Positions 1-64,000 of a stretch of 64,000 nt of DNA are shown piece by piece. Both the position numbers and the translations under genes were made by a program. The notes under the pieces are model-generated. The model was not told the origin of the DNA, did not search any database, and worked only from the letters and a program-made list of their open reading frames with translations. Every line of letters begins with the position of its first letter. The first letter of the stretch is position 1. Source of the stretch: Blastococcus sp. CT_GayMR16 (GTDB taxonomy: Bacteria; Actinomycetota; Actinomycetes; Mycobacteriales; Geodermatophilaceae); contig NZ_SPQK01000012.1 of assembly GCF_004570875.1 (NCBI RefSeq), positions 62,001 through 126,000 of the forward strand, written 5' to 3'.

Positions 1-258
1 CGGGTGCGGACGCCGTCGACCGACCAGTTGGCCGGGGCGCTGCTGCGCATGCGGCTGCGAGTGCATCCCACCGACGACGGCGAGCTGCTGGTGGAGGGCG
101 CGTCCGCCGAGACCGTCGGCGACGTCGCGCTCGAGGCGGGCGTGGCCGTGCACCGGCTGGCCGAGGAGCACACGTCGCTCGAGCAGGTCTACCTCGACCT
201 GACCGGCGACAGCGTCCAGTACAAGGTGTCCGGCACGCCCGAGCTGGTGCGGCGATGA
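1..258 (+). CDS. ABC transporter ATP-binding protein, C-terminal part
   Basis: This is the 3' end of a gene cut by the window edge; 85 codons remain. The visible part lies beyond the nucleotide-binding domain and resembles the C-terminal extension (DUF4162 type) of ABC-2 exporter ATPases, with the typical run LEQVYLDLTGD near the end. Walker and signature motifs would be upstream and cannot be checked. The stop codon overlaps the start of the next gene (ATGA), so the two are translationally coupled and should form one ATPase/permease exporter. The substrate is unknown. Confidence 0.75.
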   Translation, partial: RVRTPSTDQLAGALLRMRLRVHPTDDGELLVEGASAETVGDVALEAGVAVHRLAEEHTSLEQVYLDLTGDSVQYKVSGTPELVRR

Positions 259-1034
259 CCGCTGTCGCGGTGCAGGAGCCGGGCACCCTCGCCGTCTTCA
301 CCCGTGCGGCGGCCGCCGAATGGCTCCGGCTGCGCACCGTGCGGACGACGTGGTGGTGCCTGCTGGCGGCCGCGGTGACCATCGTCGGCCTCGGCGTCAT
401 CGCAGCGGCCGACGACGCGCAGGGGCCGGTCGGCCCGGGCAACCCGCTGCCGTCGACGTTCGCTGGTGAGTACGGGGTGATGCTCGGACAGTTCGCGCTG
501 CTGGTGCTGGCGCTGCTCGCCGTCACCCAGGAGTACGCGACCGGGGCGATCGGACCGACGCTGCAGTGGACGCCGCGCCGCGGCGTCCTGCTGGCGGCCC
601 GGGTCGCCGTCCCCGCCGTGGTGGCGACGGTGGTCGGGGTGTCGCTCGCCCTCATCGCCGACGTCCTCGCCCTGCTGGTCGACCCGGACCTGACACTGTC
701 CCTCGCCGACGCGGCCGACAGCCTGGCCCGGATCGCCGCGGTGCTCGTCGCCGGGAGCGTGCTCGCCGTGGGCCTCGGGTTCTTCCTGCGCAGCACGGCC
801 GGTGCGCTGGCGACGGTCTTCCTGCTGCAGCTCGTCCTGCCCTTCCTGCTGCCTGCGTTCGGCGTGCAGTGGATGGCCGACCTGGGCGAGCTGCTGCCGG
901 GGTCGGGCGCGATCTGGACGCTGCTCCGGGAGCCGGAGATGACGGCGACCCAGGCCACGGCCCTGCTGGTCGGGTGGTCCGGCGTGGCGCTGGCGGCCGG
1001 CGGCTGGTCGCTGCTGCGCCGGGACGCCGGGTAG
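255..1034 (+). CDS. ABC-2 type transporter permease
   Basis: A 259-residue hydrophobic protein starting with ATG inside the stop of the ATPase gene. Several membrane segments can be read: around residues 35-50, near 80, 115-140, 160-180, 185-205 and near the C-terminus. The first loop after the N-terminal helix is extracytoplasmic-looking and glycine/proline rich. Length and topology match ABC-2 permeases that export drugs, lipids or peptides, and the adjacent ATPase supports that role. The sequence does not indicate the substrate. Confidence 0.8.
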   Translation: MTAVAVQEPGTLAVFTRAAAAEWLRLRTVRTTWWCLLAAAVTIVGLGVIAAADDAQGPVGPGNPLPSTFAGEYGVMLGQFALLVLALLAVTQEYATGAIGPTLQWTPRRGVLLAARVAVPAVVATVVGVSLALIADVLALLVDPDLTLSLADAADSLARIAAVLVAGSVLAVGLGFFLRSTAGALATVFLLQLVLPFLLPAFGVQWMADLGELLPGSGAIWTLLREPEMTATQATALLVGWSGVALAAGGWSLLRRDAG

Positions 1035-1037
1035 TGC

Positions 1038-1994
1038 TCAGGCCGGGTCGATGACCCGGATCGGGGCGCCGGCGAGGAAGGCTGCCACGTCCTCGACCGC
1101 CTCGCCGTAGAAGACCTCGTACGTGCTGCGGGTGACGTAGCCGAGGTGCGGGGTGAGGACGGTGCGCGGGAGCGTGCGCATCGGGTCGTCGGCCGGGAGC
1201 GGCTCCTGGTCGTAGACGTCGAGGCCGGCACCGGCGATGCGGTTCTCCCGGAGCGCGTCGACGAGGGCCTTCGTCTGGACGATCGGCCCGCGACTCGTGT
1301 TGATGAAGACGGCGGTCGGCTTCATGCGCGCGAAGTCGTCGGCGCCGATCAGCCCGCGCGTGCGCCGGGACCACAGCAGATGGAGGGTGACGACGTCGGA
1401 TGTCCGGAAGAGCTCCTCGCGCTCTACCCGCCGCACGCCGTGCTCGGCAGCGCGCTCGTCGGTGAGGTTCTGGCTCCAGGCGACGACGTCCATGCCGAAC
1501 GCCTGGCCGACCGTGGCGACCTGGCTGCCCAGCCGGCCCAGGCCGACGACGCCGAGCCGCGAGCCGGCGAGGTCACCGCCGATGGTCTGCTGCCACCCGC
1601 CGGCGCGGACGGCGGCGTCCTCCTGGGGGATGTGCCTCGTCACGGCCAGGATGAGTCCCCAGGTCAGCTCGGCGGTGGCCGTCGGCTGGGAGCCGGTGCC
1701 GCAGACGGTGATGCCCCGCTCGTTGGCCGCGGCGATGTCGATGGACTTGTTCCGCATGCCGGTGGTGACGAGCAGCCTCAGGTTGGGCAGGCGTTCGAGG
1801 ACCGACCGCGGGAACGCCGTCCGCTCCCGCATGGCGACGACGACGTCGAAGGGCTCGAGGCGGGCGACGAGCGCGTCCTCGCCGTCCACGGAGTCGTGGA
1901 ACTCGACGACGTCGGTGGGCTCGGGCAGGCGAGACCAGTCGGTGAAGTCGGCGGCCACGGACTGGTAGTCGTCGAGGACGGCGATGCGATGCAC
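1038..1994 (-). CDS. D-2-hydroxyacid dehydrogenase family protein
   Basis: A 318-residue protein with a GTG start. The Rossmann motif GVVGLGRLGSQVA lies in the middle, followed by INTSRGPIV and LTPHLGY, which carry the catalytic Arg and His of the D-isomer-specific 2-hydroxyacid dehydrogenases (phosphoglycerate/glyoxylate reductase type). The family interconverts 2-hydroxy acids and 2-oxo acids with NAD(P)H in the cytoplasm. The gene converges on the ABC permease gene with a gap of 3 bases, and a strong hairpin lies just upstream of its start. Substrate specificity cannot be assigned. Confidence 0.85.
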   Translation of the reverse strand: MHRIAVLDDYQSVAADFTDWSRLPEPTDVVEFHDSVDGEDALVARLEPFDVVVAMRERTAFPRSVLERLPNLRLLVTTGMRNKSIDIAAANERGITVCGTGSQPTATAELTWGLILAVTRHIPQEDAAVRAGGWQQTIGGDLAGSRLGVVGLGRLGSQVATVGQAFGMDVVAWSQNLTDERAAEHGVRRVEREELFRTSDVVTLHLLWSRRTRGLIGADDFARMKPTAVFINTSRGPIVQTKALVDALRENRIAGAGLDVYDQEPLPADDPMRTLPRTVLTPHLGYVTRSTYEVFYGEAVEDVAAFLAGAPIRVIDPA

Positions 1995-2025
1995 GGTGTC
2001 GGTCTACTCCGCCGTCCGGACTAAA

Positions 2026-2068
2026 CGACAGCGCCCCTCCGCGGGCTTTCCGGGGAGGGGCGCTGTCG
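2026..2068 (-). terminator. Rho-independent-like terminator after the 47-residue gene
   Basis: Perfect 15-base inverted repeat: cgacagcgcccctcc at 2026-2040 pairs with 2054-2068 around a 13-base loop. Read on the minus strand it ends in TTTAG and lies 19 bases after the stop of the small gene at 2087-2230, before the dehydrogenase gene. It should end the small transcript. The T tract is short, as is usual in actinobacteria. Confidence 0.75.
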
Positions 2069-2086
2069 GTGGTCAGACCCTGGGGA

Positions 2087-2230
2087 TCAGGGGCGGCGGG
2101 TCTGCCCGCCGCGCTTGGCCTGGAAGTCCGAGATGGCCTTCTTGATCTTGGCCTGGTTCGCCGGCTTGCGGGCTTCCTGGATCGCCTTGGCGGCGATGCC
2201 GGACGCCATGAGCTTCTTGAGCATTCCCAT
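2087..2230 (-). CDS. Small basic protein, 47 residues, unknown function
   Basis: ATG start preceded by a perfect AGGAGG six bases upstream and followed after the stop by a 15-bp stem terminator, so it looks like an independently expressed gene. The product begins MGMLKKLMASGIAAKAIQEA and is lysine/arginine/alanine rich with an amphipathic helical look (LKKL, AKIKKAISDFQAK). It has no signal peptide and no clear membrane segment. I do not recognise a family. It could be a nucleic-acid- or membrane-associated peptide. The strong ribosome site suggests abundant translation. Confidence 0.7.
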   Translation of the reverse strand: MGMLKKLMASGIAAKAIQEARKPANQAKIKKAISDFQAKRGGQTRRP

Positions 2231-2320
2231 GTTCGCCTCCTAGTGGTCGTTCGGTTGTCCTTCTCGTGCCCGAACGAACGGAGGCTCAATCACGATCCCG
2301 GAAGCGTCCCCCTTACCGGT

Positions 2321-3145
2321 TCAGTCCGCGCTCCCGCTGAAGATCCCGCCCAGGCCGGCCCCGGTCTTCTTGTCACCGGCGCCGGCGTTCTTCTCCAGCG
2401 CCTTGGCCAGGCCGTCGATGGTGACCGACTGCAGGATGACCCGGCCGTTGCCCTCGACCGTCGCCAGGGAGAAGCCCTCGCCGCCGAACATGGCGTTCAT
2501 GACGCCCTGCTTGTTGAGGCGGCCCACGCGTTCGACGCCGTACCGGATGTTCTGGTCCCACGCCACGATGCAGCCGGTGTCCACGCGCAGCTTGCCGCCG
2601 TAGTCCGCCGGGTTGATGTCGATGAAGTCGCCCGCGCCGCCGATCAGGAGCGTGCCGACGCCGGTGAACTTCTCCAGCACGAATCCCTCTCCGCCGGAGA
2701 ACCCCGAGCGGAGCCCCGAGAAGGCGATGTCGAAGTTCACGCCCGCCTCCGCGGCGACGAAGGCGTCCTTCTCGGCGAACCAGGTGGTGCGCCCGTCGAG
2801 CTCGATCGCCCGCATCTCACCGGGCAGGACGCCGGCCAGCGCGAGCAGCCCGTCGCCGCCGCGCGTCGAGAAGTGCGTGAAGGCGAACGACTCCCCGGCC
2901 AGCACCCGCTTCCCGGCGTCCATGGCTCCGCGGAGCAGCCCGCCGAGTGCGCCGGATCCCCCGACCTGACCGCCGCCGTTCGGCTGCGCCCCGGGCGAGG
3001 ACGGCGCCGACATCTTGGTCTCCATGGCGACGTCGCCGGAGCAGAAGAGGAACTTCCCCGCCTCGCTGTAGACGACCTGCCCGGGTCGCAGATTGACGAT
3101 CGCCATCTTGGTGGTGGTGCCGACGAGCTGGACGTCGAGCGTCAT
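2321..3145 (-). CDS. AIM24 family protein
   Basis: A 274-residue protein. I place the start at the ATG at 3145, preceded by GGAAGGGG, rather than at an in-frame GTG-type start 14 codons upstream. Glycine-rich beta-strand repeats such as GGEGFVLEKFTGVGTLLIGG and FSGLRSGFSGGEG are characteristic of the AIM24/TIGR00266 beta-barrel family. Its bacterial members have no settled function and often lie next to ter stress genes. Here it lies 69 bases downstream of a TerD-domain gene on the same strand, which supports a shared stress-related operon. Confidence 0.85.
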   Translation of the reverse strand: MTLDVQLVGTTTKMAIVNLRPGQVVYSEAGKFLFCSGDVAMETKMSAPSSPGAQPNGGGQVGGSGALGGLLRGAMDAGKRVLAGESFAFTHFSTRGGDGLLALAGVLPGEMRAIELDGRTTWFAEKDAFVAAEAGVNFDIAFSGLRSGFSGGEGFVLEKFTGVGTLLIGGAGDFIDINPADYGGKLRVDTGCIVAWDQNIRYGVERVGRLNKQGVMNAMFGGEGFSLATVEGNGRVILQSVTIDGLAKALEKNAGAGDKKTGAGLGGIFSGSAD

Positions 3146-3214
3146 GGGTACCCCTTCCGGTCCGCCTGGCAGTCTCCCCCCTGCCACGCACCGGAACCCA
3201 CCACGGGGCCGGGA

Positions 3215-5365
3215 TCAGCCGACGGCGTCGGCCTCGGCGGGAACGCTCTCCAGAACCTCGGGCTGAGCCATCGCGGCGCCCTCGGGCATCTGGGGCGCGC
3301 GAGCCACCCACGGCCGCAGCGGCTGGAGGACATCGGTGTAGAAGCCCTCGACCGCGTGCACCACGCTGGGGATGAACGCCCCGCGCACCCCGGACCGCTT
3401 CGTCCCGAGCGGCAGGCTGCGGGTGAGCGTGAAGGAAGCCACCTCCGCCTTGCTCGAGGCGATCAGCGCCGCCGGCTTGTCCCGGACGTCGCGCAGCAGC
3501 TCGCACGTCGACTCGGCGTTGGCGAAGGCGACGTCGATGAGCAGGTCGTCCGGCGCCTCCTTGAGCTGTCGCAGCAGCCAGGTGATCCGGCGCTGGGCGG
3601 TGCCTTCCTCCGGGGCGGGAACCTTGGTGCTCACCCGCACCTGACCGGTGCGCAGGTCGGCGATCGCGGTGACCGGCCCGGCGGCACCGGGGACCTTGAG
3701 CGTCGCGGACAAGCACCCCGTCTCGACGAGCGCCTCGACCCCGACGCGCGTCCGGGTGACCGGGTCGGTGGCGAGCTTGCGCGGCAGCACATGGGCGACA
3801 TTGACGCCGAGTTCGGCGGTGAGACGCAGGCTCAGCTGCCGGACCAGGCGGATCCAGGCGTCCACCACGGCCGGCACCTTGCGATCACCGGCGCGCAGCG
3901 TGCCGGCGGCGACCGCCTCCCGCACCGGCACCCACGAGCCGCCCATGTCGTCGAAGCCCGCCGCGCCGGAGCGCGGGTGCTGCAGGTAGCGCACGAACTC
4001 GTGCAGCAGCCAGGCCTGAAGCTGGTCGTCGACGCCGCGGTGCGCGAGGACCATCTGCGCCTCGTGCAGCACCTCGGCCCACGACAGGTGGAAGAGCGCG
4101 ACCTTGGCGAGCTTGCGCCGGTCGACCTCCACCGGGTGCTCACCGGCCGCGGGGGCGATCTCGTTGGACAAGGTGATGACGGCGTCGAAGCCCTGCTGCC
4201 GGGCGACGTCCAGGTAGTTCTCCACCTGGTCACGGCGGAGCTGGCCGCTGCCGGTCTTGGTCTCCAGAAGGCCGGTCCACACCCGCGAGCCGCGAGCGAT
4301 GCGGATGACGCCGTCCGGGATGACGACGCCCTCGCCGCGCGGAAACGGCACCTCCAGGTAGGTCTCCAGCGTGCCGGCGGGCGCTCCCAGCCGGGCGGTG
4401 ATGCCGCGGCCGAGTGGGCGGACGGCCATCATCGTGGCCAGCAGAGCGGACGTCGCGCGCCGCTCCTGCTCCTCGGCGTTGCCGACGCCGACGATCGAGA
4501 ACAGCCGGGCGGCGGTCCACGACTCGTCGACCGCGAGGCGGAGGGCCGGTGCGGTGGCCTTGACCGCCGACTGCTTGCGCGTGCGCACGCCCTTGGCGGA
4601 GGGGCGCCCCGCGGCCGAGGCCGGGACGGCTGCTTCGGCGGGTTGCTCGACCAGGGTCAGCTTCGGCGCGGGCAGGTCGATGACGACGGCGAGGGCCTCA
4701 TCGGGGCTGTCGGACTCGAGCTCGACGACGTCGACCAGCTCGTTGCTCTCGGCCTCGCTCAGCACCTCGAGTACCTCGGGTGCCTCGGTGACCGGCTCGA
4801 CCGGGGCTTCCGGAGTCTGGGACGCGTCGTCGGCCACGGTGACGCCGAAGTCCTGCGCCAGCCCGGCCAGGCCGGACGACCAGCCCTGGCCGACGGCGCG
4901 CACCTTCCAGCCGTCCCCGCGCCGGTAGATCTCGCCGAAGAGCAGCGCCGTCTCCTCAGCCGCGCCGGCGACGGCGTAGCTGGCCAGTGGCGTTCCGGCA
5001 GGGTCGAGGACGAGCAGGCGAAGGCCCTCGAGAGCGCCGAAAGTCCCGGCACCCACGCTCGCCGTGACGGCCACCGAAGTGATGTCCTGCGGGAGACTCT
5101 CGAGGTCCAGCGCCAGGCTCTCCTGGCTGCCGGTCTCGGTGCTGCCGCGTCCGAGGTACTGCACCGACCCGTCGGAGGAGACGGGCTGGTTGTAGAAGAC
5201 GAAGTCCTCGTCGGAGCGAACCCGGCCGGCGTCGTCCAGCAAGAGCGCCGAGGCGTCGACGTCGACGTCCTCGTCGGCCTGGTCCCACGTCACCACCACG
5301 CGAAGCCGAAGGACTTCCGACGGAAGCGGTGCGTTCTGACCCTTGCTGAGCTCTGCGCCGACCAT
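3215..5365 (-). CDS. TerD-domain protein fused to a PD-(D/E)XK nuclease-like domain
   Basis: A 716-residue protein. Residues 1-165 form a TerD/calcium-binding stress domain (acidic DEDVDVDASALLLDDAG, then LFGEIYRRGDGWKVRAVGQG). Residues 165-265 are an acidic Val/Glu/Pro linker, then a short basic stretch. Residues 280-716 are a second globular region with D351, E368-T-K370 and Q380-x3-Y384, the D...ExK...QxxxY layout of RecB/lambda-exonuclease-type PD-(D/E)XK enzymes. TerD proteins are normally about 190 residues, so this is a large fusion. The nuclease assignment rests on motif spacing only. AIM24 follows in the same orientation. A role in tellurite/phage/DNA stress response is inference. 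Confidence 0.7.
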   Translation of the reverse strand: MVGAELSKGQNAPLPSEVLRLRVVVTWDQADEDVDVDASALLLDDAGRVRSDEDFVFYNQPVSSDGSVQYLGRGSTETGSQESLALDLESLPQDITSVAVTASVGAGTFGALEGLRLLVLDPAGTPLASYAVAGAAEETALLFGEIYRRGDGWKVRAVGQGWSSGLAGLAQDFGVTVADDASQTPEAPVEPVTEAPEVLEVLSEAESNELVDVVELESDSPDEALAVVIDLPAPKLTLVEQPAEAAVPASAAGRPSAKGVRTRKQSAVKATAPALRLAVDESWTAARLFSIVGVGNAEEQERRATSALLATMMAVRPLGRGITARLGAPAGTLETYLEVPFPRGEGVVIPDGVIRIARGSRVWTGLLETKTGSGQLRRDQVENYLDVARQQGFDAVITLSNEIAPAAGEHPVEVDRRKLAKVALFHLSWAEVLHEAQMVLAHRGVDDQLQAWLLHEFVRYLQHPRSGAAGFDDMGGSWVPVREAVAAGTLRAGDRKVPAVVDAWIRLVRQLSLRLTAELGVNVAHVLPRKLATDPVTRTRVGVEALVETGCLSATLKVPGAAGPVTAIADLRTGQVRVSTKVPAPEEGTAQRRITWLLRQLKEAPDDLLIDVAFANAESTCELLRDVRDKPAALIASSKAEVASFTLTRSLPLGTKRSGVRGAFIPSVVHAVEGFYTDVLQPLRPWVARAPQMPEGAAMAQPEVLESVPAEADAVG

Positions 5366-5478
5366 CAGCGGATGGTAAGCACGCGGAACCCTTTGGTCCG
5401 GTACCCCGCCGGGCCGCTCGCCCCGCTCGCCCCAGGAGACGCCCTGCGTCCCGCGCCGCGGAGCCGTACGGTCCGGCC

Positions 5479-6381
5479 ATGGCGGATCGAGCGTTCACGA
5501 CGGTGCTGGAAGGCGGCAGCTACTTCGAGGGCCCGCGCTGGCACGAGGGCAGCTGGTGGGTGTCGGACTTCTACCGGCACACCGTCAGCCGGGTGCTTCC
5601 GGACGGCGGCGAGGACATCGTGCTGGAGGTGGAGAACCAGCCGTCCGGGCTGGGTTGGCTGCCCGACGGGTCGCTGCTCGTGGTGTCGATGAAGGACCAG
5701 CGGCTGCTGCGGGTCGCCTCCGACGGGTCCGTCTCCACCCACGCCGACCTGTCCGACGTCTGCGGTGGGCATCTCAACGACATGGTGGTCGACACGTCCG
5801 GCCGCGCCTTCGTCGGCGATTTCGGGTTCGACCTCATGGGCGGCGGCTCGCCGGCGTCGGCCTCGGTGAAGCGGGTCGACCCTGATGGCACGGTCACGGT
5901 GGTGGCCTCCGATCTGCTCTTTCCGAACGGCTCGGTCATCACTCCGGACGGCGGGACGCTGATCGTCGGCGAGACGTGGGGCAACCGGTTCACGGCCTTC
6001 GACATCGCCGCGGACGGCTCGCTCACCAACCGGCGGGTCTGGGCGGCGATGGGGCCGGAGCCGGTGGGCAACTCCGTCGAGGAGCTGATGACGCAGATCG
6101 TGGTCGCGCCCGACGGCTGCACTCTGGACGCCGAGGGGCACATCTGGGTCGCCGACGGGTTCGGCTCGCGGGCGCTGCGGGTGGCGCCGGGCGGTGAGAT
6201 CGTCGACGCGATCGCGGCGCCGGACGGGATGGGCGTGTTCGCCTGCGCGCTCGGCGGGGACGACGGCCGCACGCTGCTGATGTGCTGCGCGCCGGACTTC
6301 TACGAGCACACGCGGGCACCGGTGCGTGAGGCCGTGCTGGTGTCGACGGAGGTCGCCGTCCCCCACGCCGGCCTGCCCTGA
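5479..6381 (+). CDS. SMP-30/gluconolactonase/LRE family protein
   Basis: A 300-residue beta-propeller protein with an ATG start, divergent from the TerD gene. Repeated blade motifs (GPRWHEGSWWVSDFY, GLGWLPDGSLLVVS, GHLNDMVVDTSGRAFVGDFG, FPNGSVITPDG, DAEGHIWVADGFG) match the SMP-30/gluconolactonase family. The E of EGPRWH, the N of HLNDM, the N of FPNGS and the D of WVAD are the usual metal ligands and are present. The family hydrolyses lactones of sugars or organic acids. The physiological substrate is unknown. Confidence 0.85.
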   Translation: MADRAFTTVLEGGSYFEGPRWHEGSWWVSDFYRHTVSRVLPDGGEDIVLEVENQPSGLGWLPDGSLLVVSMKDQRLLRVASDGSVSTHADLSDVCGGHLNDMVVDTSGRAFVGDFGFDLMGGGSPASASVKRVDPDGTVTVVASDLLFPNGSVITPDGGTLIVGETWGNRFTAFDIAADGSLTNRRVWAAMGPEPVGNSVEELMTQIVVAPDGCTLDAEGHIWVADGFGSRALRVAPGGEIVDAIAAPDGMGVFACALGGDDGRTLLMCCAPDFYEHTRAPVREAVLVSTEVAVPHAGLP

Positions 6382-6424
6382 CGGCCGGTTTGACGGCTCA
6401 CGGTCGCTCGGTTCGACTGGGCCG

Positions 6425-7639
6425 GTGACCTTCTCCGCGCTGTCCCATCTTGAGTGCTCCCGGGACGGCTCGCGGCACGACGGCGACGTCGTCCAGGGCA
6501 CGTCGACGCTGGGCGCTCCGTTGCTGGCCCGGTACGACCTCGACCAGGTGACGGTCACCCGCGACGAGATCGCCTCCCGGCCGCCGACGCTGTGGCGGTA
6601 TCACGAGCTGCTGCCGGTGCGGGATCCGGCGCGGGTCGTCTCGCTCGGGGAGGGCATGACGCCGCTGCTCGATCTGCCGCGGCACGGCGCCCGGCTCGGC
6701 GTCCCGGGGCTGCGGATGAAGGACGAGGGCCTGGTGCCGACGGGCGCGTTCAAGGCGCGCGGTGCGGCGGTCGGTGTCTCCCGGGCCGCCGAGCTGGGCG
6801 TGAAGGGCATCGCGATGCCCACGAACGGCAACGCCGGTGCGGCCTGGGCCGCCTACGCCGCGCGGGCGGGGCTCGACGCGCTGATCGCGATGCCGGTGGA
6901 CGCGCCGGAGATCACCCGCCGGGAGTGCGTGGTGACCGGCGCCGAGCTCTACCTGGTCGACGGGCTCATCGGCGACGCGGGCGCGCTGATCAAACAGGCC
7001 GTCGCTCAGCGCTCTGGCTACCAGGACACCTCGACCCTGCGCGAGCCGTACCGCATCGAGGGCAAGAAGACGATGGGTTTCGAGATCGCGGAGCAGCTGG
7101 GCTGGCGCTGCCCCGACGTGATCCTGTACCCGACCGGCGGCGGGGTCGGGATCATCGCCATCTACAAGGCGCTGTTGGAGCTGCGCGAGCTGGGGTGGAT
7201 CACCGGAGACCTGCCCCGTCTGGTCGCCGTCCAGGCCGCCGGCTGCGCGCCGATCGTCGACGCGTTCGACGCGGGGCTGGACGAGAGCACGGCGCCGGCG
7301 CACCCGCACACCGTCGCGTTCGGCATCACCGTGCCCAAGGCACTCGGCGACTTCCTCGTGCTCGACGCCGTGCGATCGACCGGCGGCACGGCGATCGCGG
7401 TGACCGACGAAGCGCTGCTTGCCGCGCAGTGGCAGCTCGCCCGTGACGAGGGCACCTGGGTGTGCCCGGAGGGGGCGGCCTGCTTCGCCGCGGTCGCGCA
7501 GCTGCGGGAGTCGGGCTGGCTGGACGGCAGCGAGGACGTCGTCGTGCTGAACACCGGCACCGGCCTGCTCTACCCGGACACCGTGCCGGTCGACGTTCCG
7601 ACGCTGGCGCGCGACGGGGTGATTCCGGATCGCGGCTGA
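6425..7639 (+). CDS. Threonine-synthase-like PLP-dependent enzyme
   Basis: 404 residues from a GTG at 6425, chosen because it starts after the previous stop and matches the family N-terminus; a longer frame would overlap the SMP-30 gene. The PLP lysine lies in TGAFKARGAAVGVS, followed by the cofactor phosphate loop PTNGNAGAAWAAYA and a serine/glycine-rich YPTGGGVG segment. This is the fold-type II layout of threonine synthases (phosphohomoserine to threonine) and related threonine/serine dehydratase-like enzymes. No thrA or thrB lies nearby, so biosynthesis is not proven. Confidence 0.8.
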   Translation: MTFSALSHLECSRDGSRHDGDVVQGTSTLGAPLLARYDLDQVTVTRDEIASRPPTLWRYHELLPVRDPARVVSLGEGMTPLLDLPRHGARLGVPGLRMKDEGLVPTGAFKARGAAVGVSRAAELGVKGIAMPTNGNAGAAWAAYAARAGLDALIAMPVDAPEITRRECVVTGAELYLVDGLIGDAGALIKQAVAQRSGYQDTSTLREPYRIEGKKTMGFEIAEQLGWRCPDVILYPTGGGVGIIAIYKALLELRELGWITGDLPRLVAVQAAGCAPIVDAFDAGLDESTAPAHPHTVAFGITVPKALGDFLVLDAVRSTGGTAIAVTDEALLAAQWQLARDEGTWVCPEGAACFAAVAQLRESGWLDGSEDVVVLNTGTGLLYPDTVPVDVPTLARDGVIPDRG

Positions 7640-7655
7640 CGGGGTAGACGACGGC

Positions 7656-8189
7656 GTGCCAGCTCCCCCACCGGTCCTGCTGCTGGACGTCGACGGAGTG
7701 CTCAACGCCGTGTGCCTCGACCTGCCGGAGGGCTGGCAGCGAGGGACCTACAACGGCTTCGTGCTGTCGTGGGACCCGACCGTCACGGCGCGACTGCGCG
7801 CACTGCACGAATCCGGCCGGGTGGAGCTCCAGTGGCTCACCACCTGGACCGAGAACGCCGACAAGCTGTTGGCCGAACCCATGGGGCTTCCGCGCGGGCT
7901 GCGGACGCACGGACGGGAGGACGTCCTCCCCACCGGCTTCGAAGGCGAGCGCCGCGGCATCTCGGGGTGGTGGAAGCTCGCCGCCGCCCGTGCGCTCGCC
8001 GAGGCTGAACCCGGCCGGCGGATCGTGTGGATCGATGACGACCTCGCCGAGCAGGCCGCGGACACCAGCGAGTGGCTCGCCGCGAATGCCCACGTGCTGG
8101 TCGTGGCGCCGGACTTCTTCGTCGGACTCACGCACGCGGAGCTGGACCGGGTGGAGGCCTGGCTCGCCGATTCGTCCGAGGCGCGCTGA
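7656..8189 (+). CDS. HAD-superfamily phosphatase-like protein
   Basis: 177 residues from a GTG start. Motif I LLLDVDGVLN (nucleophile and acid/base Asp) is at the N-terminus, motif II is the Thr in QWLTTWTEN, and the acidic motif IV is IVWIDDDLAE. The arrangement resembles the HAD domains often found in actinobacterial stand-alone proteins and in RNA-repair-like multidomain proteins. Its stop overlaps the next start (TGATG), so it is coupled to the ADP-ribosylglycohydrolase/phosphatase gene. The two likely act on related phospho-substrates, which is inference. Confidence 0.75.
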   Translation: MPAPPPVLLLDVDGVLNAVCLDLPEGWQRGTYNGFVLSWDPTVTARLRALHESGRVELQWLTTWTENADKLLAEPMGLPRGLRTHGREDVLPTGFEGERRGISGWWKLAAARALAEAEPGRRIVWIDDDLAEQAADTSEWLAANAHVLVVAPDFFVGLTHAELDRVEAWLADSSEAR

Positions 8190-9409
8190 TGCCGTCCATG
8201 CACCGGTCGCACCGGGTCGCCGGCGCGCTCGTCGGCTCGGCCGTCGGTGACGCCTTGGGCACGCCATTCGAGTCCGGTCCGCCGGGCCAGTTCTCGGCCC
8301 GCTTCCCGGTGCCGGCCCGGGGCTCGAAGACGGAGATGTGCGGCAGCGAATCGCTGGAGCCGGGTGAGTTCACCGCCAGCACACAGCAGGCCTTGGTGTT
8401 CGCCGAGTCGCTGCTCGAGCGCGGAGGTCTGGACGAGGCCGACCTCGCCGATCGCCTCTGCACGTGGGGCGGCGACCTTTCGGTCGGACCGACGACGAGC
8501 GCCGCGATCTGGTTCTCCCGGTTCGGCTCCGAGACGACCATGGACGCCGCGCGACGGATCTCGGCGCTGACGAACGCCGATCCAGCGGCCGGGGAGGCAG
8601 CCGCGACCTTCCACGAGCTGATGCGGGCGGCGCTGGACGGCGACGACCCCCTGGCGTCATCAGAGACCGACGTAGCTGTGCACAGGACACTCGAACGGGC
8701 CCTGTGGGCACTGCGGAAGGGACGCAACTTCGCCGAGGTGATGCAGTTGGCGATCGACGTCGGCGACGAGACCAACACGGTGGCGGCCGTCGCCGGCGGG
8801 CTCGCGGGTGCGGTCTTCGGGATGGGCGGGATCCCTATGCGCTGGTCGTCGGCGGTGCACGGGCGGGTGCGCGGGTTCGGCGACCGGCGATGGGGTCTGG
8901 CGGAATTGCAGGAGCTGGCGGCGGCACTGGAGGGGAAGCCGCTGGTGCACTACTCGCCCGGGGCAATTCCGCGGATCGGTCCACGAGAGGTGCTGCCGGG
9001 CATCTGGGCCGGCAATCTCGACGGGGCGAGGCACAGCGAAGAGGACTTCGCGGTTATCTCGCTGTGCCGGCTGGGCGACCCGTTCCCGCACGAGGTGCAC
9101 CGGATGGCCTACATCGCGGACAACGACTACAACCACGACGTCGACGCCGTGCGCGCCGACGTCCTAGACGACGTAGCCGCGCTGAGGGCTGAGGGCCACA
9201 AGGTGCTGGTCCACTGCCACGCCGGCGCCTCGCGCACCGGCCTCGTCCTGCGGGCGTGGCTGATACGAACCGAGGGCATGTCGGTCGAGGAGGCGACGGC
9301 CCAGGTCCCTGAGAGATGGCCGCACCTCGGAGTGTGGAACCACAGCTTCACAACAACGCTTGGACGGCTCCATTCGGGCATCGAGACACCCGCCCCACGG
9401 TGGGGGTAG
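8189..9409 (+). CDS. Degenerate ADP-ribosylglycohydrolase fused to dual-specificity phosphatase
   Basis: 406 residues. Residues 1-245 match the DraG/ADP-ribosylglycohydrolase fold (GSAVGDALGTPFESG), but the metal-binding signatures are altered: the usual TDDT is TAST (62-65) and the usual (N/G)DTDT is GDETNT (192-197). Residues 255-400 form a dual-specificity/tyrosine phosphatase domain with an intact P-loop HCHAGASRTG (nucleophile C343, R349) and an upstream Asp-containing loop (ADNDYNHD). The gene overlaps the HAD gene by one base. It may read ADP-ribose or related phosphates through an inactive domain. The hydrolase could also be weakly active. Confidence 0.8.
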   Translation: MPSMHRSHRVAGALVGSAVGDALGTPFESGPPGQFSARFPVPARGSKTEMCGSESLEPGEFTASTQQALVFAESLLERGGLDEADLADRLCTWGGDLSVGPTTSAAIWFSRFGSETTMDAARRISALTNADPAAGEAAATFHELMRAALDGDDPLASSETDVAVHRTLERALWALRKGRNFAEVMQLAIDVGDETNTVAAVAGGLAGAVFGMGGIPMRWSSAVHGRVRGFGDRRWGLAELQELAAALEGKPLVHYSPGAIPRIGPREVLPGIWAGNLDGARHSEEDFAVISLCRLGDPFPHEVHRMAYIADNDYNHDVDAVRADVLDDVAALRAEGHKVLVHCHAGASRTGLVLRAWLIRTEGMSVEEATAQVPERWPHLGVWNHSFTTTLGRLHSGIETPAPRWG

Positions 9410-9615
9410 AGGCTAAGTGATCATTCCCATGCACCGTTGTGCCGCCGCCATGCCGGCGACCCACTCACAGCAGCACCGGTCCCGCCAAAAGTGCGCGTCG
9501 GAAGTTGCAGGCCCCAAGCCGGACGCGAGATGCTCTGACGCGCCGGCCTAGTGGGGCTTGTCGCCATGGGCTCGTACTTCAGCGCAGTTGGCGAAGCCCT
9601 TGCGAGAGATCGGAT

Positions 9616-10254
9616 GTGGTGAACTCCGTGTTCTACACAAAAGCCGCACACGCACAGATCACTCAACTGACCGTATATGAGGCCTGGACTTCCGCCACGT
9701 GGGATAATCATGAGTACATGCCTTTGCTCGGGATAGGCTGGGAAGAGGCAGCCAGAGAGCTTTCCGCAGAACAGGATCGGATCAACTCGGCTAAAGGGAA
9801 CTTCGCAAAGGCCGAAGCGACTCGTATCGAGAAAGAGGAAGAAGCCGAGTGGGAGCCTGAGTCCTTTGGATTCCTAGACCTTGGCGTTAAAGGCCTCGTT
9901 CTCGCCCTATCCGCTGGGGGCTGCTGCCCCATCACGAGCTGCAACGGTTTGCCAGGCCATCTGGCGGGCCGACCCCTAGTCGCATTCATCGCCGACCTCC
10001 AGCGGCTCCATATTCTGGATGGTCTTGTGAGCCAAGCTCGCGGGTGTCGACTGGGTTTCGGTGACGGGCGAGTGGTGGTCAGCGCGGACACCCATGAACC
10101 ACTCTTGGAGCTCGCCAGATCGATGACCGCCGGCCACGAATACTTCTCGGCGAGCAGCGAGCCTCGACGCCCCAGATCGCTGGACGACAGTGGTTTTGCC
10201 ACAGACGAAGAGAGGAATACTGCGCTCCTCTATCCCTCGTGGGACCGGCGGTAA
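9616..10254 (+). CDS. Uncharacterised protein with a GCCPITSCNG motif, left edge of the island
   Basis: 212 residues from GTG 9616 (GTG 9619 is equally possible). An N-terminal half with a charged helix (residues about 50-75, RIEKEEEAEWEPE) is followed by a compact domain with FLDLGVKGLVLALSAGGCC, TSCNGLPG, LVAFIADLQRLHILD and VVVSADTHEPLLELAR. The conserved-looking GCCPITSCNG suggests a defined family, but I cannot name it. The DNA is clearly poorer in GC than the preceding genes, which suggests acquired DNA. It precedes another unknown gene and vsr on the same strand and may belong to the defence locus. Confidence 0.65.
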   Translation: MVNSVFYTKAAHAQITQLTVYEAWTSATWDNHEYMPLLGIGWEEAARELSAEQDRINSAKGNFAKAEATRIEKEEEAEWEPESFGFLDLGVKGLVLALSAGGCCPITSCNGLPGHLAGRPLVAFIADLQRLHILDGLVSQARGCRLGFGDGRVVVSADTHEPLLELARSMTAGHEYFSASSEPRRPRSLDDSGFATDEERNTALLYPSWDRR

Positions 10255-10484
10255 CGCCCGTCCTGACCCCCAACTTGTCTTAGCCGACAGATTCCATCCA
10301 CTCGGCCTCGAGCTACAAGCGCGTCCTCCTCCCGGGTACGCGTGCGGGGGATGTGGCGCCTCACCGCGCGAAGCCATTCCGCCGTCCCAATCGCGCCCAC
10401 CCAGACGACCGAACGAAACCGTCGGCCCCCGCACCACGCCTCCATCACGCCAAGAAACTCGACAGGCCATGGCATGATGTTGCC

Positions 10485-11327
10485 GTGCCCTCACAATCAC
10501 GAATCATTCATGGCGACGATCTGTTATACAGATTTTTTCAAGAAGCTTTCGAGAACGAGGACGCACTCGAGTCTGGACTGACGCAACAACTACTGGGCAG
10601 TATGGCCATATGGCTTCCCGTTGACCTCTATGCCGCCTGGCCCATTCTCCTTCCCTGGGTCGTCCGGGACCCGAGCTGCCGCGGAAACAAGCGTATGGGC
10701 ATGCCCGACTCATGGTCGAGTCCGGATGCTGCGGGGTTTCTTCGTGATGACAACTCGTTGGTCAAGGCACTCCCACGGGCGTTGACGATACGCGGGAGTC
10801 GCGACTCTCGCTTGGCCAATGTTCGCATGGGCAGCGAGTTCGTCGCCGCCCACATCTGGCGACAAACAAGACTGCCTGGCCCTTTGGCGAGCCGACTACC
10901 AGAGCTCAACTCTTTCGTGCCCAATATCGTCTGGCTTCCCCGCCAGATTGCGAAGTTGACGGACCGGGAAGGCAGCCTGATCCAGCAGGCCCTCCAAGCT
11001 ATGGCCGTGCAAGTTTACCGACATGCCCCAGTCAATCAGGCCGTACGCGGCCACGCCGAGCGCAGTTGGGATCTCTTGCCCGAGCCCGCGATCACTGTGC
11101 GTCCAGTCGAAGCAGCATCATTGAACTGGTTCATCCCCACGGCAGGCTTCTACCGCACGCGAGAGAAGCGACTACGAACGGTGATTAGGGCCTTGATGCT
11201 CCTCGAGGAGGGATTACCACTGGACGAGAAGGTCGTCACAACCAGGTATACGCGGGGCCTGCCTTTGGTTGAGGCTGAGGCCCGCCGAAGGCTTCTTCGG
11301 CAACTGACATCCTTCTATCCTGGCTAG
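10485..11327 (+). CDS. Uncharacterised protein next to vsr (defence-island gene)
   Basis: 280 residues from the GTG at 10485; the frame is open further upstream without a credible start. No membrane segment or enzymatic signature is obvious. Recognisable features are Trp/Pro-rich stretches (WLPVDLYAAWPILLPWVV), WRQTRLPGP, NIVWLPRQIAKLTDREGS and a basic C-terminus (EARRRLLRQL). It lies 51 bases before vsr and converges on the methyltransferase operon. From position I infer an accessory or effector of the restriction-modification system. I recall unassigned DUF-type proteins of this size beside Z1 loci, but cannot confirm that here. Confidence 0.65.
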   Translation: MPSQSRIIHGDDLLYRFFQEAFENEDALESGLTQQLLGSMAIWLPVDLYAAWPILLPWVVRDPSCRGNKRMGMPDSWSSPDAAGFLRDDNSLVKALPRALTIRGSRDSRLANVRMGSEFVAAHIWRQTRLPGPLASRLPELNSFVPNIVWLPRQIAKLTDREGSLIQQALQAMAVQVYRHAPVNQAVRGHAERSWDLLPEPAITVRPVEAASLNWFIPTAGFYRTREKRLRTVIRALMLLEEGLPLDEKVVTTRYTRGLPLVEAEARRRLLRQLTSFYPG

Positions 11328-11378
11328 CTAGGCCCTGCGGGCCGTCGCGCCATAAATGAGGCGACTATCCTACAGTCT

Positions 11379-11801
11379 ATGACGGATCGGTTCGTGCCCA
11401 CGGCGAAGGGCAGTCATCTTGCGGCCAGAAAGTCCACAGACACCGAGCCCGAAGTGCGCCTCCGCAAGGCGGTGCATTCACTAGGTCTAAGATTCCGCCT
11501 CCATCGGCAGGTGATTCCTCGCTGCACGCCGGACTTCGTCTTTCCCGCACATCGCGTCGCAGTCTTCGTCGATGGATGCTTTTGGCACGGTTGCCCTGTT
11601 CACGGCAGGACACCAAGAACGGGCCCGAACGCCGAGGTGTGGTCGCGCAAAATACAAACGAACCGCGACCGGGACCTCCGAAACGCGCAAGATTTGCGGT
11701 CGGCGGGATGGAGGGTCTTTAGAGCTTGGGAGTGCGACATCCGTCGCGACGTCATGGATATCGCCATTCGAATTGAGAGGTTAGTGCGTGATTCCGATTA
11801 G
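11379..11801 (+). CDS. vsr: Very short patch repair (Vsr) endonuclease
   Basis: 140 residues, ATG start. Family hallmarks are all visible: EPEVRLRKAVHSLGLRFRLH, CTPDFVFPAHRVAVFVDGCF followed by WHGCPVHG, the W.RKI..NR.RD helix, and GWRVFRAWECD at the C-terminus. Vsr nicks 5' of the T in T:G mismatches produced when 5-methylcytosine deaminates, protecting sites made by a cytosine-5 methyltransferase. The matching methyltransferase is the next gene, on the opposite strand. A possible extended -10 (TATCCT, 11366-11371) lies 7 bases before the ATG, suggesting a leaderless transcript. Confidence 0.92.
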   Translation: MTDRFVPTAKGSHLAARKSTDTEPEVRLRKAVHSLGLRFRLHRQVIPRCTPDFVFPAHRVAVFVDGCFWHGCPVHGRTPRTGPNAEVWSRKIQTNRDRDLRNAQDLRSAGWRVFRAWECDIRRDVMDIAIRIERLVRDSD

Positions 11802-12009
11802 GGTTGCGAAAAGGACCGAGGTCGCCGGATTGCAGAGCATGCCGCCAATGATCGACGCGGCATAGTCGGGTTGAGCGTGCCCGTCCTTGCGCCGGTGCGC
11901 ACAGTCCAGGCAGGTTGCGACCTAGGGCAAACCCGCCGGCCAGACGTATTGAAGGGCGAAACGATGGGACCTGCGTCGTACTTCGAACGATCACACGACC
12001 CTGGATCCC

Positions 12010-13890
12010 TCAGACGCCGGTTGGGCACGACGTAGCCTGCTGTCCGAATGAGCAATTCCTTAGCAGCGGGCATCCTTGACAGTCCGGCGCGCTGGACGTG
12101 CAGACAGACTGCGCGAGCTGCCGTACGGCAGCCATGCGCAAAGGCGCCTCCGCACCAATGCCGACGAGGCGCGCTAGATCGACCCGACCATCGGTGAGTG
12201 AGTTCTGCCGATCCGAAGTTGTCCCAGCAACTCGGGCAGCAACACGGATCACCGCAGCCGTTATAAGTAGCACGTCTTGGTTCGTGAGAACACGGAAAAG
12301 GCGAGCTTCAGCGGCTCCGAACGCAACCGCCGAGGCCACTTTCGAAGCTGCATCCCAGTCGACGCCCTCTTCGCATACGGAAGACAGGCGAAAGAGCGCC
12401 TTCTGACTGGCGGGGCGCGGAAGGCATAACCCTACTTTCTCGAGCGCCTCAGCCCCTAGGCGGTCGACGCCCCTGACCACCTTCATCGCACGGCGCAGGT
12501 CTTGGAGCGGCGTTCGGGCCGTCGCCAAAACGACCGCCATGACTGCTGCCGCGGGTGTCATCTCAGGCCCCGGGAACATGAACCAGTCGTCGCCCGATCG
12601 TAAGTCATCCGCCCATCTCGCGAGAGCTGCTCCAATGGTGCTCTGCTCGACCCCCGGGTGGCCTAAACAGGCTCGACCTGGACCGGGCGGGCGAAGGGCA
12701 CAGGCGGCAGCCATGCCCAACAACGGCGGGACGGCGTTCCCAATCTGTCGAAAAGCATCGCTGCGAGTTCCTGAGAAGCGGAACCTATCGGGAAACGTCT
12801 GAATCCGAGCCGCCTCGCGAACCGTGAGCGTCCGGTGCTCTTGAGGGTGGATGTACCAGTACCCGTCCTTGGCGATGTGCGCAGTGATTGAACGGCTGAG
12901 CTGGTCCCAGGCTAGCCGCTTGTATTTGTCGTCGAAGGTCTCGGACTTGTACCGGCGCAGCCTTTCAGGGATGGCCGAGTAGAGCGTCGTCGCATCCATC
13001 AGTTCGAAGACCTGCCGGTCGTCCGGTCGCACTGCCCTAGTCATGTGATCGTGGACGACTGTCCGCGGCGCACCGGACCGAAGGCGGCGAGCAAGTGACG
13101 ACAGACCGACCGGAGCCTGGTACGACAGTTCTCGTGCACCCGTCGTGTCCTTGAGGGGCGGTAGGTCAGCGATTGCCTGCTCAAGCGTCACCTGCCGGAC
13201 AGTTTCCTTCGGCCACTTGAAGCCTATGCCGTCATTACGCGCGAGGACAATCAGGCGCTTCCGATGCTGCGGCACTCCGTATCGCCAGGCATCGACCAAC
13301 CGGACTTCTGTGTTGTACCCCTCGTGCTCCAAGCGGTCAACGATAGTACGAACCACCAGAAGGTCGTCCCCGAGAGCCATATCGGGCACGTTCTCCATCA
13401 GGATGGCACGGGGCCGAAGGCGCATGGCCACATCTAGGAATGCGGCCCACAATTCCTTGCGATGATCGTGCTCGTCGCGCGTGCCGGCCTCAACAAGGCT
13501 GCGGATTTTGCTTCGCCCCGCGCGACTGAAAGGCTGACATGGGGGACCACCAGCAACCAGGTCGATTGGGACTTCCTCAAGCATCGCAACGAGTTTGTGG
13601 CGCGCGGCCGGGTCACCGAGGTCTAGGTCCAGCGCGAGACCAGGCATGTTGTGCCGATGTGTCTCGAGCGCTCGTCTATCGTGGTCGACGGCGGCGGCGA
13701 CCGTCCATCCTGCGTCCTCGAGTCCCAGGCTCAAACCTCCCGCGCCCGAGAATAGGTCGACAGCTAGCCGCTGCCCGGCTAAGACTCTTGACTTGGCCCA
13801 GTCCACAAAGGTGGCTTCCGTAGCGTGTTGTGGATGCGGGGGGAGATCGAGCGGGCTGCTTCGCTCGATGCGTACTCCGTAATGACTCAT
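12010..13890 (-). CDS. Cytosine-5 DNA methyltransferase with C-terminal EndoIII-like Fe-S module
   Basis: 626 residues. Residues 40-400 hold the m5C-methyltransferase motifs: FSGAGG (47-52, SAM binding), GGPPCQPFS with nucleophile C118, ENV (166-168), QHRKR (208-212) and GNAVPP (384-389). Residues 430-613 form an extra alpha-helical module ending in C597-x6-C604-x2-C607-x5-C613, the exact [4Fe-4S] spacing of endonuclease III. The position matching the EndoIII catalytic Asp (VDTHIFRV) reads ITAAVIRV (543-550), and no LPGVG hairpin is seen, so glycosylase activity is doubtful. It modifies host DNA for the restriction locus. Vsr is convergent 209 bases away. Confidence 0.9.
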   Translation of the reverse strand: MSHYGVRIERSSPLDLPPHPQHATEATFVDWAKSRVLAGQRLAVDLFSGAGGLSLGLEDAGWTVAAAVDHDRRALETHRHNMPGLALDLDLGDPAARHKLVAMLEEVPIDLVAGGPPCQPFSRAGRSKIRSLVEAGTRDEHDHRKELWAAFLDVAMRLRPRAILMENVPDMALGDDLLVVRTIVDRLEHEGYNTEVRLVDAWRYGVPQHRKRLIVLARNDGIGFKWPKETVRQVTLEQAIADLPPLKDTTGARELSYQAPVGLSSLARRLRSGAPRTVVHDHMTRAVRPDDRQVFELMDATTLYSAIPERLRRYKSETFDDKYKRLAWDQLSRSITAHIAKDGYWYIHPQEHRTLTVREAARIQTFPDRFRFSGTRSDAFRQIGNAVPPLLGMAAACALRPPGPGRACLGHPGVEQSTIGAALARWADDLRSGDDWFMFPGPEMTPAAAVMAVVLATARTPLQDLRRAMKVVRGVDRLGAEALEKVGLCLPRPASQKALFRLSSVCEEGVDWDAASKVASAVAFGAAEARLFRVLTNQDVLLITAAVIRVAARVAGTTSDRQNSLTDGRVDLARLVGIGAEAPLRMAAVRQLAQSVCTSSAPDCQGCPLLRNCSFGQQATSCPTGV

Positions 13891-14033
13891 TGCGGCATGC
13901 TCTCTATCTCGGTTCGGTCCACGACCACGGGAACGGCCCGTCGGAAGCGCTTACGACCAGGACAACATGAAAAGACCCAGAGTGCAAACATGGTCGAAGA
14001 CAGGATCTAGGTGTGTCGCTCACGTTCGCCATG

Positions 14034-15032
14034 TCATGACCCTTGGACGTGCCCGCGCCAAGACGCGTCCTCGGGGCGCGTCGCCGTCAGCCAGTAGCTG
14101 CACGCGGACATGGCGAGCGAATATCGAATGTTGCTCACGCCCGCCGGCAACCCATCAGGAAATGAGCTGGCAGTAAGCCGGGGGAAATCCCCATCTACGC
14201 GATACAGCTCCTCCGCCAGAACTCGGTATCGCCGCTCGTGGTGATGAGCGTGTGCTGGACTATAGCCACGATCAGCAATCGCAGAGAGGAATACGTGTAA
14301 CGTGGCAGGGTCAAGCCGCAACAATGCTCGGATTCGGTCCACCAGCACCGGCAACGTGTTCGCGGCTAGGTCATCTCGCTGAAGATGGAGGCTAAAGAGG
14401 TAGAGTGTGCCGACACTGGGCTCATCGAGTTGCAGTAGCCCGTTTATCGTGTGGCTGACATTTCCCACCGAACCAACCGCCGACGCCTTCACTTCCACCG
14501 AATAGGCAGGCCACTGGAAGTCATGCGTTGACGGATCCGCACCGGTCCACCCTGCGACTGTCTCTGCGTTTACATCAATCCATCGCAAAAGGAACCAGAG
14601 CTCACCAAATAGTCCGACAGCGTCCTCCGGACTGAGTGCGGAGGAGTCCATTCCCCAGAACCAGCGCCATCTAACAAGGGCGTCCGCAACCGCATCGAGC
14701 CTTGCCGGGGGTGATATTGGGCCAAGCGTGCTACACAGTTCGGCCGCGACCGCAGCGAAAGTCGAAACGCCTGCCTCCGACAAGCACGTAAGGTCGAGAT
14801 AACTGGCGTCAACTCGCTCGGGTATGCGGTTGACTGTGACCGTCATCGATAGGCCGTGGGTGGTCTGAGGCGGCGCTTCACTGCCGGGCGGCACCTGGAT
14901 GAGCAGATGGACCCGGCGCTGCGCATCAACGGCCGCCCAAAGGCCGACACCCATCTCGCGCGCCTCGAGCAAGGCCTCCTCGCGTGGAGAGGGCAACTCC
15001 CTCCAGATTCGGACGAGCTCTTCGGGCGTCAA
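14034..15032 (-). CDS. PD-(D/E)XK motif protein (DUF4420-like) of a Z1 restriction system
   Basis: 332 residues from a TTG whose last two bases overlap the Z1 gene stop (TTGA), so it is translationally coupled. The diagnostic segment runs GLFGELWFLLRW, then HDFQWPAYSVEVKAS, giving the Asp and E-x-K of a PD-(D/E)XK nuclease site. Further HLQ and YLFSL strands resemble the DUF4420 family, known partners of Z1 and MORC-type ATPases in predicted restriction-modification operons. It is the likely DNA-cleaving subunit of the locus. The cut site and recognition sequence are not readable. Confidence 0.85.
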   Translation of the reverse strand: MTPEELVRIWRELPSPREEALLEAREMGVGLWAAVDAQRRVHLLIQVPPGSEAPPQTTHGLSMTVTVNRIPERVDASYLDLTCLSEAGVSTFAAVAAELCSTLGPISPPARLDAVADALVRWRWFWGMDSSALSPEDAVGLFGELWFLLRWIDVNAETVAGWTGADPSTHDFQWPAYSVEVKASAVGSVGNVSHTINGLLQLDEPSVGTLYLFSLHLQRDDLAANTLPVLVDRIRALLRLDPATLHVFLSAIADRGYSPAHAHHHERRYRVLAEELYRVDGDFPRLTASSFPDGLPAGVSNIRYSLAMSACSYWLTATRPEDASWRGHVQGS

Positions 15033-17707
15033 CGTCGGCCTTGGGGGGCTGAGACGTATTCGACGGTGGCATCACTTGAACTTGCGGGAAACTGAATTTG
15101 ATATGCGATAACCGTCGGGGCGCCCACGGAATCGACGTACAACGGGATACGAGTCGAACTGCCTGACCTGGGCTGCGATTGGGCACTGATGGGGTACAGA
15201 ACGAGGTACCCCTCGCGGGCGTCGCGTTGCATTCGCAACGCTGCGGCGAGCGTGTCGGCATTTCCGTCTCCGACGGCGGCCCGCGCCGCGGCAATCGCGG
15301 ACGCTTCCAGCCCGAAGAGGTCGTCCTCGGGTTCGGTGACGACACCGAGACTAGTTGGGTCCTTAGCCAACCTCGTACGCGCCTTGAGCGCAATCTCTGG
15401 CCGGCCGACGACCCCGAGGTCATCGCTCCCCAGCTCAGGATTTTCGGCCTGCGCGGCTGACAAGAGGACTCGCCAACGGGTGAGCTCCCGGTTGCGTACC
15501 TGGAGCTGAATGTAGTCGAGCACACTCTGAGGATCGATACTCGGTTGCCTGAACACGGGGAAGTCGCCTAGGAACCGCAAGACCTGCTGGGCTGGGATAT
15601 CGGTCCAGAACGGCCTGCCGCTATCCGTCTGCGGACTCCCAAGAGAGTTCAGGAATTCTCTGGTCACCTTCAACGACTGACTGATAGTTGTCCGATCATC
15701 GATGATACGAACAGTCTGCACGCGCTGTCCGGAGTAGTCCAGACTGAGCTCTTCCGCGGCACGCATCTTATTCGGTGCAGTCACCAGCATCGTCGGATGC
15801 ATTCGAACCTTCGGGACGAACTCGCGCGGAGTTAGGCGTTGCGTCTCATAAAGGGCGATCTGATTTCGAAGTTCTTGCTCGGCAGTCGCGAGGTCGTGAA
15901 AGCAAGAAACGAGAAGCTGCGTGCTGTAGAGGCGAGTGAGGTCAACGTAGCGGCCGCGATAGCCGAACCAACGACCCATCTGCATGAGCGTGTCATAATA
16001 TAGGGTTTCCCGAACATAGAAGGACGTAATGAGTCCTTCGATTGTCACCCCCCGGCTAAGCTTATTTCCCCCAACGAGGACGGCCTTAAGGGTCGGCTCG
16101 GCATCAAAATCGGCAGTGTCGAGGTGGTCAGAGTTAAGCACCCGAACCGGTATGCCGTCCCGAAGTAGGTCATCGAGATATGGCTCAATGGACTCAAACG
16201 CTACGTCCAGGCCTACGTCCAAGCTCACGGTTACAGGACGGAATTCTCTGTTCCACCTGTCGACAAAGGCGGGCCGTGAGACCTCTCGCTCGTAGCGCCA
16301 CTGCTGGCGGATCACTGCCAGCTCATTGCGGATGTCCTCTGCCAGCGGATTTTGAACGGCACGCCGCATGTCCGTGTGCACGAGCATGGTGCACGGCTCG
16401 TCCCGCCCTGCTCGGTGCAGCCAGCCGGCCGCACCGAGCAAATAGTCAACCAAGGCCTGCCTCAGGGAGGGCGGTACCGCAGGGATGAACGTGTCCCGCT
16501 CGCCGCGAGGGGGGACCACATAGTCGATTTCATGATCGGGAACAATCTCTATGACATCTAGTGCCTCAACAGTGATCTCCCCTTCGCCGGCGAGTCGGTC
16601 GCGGCCGAATAGTCTTTCAGCGCCAACGTAGTTCCCCCCCGGGGGAGACGGAAGACTGATGATGAAGTCACGCGGGAATAGGTCGTCTCCGCCATCGGCA
16701 TCCGACGCCGAGGGGTCGATTAGAACATTGGCGAAAGGTGTTGCAGTGTAGGCAACGTAGCTGCTGCGGGCGAAAAGGTTCAGCAACTGGCGAATACGCA
16801 GGTTAATTGCGCTTGGATCAAGCTCGTCGGCGGCTGGGGCGTCCCCATCGTAATCGTCCGGATCGAGATCCGTTAATTCCGCCACGGCCCTGTTACCGCC
16901 TGTGTTGACTGACGCCTGGTCCGCCTCATCATCGATTATCAGTACCGGAACGTGGTCAGGGACTCGGCCGCGCATCCAAGCAAGGAGCCGATCCAATCTG
17001 GATTTATTCTTTTTCAGGACAAGGATAACGTGGTCATTCCCCTGCAGGAGAGCTCCATTCACGGCCGCGGCGTCGAAATCACCCCACGGCTCGCCGTTCG
17101 TCATCCACACCCAACGATTGCCCGGCGTCGGCAGCCCCACACCTATCGTGTCTTCATGCCCTAGGTCTCGCTGAAGGCGTCTCTGGGTCTGCATGCGAAG
17201 CGAGTTGTGTAGGCCGGACAAGACTATGACAATCCTGTATCCCGCATCGGCCGCCTTCGCGATAAGGGCGCTGAAATTGGCCGTCTTTCCACTTTGGACA
17301 TGCCCAACCACGAGTCCGCGAATGTCGAATGGGTCGGCCGCGCCGGGATCGCCCAAGTGGGCGAGCACCCTATCGCTGGCGATGTCGAGACTGTCGATCT
17401 CGAAATCCATTCGACGCAGGTCATGAGCGAGAAATCGCCGCTGCCGGAGCCAGTAGTAGCCCTCGGCCGAGTTCCAGTCTTGGTACCACGGCTGAGGGCC
17501 GCCGGTACTGGAGAACTCCGTTGGCCTGAGGACCTCAATCGTCGTAGAAGTCTGCTCGCGGTAGCGCTGAAGGACGCGGTCGTGCATCTCAGCGGGGATG
17601 AGGTGCCCCGCCTCGGCGAGCGCCCCTTCGTCGGACAGTCCGCGTGTGCTCATGAGCACACGCAGCAGCACGACGAAATCCTCGACGTCATCACCAGCCG
17701 AGTTCAT
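15029..17707 (-). CDS. Z1 domain-containing SF2-like helicase/ATPase
   Basis: 892 residues from ATG 17707, preceded by GGAG; a TTG six bases upstream is less likely. Walker A is GHVQSGKT, Walker B is LIIDDEAD, and later motifs are NKLSRGVTIEGL and QMGRWFGYR (arginine finger region). The C-terminal third is the Z1 region. Known Z1 proteins occur only in predicted restriction-modification operons with a GHKL ATPase, a PD-(D/E)XK protein and a cytosine methylase, all present here. It overlaps the upstream ATPase gene by 17 bases. A role as DNA translocase/remodeller before cleavage is inference. Confidence 0.9.
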   Translation of the reverse strand: MNSAGDDVEDFVVLLRVLMSTRGLSDEGALAEAGHLIPAEMHDRVLQRYREQTSTTIEVLRPTEFSSTGGPQPWYQDWNSAEGYYWLRQRRFLAHDLRRMDFEIDSLDIASDRVLAHLGDPGAADPFDIRGLVVGHVQSGKTANFSALIAKAADAGYRIVIVLSGLHNSLRMQTQRRLQRDLGHEDTIGVGLPTPGNRWVWMTNGEPWGDFDAAAVNGALLQGNDHVILVLKKNKSRLDRLLAWMRGRVPDHVPVLIIDDEADQASVNTGGNRAVAELTDLDPDDYDGDAPAADELDPSAINLRIRQLLNLFARSSYVAYTATPFANVLIDPSASDADGGDDLFPRDFIISLPSPPGGNYVGAERLFGRDRLAGEGEITVEALDVIEIVPDHEIDYVVPPRGERDTFIPAVPPSLRQALVDYLLGAAGWLHRAGRDEPCTMLVHTDMRRAVQNPLAEDIRNELAVIRQQWRYEREVSRPAFVDRWNREFRPVTVSLDVGLDVAFESIEPYLDDLLRDGIPVRVLNSDHLDTADFDAEPTLKAVLVGGNKLSRGVTIEGLITSFYVRETLYYDTLMQMGRWFGYRGRYVDLTRLYSTQLLVSCFHDLATAEQELRNQIALYETQRLTPREFVPKVRMHPTMLVTAPNKMRAAEELSLDYSGQRVQTVRIIDDRTTISQSLKVTREFLNSLGSPQTDSGRPFWTDIPAQQVLRFLGDFPVFRQPSIDPQSVLDYIQLQVRNRELTRWRVLLSAAQAENPELGSDDLGVVGRPEIALKARTRLAKDPTSLGVVTEPEDDLFGLEASAIAAARAAVGDGNADTLAAALRMQRDAREGYLVLYPISAQSQPRSGSSTRIPLYVDSVGAPTVIAYQIQFPASSSDATVEYVSAPQGRR

Positions 17708-19130
17708 GTGCAATCTCCGGATTCTTCTCGCGCAGTGCGCGCACGATGTCGGTCAGGGCGTCTGCGCGCCCGGCATGGGCGGCTGCCGCCTCGAGGGCGG
17801 GGCGCAGATCCGCAAGCGCAGCCGGGCCCTTAGGTTGAGGCGAGTCAAAGCCATCCCCACCCGGCGGTTTTGTGGGTGTAGCCCCCGCGGACGAACGAGG
17901 GGGGGTGCCTGAGTCGCTATGCGTCTCGGGTGCGCGCGGTGTCGAGTCGCTCGAAGGGCCCGCCGATGCGGTAGGGCTCGGCCGTGGCGGCGTTGCGCCG
18001 GTCCTCTGTCGAGTCGTCCGGTAGCGACGGTTCGCAGCCGCTGCCACCCGGCTGATGATCGGCTCCAGCGCATCGCGGAGTTCCCCAGGAAGCCTCACGC
18101 TCGCCTTTGAGATGTTGATTCCGAACGCATGGTCGAGGTTGGGCGCAAAGTCAAGTGCAACTCGAGCAAGTTTCGTATGCTCATCGACAGTTCGGATTCG
18201 GCTCCAACCCCCCCACTGGACAAGCCGGTTCGCGCGATAAACGTAAAACCCTTGCTGCCGGTTCCACTTGAGAGGCCCGGATGCCCGCTGCCAAGCGTTG
18301 GTACTAGAGAATTCCTGCCGCTCAGGAAGAACGTAGGGACGGATCCGAACAATCCCGGTTCCCCCAACAGTCGCGAGCGTGATGTTGGTTTCCGGGTGCG
18401 CATCAGTAGCCTTCTCGTCCCGACAGAACGGATCCCAGGGCGCGACATCCTGGCCATTTACCCTAAGCTTCAGTCGGCGCCCCGGTGCCTCGCCCGCTAG
18501 GAACCGATGGAATACCATGCCGAGGTGTTCTTCGACTTCCTGCGCGGCACTGAGCATTCGCCTGTGCGCCCACGTGCCGTACGGGTCTTTGTAGTCGAGA
18601 ACCCGGTCGAGGTTTTCCCACAACACGACGGTGCCGGGAGCTGCCTTCAACGGCTCAGTAAGGTGGGCAGGACGGTCGGAAGGCTCGACCACGATGGCTT
18701 CCCACCTGTTGGTGCGCGCGATGTGGTCAAGGTCTAGACAGCGTGCCTCTATCCGAGCTCGCTGCAGTCCCCTGCGGGACGCTACGGTAACGCGGCGACA
18801 CTGCGATGTAGACGCCGATTTGAGTCCGAAGCCGAACTTGCCGAGGTCGTCTTCGGAATAGGCGCGCTCGGATCCGTAACGCAATGACTCGGTGAGCGTG
18901 CCCGCGTCCATTCCAGTGCCGTTATCTGCGATACGTATCCAGGATCCTTCACTGTCGAACCGTAGGTCGACGGCGACAGTCGTGGCGGCGGCAGCGATGC
19001 TGTTGTCGACAAGGTCGGCGACCGCTTGAGTGAGCTCGTACCCGACGTCGCGCAGGGACTCGATCGTTCGAGACGCCGACGGGACGACCGGCTCGACGCG
19101 CAGCCGTCTTGGTGAGGCCGTGGCCGCCAA
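17691..19130 (-). CDS. GHKL ATPase (MORC/MutL-like) of a restriction system
   Basis: 479 residues from a TTG preceded by GGGAG at good spacing. The ATP site is clear: N-box AVADLVDNSIAAAA, G1 DNGTGMD and G2 GKFGFGLKSAS. A transducer region with the lysine-bearing FGINISKASVRLP follows. Residues about 375-435 are a Pro/Ser/Thr-rich linker, and a short helical tail carries the C-terminus. Such proteins are the bacterial relatives of MORC ATPases and MutL in restriction-modification operons. ATP-driven dimerisation would clamp DNA for the Z1 and nuclease subunits. It is the first gene of the operon. Confidence 0.9.
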   Translation of the reverse strand: MAATASPRRLRVEPVVPSASRTIESLRDVGYELTQAVADLVDNSIAAAATTVAVDLRFDSEGSWIRIADNGTGMDAGTLTESLRYGSERAYSEDDLGKFGFGLKSASTSQCRRVTVASRRGLQRARIEARCLDLDHIARTNRWEAIVVEPSDRPAHLTEPLKAAPGTVVLWENLDRVLDYKDPYGTWAHRRMLSAAQEVEEHLGMVFHRFLAGEAPGRRLKLRVNGQDVAPWDPFCRDEKATDAHPETNITLATVGGTGIVRIRPYVLPERQEFSSTNAWQRASGPLKWNRQQGFYVYRANRLVQWGGWSRIRTVDEHTKLARVALDFAPNLDHAFGINISKASVRLPGELRDALEPIISRVAAAANRRYRTTRQRTGATPPRPSPTASAGPSSDSTPRAPETHSDSGTPPRSSAGATPTKPPGGDGFDSPQPKGPAALADLRPALEAAAAHAGRADALTDIVRALREKNPEIAHELGW

Positions 19131-19309
19131 TGAGTCTCCCGAGTTTCAGTACAGGTCCGTCAAGCTGGGCTCCCGCCAGACTAGGTCCGACGTCCGACAA
19201 TCCAGGATCCCGGCGTCTCCCGGCGGGTCGGCGGCGTCGGGCCTGGACTTGCGTGCCGGACTGCCGAGCACCACACGGGCCTAACGTTCGCGCAGCCGGC
19301 GGATTCATG

Positions 19310-22300
19310 TCACAGCGCCGCTGACTCCACCAACCAACAGAGCGCGTTCACACCCCGCAGTTGCTGGGGCGTGCGCACGGGTGCATCAAGCAGGACCGGG
19401 CTCAGTACCGCGACGGCCAGCGCCTGTGCCCGCGACACCGCCACGTTCAGTCGGTCGAGGTCGTAGAGGAACGAGACGCCGCGGGGCGCGTCGTCGGCGC
19501 TGGTACTGGTCATCGAGTAGATGACCACTGGCGCCTCTTGGCCCTGGAACTTGTCCACGGTGCCGACCCGCGCGCCGTCGGGCAGCGCCGCCTTGATCAG
19601 CGCGACCTGGGCGTTGTACGGCGCCACGACGAGCACCTGCTCTGGGCCGATCCGGGACTCGACACCCTCATGGTTCCGCCACGTCGCCCCCTGCACCGAC
19701 TGCCACAGGCGCGCGACGACGTCCGCCTCCTGCTGGCTCTTGTCCGCCGCCGTCAGCACGTGCCGAACCGGGTGCACCCGCAGCCCGCTCCCCGACAACG
19801 GGCCCTCCCCCAGCACGGCAACCCGCTCGCGACCCGGGGCCGCCTCGAGCCGGCCCTCGTAGGCCAAGTCGGACACGAACGCGGTCAGGGCCGGGTGCAT
19901 CCGGTACGAGCGGTCGAGGAAAACGCCGCGCTCGGGCGGGATGGTGGCGTGTCCGTCGAGCAGGTGCTCGAGCGCCGAGGCGCCGGACTCGCCCGGGTGC
20001 ACCGCCTGACTCGGCTGGGCCAACTGCTGTGGGTCGCCCAGCAGCACCATCGACCGCGCACCCCGCGCCACCGCCACCGCGTTGGCCAGCGAGAACTGCC
20101 CGGCCTCGTCGACCACCAGCACATCAACCGCCTGCGCCACGTCCGCGCGCGTCCAGAACCACGCCGTCCCGCCGACCAGGTTCACGTCGCCGACCAGAAG
20201 CTTCCGCGCGACCACCCCGTTGTCGCTCGACCAGGCCACGCCTGCCGAACCGCAGTGCTGGCTCTCGTCGCACTTCTGCAACGCGGGCCGCCCGACCGCC
20301 TTCAGCACGTTGCCGATGACCGCATGCGAGGTCGCCGTGACGCCGACCTTCTTGCCGGCGTCCAGCAGCTTCCGGATCAGTTCCGCGGCGGCGGTCGTCT
20401 TGCCGCTCCCCGGCGGGCCCTGGATCGCCAGCACTTCGCCGTCCAGAGCGAGCCCGAGCCGCACGATCGCGTCGGTCGTCGACTCCCCCTCACGCAGCTG
20501 CGTTCCCATGGGAACGCGCCGCTGGACGAGCGCCTGCCCGAGGCAGTCGCGGCCGGCCAACACGTCCTCCCCGGTCGCCTGGATCGCCTCGCGCAGGCTC
20601 TTCGTGTTCAGCGGACCGCCCGGTCCCAGACCGCGCGGTCGCGGCGCGGCAGCCGTCGTCTTGAGCACCAGTCGGCCGGCCACCGGGTCCAGCTCGAAGA
20701 CCGTGCCGACCTTCTTCGACGAGTCGACGTCCAGGGCGTCGTCGCCGATCGACAGCTTCGTGTCCTGCACCGGGAACGTGTACTCGTACAGGCGGCTCTT
20801 CTTCTCCGCGCCGCGGTCGACCGGCTCTGACAGCCCGCCGAGAGCGGCGCCGTCCGCGATGAGCGCCTCCTGGTCCAGCGTCTTCAACCGGAAGACGTCC
20901 CACCAGGCCGGGCGATCCTCGCGGCGGTGCCAGCCGACGAGGTCGCCGAGCAGCTGGTGACCGGCGTCGTGCAGCCGCCCGGCCAGCTCCAGCTCCGCGG
21001 CCTCGACGTCGCTGATCGGTCCAACGGCCGTGTCCGACTCCAACGCAGGACGTTGCTGAGGCCCGTGCAGAGCCTCGAGTTCGGCGCGCTGCTGTTCCAG
21101 CCACTCGTGCAGCTCGCGGGTCGAGTCAACGTCGTCCTTGTTGTAGGACTCGATGTCGTCGAGCTTCTGCTGGTCTCGGTCGTCGAGCCACTGCTCGTAC
21201 ATCAGCACGCTGCCGAGCCCACTGGCCACCGCACCCTCGTGCGACCGGCCATAGAACGCCTCGACCTTCTTGATCGAGTACGACTCCTTGCTGATCCGCA
21301 TCGACTGCCGGACGACGGGATAGAGGTCGACGAACCGCTCCTCGCGCAGCAACTGGTCCAGCTCCGCCTCGCGGACGCCGTAGCCGCCGGTCAGGTTCTT
21401 GAGCGCGGTCACCTCGTAGGGCGCGTAGTGGTAGACGTGCATCGACGGGTCGGCCTGCGCGGCGGAGACGATCCGGTCGACCAGGTCGGCGACCATCTGC
21501 TGCTCGGCGGCCCGGTCGTGCGCCCACAGCGGCGTGAACGCGCCTGCCCGATCCCCGAGGCCGGCGAGGTACTCGATGCCCGCGCCGTCCTCGAACCAGG
21601 GGTCGCCCTCGAAGTCGAGATAGAGGTCGCCCGGGCTCGGCGGCGGCAGGCGCAGCAGTCCGAGGCCCGGCTGCGGGTCGAGCAGCGTGCGCGACGGCTG
21701 CCCCGTGGTCCGCTCGCGGAGCTGCTCCGCCGCCTGCTGCTGTAACCGAGTGCGCGCGTCGGCACCGATGCCCGACGACTGCAGAAGCTCAGGCGACGCC
21801 GTCGCCAGGTCGTACAGGGTCGCGATGCCGGCCGCCCGCAGCGCGTCCCGGTGGTCGCCGCGCATGAAGGCAACCAGTCCGAGGTCGTCCGCCTGCCGCA
21901 GCTCGGTGTTGCAGCGCTCGGCCCAGCGGCACTGCTCGCAGTAGCCGATCGGCGAGGGACCGGTCTCCGGCGGCGCATCGACGAACGCCTCCAGCCGGGC
22001 CCGCGCCCGGCGGGCGTAGGGAGCGACGTCGATCAGCCGCCACGGCCGCGAGACGCCGTCCCCGGTGACGACGTGGATGAACTCGGGGGCCACCCCCTGC
22101 AGCACCGTCAGCCGTTCGGCGTAGGTGGCCATCTGCAGCAGCGCGGCGACCTTCAGCTTCCGTGCCAGTTTGGTGTCGGCGATCTCGTACGACCAGTCCC
22201 CGAAGGCGGAGCGGCCAGGCACCTTCAGCAGGAAGTCGGACTGCCCGCCCCAGGCGCCGTCGAAGAACGTCCCCTGGTAGACGACGTCGACGCCGCGGCG

Positions 22301-22585
22301 CATGGCCTCGACCGTCTCGGCCTCAGCCTGACGGCGTCCAGGAGCGTCGAAGACGGTCTCGATCTCCGTCACCGACTTGCCGGACACCTTCAACGACGCC
22401 AGGTACTTCTCCTCGTGCGCCATGCCCCGGTCGAAGACGAACTGCAGCTCCTCCGTCGTCTCGACGTCCGGCGCCGCCCACTCCCCCGTGGCCACTCCGA
22501 GGTCGAGCCACGTCAGGTGCCGGCACTCCTGATGGGCGGTCAGGTCGGTCGGGCTGAGCACCAGCCGCCCGTCGAGTTGCTGCAT
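19310..22585 (-). CDS. TM0106-type RecB nuclease fused to SF1 helicase
   Basis: 1091 residues. Residues 1-240 are a Cas4/RecB-like domain with a Cys at the N-terminus (HQECRH) and YCEQCRWAERC, the ligand set for a [4Fe-4S] cluster, plus D and E-x-D/K-like positions. Residues 310-500 are an RNase H-like exonuclease region (LYLDFEGDPW, YNKDDVDSTRELHEW). The C-terminal half is a DNA2/UPF1-type helicase: QGPPGSGKTT, VVDEAGQ, LLGDPQQLAQP, SYRMHPALTAFV, TVDKFQGQEAPVV, LNVAVSRAQ. It lies just upstream of the GHKL gene on the same strand, separated by 179 bases. DNA repair or defence is likely. Confidence 0.88.
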   Translation of the reverse strand: MQQLDGRLVLSPTDLTAHQECRHLTWLDLGVATGEWAAPDVETTEELQFVFDRGMAHEEKYLASLKVSGKSVTEIETVFDAPGRRQAEAETVEAMRRGVDVVYQGTFFDGAWGGQSDFLLKVPGRSAFGDWSYEIADTKLARKLKVAALLQMATYAERLTVLQGVAPEFIHVVTGDGVSRPWRLIDVAPYARRARARLEAFVDAPPETGPSPIGYCEQCRWAERCNTELRQADDLGLVAFMRGDHRDALRAAGIATLYDLATASPELLQSSGIGADARTRLQQQAAEQLRERTTGQPSRTLLDPQPGLGLLRLPPPSPGDLYLDFEGDPWFEDGAGIEYLAGLGDRAGAFTPLWAHDRAAEQQMVADLVDRIVSAAQADPSMHVYHYAPYEVTALKNLTGGYGVREAELDQLLREERFVDLYPVVRQSMRISKESYSIKKVEAFYGRSHEGAVASGLGSVLMYEQWLDDRDQQKLDDIESYNKDDVDSTRELHEWLEQQRAELEALHGPQQRPALESDTAVGPISDVEAAELELAGRLHDAGHQLLGDLVGWHRREDRPAWWDVFRLKTLDQEALIADGAALGGLSEPVDRGAEKKSRLYEYTFPVQDTKLSIGDDALDVDSSKKVGTVFELDPVAGRLVLKTTAAAPRPRGLGPGGPLNTKSLREAIQATGEDVLAGRDCLGQALVQRRVPMGTQLREGESTTDAIVRLGLALDGEVLAIQGPPGSGKTTAAAELIRKLLDAGKKVGVTATSHAVIGNVLKAVGRPALQKCDESQHCGSAGVAWSSDNGVVARKLLVGDVNLVGGTAWFWTRADVAQAVDVLVVDEAGQFSLANAVAVARGARSMVLLGDPQQLAQPSQAVHPGESGASALEHLLDGHATIPPERGVFLDRSYRMHPALTAFVSDLAYEGRLEAAPGRERVAVLGEGPLSGSGLRVHPVRHVLTAADKSQQEADVVARLWQSVQGATWRNHEGVESRIGPEQVLVVAPYNAQVALIKAALPDGARVGTVDKFQGQEAPVVIYSMTSTSADDAPRGVSFLYDLDRLNVAVSRAQALAVAVLSPVLLDAPVRTPQQLRGVNALCWLVESAAL

Positions 22586-22736
22586 CGCCCGTGCCTCCGT
22601 CGTCCGCGGTCTCGCGAGGCCGGACCGGCCTGCCGGTGGATGAGATCGGACGGTACTGACAGGTTGCGTAGATCTTGGCCGTCGAGGGGAGGAGCGAGCG
22701 ACTGACCTAGGGCCTCACGTCACCGCGATGAGCGAA

Positions 22737-23531
22737 TCATCTCACTGACGTGGAGATTGGCTCCAGGAAGAAGAGTTCCTGGGTGCTGTTGTAGTCGACG
22801 ACCCGAGCCACGATGCGCAGATTGTCCCCGGTGCCGATCGTGTCCGGAATGTTCGAGCCCGTCAGGTGCAGATCGTTCGTGATGTTGACGTCTTGGAACT
22901 GAAAGTTCGGGCCAGCCGTGGATGTTTCGCTGTAATCTCCGGCACCGATCAGAATGTCATATCTCGTCGTGTAATCGCCATGATTGTTCAGGTAGGCGAT
23001 GTTTCCATCGAACTCGATGGTCCTGCCCCGGTACGTGGCTGCGAACTCTCCGACCGCAGGCACGCTCGCGTCCGTGATCGCGACCAGCGCTGCCAGATCC
23101 GCGTTGTTCTCCACCGTCAGGGGCTCGTCCTCGGCGGACGGTGTGGGGACGGCCGGGCTGCTCACCACCGGCTCCTGAGCAAGCTCGCCACCCGTCCCGG
23201 CGTCGGCCTCCGTTGCCGACGCGGTCGGCTGGGATGGGCCGCCACTCCCCTGCGTCCCGACGACGACACCGACGAGGATCCCGAGCAGGACCAGCGCGGC
23301 GGCCGACACGGCCAGAAGCTGCACCTTCCGATCCAGGCGGCGGAAGGCCGCCAGCGCCGCCGTACCGAACGTCGTGGGCTTGACGCGGCGGAAGGTCAGT
23401 TCCGTCCGCAACACTCCTTGGTTCCGGCTGTCGACCTCCCAGCCGTCCTTCTCCCACTTCGCGATCGTCTTGGCTTCGCTGCCGCGGATTGCCTGAACGG
23501 ACGTGAACTCGTACTGCGCGTCGTCGACCAC
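22737..23531 (-). CDS. Membrane-anchored DUF4839-like protein
   Basis: 264 residues from the GTG at 23531; an open frame continues upstream but is not protein-like. A cytoplasmic N-terminal domain (residues 1-75, WEKDGWEVDSRNQG then LRTELTFRR) precedes one membrane helix (about 78-102, VQLLAVSAAALVLLGILVGV). A Pro/Thr/Ala linker and an extracytoplasmic domain follow (TYRGRTIEFDGNIAYLNNHG ... GDNLRIVARVVDYN), which resembles DUF4839. The function is unknown; an OB-like ligand-binding outer domain is plausible. Confidence 0.75.
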   Translation of the reverse strand: MVDDAQYEFTSVQAIRGSEAKTIAKWEKDGWEVDSRNQGVLRTELTFRRVKPTTFGTAALAAFRRLDRKVQLLAVSAAALVLLGILVGVVVGTQGSGGPSQPTASATEADAGTGGELAQEPVVSSPAVPTPSAEDEPLTVENNADLAALVAITDASVPAVGEFAATYRGRTIEFDGNIAYLNNHGDYTTRYDILIGAGDYSETSTAGPNFQFQDVNITNDLHLTGSNIPDTIGTGDNLRIVARVVDYNSTQELFFLEPISTSVR

Positions 23532-23721
23532 TGATGGACCGTAAGCACGGCGGACGGCGCACCGTGGGTGCCGCTCGGCCGTCGTCGTGCCACTTCCCCC
23601 TCTCGGGACACGGCAGGAGCAGCAACCACCTGACTTCCCACAGGTGTCAGGGCCGTCGTCCGACCGTGCGCGTCGCGCTTGCGCGGCACGCGGCTCGCCT
23701 CCCGCTCGACGATCTCGACTG

Positions 23722-23971
23722 ATGTTCCCGATCCACTTCGCCACCACGGACAGGACACGGCCCGTCCTGATCCTGACTCGTGAGCTGGTGCGCCCGCACC
23801 TCACTCGCGTCACCGTCGCCCCGATCACCAGCACCGTCCGTGGGGCTGTCCACCGAGGTCCCGGTCGGACGGGCGAACGGGCTGGCCATCCCAGCGTGGT
23901 CGGTTGCGACAACGTCGTCACCGGCCCTGCAGGCGGCATTCGACCTCGACGACCTGACGGTTCACGGCTGA
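23722..23971 (+). pseudogene. Decayed MazF/PemK-type toxin gene
   Basis: A MazF-like protein can be read only by switching frames. Frame one gives TRPVLILTREL and VTVAPITSTVRG. The next segment, LSTEVPVGRANGL, lies one base over. HPSVVGCDNVVT returns to frame one. The tail ALQAAFDLDDL is again shifted, and the segment that normally separates the last two is missing. This order is the standard MazF order, so one insertion, one deletion and a further internal deletion are needed. The gene is dead. No intact antitoxin was found directly upstream. Confidence 0.75.
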
Positions 23972-24078
23972 TTCCCCAGCCTCTCGCGATATCTGCGCCA
24001 GGGGGCCACGTCATGCTCGGCTACTGGAACCGCCCAGACGAGGAGCGCGCCGTCCACTGATCCCGAATTGGGCTTGAT

Positions 24079-24106
24079 GGATAGCGTCGCCTTGACGACA
24101 CTATCC
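24079..24106. promoter_or_regulatory. Inverted-repeat operator of the AbiE-like pair
   Basis: GGATAGCGTCG (24079-24089) and CGACACTATCC (24096-24106) form an inverted repeat with one mismatch in 11 and a 6-base spacer, ending 2 bases before the ATG of the HTH gene. It overlaps a plausible -10 (CACTAT) of a near-leaderless promoter. AbiE antitoxins are known to bind inverted repeats in their own promoter, so autoregulation is the simple reading. Confidence 0.6.
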
Positions 24107-24108
24107 GT

Positions 24109-24777
24109 ATGGCACTGATGACGACCCAGCAGGCCGCTGACCGGATCGGCGCCTCGGTCCGCCACGTGCAGCGCTTGGTCGCAGACGGCGGCCTGGTGGC
24201 GATCGGTACCGACCGCATCGACGCCGAGTCCGTCGCCCAGTGGATGGCCCAACGCGCGGGCAGCCGGGTGCGCGCATGGGAGGAGCCGACAGCCTGGGCC
24301 GCCGTCGCGCTCCTCGAGGGCGAGCCGGCTCAGTGGCTCGGGCAGGCGCAACGGTCACGCCTGCGCTCGGCGCTCACTGACGGAACCACCGCTGAGCTCA
24401 CCGCGCGGACCCGCAACCGGGCGGAGGTCCACCACTTCCATGCGCATCCGCGTGCGCTCGGACACCTGACTCGCGACGTCATCGATCCCGGGACGACGCA
24501 GGGCATCGGCGGGCTGACCAGCGCGACGGACCGGCTCGACGGATACGTCGACGAGGGCGCCCTACGCCGCCTGGAGCAGCGCTACCGGCTGGACCCCGAT
24601 CCCTCCGGCAACGTCACCCTCCGGGCGACGAACATGAGCGCGGACGTCGTGGAAGCGCTCGCCCAGGGACGCCGGCACGTGCTCGCGGCGCTGGACCTCG
24701 CGACGTCCACCGATGCCCGGGAGCGCTCGGCTGGTCACCGGATCCTCGACCGCGCCCTGGAGCGGCTGCGTGGCTGA
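24109..24777 (+). CDS. HTH-containing AbiEi-like antitoxin
   Basis: 222 residues. Residues 1-50 are an excisionase/MerR-type helix-turn-helix (MTTQQAADRIGASVRHVQRL, then a wing and GTDRIDAESVAQWM). The remainder is a conserved alpha/beta region (TAELTARTRNRAEVHHFHAH, GLTSATDRLDGYVDEGALRR) typical of proteins encoded before AbiEii-like nucleotidyltransferases. The next gene starts 8 bases before this one stops. It should be the antitoxin and repressor of a type IV-like toxin-antitoxin pair, using the operator just upstream. The family name is inference from context and layout. Confidence 0.7.
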   Translation: MALMTTQQAADRIGASVRHVQRLVADGGLVAIGTDRIDAESVAQWMAQRAGSRVRAWEEPTAWAAVALLEGEPAQWLGQAQRSRLRSALTDGTTAELTARTRNRAEVHHFHAHPRALGHLTRDVIDPGTTQGIGGLTSATDRLDGYVDEGALRRLEQRYRLDPDPSGNVTLRATNMSADVVEALAQGRRHVLAALDLATSTDARERSAGHRILDRALERLRG

Positions 24778-25546
24778 CGTCCTCCGACCACCGACCCCGG
24801 CAGGCGGCTGGGCCCGGCCGTGGCCGGATGTCGCCGAGCTGGCCGCAGCGGTGCCTGCTGCGACGTGGACGCTGATCGGCGGACTGATGGTGCAGCTCCA
24901 CGCCGTCGCGGCGGGCCTTCCAGTGGTGCGGCCGACCAATGACGTCGACGTCCTGTTGCACGTCGAGACCGGCCGGGGTCGAGCCGCCCAGGTGGCCCAC
25001 GGACTGGAGGAGCTGGGCTACGAGTTGGCGCCGAGCATCGATCCGCGCACGGGTACGGCCCATCGCTTCGTCCGGGGACAGGCGGTCGTCGACCTCGTGA
25101 GCTCCGATGCCGAGCGCTCGGTCGTCGACGTCGTGGCCGCCGACCATGCCCCGCCCAGCACCCTGGAGCGGATCCGGGGCTACGACCTCGTGCAGGTCGA
25201 AGGCGGCACCCAGGCGCTACGCAGGACCGTGCTCGCCGAACTGGAGATCACCGGATCGGCCCCGACCACGGTCAGCGTCCCGGACGCGTTCGGGGCCCTC
25301 ATCCTCAAGGCGGCGGCGCACAAGACGGATACCCGCGATCGCGACCGCCACCTGACCGACGCCGCTGTCCTGCTCGCCTGCGTCGACCCGTTCGAGGAGC
25401 GAGCGTCCTCAGGCAGCGACCGATCCCGCCTGCTGCACCTCCGCGAGCACCTGGCCGATCCGACCGCGCCGGCGTGGCTCCCACTCCCGGACCAGGCCCG
25501 CCGCAACGGCCGGTCGGCCCTCGACCTGCTGTGCGTTCATCGCTAG
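24770..25546 (+). CDS. AbiEii-like nucleotidyltransferase toxin
   Basis: 258 residues from GTG 24770, overlapping the antitoxin gene by 8 bases. The nucleotidyltransferase core reads LIGGLMVQLHA and RPTNDVDVLLHVE (G-G...D-x-D metal site), followed by a third acidic strand around AVVDLVSSDAERS. Downstream, PDAFGALILKAAAHKTDTRDRDRHL carries the Lys/Asp-rich motif common to AbiEii/JHP933-like enzymes. Members transfer nucleotides to RNA and block growth, giving phage abortive infection. The intact active-site pattern suggests a functional toxin controlled by the upstream HTH protein. Confidence 0.8.
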   Translation: MADVLRPPTPAGGWARPWPDVAELAAAVPAATWTLIGGLMVQLHAVAAGLPVVRPTNDVDVLLHVETGRGRAAQVAHGLEELGYELAPSIDPRTGTAHRFVRGQAVVDLVSSDAERSVVDVVAADHAPPSTLERIRGYDLVQVEGGTQALRRTVLAELEITGSAPTTVSVPDAFGALILKAAAHKTDTRDRDRHLTDAAVLLACVDPFEERASSGSDRSRLLHLREHLADPTAPAWLPLPDQARRNGRSALDLLCVHR

Positions 25547-25605
25547 CAACTCAGACCCCCTTCAGCGGGACGGCTCGCGTGGACGAGGCGCAGACCCCTG
25601 ATGTG

Positions 25606-25693
25606 TCACAGCTGGAGGTGCGGCCGGAGCGCCTCGTCGACCAGGTTCGCTTCGATCCCCCGCACGGCCTCCAGGTCGCCGGGCGCCCCTCAC
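25606..25693 (-). pseudogene. Stump of a mazF toxin gene behind its antitoxin
   Basis: Starting with a GTG that overlaps the stop of the ribbon-helix-helix gene (GTGA), the DNA encodes, after a small frame change, DLEAVRGIEANLV (25639-25677), the first conserved block of MazF (VDLEPVRGSEANK-type). It then loses similarity and stops at 25606-25608. Everything after the first 30 or so residues of the toxin is gone. The overlap is the usual mazE-mazF arrangement, which makes the assignment firm despite the short length. Confidence 0.65.
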
Positions 25694-25920
25694 CTCGCCG
25701 TATCGGCCACGCCGTCGCCGGAGCGGGAGTCCCATGCGGTCGGCTCCCCCGAAGCCGCCCACTCCTCCCACGCCTGCTCGTAGTCCCGTTCCAGCCGGGG
25801 CTGACGCAGCAGGTGGAGGGCGCGACGGATCGCGGCTGATCTGCTCCAGAGCCGGGCGACCCGGGCGTACTCGTCGACGAACGCGACGTCCTCGTCGCTC
25901 AGGTTGATGCTCAGCTTCAC
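25690..25920 (-). CDS. Ribbon-helix-helix antitoxin, MazE-like, orphaned
   Basis: 76 residues from a GTG preceded by AGGGGG. The N-terminus (KLSINLSDEDVAFVDEYARV) is a ribbon-helix-helix strand and first helix; SRSAAIRRALHLLR is the second helix. The tail (YEQAWEEWAASGE, AWDSRSGDGVADTAR) is the toxin-wrapping peptide typical of actinobacterial MazE. Its partner toxin survives only as a stump. An orphan antitoxin may be kept to neutralise related toxins, or may be decaying as well; its own reading frame is intact. Confidence 0.8.
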   Translation of the reverse strand: MKLSINLSDEDVAFVDEYARVARLWSRSAAIRRALHLLRQPRLERDYEQAWEEWAASGEPTAWDSRSGDGVADTAR

Positions 25921-26003
25921 CAGCGTGATGCCCCCTGCGTGGCACCACGGTAGGAAGAGGCCGCGACCGTGTTGTCGGTAGCTCGCAGTACCTTCTGCCG
26001 ACC

Positions 26004-27110
26004 ATGCCGAAGAGCAAGAAGAAGCGCCACCAGCGCCGCCGCCCGGGACAGCGGCCGACGCCGCCCGAGAGGGAGCTCGACGACGCCCTGCGCGCGGGCT
26101 TCGACAGTCCCGCGCCGGGTGCGCTGCTCGGGTTCGTCGGCCTGATCCTCAGCGTCGCGGCCGGCGCCCATGACCCTGCCGACAATCTCGCGGAACTGGT
26201 CCGGGGCTTGTCAGACCAGGGCCGCACAGAGACGTCGGCGGCCGTCCTCGCGATCGCCACACTCACCGGCGACATCGAGCTGCGCCGGCGGGTCCGCCGG
26301 GAGCTGGCCGACCGAGGACAGGTGCTCCCTCGATGGCTCGCGGAACTGGACCGCACCGAACCGTTCGACCGGGCCATCGAGATCAGCACCGTGTACCGGG
26401 ACGCCGACCAGCTGCTGGTGGGCGTCACCGTGCCCGGTGGCCACCCCCTCACCGCCGTCGTCCTCGTCGACAACGAGCTGGGCGCCTTCGCGGCCGAGGG
26501 ATACGTCCTGCAGTCACCGCTGGAGGATGCCGTCGCTCTGCTGCTCGAGGACGCCGACCCGGACGTCCGCGTCCGGGACATCCCTCCCGCCGACGCACGC
26601 GCCCGCATCGAAGCGGCCCTCCACGAACTGGATCTCGGCCCCGGGAGGGGCGGCTACGAGAGCTGGGCCGAGTCACGCCCCGTGGTCGATTGGATGCTCT
26701 CGTTGCTGCCCGCCGGCGGCGACGACGACGTCCTCCGGGAGCTGTCCGAGGACGAACTCGACGAGATCTCCGAGCGCTTCCTTGCGAGCCCGTTCGGGCC
26801 GGCGTGGACCGACCACGACCTCCGGCCGCTGGTCGACGAGGTCGTGGCGGCGGGCAGCGCCAACGGGATCGGGGATCCGCTGGTCTGGAGCCCGTACAAC
26901 GTCGCGAGTCTGTTGGACCCCCAGCGCAGGCATCTGGACCGCGGCACGCCGTCCCTCGACAGGGCACCGGACCTGCTCCGCGACCTGATCCGCTACGGGC
27001 ACGCCGAGCGCGGCCTTCGGCCCGAGCTCACCACCGCCGCGCTGGCCGCCGTCGACGCCGCCACGGGCTCCTTCCTCCAGGCAGTGCACGAACCGACCGA
27101 CGCGGACTGA
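26004..27110 (+). CDS. Hypothetical protein, 368 residues
   Basis: ATG start, very basic N-terminus (MPKSKKKRHQRRRPGQRP) that could bind nucleic acid, then an alpha-helical region and a domain with ISTVYRDADQLLVGVTVPGG and LTAVVLVDNELGAFA. The C-terminal half has several acidic helices (LRELSEDELDEISERFLASP). No signal peptide or zinc-binding SEC-C tail is seen. Single gene, divergent from the antitoxin and convergent with the NUDIX gene. I do not recognise the family; the composition matches its neighbours and gives no sign of transfer. Confidence 0.75.
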   Translation: MPKSKKKRHQRRRPGQRPTPPERELDDALRAGFDSPAPGALLGFVGLILSVAAGAHDPADNLAELVRGLSDQGRTETSAAVLAIATLTGDIELRRRVRRELADRGQVLPRWLAELDRTEPFDRAIEISTVYRDADQLLVGVTVPGGHPLTAVVLVDNELGAFAAEGYVLQSPLEDAVALLLEDADPDVRVRDIPPADARARIEAALHELDLGPGRGGYESWAESRPVVDWMLSLLPAGGDDDVLRELSEDELDEISERFLASPFGPAWTDHDLRPLVDEVVAAGSANGIGDPLVWSPYNVASLLDPQRRHLDRGTPSLDRAPDLLRDLIRYGHAERGLRPELTTAALAAVDAATGSFLQAVHEPTDAD

Positions 27111-27138
27111 CGTCCTGCTCCCGTTCGAGCATCGGCGG

Positions 27139-27672
27139 TCAGACGCCGAGGTGCGCCAGGGCCTGCAGCAGCAGCGTGCTCTGCCCGTGCATCAGCTCGG
27201 CGAGCACGGCGGGATCACGCGCCTCCAGCGGTGTGAACCAGGTCAGCTCCAGCGCGTCCTGCTGCGGCGCGCAGTCGCCCTCCACCGGCACGACGTAGGC
27301 CAGCGAGACCGCGTGCTGCCGGGGGTCGTGGAACGGCGTCACCCCGGGGGTCGGGAAGTACTCGGCCACCGCGAACGGCTGCGGCGCGGGCGGGATCCGC
27401 GGCAGCGCCAGCGGCCCGAGGTCCTTCTCCAGGTGCCGCAGCAGGGCCGCGCGGATGCGCTCGTGGTACAGCACCCGCCCCGAGACCAGCGCCCGCTTGA
27501 TCTGCCCGTCCTCACCCGCTCGCAGCAGCAGACCGACCGCGATCACGGTGCCCTGGGTGTCCACCCGTACCGGCACCACGTCGACGTAGACGATCGGCAG
27601 CCGCTCCCGCGCCGCGTCCATCTCCTCACGGGAGAGCATCCCGCCACCGGTCGCCGTCGTCAGTTCGGTCAT
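27139..27672 (-). CDS. NUDIX-family (DUF4916-like) protein
   Basis: 177 residues from ATG 27672; a GTG two codons upstream is also possible. Readable strands (IVYVDVVPVRVDTQGTVIAV, GLLLRAGEDGQIKRALVSGRV) and the helix ERIRAALLRHLEKDLG take the place of the Nudix box, and HAVSLAYVVPVEGDC matches the NUDIX hydrolase family annotated as DUF4916. The classical GX5EX7REUXEEXGU box is not intact, so hydrolase activity is uncertain. The gene converges on the 368-residue hypothetical gene. Confidence 0.75.
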   Translation of the reverse strand: MTELTTATGGGMLSREEMDAARERLPIVYVDVVPVRVDTQGTVIAVGLLLRAGEDGQIKRALVSGRVLYHERIRAALLRHLEKDLGPLALPRIPPAPQPFAVAEYFPTPGVTPFHDPRQHAVSLAYVVPVEGDCAPQQDALELTWFTPLEARDPAVLAELMHGQSTLLLQALAHLGV

Positions 27673-27740
27673 GCGCACTGTCTAGCCAACGCGGCCTTGA
27701 GCAACCGCCGTGGGGGTGGACATCGGCCGACGCGCGACGC

Positions 27741-28076
27741 TCAGAGCTGGAAGAGCTCCGCCGCGGTCAGGTAGGCCGCCCACATCCCTTCCGGGTCGTG
27801 CACATCGCCGGGATCGTCCCGCGTCGCCTGGGCCCGTGCGCGCACCGCCCGGCGGGGATCCGCAGCGACGAGGTCGACGCACAGCCCGGCGACGACAGCA
27901 CTCGCGTCGTGTTCGTCCAGACCGTCGAGGACGAGGCCGTCGTGGAGCAGGGTCGCCGCCTCGAGGAACACCTCACGAGCCATCGCGAGGTCCACCTCGG
28001 GCCGCGCCTCGGCCACTGCCTCGGCGGTCGCCAGGAACTGGTCCTGGAACGGTGGGCCCGCGGCGCTGGGCGTCAT
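27741..28076 (-). CDS. Hypothetical protein, 111 residues
   Basis: An acidic, alpha-helical protein (QFLATAEAVAEARPEVDLAM, LHDGLVLDGLDEHDASAVVA) ending in MWAAYLTAAELFQL. It has no signal peptide, membrane segment or known motif that I recognise. The ATG is followed by strong actinobacterial codon bias. It lies 68 bases upstream of the NUDIX gene on the same strand and may be cotranscribed with it. Confidence 0.6.
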   Translation of the reverse strand: MTPSAAGPPFQDQFLATAEAVAEARPEVDLAMAREVFLEAATLLHDGLVLDGLDEHDASAVVAGLCVDLVAADPRRAVRARAQATRDDPGDVHDPEGMWAAYLTAAELFQL

Positions 28077-28292
28077 GCCGGGAGCCTTCCACGCGCTTCC
28101 GTCGCGGCAAGCGGATTTGACGCCTGGCCCCCAGCCGGAGGCCCGGCTCTCGCGCGACGTGGGAAGCTTGAGTCATCTGACCGACGGCGACGCGCCCTGA
28201 AGGGTTCACCGTCCTTCCCGATCACCTCGGCGCAACCGAGGCACGGGCCGGCCGGTGCTCGTGCACGGACCAACCGAACGAACGGGAACCTC

Positions 28293-29126
28293 ATGGCTTT
28301 GATCGCTTGCCCGAACTGCAACAGCGAGGACATCAACGGCACGCCGCAGGCGGACAGCCGCCTGCTGATCCACTGCAACGACTGCGGCACCGAGTGGCTG
28401 CGCGGTGAGGCCCGGCGCGACCCGAGCCGCCCCGCCGTCCGCACCATCGACTCGCTGCACGCCGCCTTCGCGACGCCGCACGACGTCCGTCCCGACGTCC
28501 GTGAGCGGGTCGACGCGCTCAAGGCGCAGTTCCTCCTCGAGCGTCGCGAGCCCGACCCCGAGGTCGAGAAGTTCCGCGACCGCTACCAGGAGCTGTTCAG
28601 CCGCGAGGGCCTGCCGAGCGCGCCCCCGGAGGAGCTCTACGACTTCGCCAACTCCCCCACCGTGGCCAATGCCGGCAACATGTCCGGCTTCAACCGCGCC
28701 TGGAAGACCCAGGGTCCGGACAAGGCGGCGCAGAAGGTCCGCGAGACGATCGAGTACCTGCTCTACGGCCCCGAGAGCCTGCGCATCGAGGACCGCCTGA
28801 CGCAGCTCATCGACGGCAAGAAGGTCGGCTTCCCGTCGTTCAACAAGGAGCCGCTGCTCACCAAGGTGCTCTGCATCGTCGAGCCCGAGCGGTTCCTGCC
28901 GGTGCTGAAGTACTCAGCGGCGACCGACGGCAAGAAGGAGATCGCCAAGCTGGTCTTCGACCTGGACCTGCCCCCGGCGGAGAAGGTCGCCTGGACGATC
29001 GGGCGCGTGGCCATCTGGAGCAACGACCTGCTCCGCTCGCTGGTCGGCAACGACATCCCCGACCTGCAGCACGCGACGCAGTTCCTGGCCTGGGCCAAGA
29101 CCCGCCCGGCCGTCTCGCGCGACTGA
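28293..29126 (+). CDS. Zinc-ribbon protein of unknown function
   Basis: 277 residues from ATG 28293. An N-terminal zinc ribbon (CPNC at residues 6-9, CNDC about 20 residues later, followed by GTEWLRGEARR) precedes an alpha-helical region with FRDRYQELFSREGLPSAPPE and GNMSGFNRAWKTQG. The C-terminal part, with FPSFNKEPLLTKVLCIVEPE and WTIGRVAIWSNDLL, looks like the DNA-binding/repair-like helical folds found beside zinc ribbons, but I cannot name a family. It ends immediately before the convergent histidine kinase gene. Confidence 0.7.
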   Translation: MALIACPNCNSEDINGTPQADSRLLIHCNDCGTEWLRGEARRDPSRPAVRTIDSLHAAFATPHDVRPDVRERVDALKAQFLLERREPDPEVEKFRDRYQELFSREGLPSAPPEELYDFANSPTVANAGNMSGFNRAWKTQGPDKAAQKVRETIEYLLYGPESLRIEDRLTQLIDGKKVGFPSFNKEPLLTKVLCIVEPERFLPVLKYSAATDGKKEIAKLVFDLDLPPAEKVAWTIGRVAIWSNDLLRSLVGNDIPDLQHATQFLAWAKTRPAVSRD

Positions 29127-31079
29127 TCAGAGCGGGAGCTCGGCGGACACCCGCCCGCCTCCGGGGGTCGGTCCGGCAACGGCCCGGCCCCCGAGCTCCT
29201 CGGCCCGCACCAGCAACGAGCGCAGACCCACCCCCGGCACCCAGTCGGAGGCGCCGGACCCGTCGTCAGTGACCTCCAGGCACAGGGACGACGGGCTGCA
29301 CCACAGCCGCACCACGCCCCGGGTCGCCGACGAGTGCCGCAGCACGTTGGTCACCGCCTCCGACACGATCCGGAACGCCGCCACCTCCACCGCCGGCGGC
29401 AGCCCCTCGATCTCCTCGGGAGCCTCGAGCACCACCTGCACGGAGGTGGCGGAGCCAAGTCGCTGCCGCAGCGCCCCCACCAGGCCCCGTTCCTCCAGCT
29501 CCAGCGGACGCAGCCCGTAGACCACCCGGCGGACGTCGTCGATCGCCTGCCGCACCCCGGCGCGCACCTCGCCGAGCAGCCGGTCGGCCGTCTGCGGGTC
29601 GCGGTGCAGCACGTTGCTCGCCGCGTCGGCCCGGAACGCGGCGCCGGTGAGCACCGGCCCCAGCCCGTCGTGCAGCTCGCGGTGCAGCCGCAGCCGCTCC
29701 TCCGCGTGCGCGCCCACCAGCGCCGCCCGCGACTCCTGCACCTGGCCGGCCAGGTCGGCGGAGTACAGCGCCAGCGCCAGCGGCGTCCCGATCAGCGTCA
29801 GCACGCGGCGGTCGGCCGCGTGCAGCGCGTCCTCCCCGCGCCGCAGCCCCACCTCCAGCAGCGCCGCGGACGGCGTCCCCTCGGCCAGCGCCACCTCCGC
29901 CCGGCGGGCGCCGTCGGGCAGCGAGCCGGCCGCGGCGACCGCCACCCCGTTCCGCACCAGTGTCAGCGCCGGCAGCCGCAGCGTCTCCCGCGCCTGCTCG
30001 AGCACCTCGTCCAGGTCCGCACCCGGCGCCACCCCCCGGGCGACGTCCTCCGCCGCCGTCAGCGCGTCCGCCCGCGAGCCGTAGAACGCCCGGTCGACGA
30101 CGCGCTGCACCACCGACCGCACCGGGGCGAACGCGAACGCCACCGCCAGCGCGGCCAGGGCGGCGATCCCCCGGTCCGCGTCGTCGGGCACCAGCTGCGA
30201 CAGGCCCGCCACCAGCCCGGCGTAGACGGCGACCAGTGCGATCGACACGATCAGGTACAGCACCGCCCGCGACACCACGAGCCGGATGTCGAGCAGCTGG
30301 TGACGGAGTACGGCGATCGCGATCGCGATGGGCACCAGCACGAAGCTGAGCAGCAGCAGGATCGGGCCGTCCCCGGTGAGCCACCGCTGCGAGTTCAGGA
30401 CCCCCAGCACCAGCACGGCCAGGATCAGCCACAGCACCTGCCGTCGAACCTGCTCCGGACCCCGGCGGTAGCGCAGCACCAGGGACACCACGACCAGCAC
30501 CAGGACGAGCACGTTGCTGACGTTGACGACCGCCCACGCGGCATCGGACAGCACCAGGTCCGTCGAGAGAATCGACACCGTCGCCGGGTCCGCCGTCGCC
30601 GGCTCGGCACTGAGCACCCCGATGCCGATCTGCACGACCATCAGCGCCACGATCAGCCAGGCCACCGGCCGCCAGCGCGGCGAGGACAGCCGTCCGTCGG
30701 GGAAGAGCAGCAGGGCCAGCGGGAACAGCCCCACGATGCCCAGCTGCCAGGCGGCGATGAAGAGCGTGGACAGGGCGCGGACGACAGCGTCCGGCCAGCC
30801 GGCGTCCAGCCCGATGGCGATGACCGGCGCGGACGCGGCGGTCGTGAGGTGCCCGAGACCGCAGACCAGGAAGAGCCAGCCCAGCCGGTTGTCGGGCCGC
30901 GACCACGCGATCAGCGCCCCCGACCCCAGGAACCCGGCCCCGATGACGCAGTTGGTCAGCGTGTAGCTGTCCACGACGTCCGCCCAGCCCAGCCCGGATG
31001 TCACCGAGCCGACGATCGCGGTGAGCAGCAGCGCCGTCCCGATGCCGGTGAGCCCCGCGACCAGGCGCCGGCCGCTCAC
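29127..31079 (-). CDS. Membrane sensor histidine kinase (HisKA_3 type)
   Basis: 650 residues, GTG start overlapping the response-regulator stop (GTGA). The N-terminal half has about eight to nine membrane helices (residues 10-300), then a GAF-like region (about 335-430). The dimerisation helix ERLRLHRELHDGLGPVLTGA carries the phospho-accepting His, and a compact HATPase domain ends with VTDDGSGAS and GVGLRSLLVRAEELGG. This is the NarX/LiaS-like class that phosphorylates LuxR-type regulators. Signal and targets are unknown. The divergent membrane genes at 31905-32956 are possible targets. Confidence 0.88.
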   Translation of the reverse strand: MSGRRLVAGLTGIGTALLLTAIVGSVTSGLGWADVVDSYTLTNCVIGAGFLGSGALIAWSRPDNRLGWLFLVCGLGHLTTAASAPVIAIGLDAGWPDAVVRALSTLFIAAWQLGIVGLFPLALLLFPDGRLSSPRWRPVAWLIVALMVVQIGIGVLSAEPATADPATVSILSTDLVLSDAAWAVVNVSNVLVLVLVVVSLVLRYRRGPEQVRRQVLWLILAVLVLGVLNSQRWLTGDGPILLLLSFVLVPIAIAIAVLRHQLLDIRLVVSRAVLYLIVSIALVAVYAGLVAGLSQLVPDDADRGIAALAALAVAFAFAPVRSVVQRVVDRAFYGSRADALTAAEDVARGVAPGADLDEVLEQARETLRLPALTLVRNGVAVAAAGSLPDGARRAEVALAEGTPSAALLEVGLRRGEDALHAADRRVLTLIGTPLALALYSADLAGQVQESRAALVGAHAEERLRLHRELHDGLGPVLTGAAFRADAASNVLHRDPQTADRLLGEVRAGVRQAIDDVRRVVYGLRPLELEERGLVGALRQRLGSATSVQVVLEAPEEIEGLPPAVEVAAFRIVSEAVTNVLRHSSATRGVVRLWCSPSSLCLEVTDDGSGASDWVPGVGLRSLLVRAEELGGRAVAGPTPGGGRVSAELPL

Positions 31080-31729
31080 GACCGCCCCAGCCCGGCGTCA
31101 CGGGCCAGCACGATCGCCTCGGCGCGGGTTCCGACGGCGAGCTTGGCGAAGAGCGAGGAGATGTGGTTGCCGACCGTCTTGGGTGCCAGCCCCAGCGTCG
31201 CCGCGATGCTCGCGTTCCCTGCACCACTGGCCATCCGGTCCAGCACCTGCCGCTCGCGCTCGGTGAGCTGGGGGAAGGGCACGGACTGCGCCGGCCGGTT
31301 CAGCCGGCCGAGCAGCGCGCCGGCGACCTCACTGCTCACCACGACCCCGCCCGCGGCGACCGTCCGGATCGCCCGCTCGATCTCCTCCTGCTCGGCGCCC
31401 TTCACCAGGTAGCCGCGCGCCCCGGCCTGCAGCGCCTCGGCGACCATCGAGTCCTCGTCGAACATGGTCAGCACCAGGACGGCGACGCCCGGGTGCGCCC
31501 GCACGATCTGCCGGGTGGCCTCGACGCCGTCCAGTTCCGGCATCCGCAGATCCATGATCACCACGTCCGGCCGCGTCAGCGCCGTCTCCCGGACCGCCGC
31601 CTGCCCGGTGCCGGCCTGCCCCACGACCGCCACGCCCGGCAGCGAGTCCAGCAGGGCGGCGAGCCCGCCGCGGACGACCGGGTGGTCGTCGGCCAGCAGC
31701 ACACGGATGTCGGTGCCGGTCTCGACCAC
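31076..31729 (-). CDS. LuxR/NarL-type response regulator
   Basis: 217 residues from GTG 31729; the frame stays open much further upstream but without protein character. The receiver domain shows RVLLADDHPVV, the phosphorylated Asp in DVVIMDLRMPELDG, and the conserved Thr and Lys (LVLTMFD, GYLVKGA). The C-terminal HTH reads LTERERQVLDRMASGAGNAS then KTVGNHISSLFAKL. It lies directly upstream of its kinase with a 4-base overlap, forming a two-gene operon, and is divergent from two membrane protein genes. Confidence 0.92.
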   Translation of the reverse strand: MVETGTDIRVLLADDHPVVRGGLAALLDSLPGVAVVGQAGTGQAAVRETALTRPDVVIMDLRMPELDGVEATRQIVRAHPGVAVLVLTMFDEDSMVAEALQAGARGYLVKGAEQEEIERAIRTVAAGGVVVSSEVAGALLGRLNRPAQSVPFPQLTERERQVLDRMASGAGNASIAATLGLAPKTVGNHISSLFAKLAVGTRAEAIVLARDAGLGRS

Positions 31730-31904
31730 GGCGCGAATGATGACCGCCCGCGGCCCGCCATGGGCGGGGTCCAGCCCCCACCCGACCCGGGCAACGTCCC
31801 CGACCGGGCCCGCTCGCGCGCCCTGGGGACGGGATGACCCCCGGCCCGAGGCTGCCGGTGCGACCGCGGATCCGCCGTCGCGCCGCCGTCCGAGGAGCCT
31901 CCCG

Positions 31905-32282
31905 ATGACCACAGCAACCACCACGTACCGACCGCGTACGACCCCCGCCGTCCGCACCGGCCTGGTGCTCGCCGTCCTGCTCGCGCTCGGCGATGTGGCC
32001 GCGGGGATCACCACCATCAGCGGCGATGCGGTGGGCACGACCATCGCCGTCGTCGGCGGCCTGCTGGCGCTGGGCACGATCGGCGCCCTCCCCGCCGCGT
32101 GGCGCGGGGCGGCCTGGGCGCTGCGCACCGTCGCCGCCACCCGGCTGCTCGGCGCGCTGACCGCGGTGCCGGCCTTCTTCGTGGACGACGTCCCGGCCGG
32201 AATGGTCCTCGCCGCAGCGGTCACCGTCGTGGTCGCGATCGTCGTCGTCGTGCTGGTGCTCCCCCGCGGGACCCGGTCATGA
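31905..32282 (+). CDS. Small membrane protein, 125 residues
   Basis: ATG preceded by GAGGAG. Four hydrophobic segments can be read: TGLVLAVLLALGDVAAG, TIAVVGGLLALGTIGALPAA, RTVAATRLLGALTAVPAFFV and MVLAAAVTVVVAIVVVVLVL. No domain is recognised. The stop overlaps the next start (ATGA), so the two membrane genes form an operon divergent from the two-component system, which may control it. Confidence 0.7.
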   Translation: MTTATTTYRPRTTPAVRTGLVLAVLLALGDVAAGITTISGDAVGTTIAVVGGLLALGTIGALPAAWRGAAWALRTVAATRLLGALTAVPAFFVDDVPAGMVLAAAVTVVVAIVVVVLVLPRGTRS

Positions 32283-32956
32283 CCGCCACCGCAAGCCGCA
32301 CGGCCACGGGGAAGCCGCCGGCCGACGTCCGCCGCTTCGACCGCCGGGTGGCGGCGGTGCTCATGCCGATCGGGCCGGCCGCCGTCGCCGTCCTCCGCTT
32401 CGTGCTCCCGGCCGAGCCGGCCACCCATCCCGGTGCGCAGCGGCTCGTCGTGTGGCTCGGCCTGGTAGCCGTGCTGACGCTGCTCCCCGGCGCGCTCGCC
32501 GCGATCCGGCTGCTGCGCAGGTACACGCCGCGGCTGGCCACCTGGACGGCCGCGCTGCTCGTGCCCGGCTACCTGGGCATGACGGCGCTGATCGTCTCCG
32601 ATGCCGCGATCCTCGCCGCCATCGACCTCGGCATGCCGTCGAGGCAGGTCACCGAGCTGTCGGACGCGATCTTCGCCCTGCCGACGATGAGCATCCTGGT
32701 GTTGGTCTTCGTCGTCGGGCACATCCTCGGCACGCTGCTGCTCGGCATCGCGGCGTTCCGGGCGCGGTTGATGCCGCGGCCGGTCGCGGTGGCCCTGGCG
32801 GGATCCCAGTTCGTCCACCTCGCCGCCTTTCTCGGCGGGTGGCCCCTGCTCGACCTCCTGGCCTGGACGACGACGGCGGTCGGCATGGCCTTCCTCGCTC
32901 GCGTCGTGCTCCGCACGTCGGACGACGAGTGGGACCTCCCGCCGCTGCCCCGCTGA
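32279..32956 (+). CDS. Membrane protein, 225 residues
   Basis: Translationally coupled to the preceding membrane gene. Six membrane segments are visible, including VAAVLMPIGPAAVAVLRFVL, LVVWLGLVAVLTLLPGALAA, WTAALLVPGYLGMTALIV and TMSILVLVFVVGHILGTLLL. The layout resembles DUF4386-like integral membrane proteins, but I see no decisive motif. Its function is unknown; coupling and divergence from the kinase/regulator pair suggest an output of that system. Confidence 0.7.
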   Translation: MTATASRTATGKPPADVRRFDRRVAAVLMPIGPAAVAVLRFVLPAEPATHPGAQRLVVWLGLVAVLTLLPGALAAIRLLRRYTPRLATWTAALLVPGYLGMTALIVSDAAILAAIDLGMPSRQVTELSDAIFALPTMSILVLVFVVGHILGTLLLGIAAFRARLMPRPVAVALAGSQFVHLAAFLGGWPLLDLLAWTTTAVGMAFLARVVLRTSDDEWDLPPLPR

Positions 32957-33041
32957 CCTTCCGCACCTGGCGCTGCCCCGGACTCGACCATGGCCGGGTT
33001 GCCTTTCGGCAGGGGACCTCGAGAACGACGATCCCGCGGTG

Positions 33042-33632
33042 TCAGCCGGCCGATGCGGGGGTGGCCGGGGCAGGGATGGGCGGGGGCAGCGCACCAGGCA
33101 ACGCCTGGTGCAGCCGCCGCATCCCGGCCAACATCCGGGTCTTGACCGTGCCGAGCGGAACTCCGGTGCGCTCGGCGATCTGCCGCTGCGTGTAACCGCC
33201 CCAGTAGGCCAGCACGATCGCCTCCCGTTGCGGGGCCGGAAGTCCCTCGAGCGCCCGCCGCACGGGCAGCGCCCCCATCCGGTCGGAGACCTCGTCGGCG
33301 AGGTCGCGGCCGACCTCGGGTTCGGCCGCCCCCTTCGCGAGGACGTCGACGCGACGGCGCTGGGACTCCTCGCGCCGGACGGCGTCCACCGCCTTGTGAT
33401 GCACCATCGCCAGCAGCCAGGTACCGAACGAGCCCCGCTCCGGGTCGAACGACGCGGGGTTCCGCCAGTGCGCGAGGAACGCCTCCTGGACGACGTCCTC
33501 GGCGAGCCCGTCGTCCTTGACGATCCGGCGGGCGAGGGCGAGCGCTCGGGGTGTCCAGCAGGAGACCAGCTCCTCGGTGGAGCCGGCAACCGGGCCGTCG
33601 AGAGACCCGGGCTGGTCCGCGGTGATCGTCAC
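33042..33632 (-). CDS. ECF RNA polymerase sigma factor
   Basis: 196 residues from GTG 33632, chosen because similarity begins there although the frame is open far upstream. Region 2 reads ARRIVKDDGLAEDVVQEAFL then SFGTWLLAMVHHKAVDAVRR. Region 4 is LEGLPAPQREAIVLAYWGGY followed by the HTH TQRQIAERTGVPLGTVKTRM. The C-terminus is Pro-rich. It resembles the SigK/RsmA-like ECF group. No anti-sigma factor gene adjoins it, which is unusual for that group, so control may be elsewhere. Confidence 0.9.
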   Translation of the reverse strand: MTITADQPGSLDGPVAGSTEELVSCWTPRALALARRIVKDDGLAEDVVQEAFLAHWRNPASFDPERGSFGTWLLAMVHHKAVDAVRREESQRRRVDVLAKGAAEPEVGRDLADEVSDRMGALPVRRALEGLPAPQREAIVLAYWGGYTQRQIAERTGVPLGTVKTRMLAGMRRLHQALPGALPPPIPAPATPASAG

Positions 33633-33729
33633 GAAAGTAAGTTGCGCACAATCTGCCCGTGCCAAACGGACCGTCACCCGCACGGGCCCGATTGCAACCA
33701 TGCCGTGACCCGGCCGCTCCCGCGACCGA

Positions 33730-33984
33730 TCAGCGCGAGATCGGCGGGAGCCAGCCGGAGGCGAGCTTCGCGTAGACCGCCTGCAGTGCGGCCAGCGGCG
33801 CCATGTGCTCGTCGCTCTGCAGTCGCTGCACCTCGGCGAGGATGCCCTCCCAGTGCCCGGACGGCGCGACTTCCCGCAGCTTGGTGCGGGCAGCGGCCAG
33901 CTCCGCGGTGACCCCGGTGACCTGCACGGGCTGTCGCGGGGACGGCGTCGTTCCGACGGGCTCGACCTCCATGGCGCGGAACAT
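33730..33984 (-). CDS. Small hypothetical protein
   Basis: 80 to 84 residues: ATG at 33984 or ATG at 33972, neither with a clear ribosome site. The C-terminal half is helical (VTAELAAARTKLREVA, GILAEVQRLQSDEHMAPLAA) and ends in YAKLASGWLPPISR. No known motif. It lies 97 bases upstream of the ECF sigma gene and on the same strand, divergent from the DUF6308 gene. It lacks the zinc or membrane features expected of an anti-sigma factor. Confidence 0.55.
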   Translation of the reverse strand: MFRAMEVEPVGTTPSPRQPVQVTGVTAELAAARTKLREVAPSGHWEGILAEVQRLQSDEHMAPLAALQAVYAKLASGWLPPISR

Positions 33985-34059
33985 AGGGGGTCGGGGCCGC
34001 GCGGCGGAAGGACCTGCCGCCGTATCCGACCCCGAGTGGCCAGAGGGGAGGATGAGTCG

Positions 34060-34803
34060 ATGACCGACGCACTGGATCTGCCGAGCGCCGGCCCCGACCC
34101 GATGTCCTGGGACACCGCGCTGGCCGCCGTCCTCGGATACGCCCGCGGACGCCGCCCGCTGCACTTCCGTGCGCCTAACTCCCACACCGGGCGCTGGGTG
34201 CAGATCCCGGCCTACGGCTACGAGCGGTTCGACGTCCGGGCCAGGTCGCCGCAGCCCCTCGGCGAGCACGACATCCTCACCGCCGAGGGCCTGCACGGCC
34301 GGCTCGATCCGGCCGGCTGGGCGGCCATGAAGAGCGTTCTGGACGACGTCCGTCCGCTCGCCGACGCCGTTCTCGAGCGCGCCACCGGCCGGTCCCTCGC
34401 CGAGCTGTCGGACGACGAGTTCTCGGTGCTGGCCGAACCCGGCACCGTCGGCGCGTGTCTCCGGCAGATCAACCACCTCGTGCAGCAGGCGCCCGGCGTC
34501 TCGGCCAAGCACGTGTCCGCGGCGCTGCACCACCGGTCGCCCGACCTCGTCCCGCTGCTCGTCCGCACCACCCGCTGGCAGCTCCTCCCCCACGTCCGCG
34601 AGGGCGACAGCGGCGTGGAGGCGGTCATCCACCGCGAGCTCGTCGCCAACGCCGCCGCCTTCCAGGCGCTGCAGCAGGCGCTGACCGGGCACGACATCCA
34701 GCTCACGACCCTCCGGCTGCACGACGTCCTGCTGTGGCTCAGCGGCAGCCTGCGACTGACGCACGCCGTGGCCCTGGGCCAGGACGACGTCCTCGGCCGG
34801 TAG
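34060..34803 (+). CDS. DUF6308 family protein
   Basis: 247 residues. The pattern near the N-terminus (ALAAVLGYARGRRPLHFRAP, then WVQIPAYGYERFDV) and the segment DILTAEGLHGRLDPAGW are characteristic of the actinobacterial DUF6308 family, whose function is unknown. The C-terminus has VPLLVRTTRWQLLP and LRLHDVLLWLSGSLRLTHAV. It contains no membrane segments. A leader and the 206-residue ABM-like gene follow in the same direction after 90 bases. Confidence 0.75.
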   Translation: MTDALDLPSAGPDPMSWDTALAAVLGYARGRRPLHFRAPNSHTGRWVQIPAYGYERFDVRARSPQPLGEHDILTAEGLHGRLDPAGWAAMKSVLDDVRPLADAVLERATGRSLAELSDDEFSVLAEPGTVGACLRQINHLVQQAPGVSAKHVSAALHHRSPDLVPLLVRTTRWQLLPHVREGDSGVEAVIHRELVANAAAFQALQQALTGHDIQLTTLRLHDVLLWLSGSLRLTHAVALGQDDVLGR

Positions 34804-34844
34804 GCCGTTGCCCTTTCCGTGCCCACGCGAGGAGAGTGGTCCGC

Positions 34845-34869
34845 GCGGCGGTGCCGCAGGGGCGTCGCC
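34845..34869 (+). promoter_or_regulatory. Conserved leader block, copy 1
   Basis: A 25-base block, identical at 24 positions to 53413-53437, lies upstream of the first of two paralogous 206-residue genes. Both leaders also share gagaggagtggtggc directly before ATG, which contains the ribosome site. The spacer between the blocks differs by 2 bases. A common 5'-leader element or recent duplication would explain this. Confidence 0.5.
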
Positions 34870-34893
34870 GCCGATCCCGAGAGGAGTGGTGGC

Positions 34894-35514
34894 ATGTACG
34901 CCCGATCCACCACCGTCCGCGGCGACCCGCAGTCCCTCGACAGCGCGATCGCCTACGTCCGCGACGAGGTCATGCCGATGGTCCAGGAGATGCCCGGCTG
35001 TATCGGCCTCTCGATGCTGTGCGACCGCGACACCGGCCGGACCATCACCACGTCCGCCTGGGACAGCGAGGAGTCGATGCACAACAGCGAGGGGCCGATC
35101 CACGAGATGCGTCAGCGCTTCGCCGAGATGATGGGCGGCTCACCGGAAGTGCAGGAGTGGGAGATCGCCGTCCTGCACCGCGCGCGCCAGGCACCGGACG
35201 GCGCCTGTGCCCGGGTCCTCTGGGGCCGTGGGGACCCCGCCGACGCCGACCGCGCGCTGGACGCCTTCCGCATGACGATCCTCCCGCGACTGGAGGAACT
35301 GCCGGGCTTCTGCAGCGTGAGCCTGCTGGCCGACCGCGAGAGCGGGCGGGCCGTGACGGCGACGGTCTACGAGAGCCGCGACGCGATGAAGCTCGCAGCC
35401 GACCGGCTCATGCCGATGCGCGACGAGTTCGACCGGCAGATGCGCGGCGAGGTCACCGAGGTCGCCGAGTTCGACCTCGTCCTGGCCCACCTGCGCGTGC
35501 CCGAGACCGTCTGA
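34894..35514 (+). CDS. Tandem ABM-like (dimeric alpha/beta barrel) protein, paralogue 1
   Basis: 206 residues, ATG with an AGGAG site. The protein is an internal duplication: MYARSTTVRG...AIAYVRDEVMPMVQEMPGC...LSMLCDRDTGRTITTSAWDS is echoed by CARVLWG...DAFRMTILPRLEELPGFC then LLADRESGRAVTATVYESRD. Each half looks like an antibiotic-biosynthesis-monooxygenase ferredoxin fold, so one chain would form the barrel. The copy at 53460-54080 has the same length and the same C-terminus (LVLAHLRVPETV). Substrate or redox role unknown. Confidence 0.75.
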   Translation: MYARSTTVRGDPQSLDSAIAYVRDEVMPMVQEMPGCIGLSMLCDRDTGRTITTSAWDSEESMHNSEGPIHEMRQRFAEMMGGSPEVQEWEIAVLHRARQAPDGACARVLWGRGDPADADRALDAFRMTILPRLEELPGFCSVSLLADRESGRAVTATVYESRDAMKLAADRLMPMRDEFDRQMRGEVTEVAEFDLVLAHLRVPETV

Positions 35515-35558
35515 CCCGAGGGGCCGGCCGGTGCCACGCCGCGGGCACCGGCCGTGGG

Positions 35559-37298
35559 TCACGGCGTCCAGGAGGGATTGCGCCCGGTCTGGCCGAGCAG
35601 CCTGTCGAGCACGGGGGCATCGGAGGGCACCAGCACGACCGGCCCGTACATCCCGTTGCGCATCTCCGGCGCGGACGCGGCGATCTCGACGGCGAAGTCG
35701 AGGCACGCCTGCGCGCTCGCCTGATCGGCCAGGTACTCCTGACCGGTGCCGGCGGCGACGTCCCACCCGTGGACCAGCACCTCGTTCAGCGCGACCACGG
35801 CGACCGTCGGCCCCGGCATGGTCATGCCCGCGATCTCGGTGGAGCCCTCCCACGCCGACGGCTCCCGCCAGGCGGCCGCCAGCGCGTCGAGCTGCCGGGG
35901 CAGCCGCTGGCGCCAGTCCGGCGGCAGCTGGTCGGCGTCGGGGTACGGGCCCGGGGCCTGCGGCTCCTTCTCCGCCGCACCCCGGAAGGCGACGGTCAGG
36001 GTGACCAGGTGGTGCAGCAACGCCGCGACCGACGTGTCGGCGCACGGCGTCGGGTCGGCGAGCTGGTCGTCGCGCACCCCCGCGACCACGCGGGCCACCT
36101 CGGCGGCCTGCGGGGCGAGGTCCAGAGGCATCGTCATGTCAGGTACGACCTTCCGTCGGGGCCGAGTCATCGCCGGACGGCCGGGGTCGAACAGCGCGAT
36201 CGGATGATCGGTCGCTCCGCTGAGGGCCAGGTCGGCCAGGATCTCCCCGACCACCGGCACGAACTTGAAACCGTGCCCCGAGAAGCCGCACGCCACCGTC
36301 ACCTGCGCGTGCTGCGGATGGCCGGCGATGACGAAGTGGTGATCCGGTGTCGTGGTGTACATGCAGGTGACGGCGCTCAGCAGCCTGTTCGGCATCGTCG
36401 GGAGCAGCGCCCGCAGGTGCGCGGCGATGAACTCCACCTCCTCCGGGTGCACCTCCCGGTCGATCGTCTCCGGCGTGCACACCTCGCCGCGCCGGAAGAA
36501 CGCCGCCTTCACCCCGCCGGACTGCCCGTCGATCGCCGGGAAGCCGTAGAGCTGGAGCTCCGGGCCGCCGTGGATCCAGATCGGCTGGCGGTCCGGCACG
36601 AACGGGGCGACGCCGCCGTCCGGTTGGAACCAGTACATGACCTGGCGCTCGACGGTGAGCGGCAGACCGAGGTCGGCCAGCAGCTCCGGTGCCCACGCGC
36701 CGGGGCAGATCACGAGGTGGTCGGCCGCGTAGGTGCTCGAGGCCGTGGTCACCCGGACGCCGCCCCCGTCCGCCGTCCAGGCGAGCGCCGGCTCGGCGAA
36801 CCGCAGCTCCGCTCCCCGCCGGCCGGCCAGCTCCAGGTGCGCCGTCACCGTCTCCTCGGGCCGGACGAAGCCCGCGATCTCCTCGTACAGCCCCACCTCG
36901 TCGTCGGCCGGAGCCATCGTCGGGAAGCGGCGCCGGATCTCCGCGGCGTCCAGCACCTCGTGCGGCAGGTCCCACTCCTGCGCGGCGCTCAGGCTGCCGG
37001 CCACCGTCGGGCTCTCCGGCCGGCCCAGGTACAGGCCGCCGGTCTGCGTCATCAGGCCGCGGCCGGAGTCGACCTCCAGCTGCTCCCACAGCTCGTAGGC
37101 CCGCCGCAGCAGGGGCACGTAGGCCGGGTCCTCGAAGTAGGCCTGCCGGATGATCCGCGACCCGCCGTGACTGGAGCCGAGCGCGTGGGCCGGTCCGAAG
37201 CGCTCCAGGCCGAGCACCCGGGCTCCCCGCCCGGCCAGGTGCGCGGCCGCGGCGCTGCCCATGCCGCCGAGTCCGATCACGATCACGTCGTAGGGCAC
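35559..37298 (-). CDS. N-methyltryptophan/sarcosine oxidase-like protein fused to DinB-like domain
   Basis: 579 residues from a GTG. Residues 1-380 are a monomeric sarcosine/N-methyltryptophan oxidase: [20 protein letters not shown] (FAD), [17 protein letters not shown], and the flavin-attaching Cys in [12 protein letters not shown]. From residue 388 ([10 protein letters not shown]) to the end it matches the TIGR03086/mycothiol-maleylpyruvate-isomerase-like DinB family ([28 protein letters not shown]). There is no stop between them, although a GGAAGG and ATG occur at the joint. Two separate genes are usual, so this is a fusion or stop loss. Confidence 0.8.
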
Positions 37299-37343
37299 GG
37301 CCCCAGCTCATCAGATCCTGCGGTCGGCAGCGAGACTGCAGGC

Positions 37344-37763
37344 GTGAGCGACCCCTTCGATCTCCAGCGGTTCCTCGACGCCCAGGCCCAGACCTACGAG
37401 CAGGCACTCGCCGAACTCCGGGACGGCGCGAAGCGCACCCACTGGATGTGGTTCGTGTTCCCGCAGATCGCCGGCCTCGGCCGCAGCGGGATGGCGCAGC
37501 GCTTCGCGATCACCGGCGTGGCGGAGGCCCGCGCCTACGCCGCACACCCGACGCTCGGCCGGCGGCTGGTCGAGTGCGCCCGCGCCCTCACCGACCTCGA
37601 CACCGCCGACGCCGTCGCGGTGTTCGGTCCCGTCGACGCGCAGAAGCTGCAGTCGTCCATGACGCTGTTCGCCTCCGCCGTCCGCGACGAGCCGGTCTTC
37701 CGCCAGGTGCTCGACCACTACTTCGACGGCGCGGAGGACGACGCGACGACGTCCCGCCTCTGA
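37344..37763 (+). CDS. DUF1810 family protein
   Basis: 139 residues from GTG 37344. The segments DPFDLQRFLDAQAQTYEQAL, THWMWFVFPQIAGLG and LQSSMTLFASAV are diagnostic of the DUF1810 (calpastatin-like annotated) family, small soluble alpha-helical proteins of unknown function found across bacteria. It lies divergent from the oxidase fusion gene with 45 bases between and ends next to an adenylate cyclase scar. Confidence 0.88.
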   Translation: MSDPFDLQRFLDAQAQTYEQALAELRDGAKRTHWMWFVFPQIAGLGRSGMAQRFAITGVAEARAYAAHPTLGRRLVECARALTDLDTADAVAVFGPVDAQKLQSSMTLFASAVRDEPVFRQVLDHYFDGAEDDATTSRL

Positions 37764-37766
37764 CTC

Positions 37767-37900
37767 CTAGTCTTCGACGAGGTAGAGCTGCCACTCCCCC
37801 GGCACGCCCTTCAGCTCGGCCCGCCCGTGCTCGGCGAAGCGACCTGGTAGGCGATGTGGGCGTCGCCGCTGCGGACATACCGGGTCGTGGGAGTGTCCAC
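37767..37900 (-). pseudogene. Deletion scar of an adenylate cyclase/hydrolase gene
   Basis: Only the two ends of a class III cyclase gene remain. Reading the minus strand, VDTPTTRYVRSGDAHIAYQV is the typical N-terminus of actinobacterial alpha/beta-hydrolase-adenylate cyclase proteins. It runs directly, with a frame change near 37840, into RFAEHGRAELKGVPGEWQLY and a stop at 37767, the typical C-terminus. More than a thousand bases between them are missing. It cannot encode a working cyclase. Confidence 0.7.
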
Positions 37901-38031
37901 GACGCCACTCTGCTGCGGGATGCAGTTGCCCGCCAGGAGGTAGCCGGTGACGATGGGGGCCGGGTCCCGCAGGGTGTCGAGTCCAGCCGGAGCTGAGCGA
38001 ACACTCGACGCAGCAGAAGAAGAAGGACGGC

Positions 38032-39339
38032 GTGACGCTGACGGGCAACGGGCAAGCGGTGCCCGACAGCGAGCGGTGGGCGCCTGGTGAGAACTTCGGC
38101 CTGCACGTTCCCGCCGATGTCGAGGCCCTGCTCTCGGACGGTCCGGGTTTCCTCACCCAGGCCTTCCGGGCCTCCGGCGCCTTGTCCGCCGACAACAGCG
38201 TCCGTCGCGTCGTCGGCTGGAAGGAGTTCGAGGGGGGCGGCACCGGGAAGAAGCTGCTGCTGACAGTGGCCTACGACGCGCCCGGACCGGGCCTGCCGGA
38301 CGAGCTGTTCGTCAAGTTCTCGCGCAACTTCGACAACGGGCTCTGGGACAGCGGTCGTTTCCAGATGATCTCGGAAGTGAACGTCGCGGTCCTTTCCCGG
38401 TCGCCGGACTTCCCCGTACCGGTGCCGACCGTGCTGTTCGCGGACGTCGACCCGGTGTCCCACACGGGGCTCATCGTCACCGAGTGCATTCCCTACGGAC
38501 GCAACGGCGTGGAGCCGCTCCACCTCAAGTGCATGGACTACACCGTGCCGGATCAGGTGGGGCACTACGCGGCCATCCTGAGAGGCCTGGCACGGCTGTC
38601 GGGAGCCCACCGGGCCGGCCGTCTGTCGCCGGAGTTCGACACGAAGTTTCCGTACGACCGCGAGCGGGCCTCGGCCGCGTACACCGTCCAGGTGCCGGAG
38701 GCCAAGGTTCTGCTGTGGGCCACCCGGCTGTTCGAGTTCATCGACCGCTACCCGCAGCTGTTCCCGGACAACGTGCGGACCGGAGAGTTCCGCGACCAGT
38801 TCCTGCGGGACATCCCGGACGTGCTCGCCGCAGGTGACCGGATCAGTGCGGTGCTCCACGGGAACCCGGACTTCATCGCCTTCGCGCACTGGAACGCCAA
38901 CATCGACAACTGCTGGTTCGAGCCGGGACCGGACGGTCTGCTGCTGTGCGGATTCCTGGACTGGCCCAACGCCGGTCAGCTCAGCGTGGCCCGGTCCATC
39001 ACCGGCGCGATCAGCGGGGCAGAGTCCTTCGTCTGGGACGAGCACCTCGACGAGCTGTTGACCGTGTTCATCGAGGAGTACGCGGCCAGCGGCGGCCCGC
39101 TGCTCAGCCTGGACGAGCTGCGGCTCCACGTCCTGTTGATCACAGCTGCCGGCATGGCCTCCTCCATGGGGGCTCCCGTCGCCGTTCCGCGCGAGGTCGA
39201 GGACATCGGCGCTCTGGAGAGCGCTCGGGACAGCCGCCTCACCGAGCACGAGAACGCCCGGATCCAGCTGCACATGACGACGAGGATGCTCAACCTGTGG
39301 CAGACCCGAGCACTGGGGAACGTGGTCCGCGCGCTCTAG
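38032..39339 (+). CDS. APH-fold protein with altered catalytic loop
   Basis: 435 residues, GTG start. The C-terminal half shows the phosphotransferase loop and metal motif of the aminoglycoside phosphotransferase/choline kinase fold: AHWNANIDNCWF and GFLDW. The usual catalytic Asp of HGDxHxxN reads Asn (HWN), so phosphotransfer is doubtful. The lysine strand GKKLLLTVAYD and LPDELFVKFSRNFD lie in the N-lobe. The residue pattern looks conserved within its own family rather than decayed. It stands alone between a pseudogene and the hemerythrin gene. Confidence 0.65.
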   Translation: MTLTGNGQAVPDSERWAPGENFGLHVPADVEALLSDGPGFLTQAFRASGALSADNSVRRVVGWKEFEGGGTGKKLLLTVAYDAPGPGLPDELFVKFSRNFDNGLWDSGRFQMISEVNVAVLSRSPDFPVPVPTVLFADVDPVSHTGLIVTECIPYGRNGVEPLHLKCMDYTVPDQVGHYAAILRGLARLSGAHRAGRLSPEFDTKFPYDRERASAAYTVQVPEAKVLLWATRLFEFIDRYPQLFPDNVRTGEFRDQFLRDIPDVLAAGDRISAVLHGNPDFIAFAHWNANIDNCWFEPGPDGLLLCGFLDWPNAGQLSVARSITGAISGAESFVWDEHLDELLTVFIEEYAASGGPLLSLDELRLHVLLITAAGMASSMGAPVAVPREVEDIGALESARDSRLTEHENARIQLHMTTRMLNLWQTRALGNVVRAL

Positions 39340-39453
39340 GTCGCAGGCTCCCGGGAGGATTTCCCGGCAGATCGGGACATCTGTATCTGCCGGCCGGGAC
39401 ACGTCTCTTCCTAGCGTGAGACGCATCGTCCCCAGCCGATCCCGAGGTGCCCG

Positions 39454-40191
39454 ATGACCGCCGTGCTCCCGCGTCCGACCCAGCTGCGCATCCCGACGCC
39501 GCGGAAGCCGAGCGAGCCGACGACCCGCAGCACGCCCGCGGTCGCCTACCAGCGGGTGCTGCACCAGACGGTGCGCCGCGAGTTCCGCATGCTCGCCGGG
39601 CTGGCGAGCTGGGCGCCGGCCGACGACGCCGTCCGCACCGGCGAGATCACCCGGCACGCCGACCTGATCGCCCGCGTGCTGATGCAGCACCACGCCACCG
39701 AGCGCGAACTGCTGTGGCCGGCGCTGTTCCGCAGCCTCCCTGACCCCGAGGCCGCGCGGGACGTCGTCGCCACCTGGACGAGCCGAACCGCCCTGCTCGA
39801 CCACACCCTCCGCGACCTCTCGACGGTCGCCCGGCAGTGGGCGGTCGCGGAGACGGCGCCTGCCCGGGACGCGTTCGTCCGCGCCTGCACCCGCCTGGCC
39901 GACGCCGTCGAGGAGGCCACCCGGGCGGAGGAGCGGGACCTGCTGCCGCTGCTGTCGGAGTACCTGCCCGACGGCGAGTGGGCCGCGGTCACCCGCGCCG
40001 CGACGACGACGCTCACCGGCCGCGAGCAGATGCTCGTGCTCGGTCTCGCGCTCGAGGACGCCTCCGCACTCGACCGGGCCCGCCTGCTCGCCGGCCTCTC
40101 CCCCGCTGCGCGCACCGCCTGGCGGGTCGTCGGTCACCGGAACTTCCACGCCGCCGTCGTCCGGCTGCGGGGCGCTCCGCCGGCTGCCTAG
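39454..40191 (+). CDS. Hemerythrin-domain protein, paralogue 1
   Basis: 245 residues, ATG preceded by GAGGTG. After a Pro/Thr-rich N-terminus, the hemerythrin-like helices are visible: VLHQTVRREFRMLAGL, HADLIARVLMQHHATERELL, LLDHTLRDLSTVARQW and EEATRAEERDLLPLLSEYLP, with His/Glu positions suited to a di-iron site. The last 100 residues form an extra helical domain ending VVRLRGAPPAA. The paralogue at 62593-63381 has the same plan. It converges on the acyl-CoA ligase gene with a 4-base overlap. Oxygen, NO or iron sensing is possible but unproven. Confidence 0.8.
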   Translation: MTAVLPRPTQLRIPTPRKPSEPTTRSTPAVAYQRVLHQTVRREFRMLAGLASWAPADDAVRTGEITRHADLIARVLMQHHATERELLWPALFRSLPDPEAARDVVATWTSRTALLDHTLRDLSTVARQWAVAETAPARDAFVRACTRLADAVEEATRAEERDLLPLLSEYLPDGEWAAVTRAATTTLTGREQMLVLGLALEDASALDRARLLAGLSPAARTAWRVVGHRNFHAAVVRLRGAPPAA

Positions 40192-41717
40192 GAACCGAGC
40201 ATCTGCGCCCGGATGTCGGGCTTGAGCACCTTGCCGATCTTGGAGCGCGGCAGGTCCGCCCAGATCTCCACCTGCTTCGGTGCCTTCACGCTGCCGATCC
40301 GCTCCTTGACGAACGCCTGCACCTCGGCGGCGTCGAGCTCCATCCCGGCGCGTGCCTGCAGGACGGCGACCACGCGCTCGCCCCACTTCTCGTCGGGCAG
40401 CCCGATCACCGCGCAGTCCTGCACGCCGGGGTGCGCCATCAGCGCCCGCTCGACCTCGGCCGAGTACACGTTGAAGCCGCCGCTGATGATCATGTCCTTG
40501 GCGCGGTCGACGAGGTACAGGAAGTTCTCCTCGTCGAGGTAGCCGATGTCGCCGGTGTGGTGCCAGCCGAACAGACTCGCCTCGGCCGTCGCGTCCGGGT
40601 CCTTGTGGTAGCCGGCCATGACCAGCGACCCACGGACGACGACCTCGCCGCGCTCCCCCGCCGGCAGCAACTCGCCCTCCGGCGACATGATCGCGACCGT
40701 CACCAGCGGCGTCGGCCGCCCGGCCGACGACAACCGCTCACGGGCGATCGAACCGTCCGGCCGCAGGTGCTCGGCCGGCGCCAGCGTCGACACCATCATC
40801 GGCGCCTCCGACTGCCCGAACAGCTGCCCCATCACCGGCCCGATCCGGGTGATCGCCTCCTCCAGCCGGTCGGCCGAGATCGGCGCCGCCCCGTACCAGA
40901 GGCACTGCAGCGAGCTCAGGTCCGTGGTGGAGAGCGCCGGGTGCGCCAGCAGCATGTAGATCAAGGTCGGCGGCAGGAACGTGTGCGTCACCCGCTGGCG
41001 CTCGATCAGCCCGAGGAACTCGCCGAGGTCCGGCGCCGGCATCACGACCACCTCGCCCCCCAGCGCGAGGACCGGGAAGCACAGCACCCCGGCGGCGTGG
41101 GTCAGCGGCGCGAGGGCCAGGTACACCGGCCGGCCCTCGAACGGATAGCTCATCAGCGTCAGCGCCGACATCGTCTCGACGTTCCGCCCGGTCAGCCGCA
41201 CCCCCTTCGGCCGGCCCGTCGTCCCTCCGGTGCCGACCAGCATCGACACGTCGTCCGGCGGCTCGACGTCGTCCTCGACCGGGTCGGCGCCGTCCACCCA
41301 TTCCTCCAGCGACGGGTCCTCCGCACTGAGACCCAGGCAGACGAGCGTCGTGAGCAGCGGCAGCCGGTCGCGGATCTTCGCCACGAGCGGCGCGAAGGTC
41401 GGCTGGTAGAGCAGCACCCGGCAGTCGAAGAGCTCGAGGAGTTCGCGGTTCTCCTCCGCCTCGTTGCGCGGGTTGACCGGGCACCACACCGCGCCGGCGC
41501 GGGCGATGCCGAAGACGCACGCGAACGACGTGGGGTCGTTGCCCGACAGGATCGCGACCGAGTTCCCCGGCCGGACGCCGGAGCGCACGAGCGCCCCGGC
41601 GACCCGGCGGGAGAGGTCCTGCACCTCGGCGTAGGACAGCGATCGCTCGCCCATCGTCAGGCAGGGCGCGTCCGGCCCGAGCGAGACGCCCTTGTCGAGG
41701 TACGCGACGAGACTCAT
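40188..41717 (-). CDS. AMP-dependent acyl-CoA synthetase
   Basis: 509 residues. Adenylation motifs are complete: MLVGTGGTTGRPKGVRL (P-loop), LWYGAAPISADRLEE, GQLFGQSEAPM (AMP), WHHTGDIGYLDEE (ATP ribose) and PRSKIGKVLKP (catalytic Lys). It activates a carboxylic acid to the acyl-adenylate and then acyl-CoA. It is the last gene of a minus-strand operon with a saccharopine-dehydrogenase-like gene and an SDR, 7 bases after the previous gene, under a divergent TetR regulator. The acid is unknown. Confidence 0.88.
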   Translation of the reverse strand: MSLVAYLDKGVSLGPDAPCLTMGERSLSYAEVQDLSRRVAGALVRSGVRPGNSVAILSGNDPTSFACVFGIARAGAVWCPVNPRNEAEENRELLELFDCRVLLYQPTFAPLVAKIRDRLPLLTTLVCLGLSAEDPSLEEWVDGADPVEDDVEPPDDVSMLVGTGGTTGRPKGVRLTGRNVETMSALTLMSYPFEGRPVYLALAPLTHAAGVLCFPVLALGGEVVVMPAPDLGEFLGLIERQRVTHTFLPPTLIYMLLAHPALSTTDLSSLQCLWYGAAPISADRLEEAITRIGPVMGQLFGQSEAPMMVSTLAPAEHLRPDGSIARERLSSAGRPTPLVTVAIMSPEGELLPAGERGEVVVRGSLVMAGYHKDPDATAEASLFGWHHTGDIGYLDEENFLYLVDRAKDMIISGGFNVYSAEVERALMAHPGVQDCAVIGLPDEKWGERVVAVLQARAGMELDAAEVQAFVKERIGSVKAPKQVEIWADLPRSKIGKVLKPDIRAQMLGS

Positions 41718-41724
41718 GACCTGC

Positions 41725-42843
41725 TCATCGGTGCTCGGTCACCACCGGGTCGAGCACGAGCCCGAACTGGCGCAGCACACCGAGCAGCTGCCGGTGGCCG
41801 AACGCCTGGCAACCGGACGCGAACCCGGCCCGCAGCGGGGGCTGCTGCAGCAGCGACATCGCGGCCCAGGCCTGCATCAGCCCGGTCTGCTTGTAGTTGC
41901 TGTTGCCGTGGATGACCACGTGCTTGCGGCCCAGCGGCCCGGAAGCGTGCACCGAGTCGACGGAGATGTTCAGCCGCGGGTTCTCCCTCGGCGGCATGCC
42001 CGATGCCCACTGGTCGGCCACCGCCGCGAGGGCGTCGTCCCACTGCTCGCGCGGCAGGGTCTTGATGTCGGCCTCCACCGCCGCCGTCGTGGCGACGACG
42101 GCCTCCATCACGGGCCGGTTCATCACCCCGCCTGCCACCTTGACGTTCGCCACGCGCGGGTCGTTCTTGAACCACACGGGATGGCTGGTGCCGCCCCACG
42201 GGACGGTGAGCCCGAGCTCGTGCTGCCCGGGGACGACGACGTCCCACTTCGAGAGCGGGTCGACCTTCACGTACTGGTTCTCCTGGAGGTGGAACCAGTC
42301 CGCCTTGAGGATGGTGAAGATCGTCTGCGTCGAGGCGTAGGTCGGGAAGCCCTTCCACAGCACGAGGACGTCGAGGGTGTCGAGGCCCGGCGTCTCGAGG
42401 GCGATGTTCGCGGCGATCTCGCCGGTCGTGTACATCTGCGCGATCCCGGGCGAGAGCAGCAGCCCCTTCTCGGCGAACGTCGTCCCGAAGCGGTCCTGGG
42501 CGGCCATCACCCAGTCCTGCTCGCCGGTGGTGTCGAGGTAGTGCGTGCCGGCGGCGGCGCAGGCCTCGACCACCTCGGGCCCGAACTTGATGAACGGGCC
42601 GACCGTGTTGCAGACGACCTTCGCGCCGCTGAACAGGTCGGTCAGCGCCTCGACGGTGTGCTCGACCTCGACGATGTCGTGCTCGGCGGTCTCGATGCCG
42701 GGGAGCTTGCCGATCACGTCCTGCAGCAGGTCCTTGTTGCGGCCGGCGGCGACGAACGGGACGCCGAGCTCGCGCAGGTACTCGCAGATCAGTCGGCCGG
42801 TGTAGCCGGAGGCGCCGTAGACGACGACGGGCTTCGTGCTCAT
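41725..42843 (-). CDS. Saccharopine dehydrogenase-like NAD(P)-binding protein
   Basis: 372 residues. An N-terminal Rossmann fold (VVVYGASGYTGRLICEYLRE, then VVCNTVGPFIKFG and THYLDTTGEQDWV) matches the saccharopine dehydrogenase/trans-acting enoyl-reductase-like superfamily. The central region has LVLWKGFPTYASTQT and LTVPWGGTSHPVWF. The start overlaps the stop of the SDR gene (ATGA), and the ligase gene follows at 7 bases. It probably reduces or oxidises an intermediate of the same acyl-CoA pathway. True saccharopine activity is unlikely. Confidence 0.8.
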   Translation of the reverse strand: MSTKPVVVYGASGYTGRLICEYLRELGVPFVAAGRNKDLLQDVIGKLPGIETAEHDIVEVEHTVEALTDLFSGAKVVCNTVGPFIKFGPEVVEACAAAGTHYLDTTGEQDWVMAAQDRFGTTFAEKGLLLSPGIAQMYTTGEIAANIALETPGLDTLDVLVLWKGFPTYASTQTIFTILKADWFHLQENQYVKVDPLSKWDVVVPGQHELGLTVPWGGTSHPVWFKNDPRVANVKVAGGVMNRPVMEAVVATTAAVEADIKTLPREQWDDALAAVADQWASGMPPRENPRLNISVDSVHASGPLGRKHVVIHGNSNYKQTGLMQAWAAMSLLQQPPLRAGFASGCQAFGHRQLLGVLRQFGLVLDPVVTEHR

Positions 42844-43643
42844 GACCCCATCCCCCCGTCCACTGCCAGGCCGGTGCCGTTGACGAAGCGGGAGGCGTCC
42901 GACGCCAGGAAGACGACGGCGTCGGCCATGTCGGCCACCTCGCCCAGGCGTCCGGACGGCGTCAGCGCGACGACGGTCTCGACGCATGCCTCGACGCTCG
43001 GGAACAGGCCCATTTCGACCGACTGGACGGCCAGGTTCATGCCCATCGCGGTCGGCACCAGGCCGGGGTAGACGCAGTTCACGCGGACGCCGTAGCCGAG
43101 CTTCCCCGACTCGGCGGCGGCGATCCGGGTCATCCGGTCGACGGCGGACTTGGTGCCGGAGTAGCCGGCGATCCCCGGGAAGGCGATGGTCGCGGCGACC
43201 GAGGCGATGTTGACGATCGAGCCGCCGTTGCCTGCCGGCCCGCCCGGCCGCATGGCCCGCAGGCCGTGCTTCATGCCCAGCGCCGTGCCGACGACGTTGA
43301 CCTCGAGCATGCGGCGCAGGTCGCCCGGGTCGAGATCCACGACGAGCGAGGAGATCTCCAGGCCGGCGTTGTTGATCAGGATGTCGAGTCCGCCGAGCTC
43401 GCCGACGGTGGCCGCTACCGCCTGCTCCCAGCTCGCCTCGTCGGTGACGTCGAGGTGGATGAAGCCGGTGGTCGCGCCGGTCTTGCCGATGAGCTTCGCG
43501 GTCTCGGCGCCCTCCTCGTCGAGGAGGTCGCCGATCATCACCGCCGCGCCGGCGCCGGCCAGCGCCTCCGCCATGCCCTGCCCGAGGCCGCGGGCACCCC
43601 CGGTCACCAGTGCCTTCCGTCCGTGCAGTTCGAAGACCGACAT
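42840..43643 (-). CDS. Short-chain dehydrogenase/reductase
   Basis: 267 residues from ATG 43643, supported by GGCGAGGAGCAGGGG just upstream; an earlier in-frame ATG 20 codons before lacks support. SDR motifs are complete: VTGGARGLGQGMAEAL (cofactor), NNAG, the Ser in VNIASVAATIAF, YSGTKSAVD (Tyr-x3-Lys) and VYPGLVPTAM. It oxidises or reduces a hydroxyl/keto group with NAD(H). First gene of the operon controlled by the TetR-type regulator read in the opposite direction. Confidence 0.88.
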   Translation of the reverse strand: MSVFELHGRKALVTGGARGLGQGMAEALAGAGAAVMIGDLLDEEGAETAKLIGKTGATTGFIHLDVTDEASWEQAVAATVGELGGLDILINNAGLEISSLVVDLDPGDLRRMLEVNVVGTALGMKHGLRAMRPGGPAGNGGSIVNIASVAATIAFPGIAGYSGTKSAVDRMTRIAAAESGKLGYGVRVNCVYPGLVPTAMGMNLAVQSVEMGLFPSVEACVETVVALTPSGRLGEVADMADAVVFLASDASRFVNGTGLAVDGGMGS

Positions 43644-43725
43644 CCCCTGCTCCTCGCCGTTGAGAGCCCGCACCGGCTGACGAGCCGGTGTGATGGCGGT
43701 CATGCTTCTGCTGGTTTTGGACGAC

Positions 43726-43754
43726 TGTCAAGACTTTCCTTGACACTCGTCAAG
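43726..43754. promoter_or_regulatory. Overlapping palindromes, predicted TetR operator
   Basis: TGTCAAGACTTTCCTTGACA (43726-43745, arms of 7) and CTTGACACTCGTCAAG (43739-43754, arms of 6) overlap between the SDR gene and the TetR-type gene. The repeated half-site TTGAC/GTCAA on both sides is typical for a TetR-family dimer pair. It also covers a TTGACA -35-like hexamer, so binding would block the divergent promoters. Confidence 0.65.
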
Positions 43755-43823
43755 AACTCTCCCGTGCCGGTAGGCTCCGGCTGGGCGGGCGCCTCCTGCG
43801 CGCCTCGGAACCGAGGGAGAACC

Positions 43824-44450
43824 GTGGGATCCGCAGTCGCCGAACGGCTCGAGGGACGCGCCGTCGACAAGGTCGCCCAGCGCCGCAGCGAGCTCGCCGC
43901 CGCCACCCTCAAGACCCTCTCCGAGCTGGGGTACGCGCGCACCAGCCTGCGGGAGATCGCCGCGAACTCCGAGTTCTCGCACGGGGTGCTGCACTACTAC
44001 TTCCGCGACAAGGTCGACCTGATCACCCACTGCGTGCGCGAGTACAAGGCGCAGTGCGTGACCCGTTACGACCAGGTGGTGGCGAGGTCGTCGTCCGCGG
44101 CCGAGCTCGCCGCAGGCTTCCTCGACAAGCTGGCCGAGACGCTCGTGCAGGACGCCGCCATGCACCGGCTCTGGTACGACCTGCGCGGTCAGTCGATGTT
44201 CGAGGAGTCCTTCCGCGCCGACGTCGCCGAGATCGACCTGAGCCTGGAACGGATGATCTGGCGGGTGCTGTCCCGGTACGCCGAGCTCGCCGGGGTTCCG
44301 CTGGACCTCACGCCGCCGACCGCGTACGCCGTCTTCGACGGGCTGTTCCTGCAGGCGCTGCTGAGGCAGCTCGCCGGTGACCCGGACGCCGCCCGCGACC
44401 TCCGAACGGCCGTGGCGGCCGTGATCAGCCGGCTGGTTCCTGCCGCCTGA
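43824..44450 (+). CDS. TetR/AcrR family transcriptional regulator
   Basis: 208 residues from GTG 43824 with GAGGGAG upstream. The N-terminal HTH is clear: AAATLKTLSELGYARTSLRE then FSHGVLHYYFRDKVDLITHC. The all-helical C-terminal domain would bind the inducer, probably an acyl-CoA or its precursor given the divergent operon of SDR, dehydrogenase and acyl-CoA ligase. The overlapping palindromes just upstream are its likely operator. Its 3' end overlaps the convergent second ligase gene by 26 bases. Confidence 0.88.
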   Translation: MGSAVAERLEGRAVDKVAQRRSELAAATLKTLSELGYARTSLREIAANSEFSHGVLHYYFRDKVDLITHCVREYKAQCVTRYDQVVARSSSAAELAAGFLDKLAETLVQDAAMHRLWYDLRGQSMFEESFRADVAEIDLSLERMIWRVLSRYAELAGVPLDLTPPTAYAVFDGLFLQALLRQLAGDPDAARDLRTAVAAVISRLVPAA

Positions 44451-45936
44451 CGGCGATCCAGCCCTCGGCGCTGCGGAGCGGCGCCTTCAGCACCTTGCCG
44501 CCGGCATTGCGTGGCAGCGGGCCGCCGATCACCCGCACGAACTGCGGCACCTTGAAGTCGGCCAGCTGCTTCCGGGCGAAGGCGCACAGGGACGGGACCA
44601 GGTCCTCGGCCGTCACGCCCGGCCGGGCCAGGACGACGGCACCGACCTTCTCCCCCATGACCGGGTCCGGGACGCCGACGACCGCGACCTCCAGCACGTT
44701 GGGGTGTGCCGCCAGGACGTTCTCCACCTCGACGCTGTACACGTTCTCGCCGCCCCGGTTGATCATGTCCTTCGCCCGGTCGACGATCCGCACGATCCCG
44801 TCGTCGATGCGGGCGAGGTCTCCGGTGTGCAGCCAGCCGTCGACGAAGGTCTCCGCCGTCCGCACCGGGTCGTTCCAGTAGCCGGCGACGACGTTCGGCC
44901 CACGGATGAGCAGCTCGCCGACGTCGTCCGGCCCGTCGATGCGCAGGTCGTTCACCGGCGTCGGGAAGCCGACCGCGTCGGCGTGGTCGAAGGCGTACTC
45001 GTGCGGCAGGAAGGTGGCCAGCGCCGAGGTCTCGCTCAGCCCGAATCCGTTGCCGAGGCGGGCGCCCGGGAACGCGGTCCTCAGCCGGTGCACGAGCTCG
45101 GGGGCGATCGGGGCGCCGCCGTAGCTGAGCGTCCGGACGGAGGAGACGTCGGTCGTCGCGAGGTCGGGGTGCCGCAGCACGAGCTCGTAGATGGTCGGCA
45201 CGCTGGTGAGCAGCGTGATGCCGTGCTCGGGGATGGCCTTCAGGAAGGACGCCGGGTCGAACCTCGGCATGATCACCGACGTCCCGCCCACCGCCGCCTG
45301 GGTCATCATCTGCGAGTTGCAGCCGGTGACGTGGAACAGCGGGACCGAGATCTGCGTCGCCTGGTCGGGGTTCCGCGGCAGCTCGCGGCACCGGATGACG
45401 TTCTCGACCGTGGTCAGGAAGTTCTCATTGGTGGTCATCGCGCCCTTGGGCCGGCCGGTCGTGCCGCTCGTGTAGAACAGCGCGGCCACGTCCGTGTGCT
45501 GTGAGTCGGGGAGGTCCCCCGGCTCGCCGTCGGGCAGCGGCTCCCCCGGTCGGACGACGTAGGCCGCCCCGGCGTCCAGAAGGATGAACTGGGCCTCCGC
45601 CTCGACCAGCCGGGTGTTCATCGGGACGACGACGCCGCCGGCGAGGTGGGTCCCCCAGAACGCGAGCAGCCAGTCGACGCCGTTGGGCAGCTGGACGGCG
45701 ACCCGATCGCCGACCCGCACGCCGGCGTCCCGGAGTCCCCCGGCCACCCGCATGGAGCGTTGCCAGAGCTCCGACCAGGTGAGGGAGGGGCCCCCGAGCT
45801 CGACGACGGCCGTGCGGTCGCCGCGCACCGCCACGTTCGCGAGAAGCAGTCGGACCAGGTTGACGGGCAGGTTCGTGTACCGGCGGATGCCGTCGGCACC
45901 GACCTCGATGCCGCTGCTGTCGAACGGGCTCGTCAT
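44425..45936 (-). CDS. AMP-dependent acyl-CoA synthetase, second copy
   Basis: 503 residues from ATG 45936. Motifs are complete: ALFYTSGTTGRPKGAMTTN, LSYGGAPIAPELVHRL, GNGFGLSETSALAT, WLHTGDLARIDDG and RNAGGKVLK. It activates a fatty or aromatic acid to acyl-CoA. It converges on the TetR gene with a 26-base overlap and is divergent from the glutathione-transferase-like gene, so it is probably controlled separately from the first ligase. Substrate unknown. Confidence 0.88.
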   Translation of the reverse strand: MTSPFDSSGIEVGADGIRRYTNLPVNLVRLLLANVAVRGDRTAVVELGGPSLTWSELWQRSMRVAGGLRDAGVRVGDRVAVQLPNGVDWLLAFWGTHLAGGVVVPMNTRLVEAEAQFILLDAGAAYVVRPGEPLPDGEPGDLPDSQHTDVAALFYTSGTTGRPKGAMTTNENFLTTVENVIRCRELPRNPDQATQISVPLFHVTGCNSQMMTQAAVGGTSVIMPRFDPASFLKAIPEHGITLLTSVPTIYELVLRHPDLATTDVSSVRTLSYGGAPIAPELVHRLRTAFPGARLGNGFGLSETSALATFLPHEYAFDHADAVGFPTPVNDLRIDGPDDVGELLIRGPNVVAGYWNDPVRTAETFVDGWLHTGDLARIDDGIVRIVDRAKDMINRGGENVYSVEVENVLAAHPNVLEVAVVGVPDPVMGEKVGAVVLARPGVTAEDLVPSLCAFARKQLADFKVPQFVRVIGGPLPRNAGGKVLKAPLRSAEGWIAVRRQEPAG

Positions 45937-46008
45937 CTCGCCATTCTGCGCCCGTGAGCCGCGTCTCTCCGACGGGCGTAGCGGGCCGCGGTCGGCGACA
46001 GTTGGCCC

Positions 46009-47049
46009 GTGAGTGATGACAACAGCGGGTCCGGTTACGTCGCCGACGGCCAGGAGTACCAGCGCGACTCGAAGTACATCTCCGACCGGATCACCGCCGA
46101 CGGTTCCAGCGGCTGGCCGGTCGAGCCGGACCGCTACCGCCTGATCGCGGCGCGGGCCTGCCCGTGGGCCAACCGGTCGATCATCGTCCGCCGGCTGCTG
46201 GGCCTCGAGCCGGTTCTCTCGATGGGGCTGACCGGCCCGACCCACGACGAGCGTTCGTGGACCTTCGATCTGGACCCCGGCGGGCGCGACCCGGTGCTCG
46301 GGTACGAGCGGCTGCAGGAGGCGTTCTTCGCCCGCGACCCTTCGTACTCGCGCGGGATCACCGTGCCGGCGATCGTCGACGTCCCCACCAAGGCCGTCGT
46401 CACCAACGACTTCGCGCAGATCACGCTCGACCTCTCCACCGAGTGGACGGCGTACCACCGCGACGGGGCACCCGACCTGTACCCGGAGAAGCTGCGCGAC
46501 GAGATGGACGAGGTCATGCAGCGCGTCTACACCGAGATCAACAACGGGGTGTACCGCTGCGGGTTCGCCGGCTCGCAGCGCGCGTACGACAAGTCCTACG
46601 AGCGGCTGTTCGCGGGTCTGGACTGGGTGTCTTCGCGCCTGGAGGCCCAGCGGTTCCTGATGGGCGAGACGATCACCGAGGCCGACGTCCGGCTGTTCAC
46701 GACCCTGGCCCGCTTCGACGCCGTCTACCACGGCCACTTCAAGTGCAATCGGCAGAAGCTGACCGAGATGCCGGTGCTGTGGGCGTACGCGCGCGACCTG
46801 TTCCAGACGCCCGGGTTCGGCGACACGACCGACTTCCCGCAGATCAAGGAGCACTACTACGTCGTCCACAAGGACATCAATCCGACGCAGATCATCCCGG
46901 ACGGTCCGGACACGTCGGTGTGGCTGACTCCGCACGGACGCGCGGACCTGGGTGGCTCGCCGTTCGGCGACGGGACGCCGCCGGGGCCGGTCTTCCCGGG
47001 TGACGAGGTGACGGCCGACCACGGCGCGGGAGGCGTTCCGCACCGCTGA
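46009..47049 (+). CDS. Glutathionyl-hydroquinone reductase-like (Xi-class GST) protein
   Basis: 346 residues, GTG start. The active-site motif RACPWANRSII with its catalytic Cys, the GITVPAIVDVPTKAVVTND strand and loop, and the C-terminal helices YDKSYERLFAGLDWVSSRLE and DVRLFTTLARFDAVYHGHFK match Xi-class glutathionyl-hydroquinone reductases. These remove thiol adducts from quinones. Actinobacteria use mycothiol rather than glutathione, so the physiological thiol may differ. The last 40 residues are a Gly/Pro-rich extension. Confidence 0.85.
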   Translation: MSDDNSGSGYVADGQEYQRDSKYISDRITADGSSGWPVEPDRYRLIAARACPWANRSIIVRRLLGLEPVLSMGLTGPTHDERSWTFDLDPGGRDPVLGYERLQEAFFARDPSYSRGITVPAIVDVPTKAVVTNDFAQITLDLSTEWTAYHRDGAPDLYPEKLRDEMDEVMQRVYTEINNGVYRCGFAGSQRAYDKSYERLFAGLDWVSSRLEAQRFLMGETITEADVRLFTTLARFDAVYHGHFKCNRQKLTEMPVLWAYARDLFQTPGFGDTTDFPQIKEHYYVVHKDINPTQIIPDGPDTSVWLTPHGRADLGGSPFGDGTPPGPVFPGDEVTADHGAGGVPHR

Positions 47050-47102
47050 GCGCCTGTGGATAACTCTCGGGCAGGTCCGCGTCGCCTGCCACGGTGACCG
47101 GC

Positions 47103-47522
47103 ATGACGAAGCCGCCGCTCGCCGAGGTCCCGATCCGCTCCGCCGCCGAACTGACCGACCGCTGGGCCGCCGTGCTCGAGCCGCCGATCCTCGGCGCCCA
47201 CAGCCTCTGGCTGATGTGGCTGCACGAGGACGGCCGTCCGCTCACGGTGATCCTCCCCGTCGAGGACATGCCGCGGCTGCCGAGCCACGCGCTGCTGTCG
47301 GGGCTGCTGGCGGTGCACGAGGGCATCTCCGACGAGCACCTGGACGGCGGCGGCCACCTCGCGCTCGCGCTGTGCCGGCCGGGCCGGCCGGACATCACCG
47401 AGGACGACGACGCGTGGGTGGGGGCGCTCAGCGAGGTGCTCGACGACCGGATCGAGGGCACCTGGAGCCTGCACCTGGCCGCCGGCGGACGCGTCCAGCC
47501 CCTGATCGACCTGCCGTCATGA
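47103..47522 (+). CDS. Hypothetical protein, 139 residues
   Basis: ATG 47103, or GTG 47094 three codons upstream. A soluble alpha/beta protein with TDRWAAVLEPPILGAHSLWL, DGRPLTVILPVEDMPRLPSH and GHLALALCRPGRPDIT. It resembles the small actinobacterial proteins of about 130 residues that share this LWLMWLHEDGRPL strand pattern, but I know no function. Its stop overlaps the start of the next, secreted protein gene (ATGA). Confidence 0.65.
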   Translation: MTKPPLAEVPIRSAAELTDRWAAVLEPPILGAHSLWLMWLHEDGRPLTVILPVEDMPRLPSHALLSGLLAVHEGISDEHLDGGGHLALALCRPGRPDITEDDDAWVGALSEVLDDRIEGTWSLHLAAGGRVQPLIDLPS

Positions 47523-47986
47523 CCGTCGCCTCGGACGTGCGTCCCCGCCATCGCACTCGCTCCATCTGCCTCGGGGCGATCATTACCAGCGCGTGTGTAG
47601 CGGCCGGCGCGACCCTGGCGCAGTCCACCCTGCCGGCAGCCCCGACGCCGACCAATGTCGCGCTGGCCTTCTTCGAGGCCAGCTTCGCCAACGACGGCCC
47701 TGGCGCATGGGCCCTGCTGTGCAGGCCGACTCGCCTCGCAATCAGCGACGACGAGACCTATACCGGGGAGCTTGACGAGCAGGACAACGCCGGCCCCCCC
47801 GACGTCGACATCTCGGTCGGCGACATCCATGGGGTAGCAGGACCGGACGGGCCTGCGGCCGCCGTGACCGTCACGTTCACCTCCGAGCATGGCAACCCCG
47901 AGGACCGTGAGTTGAGCCTTGAACTGCAGGTCGTCGAAGAGGACGGGGAGTTCCGCGTCTGCTTTCCAGGGTTCACCGAATCGTGA
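47519..47986 (+). CDS. Secreted NTF2-like protein, intact copy of a duplicate
   Basis: 155 residues coupled to the previous gene. A basic N-terminus followed by ICLGAIITSACVAAGATLA is a signal peptide or anchor. The mature part starts PTPTNVALAFFEASFAND and ends LQVVEEDGEFRVCFPG, a small NTF2/DUF4878-like fold. A second, frameshifted copy of the same protein lies about 150 bases downstream, with matching PTPTN and VVEEDGEFRVC segments. Function unknown. Confidence 0.6.
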   Translation: MTVASDVRPRHRTRSICLGAIITSACVAAGATLAQSTLPAAPTPTNVALAFFEASFANDGPGAWALLCRPTRLAISDDETYTGELDEQDNAGPPDVDISVGDIHGVAGPDGPAAAVTVTFTSEHGNPEDRELSLELQVVEEDGEFRVCFPGFTES

Positions 47987-48090
47987 ACACGGCCGAACTG
48001 GTCGCCGATCGTCATCGACCCCTCTCATGATCTGGCCTTCTCCACTAGCCGCGGACGTCGACCGGCGGGACGTAAGCGCTCCATCCGGAA

Positions 48091-48496
48091 GGGCATGGTC
48101 CGGCCTTCGTCGTTGCCGCCAGTTCTGCTGCGGCTGCTTGGACGCTGCCCGAAGTGCCGACGCCCACCAACATCGCGCGTTCCTATGCCGAGGTGCGGTA
48201 CGACCGCGACTGGGCGGCCGCGTGGCAGCTGATGTGCTCTTCGAGCCGTTCCGACTGGGGTGACTACGCCACCTATGCCGAGACCTCGGAGTACGTGTTC
48301 GAGTACTACCTTCATCCCGTCGGACGTCGACGTCTCGGTCGTCGACTTCCACGGTGCGGACAAGCGTGGTGTCCCTGCCATGTCCGTAGCTCTCACACTC
48401 ACGTCCGGCGAGCGGTGGGAAATCGGTGGCGACCTGGATGTCGTCGAGGAGGACGGCGAGTTCCGCGTGTGCGGCTCGGGGCCGAGTCGTCGGTGA
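48091..48496 (+). pseudogene. Frameshifted duplicate of the secreted NTF2-like protein
   Basis: The first frame gives VAASSAAAAWTLPEVPTPTN then SYAEVRYDRDWAAAWQLMCS up to YVFEYYLHP. The continuation (SDVDVSVVDFHG, MSVALTLTSGERWEIGGD, DVVEEDGEFRVCGSG) lies in another frame, joined near 48316. The order and ends match the intact protein at 47519-47986. The signal-peptide start is also broken. A duplicate that has since decayed is the simplest reading. Confidence 0.65.
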
Positions 48497-48612
48497 GTTG
48501 AGTAGGGCAGTCGCTTCCCCCTCGTTCAGTGCGGTCACCCGATCCGGCGACGGTGGTGTCGTTGTCCACAGTTCCGGGACGACCGCGCCTCGGACCTGCG
48601 TACCCTCCCGCT

Positions 48613-49182
48613 GTGCGTGATCTTCGATGGGCAATCGCCGGTCTGGTCGTGGGGACGACGCTGCTCAGCGGCTGCTCGGAGAAGGTCGAGGCCAACGACA
48701 CCCTGCCCTTGACGAGCGCCGCCGAGACCACCGAGGCCCTGCCCGACCTCGGCCCAGCGGACTTCCCCGTCCCCGACGACGCCCGCACCAAGGACGCCGC
48801 CGGCGCCGAAGCCTTCCTGCGCTACTGGATCGATCTGCTCAATCACCAGCGCCCGCTATTGGACAGCGACCCCCTGCGCGCACTCGGCCCGGAGTGCCGA
48901 GACTGCTTGCGGATCGCAGACAACTACGACGAAGCAGTCGCGTCGAGCCAGCGCTACGAGGGCGGCGAGCTGACCCTGAACGATGTCACCGAACCTCAGC
49001 TGAGCGGGGACGAAGCATCGATCACCTTCGGCGTGCGACAGGAAGCGGTCCGGTTGGTAGACGCCGCCGGCAATCCCGTCGACGATGGCCTTCCTGTTCA
49101 GACCAATCTAGGTTCCGGCATCACTCTGCTCTGGTCGGAAGACGACCAATCTTGGCTCGTTTCCAGCGTGACTCTCGGATGA
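48613..49182 (+). CDS. DUF6318-like lipoprotein
   Basis: 189 residues from GTG 48613. A lipoprotein signal (LRWAIAGLVVGTTLLSGCSE, lipobox LSGC) is followed by a Thr/Pro/Asp-rich linker and a domain with AGAEAFLRYWIDLLNHQRPL and a Cys pair LGPECRDCLRIADNYD, the pattern of DUF6318. Anchored outside the membrane. Its stop overlaps the start of the next secreted-protein gene (ATGA), so the two are probably coexpressed. Confidence 0.75.
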   Translation: MRDLRWAIAGLVVGTTLLSGCSEKVEANDTLPLTSAAETTEALPDLGPADFPVPDDARTKDAAGAEAFLRYWIDLLNHQRPLLDSDPLRALGPECRDCLRIADNYDEAVASSQRYEGGELTLNDVTEPQLSGDEASITFGVRQEAVRLVDAAGNPVDDGLPVQTNLGSGITLLWSEDDQSWLVSSVTLG

Positions 49183-50072
49183 GGGCTAAATCTTTGCGCT
49201 GGCTACTTGGCGTCGCCGTGATCGGGTCGCTGTTGGTCGTCACACCCGCCGCCGCTGCCTGCAAGTACGACGGCGGATGCCCCGTTGAGCTGAACGACGG
49301 CGCGGCCAACATCAACGTCCAGGGCGCTCTCGTGAACGAGGTGATCGGCGTCGCCGGTCCCGAGATCGGCCAGTACGCCTGGCGACTCCTCGATCGATGC
49401 GTGGCAGCTGCCAACGCCCGGGACTATTGCTCACCCGCCGATGTCCGGACGTGCCCGCAACAACCAGATCGGGTCATCGGCTGGTTCGTCGTCGAGCGTC
49501 GGCCGATCGTTCCAAGCCAGGGACCCGCCGCTGTGCTGGTTCCGGACGGATTCAATCCGGGCGACGTGCTCGGTGACTGGAAGCTCTTCAACGAAGGCTG
49601 CTACGACGTCACGCCGTTGAACCCGCCGCCGTCGGGAGCTGAGGTCTTCAGCTACTTCCAGCGGCTCCCGCTGCCGACGCTGACCACCCAGCACCAGCCG
49701 CCCGGCGACGGGCTCACGGGACTGCCGGTGATCTTCTACACCGACTCCCCCACCACCCAGACCTTCACGGTCGACATCCGTGGGTTCAGCGTCGTCATCG
49801 TCGCCACGGCCGAGCGCTACACCTGGCACACCGGCGATGCGGCCGGCGAAGTCACCAGCACGGAGCCCGGCAGGCCGTACCCCGACCAGACGATAGAGCA
49901 CTCGTACCGCTCCGGCACCTACACGGCCTACCTGACCGTCACGTGGGGCGCGACGTTCACCGTGAACGGCAGCGCGCCCGCCGACGTCCCCGGAACCACG
50001 ACCACCGACGGCCCGCCGGTCACGTTCGACGTCCTGCAGGCGCGGGCTGTTCTGACCAACCCGTACGACTAG
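49179..50072 (+). CDS. Secreted protein with PKD-like C-terminal domain
   Basis: 297 residues. A Sec signal peptide (LRWLLGVAVIGSLLVVTPAA, cleavage after AAA) precedes a Cys-containing N-terminal region (CKYDGGCPVEL, RCVAAANARDYCSPADVRTC) suited to disulfides, then a beta-rich part. The final 100 residues (RYTWHTGDAAGEVTSTEPG, IEHSYRSGTYTAYLTVTWGA) look like a PKD/immunoglobulin-type domain. Coupled to the upstream lipoprotein gene. Cell-surface function is inferred; no enzyme motif is seen. Confidence 0.7.
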   Translation: MRAKSLRWLLGVAVIGSLLVVTPAAAACKYDGGCPVELNDGAANINVQGALVNEVIGVAGPEIGQYAWRLLDRCVAAANARDYCSPADVRTCPQQPDRVIGWFVVERRPIVPSQGPAAVLVPDGFNPGDVLGDWKLFNEGCYDVTPLNPPPSGAEVFSYFQRLPLPTLTTQHQPPGDGLTGLPVIFYTDSPTTQTFTVDIRGFSVVIVATAERYTWHTGDAAGEVTSTEPGRPYPDQTIEHSYRSGTYTAYLTVTWGATFTVNGSAPADVPGTTTTDGPPVTFDVLQARAVLTNPYD

Positions 50073-50073
50073 G

Positions 50074-50965
50074 TCAGTCCTCGACCACCGCCGCGACGGC
50101 GTCGGCGAGCAATTGCTGCCCCTCGTCGGTCGGGTGCACGTCGTTCGGCAGCACGAGACCCGCTGCGATGGAGTCCCCGCCGGAATCAGTCGCCCGAGCC
50201 CGGAACGCCTCGTAGCCGTCGGCCACGTCGGCACCGTTGGCCGCCGCCACCTGCGCGAGCCCATTCCCGAGCACCTGCGTCGCCGTCCCGAATGCGTCCG
50301 AGTAGTTCAGCGCGTAGTAGGTGACGACGACGATCTGCCCGTGGTAGTGCCCGCGCAGCGCCTTCAGGATCGTGTCGAGATTGCCCTGGATGGTCTGGGC
50401 GAGGCTCTGGATCTCCGCCGGACTCGAGCAGCGGTCGGCCGTCGTCTGCTGGCAGAGAAATGCGTCGTTGGCGCCGATCTGGAGCGTCACCAGTTCGACG
50501 TCCTCGTTCTCCGTCAGCGTGTTCACGGCGAAGTCCACCTGCGACTGGTCGAGCGCGTCGTAGCGGACGTGCAGCGGGTACGCCGTCCGGTATCCGAAGC
50601 CGGACTGCAACGAGTTGTCACAGCCGTTGCTCTGCGCGGTGATGTCCAGGAAGCTCGCCGTCGTCTCGCCGGGGCAGGACGCGTTCATGACCTCCAGGCC
50701 GAGTTCCTCGGCGACCAGCTCCGGATAGCCGACGAAGTTCTCGGGATCGGAGAACTCGGCGCTCGCCCCGCGGTAGCCGAACGGCACCGAGTCGCCCAGC
50801 GCCAGGTACGAGCCGGCACCCGCTTCGCTGCTCGGCGCCGCGCTGGTGGTGGGCGCCGCCGCTGACGGCGGCTCGTCCGAGGAGCACCGCCGTCGCGAAC
50901 AGGCAGGTCGTTGCCACCAGGACGACGGACAGTCGCCGGAACCGCCCGGTGAACGAAGTGCGCAC
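50074..50965 (-). pseudogene. SGNH/GDSL hydrolase lipoprotein, frameshifted at the lipobox
   Basis: The frame from 50965 (RRLSVVLVATTCLFATAV) is a lipoprotein signal, but the hydrolase lies one base over. If one G of the GG near 50886-50888 is removed, the signal runs into FATACSSDEPPSAAAP, then SYLALGDSVPFGYRG with the catalytic Ser block, ASCPGETT, LQIGANDAF and the final NDVHPTDEG (catalytic Asp/His). The only in-frame start downstream (GTG 50787) would omit the GDS serine, so the current sequence cannot give an active exported enzyme. A sequencing error is possible. Confidence 0.75.
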
Positions 50966-50985
50966 GCGTATTGCTATCAGGCGAC

Positions 50986-51726
50986 TCAGACGATCCGGAT
51001 CCGCAGTCGGCGGAACCCGCGGCCCTTGTTCTCCATCTTCACGACCTCCACGCGGCCGACCATCGCGGTCGACGCGACATGTGTGCCGCCGTCCGCCTGG
51101 GTGTCCAGCCCGACGATGTCGACGATCCGCACCTCTTCGATGTCGGGCGGCAGCAGGTTGGTCGCCGTCCGGATGATGTCGGGGATCGCGAACGCCTCGT
51201 CCTTGGGCAGCGTCTTCACCTCGATCGGCCGGTCGGCGGCGATCTCGGCGTTCACCGACTCGGCGATGCGCTCCGTGAAGTCGGCGGGCACCTCGGCCAG
51301 GTCGAAGTCCATCCGCGCGGTCAGCGGCTCCATGTTGCCGCCGGTCACCAGCGCCCCGAAGTCCCGGAAGACGACGCCGGTCAGCACGTGCAGGCCGGAG
51401 TGGGTGCGCATCAGCTGGGTCCGCCGCTCGTCATCGAGTGCGCCCCGGACCGCCGTCCCCGGGGGTGGCACGGGGTCGCCTTCGACCGGGATCAGATAGA
51501 GCTCGTCGCCCCTGCGGGTGCCCGCGATGCGGGTCCGGACGCCGCCCCACAGCAGCACGCCCTCGTCCGGCGGCTGCCCGCCTCCGCCCGGGTAGAAGGC
51601 CGACCGGTCGAGCACGATGCCCTGCTCGGGGTCGGCCGCGATCACCGTCGCGTCCCACTCGCGCACGGTGGAATCGGCCAGGTCCAGGCGGTGGGTGTGC
51701 CCGTGTCGGTCGCTGTGGCTGGTCAC
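50986..51726 (-). CDS. Alanyl-tRNA editing protein (AlaX-like)
   Basis: 246 residues, GTG start. The editing-site metal ligands are present: RTHSGLHVL (H-x3-H) and the later GLDTQADGGTHVAS (acidic/Cys position plus GGTH). Upstream, AFYPGGGGQPPDEG is the typical AlaX N-terminal strand. These free-standing editing domains hydrolyse mischarged Ser- or Gly-tRNA(Ala). The Cys common in the second motif reads Asp here (QADGGTH), which may matter for metal binding. Confidence 0.88.
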   Translation of the reverse strand: MTSHSDRHGHTHRLDLADSTVREWDATVIAADPEQGIVLDRSAFYPGGGGQPPDEGVLLWGGVRTRIAGTRRGDELYLIPVEGDPVPPPGTAVRGALDDERRTQLMRTHSGLHVLTGVVFRDFGALVTGGNMEPLTARMDFDLAEVPADFTERIAESVNAEIAADRPIEVKTLPKDEAFAIPDIIRTATNLLPPDIEEVRIVDIVGLDTQADGGTHVASTAMVGRVEVVKMENKGRGFRRLRIRIV

Positions 51727-51818
51727 CCCACCATGCTGCCCGCCAAGGTTCGGACGGCGACAGGACCTCCCGCTATGAGTGGACTGAAACTGTCAGAGGT
51801 GGTCGATAACGTCCGGCC

Positions 51819-53330
51819 ATGGACAGCGAGCCGGACCGGGCGCCCGAGGAGGGTGAACCCATCCGAGTGCTGCCCGAAGACCTGGCACCTGCCCTCACCG
51901 AGACCGAGCTCGTCGCCGACATCTGGGCAGCCGACGCCCGCGAAGCCCGCTACGTCGCCGAGCGCGCGGTGTCGATCGCCCACTTCGCCCGCCGCCGACG
52001 CCGTCAGCGGCTCGACGAGTTCGGTCCCCGTGGCAGTCCCGGTCTGGACAGCCGTCACCGGCAACCCGTCGCGCTCGCGGACTACTCGGAGACGCTCGTC
52101 GCCGAGCTGGCATTCATCCGCAGCTGTTCCGAGATCGAGGCGGAGTCACTGCTGGTCGAGTCTCTCGTCCTGGTGCACGAACTGCGCGGCACGTGGAGCG
52201 CCCTGTACGAGGGGAGGATCGACGTGCGCAAGATGCGGGCACTGGTCGACCTGCTCGGGCCGGCGACCCCCCAGGCCATCGCCGCGATCGAGGCCCAGGT
52301 CCTACCTGTTGCCGGGGACATCACCGTCGCCCAGCTCCGCATGCGCGTCCGCCGGGCACTGGTGCAGTTGGATTCCGCGGCTTTGGAGCAGCGCCGCGCC
52401 GAGGCGGCGAAGCGGGCCGACGTCTGCCATCAGCCCACCGGCGACGGGTTGAGCCGACTCATGATCGACCTGCCGGTGTGGAAGGCCGCCGCCTGTGTCG
52501 ACGTCGTCCGGCAGTACGCCGATCTGGCGCGCACGGCCGGCGACCGACGCCCCATCGGCGTGATCCGGGCCGAGGTCGCCGCCGACCTGATGCTGCGGCC
52601 GTGGGACCGCTCGCGCCCGGCGGTGACGGCCCGACTCGACATCCAGGTACCGCTGTCCGCGCTGCGTCCCGCCGAGTCCGGCAGACCCGCGCCCGCAGCG
52701 GAGGTGGCGGGCGAGATCGTGACCGCCGCGGAGTGCCGCGAAATCCTCCACCAGCTCGACATGCTCGGTGTCCAGGCAGCGCCGGTGGGCGGCTGCGTTC
52801 AGGTGGCGATCGGGAACTCGGTCACCGGGCAGCTCATCGCGGTCGCCACTCGCAACGAACTGCGCCGCGGATCCGGAAGCCGACGTCGCCGCCGCACGCG
52901 CCGCGGGACCGACGACCACCGGCCGAGCAGCGACACGAGCGACGACGGGCCCGGCCTGCGGCCACCCCCGCCGACCTCCGCCTACCGGCCGACCGCGCAC
53001 CAACGCCGCTTCATCCGTGCCCGTGACCGGTCCTGTCGGATGCCGGGCTGCCGACGGGCGCCGGGTCGCTGCGACATCGACCACGGCACCGCTCACGCCG
53101 ACGGTGGCCCGACCGACTGCTGGAACCTCTGCTGCCTCTGCCGCAGACACCACCGGATCAAGACCTTCGCCCGCGACTGGCACTTCCAGCTGCTCGCCGA
53201 CGGCCGGCTGATCGTCCGCACGCCGAGCGGGGTCGCCCGCATCACCCGGCCCCCGGGTTGGTGCGAGGACGTCGAGCCCGACCCGCCGTGGATCGACGAG
53301 GAGGCGCCACCGGACGTGCTCATCTGCTGA
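51819..53330 (+). CDS. DUF222/13E12 family HNH endonuclease-like protein
   Basis: 503 residues. The long helical N-terminal region (LVAELAFIRSCSEIEAESLL, YEGRIDVRKMRALVDLLG) is the DUF222/13E12 repeat domain. The C-terminal HNH finger reads RDRSCRMPGCRRAPGRCDID then HGTAHADGGPTDCWNLCCLC, RRHHR, with two CxxC pairs and the conserved His. This family is multicopy and transposon-like in actinobacteria, and its mobility mechanism is unresolved. No inverted or direct repeats were seen around it here. Confidence 0.88.
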   Translation: MDSEPDRAPEEGEPIRVLPEDLAPALTETELVADIWAADAREARYVAERAVSIAHFARRRRRQRLDEFGPRGSPGLDSRHRQPVALADYSETLVAELAFIRSCSEIEAESLLVESLVLVHELRGTWSALYEGRIDVRKMRALVDLLGPATPQAIAAIEAQVLPVAGDITVAQLRMRVRRALVQLDSAALEQRRAEAAKRADVCHQPTGDGLSRLMIDLPVWKAAACVDVVRQYADLARTAGDRRPIGVIRAEVAADLMLRPWDRSRPAVTARLDIQVPLSALRPAESGRPAPAAEVAGEIVTAAECREILHQLDMLGVQAAPVGGCVQVAIGNSVTGQLIAVATRNELRRGSGSRRRRRTRRGTDDHRPSSDTSDDGPGLRPPPPTSAYRPTAHQRRFIRARDRSCRMPGCRRAPGRCDIDHGTAHADGGPTDCWNLCCLCRRHHRIKTFARDWHFQLLADGRLIVRTPSGVARITRPPGWCEDVEPDPPWIDEEAPPDVLIC

Positions 53331-53412
53331 GCCGCTCGAGTGTCACCGTCGATCCACTGCCCGTCGCGAAGGGGCGTTGCCATCGCCGGGCATGGCGAGG
53401 ACGGTGAGGTGT

Positions 53413-53437
53413 GCGGCGGTGCCGCCGGGGCGTCGCC
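53413..53437 (+). promoter_or_regulatory. Conserved leader block, copy 2
   Basis: The second copy of the 25-base leader element (24/25 identical to 34845-34869), followed by the same gagaggagtggtggc immediately before the ATG of the second 206-residue paralogue. Confidence 0.5.
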
Positions 53438-53459
53438 AGCACACGAGAGGAGTGGTGGC

Positions 53460-54080
53460 ATGTACGCCCGTTCCACCACCGTTCGAGGAACCCCCGAGGC
53501 CATGGACGAGGGGATCGCCTATGTCCGCGACAAGGTCATGCCTGCCGTAGGCCAGATGGAGGGCTGCGTCGGCCTGTCGATGCTCGCCGACCGCGACTCC
53601 GGCCGCTGCATCGTCACGACCTCGTGGGCCGACGCCGACTCGATGAAGGCCAGCGCCGGCGGCGTCATGGCCATGCGCGAGCGTGCCGCGGAGATCATGG
53701 GCGGCCCGGCCGAAGTCCAGGAGTGGGAGGTCGCTGTCATGCACCGCATGCACACCGCCCACCACGGTGCCTGCGCCCGGGTGATCTGGAACGACGGCGA
53801 CCCCGCCGACGCCGACCGGATGATCGACAGCTTCCGGATGACCATCCTGCCCCAGCTCGAGGACCTGCCGGGCTGCTGCAGCGTCAGCGTCATGCTCGAC
53901 CACAGCAGCGGCCGCGCCGTCGTCACCACGACCTACGACAGCCCCCAGGACATGGCCGGCGCCAAGGACAGGGCCATCCAGATGCGCGAGGAGTTCGTGC
54001 GCCAGTTGAACCGAACGGTCACCGACGTGGCCGAGTTCGAGCTGGTCCTCGCACACCTGCGGGTGCCCGAGACGGTCTGA
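53460..54080 (+). CDS. Tandem ABM-like protein, paralogue 2
   Basis: 206 residues, the same length as the copy at 34894-35514 and with the same start (MYARSTTVRG) and end (LVLAHLRVPETV). Both halves of the internal duplication are readable: IAYVRDKVMPAVGQMEGCVG with LSMLADRDSGRCIVTTSWAD, and IDSFRMTILPQLEDLPGCCS with MLDHSSGRAVVTTTYDSPQD. Charged positions differ between copies, suggesting diverged binding. The conserved leader upstream points to shared control. Confidence 0.75.
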   Translation: MYARSTTVRGTPEAMDEGIAYVRDKVMPAVGQMEGCVGLSMLADRDSGRCIVTTSWADADSMKASAGGVMAMRERAAEIMGGPAEVQEWEVAVMHRMHTAHHGACARVIWNDGDPADADRMIDSFRMTILPQLEDLPGCCSVSVMLDHSSGRAVVTTTYDSPQDMAGAKDRAIQMREEFVRQLNRTVTDVAEFELVLAHLRVPETV

Positions 54081-54204
54081 CACGCCGCGAGGCATGGTCG
54101 GCCGGGCGGCCTTCGGTGGCCGCCCGGCCACCGGGGGCGACGGTCGGGCAGCCAAGTGTGCTCCGGCAGAGCATTCTTGGTCCGACCTTCCTCCCGGCTC
54201 ATGG

Positions 54205-55476
54205 ATGGACGCTGTGACCACGGCTGAACCGAACGCGGAAGCGCCGAAGCGAGGCCGTCACGCCAAGCGTGACGACACGGACGACCAGCCCGTCGACGAG
54301 AGCCGGGACGACGAGAAGTCGCCGGACGAGGACACCGCCGAGGAACCGCGCGAGAAGAGTCCCGAAGCCGAGGCCAGCGACGTGAGCCCCGACGCGGAGG
54401 CGCGCGACGGGGACTCCGGCGGTGCGGACCCGCACGACGACGAGAGCGCCGCCGACGAGAAACCAACGGACGAGAAGCAGGCCGGGGCCGCGCGCGAGCA
54501 CAAGCCCTCCGCCGCGACGGCCGTCTCCGCACAGCCCCGCGAGGAGCAACCGGCCGAGCCGACGAGGAAGCGCTCCGGGCATGCGATCGCGCACCACCCG
54601 GCGGGCCCCTCACTGCTCACCGCCGCCGCGCTGGTGATCGCGCTGGCCCTCGTCCCCCTCCTCTTCGACCAGTTGCGCTTCGAGGTCGCCTCCCGCGCCG
54701 CGGACGCCGCCCGCAGCGCGGCCGCCCCCTGGCCGGCCGTGAGCGAGCCGTGGTTCTGGCCCGGCTGGGTGGCGACGGCGGCCGCGATCATCGGACTGGT
54801 CGTCCTCGTGGTCGCGGCGATCGGGATCAGGCTGCCCGATGTCGCCGTCCTCGTGACCGCCGTCGTCCTCGCGGCCGCGACGGCACGCGCGGCGTGGGCG
54901 ACGTTCGGCGTCCTCAACGCCGGACTGTGGGAGCTCATCCCCGTCTGCATCGTGTGCGTGATCGCCTTCGCCGCCGCCGTCACGGCGGCCTTCCGGTGGC
55001 GTTCACCCGACAAGGACGACTCAGGCACCGGCGCCGGCGAGGTCGCGGGCGTGACGATCGGCGCCTGGCTGCTCGTCGTCCTCCTGCTCCTCGGCGGCTC
55101 GGCGATCGCCAGCAGCGCGGAGACGCACGCCTTCGGCAACGTCACCTCACCCCCGCAGGACCTGGCGGGCCTGCTCAGCGTGCGCGCCGCGGACGCCCCG
55201 GAGCTCGACGACCTCCGCGGGTCGTGGGTGCCTCAGGTCGCCGCCGCCCAGGTCGACGACGACGCCGGCGCGTCCGCCTACGCCGTCGTCCACCACGACT
55301 GGACGACCCGGTTCCCGACCGTCCTCGCCCGTGGGGACGACGTCGGCGCCGACGACCTCGACGACACGTGGTGGCTGAGCCTGGTCGCACAGCCGGTCGG
55401 CTCCGAGGCCGAGGCGGCCGCGTGGTGCGCCACGAACAGCGTGCCGAACTGCACTCCGCGGCTGATCGGCGACTGA
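54205..55476 (+). CDS. Membrane protein with long acidic N-terminal tail
   Basis: 423 residues from ATG 54205; other ATG or GTG starts lie within 10 codons. Residues 1-130 are strongly acidic, Glu/Asp/Lys/Pro rich and surely disordered. Five membrane helices follow (e.g. SLLTAAALVIALALVPLLFD, GWVATAAAIIGLVVLVVAAI, VAVLVTAVVLAAATARAAWA, AWLLVVLLLLGGSAIASSAE). The C-terminal 90 residues are soluble with a Cys pair. No family recognised. Confidence 0.75.
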   Translation: MDAVTTAEPNAEAPKRGRHAKRDDTDDQPVDESRDDEKSPDEDTAEEPREKSPEAEASDVSPDAEARDGDSGGADPHDDESAADEKPTDEKQAGAAREHKPSAATAVSAQPREEQPAEPTRKRSGHAIAHHPAGPSLLTAAALVIALALVPLLFDQLRFEVASRAADAARSAAAPWPAVSEPWFWPGWVATAAAIIGLVVLVVAAIGIRLPDVAVLVTAVVLAAATARAAWATFGVLNAGLWELIPVCIVCVIAFAAAVTAAFRWRSPDKDDSGTGAGEVAGVTIGAWLLVVLLLLGGSAIASSAETHAFGNVTSPPQDLAGLLSVRAADAPELDDLRGSWVPQVAAAQVDDDAGASAYAVVHHDWTTRFPTVLARGDDVGADDLDDTWWLSLVAQPVGSEAEAAAWCATNSVPNCTPRLIGD

Positions 55477-55480
55477 CGAG

Positions 55481-56236
55481 CTACTGAGCCGACCTTCGCA
55501 TCGACCACATCTGGGCCGGCCGCTCGAACTGGGTCGCGACCTCCCAGCTCACGGCGCCGTTGACGACCTCCTTGCGGAAGTTGCCCACCGCCGCCCGCGC
55601 CAGGTCCGGGTCCGCCGCCACCCGCGTCGCCAGCTCCAGGGCCCGCTCCTCCACGGCGGCGTCGTCCACCGACTCCCACGCCAGTCCGAGCTCCGCGGCC
55701 CGGACGCCGTTGATCTCCTCGCCGAACAGCGCCATCGCGGCCGCCGCCTCCCGGCCGATCAGCCGCGACAGGATGACGAAGTGCCCGCCGCCCGGGTGCA
55801 GCCCGCGCTTGAGGAATCCGCAGATCAGCCGCGCGTCGCTGGCCACGATCCGCAGGTCGGTCGCGAGCAGCATGTTCATTCCTGCGCCCACCGCCGAGCC
55901 ACGCACCGCCGCGACAGTCGGCACGCGCACCTGGCCCAGCCGGTAGAAGGAGTCGTAGATCTTGCCCATGCCCTCGTAGGCGTCCGGCGCCGCCGGGTCC
56001 TTGCCGGCCGAGGTCAGGGTCGCGATGTCCCCGCCCGCGCAGAACGACTTGCCGACCGCCTTGATGACCAGCGCGCCGACGTCGGCCCGCCCGTCCACCT
56101 CGTCGAAGGTCGCGATCAGCTCATCGGCCATCGCCGGCGTCAGCGCGTTGCGGCGGTCGGGCGCGTTCAGCGTCACCACCGCGACCCCGCCGTCGACCTC
56201 GAGCAGGACCTCACCGGAGTCGGAAGTCACGGGCAC
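55481..56236 (-). CDS. Enoyl-CoA hydratase/isomerase family protein
   Basis: 251 residues, GTG start. The crotonase oxyanion-hole segments are FCAGGDIATL and GSAVGAGMNMLLATDLRI, followed by GFLKRGLHPGGGHF; the second catalytic Glu is not certain. It is followed upstream on the same strand by two acyl-CoA dehydrogenase genes, so a beta-oxidation-like degradation operon is likely. Substrate chain unknown. Confidence 0.85.
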   Translation of the reverse strand: MPVTSDSGEVLLEVDGGVAVVTLNAPDRRNALTPAMADELIATFDEVDGRADVGALVIKAVGKSFCAGGDIATLTSAGKDPAAPDAYEGMGKIYDSFYRLGQVRVPTVAAVRGSAVGAGMNMLLATDLRIVASDARLICGFLKRGLHPGGGHFVILSRLIGREAAAAMALFGEEINGVRAAELGLAWESVDDAAVEERALELATRVAADPDLARAAVGNFRKEVVNGAVSWEVATQFERPAQMWSMRRSAQ

Positions 56237-56257
56237 ACCTTTCGAAGAGACGTTCGG

Positions 56258-57319
56258 TCAGACGATGCGGGTCAGCGCCGGCCAGAGGCCGTCCGGGCCG
56301 TCGGCCAGCACCCCCGCGCCGAGCACCCGCGACCATGCCAGCTCGCTGCCGGCCTCGTCGCGCCAGGACCACAGCCGCTTGGTCAGGTGATGCAGCTTGT
56401 GCTCCTGGGTGAACCCGATCGCGCCGTGCACCTGGTGGGCCAGCCGCGCCACGACCTCGACCGCCGCCCCCGCCCGCACCTTCGCGGCCGCGGCGGCCAG
56501 CACCACGTTCTCGTCGCGCTCCACCGCCTGGACGGCGGCATCGGTCAGCGCCGTCACCGCGGTCACCTCACCCGACATCTCGGCGAGCTCCATCTGGATC
56601 GCCTGGAACTTGCCCAGCGGCCGGCCGAACTGCACCCGCTCCCCCGCGTACTGCACCGTCCACGCCAGCACCTGCTCCAGCGCCGCGGCCAGCTGCACCG
56701 CCCGTGTCAGCGCGTACCGGGCCTTCAGCTCCTCGAGCTGCGCCGAGTTCAGCAACGCCCCGGACGCAGCGACGTCGTCCAGCACCAGCGAACCGCGGGG
56801 CTCCCCAGCGAGGTTCACCGCGGACGTCGCCTCGATCCCGGAGACGTCGATCAGGCCCAGCACGGGGCCTGCCGCACCGGCAGCGAGGACGACGAGGTGC
56901 CGGGCCGCGCCGCTCCACGCGACATCGGTGACCGTCCCACTCAGGGTGAACCGGCCGGGCCCGTCGCCGTCGTCCGACGCATGGGCGGTCACGGCCGGAC
57001 CCAGGGCGAACGTGAGCGGCTCGTCGACCGGCGGCAGCGTCAGGTCCGCGGCCACGACCGCCGGACCGGCCACCAGCAGCTGCTCGGCCACCGGCACTGC
57101 GGCGGCACCGGCGGCCAGCGTGCGCACGATCGCGACCGCGTCGGCCAACTCGCCGCCCGAGCCCCCCGACGATTCGGGCAGGCCCACGCCCGTCAGTCCG
57201 GCGGACGCCAGGGCCGACCACAGCCCGGCGTCCCACCGCCGCTCCGCGGTCAGCGCGAAGGGCTCGAAGCCGGTGAGGATGTCGCGGACGGTCTCGACGA
57301 CCAGGTCCTGATCGCTCAT
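56258..57319 (-). CDS. Acyl-CoA dehydrogenase family protein, short type
   Basis: 353 residues from ATG 57319, overlapping the stop of the next dehydrogenase gene (ATGA). The N-terminal helical domain (LWSALASAGLTGVGLPESSG GG-type loop) and C-terminal helices (YAGERVQFGRPLGKFQAIQM, HQVHGAIGFTQEHKLHHLTK) match acyl-CoA dehydrogenases. A catalytic Glu is not evident, as in the partner subunits of two-gene (heteromeric) dehydrogenases of steroid side-chain degradation. The coupled larger gene would supply it. Confidence 0.82.
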   Translation of the reverse strand: MSDQDLVVETVRDILTGFEPFALTAERRWDAGLWSALASAGLTGVGLPESSGGSGGELADAVAIVRTLAAGAAAVPVAEQLLVAGPAVVAADLTLPPVDEPLTFALGPAVTAHASDDGDGPGRFTLSGTVTDVAWSGAARHLVVLAAGAAGPVLGLIDVSGIEATSAVNLAGEPRGSLVLDDVAASGALLNSAQLEELKARYALTRAVQLAAALEQVLAWTVQYAGERVQFGRPLGKFQAIQMELAEMSGEVTAVTALTDAAVQAVERDENVVLAAAAAKVRAGAAVEVVARLAHQVHGAIGFTQEHKLHHLTKRLWSWRDEAGSELAWSRVLGAGVLADGPDGLWPALTRIV

Positions 57320-58479
57320 CGCAGCCCCAGCCCGCGCGCCACGATCCCGCGAAGGATCTCGTTGGTGCCGCCGCGCAGCGTGTAGCCCGGCGCGTGCAGT
57401 TGCGCCTCGGCCAGCGCCCGGCCGAGCGGATCGGGCGAGTCCAGGGACGGCGTCACGTCGACCACCCGCCGGATCTCGTCGATCACGTCGCCCTCGAACG
57501 TCGTCCCCACGTCCTTCACCAGGGCGGCGGGGATGTTCGGCAGCTCCCCCCGGTCCAGCGCCGCGGCGATCCGCAGCGACATCTGCCGCAGCGCGAGGAT
57601 GCTCGCCGACAGCCGGCCCAGCGTCGCCACCGCCGCCGGATCGTCGGCCGCCGCCACCCGTCGAGCGAACTCGGCGACAAGTGGATATGTCGACAAGAAG
57701 CGTTCCGGCCCCGACCGCTCGAAGGCCAGTTCGGCGGTCACCTGGTGCCAGCCGTTGCCCTCCTCGCCGAGCAGCATGTCGCCGGGGACGACGACGTCCT
57801 CGAACACCATCTCGTTGAAGTGGTGGCCGCCGTCGAGGATGCGGATCGGGTTGATCGTGATGCCCGGCAGCGACAGGTCGATGAGCAGCTGTGACATGCC
57901 GGCGTGCCGGTTGGCCGTGTCCTGGGGCGAGGTGCGCACGAGGGTGATCGCGTAGTGCGAGTGGTGCGCGTTCGACGTCCAGACCTTGGCGCCGTTGACC
58001 ACCCAGTCGCCGCCGCCGTTCCGGGTAGCCTTCGTGCGGATCGAGGCGAGGTCGGAACCGGAGTCGGGCTCGCTCATCCCGATCACGAAGTAGCACTCGC
58101 CCGCGGCGATCCGCGGCAGGAGCTCCTGGCGCTGCTGCTCGGTGCCGTAGGTGAGCAGGTTCGGCCCCGACTGGCGGTCGGCGATCCAGTGCGCGGCCAC
58201 CGGGGCGCCGGCGGCCAGCAGCTCCTCGGTGACGGCGTACCGCTCCATCGCCGAACGCTCGTGCCCGCCGTACTTCTTCGGCCAGGTCATCCCGAGCCAG
58301 CCGCGCTCGCCGAGCTTGCGGGAGAACGCCGGATCGACGCCGGAGAGCCAGGTGTCCACGTGGGTGGTGAACGAGCCGGCGGCAAGCTCCGCGGCGAGGA
58401 ACTCGCGGACCTCCGCCCGGACCTGCTCGGCCGCCTCGGACCGCGGCGCGGGCGCCAGCGTCAACGAGTTGGTGCTCAT
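57316..58479 (-). CDS. Acyl-CoA dehydrogenase family protein
   Basis: 387 residues from ATG 58479 with GAAGG close upstream. The conserved sequences FVIGMSEPDSGSDLASIRTK (FAD/substrate), WVVNGAKVWTSNAHHS, ILDGGHHFNEMVFEDVVVPG and the C-terminal YTLRGGTNEILRGIVARGLG are complete. It oxidises an acyl-CoA to the enoyl-CoA. Coupled to the second dehydrogenase-like subunit and to the hydratase, which suggests a heteromeric FadE-type enzyme. Confidence 0.88.
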   Translation of the reverse strand: MSTNSLTLAPAPRSEAAEQVRAEVREFLAAELAAGSFTTHVDTWLSGVDPAFSRKLGERGWLGMTWPKKYGGHERSAMERYAVTEELLAAGAPVAAHWIADRQSGPNLLTYGTEQQRQELLPRIAAGECYFVIGMSEPDSGSDLASIRTKATRNGGGDWVVNGAKVWTSNAHHSHYAITLVRTSPQDTANRHAGMSQLLIDLSLPGITINPIRILDGGHHFNEMVFEDVVVPGDMLLGEEGNGWHQVTAELAFERSGPERFLSTYPLVAEFARRVAAADDPAAVATLGRLSASILALRQMSLRIAAALDRGELPNIPAALVKDVGTTFEGDVIDEIRRVVDVTPSLDSPDPLGRALAEAQLHAPGYTLRGGTNEILRGIVARGLGLR

Positions 58480-58522
58480 CCTTCGGAGGGTGCCAGACGA
58501 CGGGACCGACGGCCCCCGCAGG

Positions 58523-58822
58523 TCAGGGTTGGGAGTCCTCGTCCTCCGGGGTGCCACGGGTCAGTTGCCGCAGCTCGCTGACGACGTCGTTCGCGACCGA
58601 GCCCAGCGAGTTCAGCGCTCCCGTCACCAACCGACGAACGCCGGTCATGTCCAGCCCGAGCCCCGCTCCGATCCCCGCGGCGACGTCGAGCCCCCGCAGC
58701 TCGCCCTCCGACGGGCCGCGTTCGGCCAGGTCGGGCGACCAGCGCATCGCGTCACCGGACATCGACCAGTCACCCGTCGCACCGTCGATCGCCTCGGCGA
58801 CCCGGTTCACCGCATCGGCCAC
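58523..58822 (-). CDS. Small hypothetical protein, 99 residues
   Basis: GTG at 58822 preceded by GGAGGAG. It begins ADAVNRVAEAIDGATGDWSM and continues with helical AAGIGAGLGLDMTGVRRLVT and VANDVVSELRQLTRG, ending in an acidic tail PEDEDSQP. No motif known. It is 11 bases after the DUF4440 gene on the same strand and probably cotranscribed with it. Confidence 0.6.
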   Translation of the reverse strand: MADAVNRVAEAIDGATGDWSMSGDAMRWSPDLAERGPSEGELRGLDVAAGIGAGLGLDMTGVRRLVTGALNSLGSVANDVVSELRQLTRGTPEDEDSQP

Positions 58823-58833
58823 GACTCCTCCGG

Positions 58834-59220
58834 TCAGCCCGCGTCGGAGTTCCACATGTCGGTCGCGAACCGCCACGCCCCGTCGGGCCGGCGGCGGAAG
58901 ACGACCAGGTACTTGCCGCTGTCGAGCAGCGTCTCGCCCGACCGCCGGCCGTAGCGCCCCTCCTCGATCGCGACGTCCCCGTACTCGGCGCGGTGCACCG
59001 TCTCGAGGACCCCGCCGTCGGAACCCCCGTCGATCCGCCGCTGCCAGAAGTCGCGGACGGCGTCCTCGCCGGTGATCACCGGCGCACCGGGGGGCAGCAG
59101 CCGCGCCCCGGGCTCGTACAGCGCGGCGGCGAGTGTGGCGTCGCCCCGCTCGAGGGCGCGCACCAGGGTCGCCTTCAGCTCGTCGATGGTGCTCGCGGCG
59201 ATCGTGTCGGTCTCGGCCAT
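58834..59220 (-). CDS. DUF4440/SnoaL-like NTF2-fold protein
   Basis: 128 residues. The typical helical start (IDELKATLVRALERGDATLA), LYEPGARLLPPGAPVITGED, FWQRRIDGG and the beta strands YGDVAIEEGRYGRR, SGKYLVVFRRRPDGAWRFAT match the SgcJ/EcaC-like NTF2 fold, used for small-molecule binding or isomerisation. It is divergent from nothing close; it follows the RsbP-like gene after 61 bases on the same strand. Substrate unknown. Confidence 0.8.
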   Translation of the reverse strand: MAETDTIAASTIDELKATLVRALERGDATLAAALYEPGARLLPPGAPVITGEDAVRDFWQRRIDGGSDGGVLETVHRAEYGDVAIEEGRYGRRSGETLLDSGKYLVVFRRRPDGAWRFATDMWNSDAG

Positions 59221-59281
59221 CCCGGCCCCCTCGGTCCGGGTCCAGGGTCGCGAGGCGCTCCCCGCCGGTCAAGCCCTCCGG

Positions 59282-61540
59282 TCACGCGGTACGCGTGAGC
59301 ACGAGCAGCGCGATGTCGTCAGCGCGGTGGGCGCCGGTCAGGGCGTCCAGCAGCCGGTCGCAGAGCTCGTCGGGATCCGACGTGTCCGCCGCCTCCGCGG
59401 CGGCCAGCAGGTGCGCGAGTCCCGCGTCGATGTCGGCCGACCGGCTCTCCACCAGGCCGTCGGTGAACAGCACCAGTGTCGCCCCCACCGTCAGCACGCC
59501 GGCCCACTCCTGCGCCGGCGCCGGGGCCGGCGGGGCACCCAGCATCCGGCTCGGCGCCACCGGGAGGAACTCGGCGTGCCCAGCGGTCAACAGCAGCGGC
59601 GCCAGGTGCCCGGCCGAGGCGATCCGCAGCTGGCCGGTGACGGGGTCCAGCGTCGCGAACAGGGCGGTCGCCATCCGCTGCAGACCGAGCAACGACCACG
59701 ACGCCTGCAGCCGGGCGATCATCGCGCTCGGCGCCGGCCGGTCGACCAGCAGCGCCCGGTAGACGGAGTTGAGCTGGCCCATGGTCGCGGCGGCGGTGAT
59801 GTCGTGGCCGACGACGTCGCCGACCGCGAGCGCGACCTGGTCGTCGGGCAACCGGACGACGTCGTAGAAGTCGCCGCCCACCTCCACGCCCTGCGTCGCC
59901 GCGAGGTACCGCACGGCCATCTGCAGCCCGGCCACCTCCGGCGGGGGCGGCGGCAGCAGGTTGGCCTGCAGCGTGTGCGAGGTGCGGACGTCGAGCTCAT
60001 AGCGCTGGGCCTTGGCGAGGACCAGCGACATCTGCAGGCCCAGCTGCTCGGCGACCTCCACGTCGGCCGCGGTGAACGAACTCCGCCGCCGGTCGGTCGC
60101 GAGCGTCAGCACCCCCAGCCGGCGGCCGTCGGCCATCAGCGGAACCGCGACGACGCTGGTCAGTTCCATCGCCCGGATCGCCTGCCGGTGCCGGTCCTCG
60201 GACGTCACCCCGGCCAGGAACTCCTCGTCCACCACCCGGACCCACTGCGTGCCGCCCTGCTGCATCGCGCGCGTGCTCGGGTGCGTCGCGGACCGCTGTG
60301 AGAGGTGCCGCTCCCGGACCTCGTCGGCCAGGTACTGGCGCGTCGGATCGCGGTGCCGTGCCGTCGCCCGTACCGGGCCCTGCTCGGTCTCCAGGTCGAT
60401 GACGCACAGGTCGGCGAGCCGATCCACGGAGAGGTGGGCGAGCCGCTCGACCGTCTCGCGCACGTCCGCGGCCTCGGCCAGCAGCCGGGCGGCCTCGAGC
60501 AGGAAGGCCGACCGCTCCGCCTGCCGCGCCGTCTCCTCGTGCAGCCGGGCCCGCTCCAGCGCCTGGCCCGCCTGACGGCCCAGGGTCCAGAGCAGGTCGA
60601 CGTCGGCCGGGCCGGTGACCGTCACGGCCTCGGGTTCGTCGAGGCTGATCAGGTCACCCCCGGCGGCGCCGAGCCCGAGGACGAGCACCCCGAGCCGGCG
60701 GCTGTCGGCCGTCACCGGCACGAGCACGAGGCTCGATAACCCGCCGGCCGCCATTGCCCCCGCGATCTCGGGGCGGACCGACCGGAGCCGCTCGTCGAGG
60801 GGGATCGTCCGCACCCCCTGTTCCAGTTCCAGGGCGAGCTGACCGATCGCCGCCGCCTGGAGCTCGTGCAGCAGCTCGGCCGGCAGACCCACCGCGTGCT
60901 CGGTGTGCAGCCGCGGGAGATCGTCGATCCCGCCCGCCGGCTCCTCCTCGACCAGCACCAGCGCGGCGCCGCGTGCTCGAAGCGCCGCACGGCCGCGTTC
61001 GACGATCACCGCCGCGACATCGGCCACTGACGTCGCGGCGGCCATGTCCGACACGACCTGCTGCACCGTCCTCGACCGTGCCTCGGACTCCTCGGCCGCC
61101 CGCTGGGCGGTGAGCAGCTCGCGCTCGTAGCGCCGCCGCGCGGTCGCCTCGAACAGGGTCGCCCGCATCAGCACCGGCGTGCCGTCGTCGTTCCGCAGCT
61201 CGACGGCGTTGATCAGGCACGGCAGGACAGACCCGTCCATGCGGACGACGTCGAGCGCGATCTCGCGCACCGCCCCCTGCATGCGCAGCAGCGGCACGAC
61301 GTGGGTCTCGTGAAACACCCGGCCGCCCATGGTGAGCAGGTCCTGGAACCTGGCGCCGAGCAAGGCGTCGGGCGACCGGCCGGTCCACGCGCAGAACGTC
61401 CGGTTGACCTTGACGATCCGGCCGTCGGGCAGCGCCGACAGATAGCCCATCGGCGCGTTCTCGTACAGGTCGGCGGGGTCCTCCTCCAGCAGCCGGCCCA
61501 GCTGTTCGCGCGGATCCGGCTCGCCCGCTGCGCCGCTCAT
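59282..61540 (-). CDS. PAS-GAF-GAF SpoIIE/PP2C phosphatase, RsbP-like
   Basis: 752 residues. A PAS domain (about 30-135, VNRTFCAWTGRSPDALLGAR), a coiled stretch, GAF domains at about 165-315 and 345-500, and a C-terminal SpoIIE phosphatase with GGDFYDVVRLPDDQVALAVG, GDVVGHDIT, FTDGLVESR and DDIALLVL (metal Asp residues) can be traced. Only 4 bases separate it from the RsbQ-like hydrolase gene upstream. In Bacillus RsbP (PAS-PP2C) with RsbQ reports energy stress to sigma-B. Two GAF domains are extra here. Confidence 0.88.
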   Translation of the reverse strand: MSGAAGEPDPREQLGRLLEEDPADLYENAPMGYLSALPDGRIVKVNRTFCAWTGRSPDALLGARFQDLLTMGGRVFHETHVVPLLRMQGAVREIALDVVRMDGSVLPCLINAVELRNDDGTPVLMRATLFEATARRRYERELLTAQRAAEESEARSRTVQQVVSDMAAATSVADVAAVIVERGRAALRARGAALVLVEEEPAGGIDDLPRLHTEHAVGLPAELLHELQAAAIGQLALELEQGVRTIPLDERLRSVRPEIAGAMAAGGLSSLVLVPVTADSRRLGVLVLGLGAAGGDLISLDEPEAVTVTGPADVDLLWTLGRQAGQALERARLHEETARQAERSAFLLEAARLLAEAADVRETVERLAHLSVDRLADLCVIDLETEQGPVRATARHRDPTRQYLADEVRERHLSQRSATHPSTRAMQQGGTQWVRVVDEEFLAGVTSEDRHRQAIRAMELTSVVAVPLMADGRRLGVLTLATDRRRSSFTAADVEVAEQLGLQMSLVLAKAQRYELDVRTSHTLQANLLPPPPPEVAGLQMAVRYLAATQGVEVGGDFYDVVRLPDDQVALAVGDVVGHDITAAATMGQLNSVYRALLVDRPAPSAMIARLQASWSLLGLQRMATALFATLDPVTGQLRIASAGHLAPLLLTAGHAEFLPVAPSRMLGAPPAPAPAQEWAGVLTVGATLVLFTDGLVESRSADIDAGLAHLLAAAEAADTSDPDELCDRLLDALTGAHRADDIALLVLTRTA

Positions 61541-61544
61541 CCCG

Positions 61545-62363
61545 TCACCCCGTCAGGAACGCCCGGATCGCGGCGGTCGTCTCCTCCGGCGAGCTCAGGT
61601 GCGGCACGTGCCCGACGGCCGAGAGCTTGGTGAAGGTGCTCCCGGCGACGGCATCGTGGACGTACCGGCCGACGACGTCGGGGGCGATGACGTCCTCGCT
61701 GCACTGCAGGACCAGCGTGGGGACGGCGATGTCGGCCAGGTCGGCGCGGTTGTCGGACAGGAACGTGACGCGGGCGAACTGCCGGGCGATGTCGGGGTCG
61801 GTCCGGCAGAAGCTGTTGGTCAGCTCCTCGGCGAGCTCCGGCTGGTCGGGGTGGGCGCCCATGATCACCGGCGCCATCTGCGCGGACCAGCCGAGGTGGT
61901 TGCTGTCGAGGGCGTCGAGCAGCCCGAGGATGTCGGCGCGGCTGAACCCGCCGACGTAGTCGCCGTCGTCGACGTAGCGCGGATTGGGCCCGACCATCAC
62001 CAGCGCCCCGAACAGCTCCGGCGCGTCCTGCAACGCGGCCTCCTGAAGTGCAAGGACGCCGATCATCGCGCTGACCGAGTGGCCGACGAGGACGACGTTC
62101 TCGAGCTCGAGCTCCCGGCAGATCTCGACGATGTCGCGCGCATAGCCGCGCAGCGAGCCGTACTTCTCGGGGTCGTAGGCGCTGAGGTCGGAACTGCCGG
62201 CCCCGACGTGGTCGAAGAGGACGACGCGGTGATCGACCTCGAAGTCCGGGGCGACGAAACGCCACATGGCCTGGTCGCAGCCGAACCCGTGCGCGAACAC
62301 CATGGGGCGCCCGGAGGGCACCCCGCTGACGGTCACGCAGTTCCGCGCGAGAACGCTGCCCAC
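61545..62363 (-). CDS. rsbQ: RsbQ-like alpha/beta hydrolase
   Basis: 272 residues. The nucleophile elbow GHSVSAMIGVLALQEA (Ser), then VMVGPNPRYVDDGDYVGGFS, CRTDPDIARQFARVTFLSDN and LQCSEDVIAPDVVGRYVHDA with the His in SAVGHVPHLSSPEE follow the RsbQ sequence of Bacillus closely, including the length and HGFGCDQAMWRFVAPDFE. RsbQ makes or supplies the ligand of the RsbP PAS domain. Adjacency to the RsbP-like gene strongly supports the name. Confidence 0.85.
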   Translation of the reverse strand: MGSVLARNCVTVSGVPSGRPMVFAHGFGCDQAMWRFVAPDFEVDHRVVLFDHVGAGSSDLSAYDPEKYGSLRGYARDIVEICRELELENVVLVGHSVSAMIGVLALQEAALQDAPELFGALVMVGPNPRYVDDGDYVGGFSRADILGLLDALDSNHLGWSAQMAPVIMGAHPDQPELAEELTNSFCRTDPDIARQFARVTFLSDNRADLADIAVPTLVLQCSEDVIAPDVVGRYVHDAVAGSTFTKLSAVGHVPHLSSPEETTAAIRAFLTG

Positions 62364-62592
62364 GGGTCCGACCCTATGGGACGACGGGCAGTCGCCGCCC
62401 GCCCGTGTCGATCAACGTTGCGGATCACCATCGGTCACCGACGACCCACGGACAGCCAGGCACCCGCGAGCGTGTTCGAAACCCCCTGTTGCTGACGGTC
62501 CGATTGCCCCTACCCTCCCCGGCATCCGCCCTGGCAGAGCGCCGGAACCCCGGCGCGCCCGCCGCACGCACGAGCGCCGAACGAGGTGTCCC

Positions 62593-63381
62593 ATGGCCGC
62601 AGTCGCGGTCCGCCCGGCCAGCCTGATCCCGGTCCCCCGCTCCCCGCAGTCCGTTGCCCCGGGTCCGGTCCCGACGTCGGCTCCCGCCGAGATCGGCGAG
62701 CGCCACAGCCCCGCCTGCCGGGCCGTGGCCTACCAGCGGGTGCTGCACCAGCTCGTCCGCCGTGAGCTGCGGCTGCTCGGCGAACTCTCCAGCTGGGCGC
62801 CGGCCGCCGAGGCCGAGCGCACCGCCGCCCTCACCCGGCACGCCGACCTGATCGGTCGCGTCCTGCTGCACCACCACGCCGTCGAGCGCGAGGCCGTCTG
62901 GCCCGCCCTGCTCCGCGCGGTGCCCGGCGACCGAGTGAGCGCCGTCCGTGCCGCGATCGACGACTGGACCGGGCGCTGCGCCCGGATCGACCACCGGCTG
63001 CGCGACCTCTCGACCGCTGCCCGCCAGTGGCAGGTGGCCGGCACGGCTGGCGCGCGGGACGCCTTCGCGCTCGCCTGCCTCGACCTGGCCGACGCGGTCG
63101 ACGCGCAGACCGCCGATGAGGAGTCCGTCCTGCTGCCGCTGCTCGGCGAGCACCTCGACTCCGGCGACTGGGCCGCGATCGCCCGCTCGTCGCACTGCCG
63201 GCTCTCCGCCCGCGAGCAGTTGTTCGTGCTCGGCCTGGCGCTGGAGGACTCCAGCGCGGCGGACCGCGCGCGGCTGATCAGCGGGCTGTCACCGGCGACC
63301 CGCGTGGCCTGGCGGCTGCACGGGCGCCGGGACTACCGCGCGGCCGTCGTCCGGCTGCGGGGTGCGCCGCCGGCGGCGTGA
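62593..63381 (+). CDS. Hemerythrin-domain protein, paralogue 2
   Basis: 262 residues from ATG 62593 with GAGGTG upstream, the same ribosome-site layout as paralogue 1. A longer Pro-rich N-terminus is followed by helices with VLHQLVRRELRLLGEL, HADLIGRVLLHHHAVEREAV, CARIDHRLRDLSTAARQW and DEESVLLPLLGEHLDSG, then the shared C-terminal domain and VVRLRGAPPAA. It converges on the zinc-ribbon gene. Confidence 0.8.
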   Translation: MAAVAVRPASLIPVPRSPQSVAPGPVPTSAPAEIGERHSPACRAVAYQRVLHQLVRRELRLLGELSSWAPAAEAERTAALTRHADLIGRVLLHHHAVEREAVWPALLRAVPGDRVSAVRAAIDDWTGRCARIDHRLRDLSTAARQWQVAGTAGARDAFALACLDLADAVDAQTADEESVLLPLLGEHLDSGDWAAIARSSHCRLSAREQLFVLGLALEDSSAADRARLISGLSPATRVAWRLHGRRDYRAAVVRLRGAPPAA

Positions 63382-63382
63382 C

Positions 63383-63502
63383 TCAGTAGCGGGACGTGCC
63401 GCAGTCCTCGCAGCGCTTGCGCACGGCTGCGGTCTCGGCCTGGCAGTTCTCGCAGACCCACGTGGTCCGCTCCTTGGTGCGCTCCTTGATGGCGGTGCTC
63501 AT
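63383..63502 (-). CDS. Small zinc-ribbon protein, 39 residues
   Basis: ATG 63502 preceded by GGGGGAGAG. The whole protein is a basic leader (TAIKERTKERTTW) and a single zinc ribbon VCENCQAETAAVRKRCEDCG with two CxxC pairs. Too small for an enzyme; similar ribbons serve as RNA- or protein-binding modules. It converges on the second hemerythrin gene, one base apart. Confidence 0.7.
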   Translation of the reverse strand: MSTAIKERTKERTTWVCENCQAETAAVRKRCEDCGTSRY

Positions 63503-63601
63503 GGGTCTCTCCCCCTCGTCGCAGGTTCCCCGTCGACGGTAGGGAGCAGACGTGACGGGAAGGTGTCCCCGGAGTTGCGCTTGGCGACCGACTAATCGGG
63601 G

Positions 63602-63633
63602 CCGATGAGTTCGGGGGCCGATGAGTTCGGGGG
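63602..63633. repeat. Tandem duplication of 16 bases
   Basis: ccgatgagttcggggg occurs twice in direct succession (63602-63617 and 63618-63633), with a third partial start (ccgag) after it, in the intergenic region before the final hydrolase gene. Slippage duplication is the likely origin. Confidence 0.8.
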
Positions 63634-63655
63634 CCGAGCGGGGTCGGACCTGACC

Positions 63656-64000
63656 GTGACCACCTTCGTACTGATCCCCGGGGCCGGCGGCCAGGCCTGG
63701 TACTGGCACCGGCTGGGAGCCGAGCTCGAGCGGCGAGGCCACGTCGCGATCGCCGTCGACCTCCCCACGGACGACGACACCGCCGGCCTGGATGCCTATG
63801 CCGACACCGTGGTGACGGCCGCAGGGGAGCACTCCCCCGTCGTGCTCGTCGCGCAGTCGATGGGCGGGCTCACCGCGCCGCTCGTCTGCGGGCGACTGCC
63901 GCTCGAGCTGCTGGTGCTGGTCAACGCCATGATCCCGCTCCCCGGCGAGACCGGCGGCGCGTGGTGGGCGGCCACCGGCCAGGGCGCCGCGCAGGCCGCG
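63656..64000 (+). CDS. Alpha/beta hydrolase, N-terminal part
   Basis: 115 codons from GTG 63656, cut by the window edge. TTFVLIPGAGGQAWYWHRLG (oxyanion strand HG-type loop), VAIAVDLPTDDD and the nucleophile elbow VVLVAQSMGGLTAPLVCGRL show the fold of the salicylate/methyl-ester esterase-like group. The catalytic Asp and His lie outside the window. Substrate unknown. Confidence 0.75.
   Translation, partial: MTTFVLIPGAGGQAWYWHRLGAELERRGHVAIAVDLPTDDDTAGLDAYADTVVTAAGEHSPVVLVAQSMGGLTAPLVCGRLPLELLVLVNAMIPLPGETGGAWWAATGQGAAQAA

Follow-up and report, generated by a model that had tools for sequence, protein, structure and literature searches.

In a 64,000-nucleotide stretch of the Blastococcus sp. 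CT_GayMR16 genome (contig NZ_SPQK01000012.1; hereafter, the window), translation, Pfam, NCBIfam, profile, and fold analyses indicate that a gene on the minus strand (12010..13890) encodes a 626-aa protein in which a cytosine-5 (m5C) methyltransferase is fused to a MutY-like domain. In our judgment, this protein is probably the methylase of a MORC/Z1 locus, and its C-terminal part a former MutY domain that has lost excision, has kept its [4Fe-4S] site, and acts as a structural module docking DNA and/or the GHKL ATPase and Vsr.

The available excerpts of a 2025 study (PMC12000561) term the role of the [4Fe-4S] cluster in MutY-type proteins enigmatic, because cluster and catalysis are entangled. 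A large natural family in which the cluster site appears to have been selected, the catalytic Asp discarded, and the cluster site dropped in one clade could serve as a natural experiment on the roles of the cluster beyond excision. In addition, the fusion would add an overlooked part to actinobacterial defense loci and offers a testable link of MutL-like ATPases, Vsr, and methylation.

A complete methyltransferase precedes a MutY-like domain

Residues 1-400 (12691..13890, minus strand) are predicted to form a complete cytosine-5 methyltransferase, as the original prediction had proposed, based on Pfam, structural matches, and motifs. Residues 44-395 match PF00145 (E = 6.3e-56; 190.6 bits versus a cut-off of 22), the translation places the nucleophile C118 (13537-13539, minus strand) within GPPCQPFS, and the catalytic motifs, C118 among them, do not vary across the 41 rows of alignment A2. 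In the full-length fusion model (pTM 0.88), the methylase part matches M.HaeIII (1dct; Z 30.8) and M.HhaI (2i9k; Z 28.5) among solved structures. The methylase part comes closest to eukaryotic enzymes of the DNMT1 type (Z 37.3; 28% identity). A frameshift or a misjoining of two genes was rejected, as a single frame spans both parts in the relatives listed, with one TAA in G348 (L027).

The extension predicted to follow the methylase is present, although it comprises ~210 residues rather than the ~180 first proposed; it was modeled from residue 412 to 626, with high confidence to about 621. Using profile, AlphaFold2, and VIA-align results, we assign residues 412-621 (12028..12657, minus strand) to a MutY-like (HhH-GPD) domain that is predicted to be glycosylase-dead. 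A profile built from 67 such domains matched a MutY chain in the PDB (5kn8; E = 2.3e-6; positions 5-207 of 216), and AlphaFold2, run on the 67-domain alignment, gave a mean pLDDT of 94.9 for residues 412-626. VIA-align of this domain model placed E. coli MutY first (1mun; Z 16.0; 197 aligned; rmsd 4.2), followed by the thymine-DNA glycosylase 1kea (Z 13.8), which we take to be MIG, EndoIII (2abk; Z 12.9), and ROS1 (Z 9.3). In the Foldseek ranking, EndoIII leads (1orn; E = 3.5e-4), and structures of thymine-DNA glycosylase, MutY, and ROS1 follow, among others; even the best of these E-values is modest, and the query TM-scores range from 0.48 to 0.66 among the matches listed. The superposition on HhH-GPD proteins that had been set as a test was, thus, obtained from the predicted model, and the proposed HhH-GPD/[4Fe-4S] type stands, with MutY rather than EndoIII as the nearest relative.

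Comparison by hhalign with 26 actinobacterial MutY-type sequences chosen by motif gave 90.3% for the window's branch and 98.7% for the distant branch (59 of 71 and 10 of 16 sequences, respectively, passing the program's filter), and the domains of a cysteine-less clade (see below), taken alone, had no match to these 26 sequences. Among the 67 domain members, 55 matched NCBIfam mutY and 19 matched Pfam EndIII_4Fe-2S at E ≤ 0.1. When the window extension was searched alone, no Pfam family was found at E 0.1 (EndIII_4Fe-2S was sub-threshold, E = 2.5), NCBIfam returned a weak mutY match (E = 0.00082) far under its cut-off, and a single-sequence phmmer search of the PDB yielded only chance matches and MutY loops at E of about 2. 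Given these near-empty Pfam and weak NCBIfam results for a single sequence, standard annotation would miss the domain.

The catalytic Asp is lost and the predicted [4Fe-4S] site is retained

We aligned the best 80 of 211 related contig stretches, 23 loci from 397 genomes of the order, and the window, which, minus five identical sequences, gave 99 rows. A search for the same fusion in other genomes had been suggested, and it was found: all rows contain the domain. Two separate alignments agree that T544 (12259..12261, minus strand) occupies the place of the MutY catalytic Asp. This column reads G33 T23 S22 N17 V2 Q1 A1, with Asp in 0 of 99 rows; the loss originally read from ITAAVIRV in the window (residues 543-550) is, hence, family-wide and no quirk of this copy. 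At the place of the catalytic Glu of MutY, the window row has no Glu, while Glu is found in 15 of the 16 distant-branch rows (14 by pattern and L028 by eye), L033 having Val. Asp is, thus, gone from 99/99 rows and Glu additionally on the window's side; the order of these losses is inferred on a tree without an outgroup. The stretch of the window row aligned to the HhH motif of MutY (LPGVG type) has no GVG and, in this alignment to MutY rather than EndoIII, no Lys; the domain model still has two helices and a short turn there. The loop between the first two cysteines of the window (TSSAPD) contains no basic residue, which, together with the missing HhH glycines, weakens the case for a DNA-binding role. 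The original suggestion that the module may sense or hold mismatched DNA is, accordingly, speculative.

The cysteine pattern of the predicted [4Fe-4S] loop (C597-x6-C604-x2-C607-x5-C613; residues 597-613; 12052..12102, minus strand) was confirmed in the translation exactly as claimed. Conservation of its four cysteines among homologues had been named as a test; all four are found in 87 of the 99 aligned proteins, the window included, and the other 12 have none of them. These 87 cysteine-bearing rows share nine invariant positions within the domain (412-622), i.e., R549, R553, G568, G577, C597, C604, C607, P608, and C613, and Pro occupies position 602 in 71 of them. W436, conserved in 98 of the 99 rows, occupies the place of a MutY Trp and is presumably the counterpart of MUTYH W103. 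Since the four cysteines recur in so many proteins and the whole domain, beyond the loop, matches MutY by profile and predicted fold, the extension is not a chance product. Likewise, chance cysteines or a zinc knuckle are ruled out by the domain-wide match to MutY and by the joint loss of cysteines and arginines described below.

The alignment, read with the excerpts of PMC12000561, identifies R549 and R553 (residues 549-553; 12232..12246, minus strand) as counterparts by spacing of MUTYH R241 and R245. According to these excerpts, human MUTYH variants without the cluster include R241W, R245H/C, C290W, P295L, and C306W, and the counterparts by spacing of these sites here are R549, R553, C597, P602, and C613. 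The excerpts further report that cluster loss in MutY and MUTYH accompanies loss of activity and DNA binding, that N238 and R241 of MUTYH connect the cluster to the catalytic D236, and that the variants N238S and R241Q retain the cluster, yet are inactive. N238 and D236 correspond to A546 and T544 in the fusion protein, i.e., both counterparts are lost. We suggest that the cluster is bound and that the domain is inactive. As judged from sequence and modeling, the C-terminal domain is a MutY domain, predicted to be glycosylase-dead and kept by selection for its [4Fe-4S] site.

One clade has lost the cluster site

On the tree of the methylase part, the 12 cysteine-less rows form one clade (SH-aLRT 99; one change). 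Among them, R549 is found in 1 of 12, and R553, N563, and G568 in none. The joint loss of cysteines and arginines in one clade is the pattern expected of a lost metal site, and it also shows that some version of the domain's function can do without the cluster. In the loci of this clade (L102-L106, L110-L116, and L119), a GHKL protein and mostly a regulator-like protein replace the MORC, Z1, and DUF4420 genes. The one GHKL protein scanned, that of L111, has two HATPase domains; a Pfam scan of the regulator-like protein returned no family, and L113 has no regulator-like match within its fetched flanks.

The window locus and the genomic context of its relatives

Three genes lie upstream of the fusion gene on the minus strand and are transcribed in the order GHKL ATPase, Z1 helicase, DUF4420 nuclease, fusion gene. 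The first encodes a MORC/MutL-like, MzaB-like GHKL ATPase (17691..19130; PF13589, E = 2.9e-25; MzaB 253.8 bits, below the cut-off of 850), the second a Z1-domain, MzaC-like SF2 helicase/ATPase (15029..17713; PF10593, E = 7.6e-60; MzaC 444.8 bits, below the cut-off of 1500), and the third a predicted PD-(D/E)XK nuclease of the DUF4420/MzaD-like type (14034..15032; PF14390, E = 1.9e-51; MzaD 105.8 bits, below the cut-off of 420). These three genes overlap at their ends in an operon-like manner, and the locus brings together the GHKL ATPase, SFII/Z1 helicase, RE-fold nuclease, and DNA methylase that define a MORC/Z1 restriction-modification operon. A gene for the mismatch endonuclease Vsr (11379..11801, plus strand; TIGR00632, 125.8 bits versus a cut-off of 97.85) is convergent with the fusion gene.

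Directly upstream of the MORC-like gene, 19310-22585 (minus strand) encodes a RecB-like nuclease of the TM0106 type that also has a helicase part (TIGR03491, 281.8 bits; AAA_12), and past vsr lies an ORF of 324 residues (10353-11327, plus strand) with no Pfam, PADLOC, or NCBIfam match. The window gave no match in either an Rfam or a tRNA scan. A MutY-type gene distinct from the fusion lies elsewhere in the genome (G000:C22). Its score of 183.5 bits is under the TIGR01084 cut-off, as are the scores in all 20 matching genomes. The genome search revealed no MzaA on the window's contig and none over the cut-off, and no AIPR in the genome.

In the class, 17 of 394 genomes matched the full profile at E ≤ 1e-100, G940 among them over residues 2-391 only, and in the phylum 6 of 296 did so; the two samples overlap, and each includes the window's own genome. 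A domain-alone search of the 397 genomes of the order placed its 24 best matches (E ≤ 2e-9, window included) in frames of at least 638 aa. A standalone form of the domain was, accordingly, rejected for these best matches; the six of the weaker matches that were inspected (L034-L039) look like MutY and carry VDTN. We also rejected phage or plasmid cargo. At E 1e-3 and 1e-2, a tblastn search with the domain matched none of 72,556 plasmid and 50,697 phage records, and two among the best 80 of 557 viral-contig stretches (L154 and L155) reach residue 613. L155 also has Z1, NRE, AIPR, and Vsr homologues and so could be an island of the host. Among viral structures, none was close (best E 0.17).

Using blast seeds within fetched flanks, and with the window's row entered by hand, we detected a GHKL ATPase near the fusion in 91 of the 99 loci, Vsr in 75, and both in 71; three of the eight loci with no GHKL match (L045, L057, and L078) are short or cut. 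As a control, 78 viral-contig loci with other m5C methylases contained GHKL in 11 and Vsr in 18 cases, a contrast that is indicative only, because these loci are viral and shorter (mean 11 kb), with methylases judged unfused by match extent only. By blast seeds, 67 of the 99 rows have Z1/DUF4420 modules, 12 have DISARM-like DrmA/DrmB, 12, those of the cysteine-less clade, have the pair of a GHKL and a regulator-like protein, and 8 are unassigned or mixed. On the tree, the module switches at least 5 times, while a GHKL ATPase and Vsr accompany most of the loci.

The fusion lies in loci with DISARM-like genes (DrmB and, in most, also DrmA) and AIPR in L041, L049, L065, L066, L071, L257, and L259; PADLOC detected DrmA in L065 and DrmB in L071, the remaining DISARM-like labels being assigned by blast. 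AIPR was found within the fetched flanks of 61 of the 80 contig loci (the best 80 of 211). L068, whose fusion protein is the same as that of L259, encodes another protein matching MzaA and MzaB. In L126/L266 (from 5933; 584 aa), the C-terminal domain is cut to roughly its cluster-bearing half and the gene lies beside the GHKL and regulator-like pair and Vsr.

Fusions of the window type and of the distant type occur together in 10 of 120 loci, which represent six distinct places, and in five of these places Vsr lies between the two. In L074, L094, L095, L109, and L268, the paralogous fusions of both main branches have opposite orientations and flank Vsr, with DISARM-like genes (L274-L277 are the same regions as L074, L094, L095, and L109); L048 has both types in a different arrangement. 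Perhaps each fusion of such a pair serves one strand of an asymmetric site.

Proposed role and alternatives

We propose that the fusion protein serves a MORC/Z1-type restriction locus as its modification methylase and that its C-terminal domain descends from a MutY-type glycosylase, base excision having been lost and the [4Fe-4S] site kept. The cluster would most likely be structural, holding a rigid, helical module for docking whose position relative to the methylase is predicted to be defined. This module may bind DNA beside the target site and/or dock the GHKL (MutL/MORC-like) ATPase and Vsr, and Vsr would perform the T:G repair of which the dead module is incapable. Gene company points to such a docking role; the occurrence of the same fusion beside different effector modules, with at least 5 changes, counts against it.

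The domain might instead be a decaying passenger with no function beyond the folding of the fused protein, a reading that we regard as unlikely. It is indeed divergent, its identity to the window row being 21-40% (67 rows) versus 37-59% for the whole protein (41 rows), L126 retains little beyond the cluster half, and the G940 match lies in a 453-aa frame. Decay is difficult to reconcile with the nine residues invariant among the cysteine-bearing rows, with the presence of the domain in every aligned row, and with a loss of the cluster site that was concerted, not random.

Somewhat less probable again is that the dead MutY domain is a reader, which would flip or probe bases at or near the methylated site without excising them, distinguish methylated, unmethylated, or T:G-deaminated DNA, and signal through its [4Fe-4S] face whether the MORC/MutL-like ATPase should spare, restrict, or summon Vsr. 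If so, the protein would join a writer to a retired eraser turned sensor, the eraser fold being that of ROS1 and other plant 5mC demethylases.

Ranking behind the reader, and also improbable, is a redox switch in which oxidation of the cluster alters DNA affinity, toggling methylation or restriction under stress. The cluster site is kept, as are the Arg and Trp at places that the excerpts of PMC12000561 propose for a charge-transport path in MUTYH; however, an invariant cluster site is equally expected with a purely structural cluster, and one clade has lost it.

An active glycosylase that uses other chemistry to remove T from T:G or m5C, as a fused counterpart of the MIG-methylase pair, is very improbable: the predicted fold and the cluster site are intact and nearly all distant-branch rows retain the Glu, but Asp is missing throughout, the window also has neither the Glu nor the HhH glycines, and its genome already has a separate MutY-type gene, with Vsr next door.

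Comparison with known systems

The C-terminal domain of the fusion protein shares with the N-terminal catalytic domain of MutY and MUTYH the helical fold, the spacing of the [4Fe-4S] loop, the Arg pair, and the Pro around the cluster. Unlike MutY, the fusion domain has no catalytic Asp and, in the window, no Glu and no GVG in the HhH motif; the protein is fused to a methylase and ends soon after the loop, the C-terminal domain proper to MutY being missing. EndoIII (2abk) and the thymine-DNA glycosylase 1kea belong to the same superfamily, but are active, separate enzymes. MIG is likewise tied to an m5C methylase, in the MIG-methylase pair of Methanobacterium.

The window locus corresponds to the MORC/paraMORC restriction-modification operon type described in 2008 (Iyer; PMC2292703), which, in the portion of that paper used here, combines the same five components (MORC, SFII helicase, RE-fold nuclease, cytosine methylase, and Vsr) and gives a helicase motif, DThhQXuRhFG, that DTLMQMGRWFG of the window's Z1 protein fits. 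The original prediction was right to place Vsr beside the methylase; the design is less unusual than it supposed, given this operon type and the adjacency of dcm and vsr in E. coli. The main text of PMC2292703 does not mention MutY, HhH, glycosylase, endonuclease III, iron, or cysteine, and the main texts of PMC8011034 and PMC12458937 do not mention MutY, HhH, or glycosylase. We found no description of a methylase-MutY fusion in the open-licence papers searched, which is weak evidence of novelty.

With regard to the MZA anti-phage system, the window has homologues of MzaB, MzaC, and MzaD, all below the NCBIfam cut-offs, and does not qualify as an MZA system, which takes MzaA to MzaE above those cut-offs. 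In the related CglI system, the Z1-bearing N-protein is an ATPase working with a separate nuclease protein, according to the excerpts of PMC4267653. The GHKL ATPase, regulator-like protein, and Vsr of the cysteine-less clade resemble the HEF_HK/Response_reg_2 modules with C5 methylases and Vsr in the sections of PMC8011034 considered here, a likeness by gene company to modules of which they may be members. Finally, an island of Corynebacterium diphtheriae BH8, as presented in part of PMC5379612, shares with the window a Dcm-like methylase, a Z1 helicase, and DUF4420, but the methylase there is joined to an Xre HTH domain, whereas that of the window carries a MutY fold.
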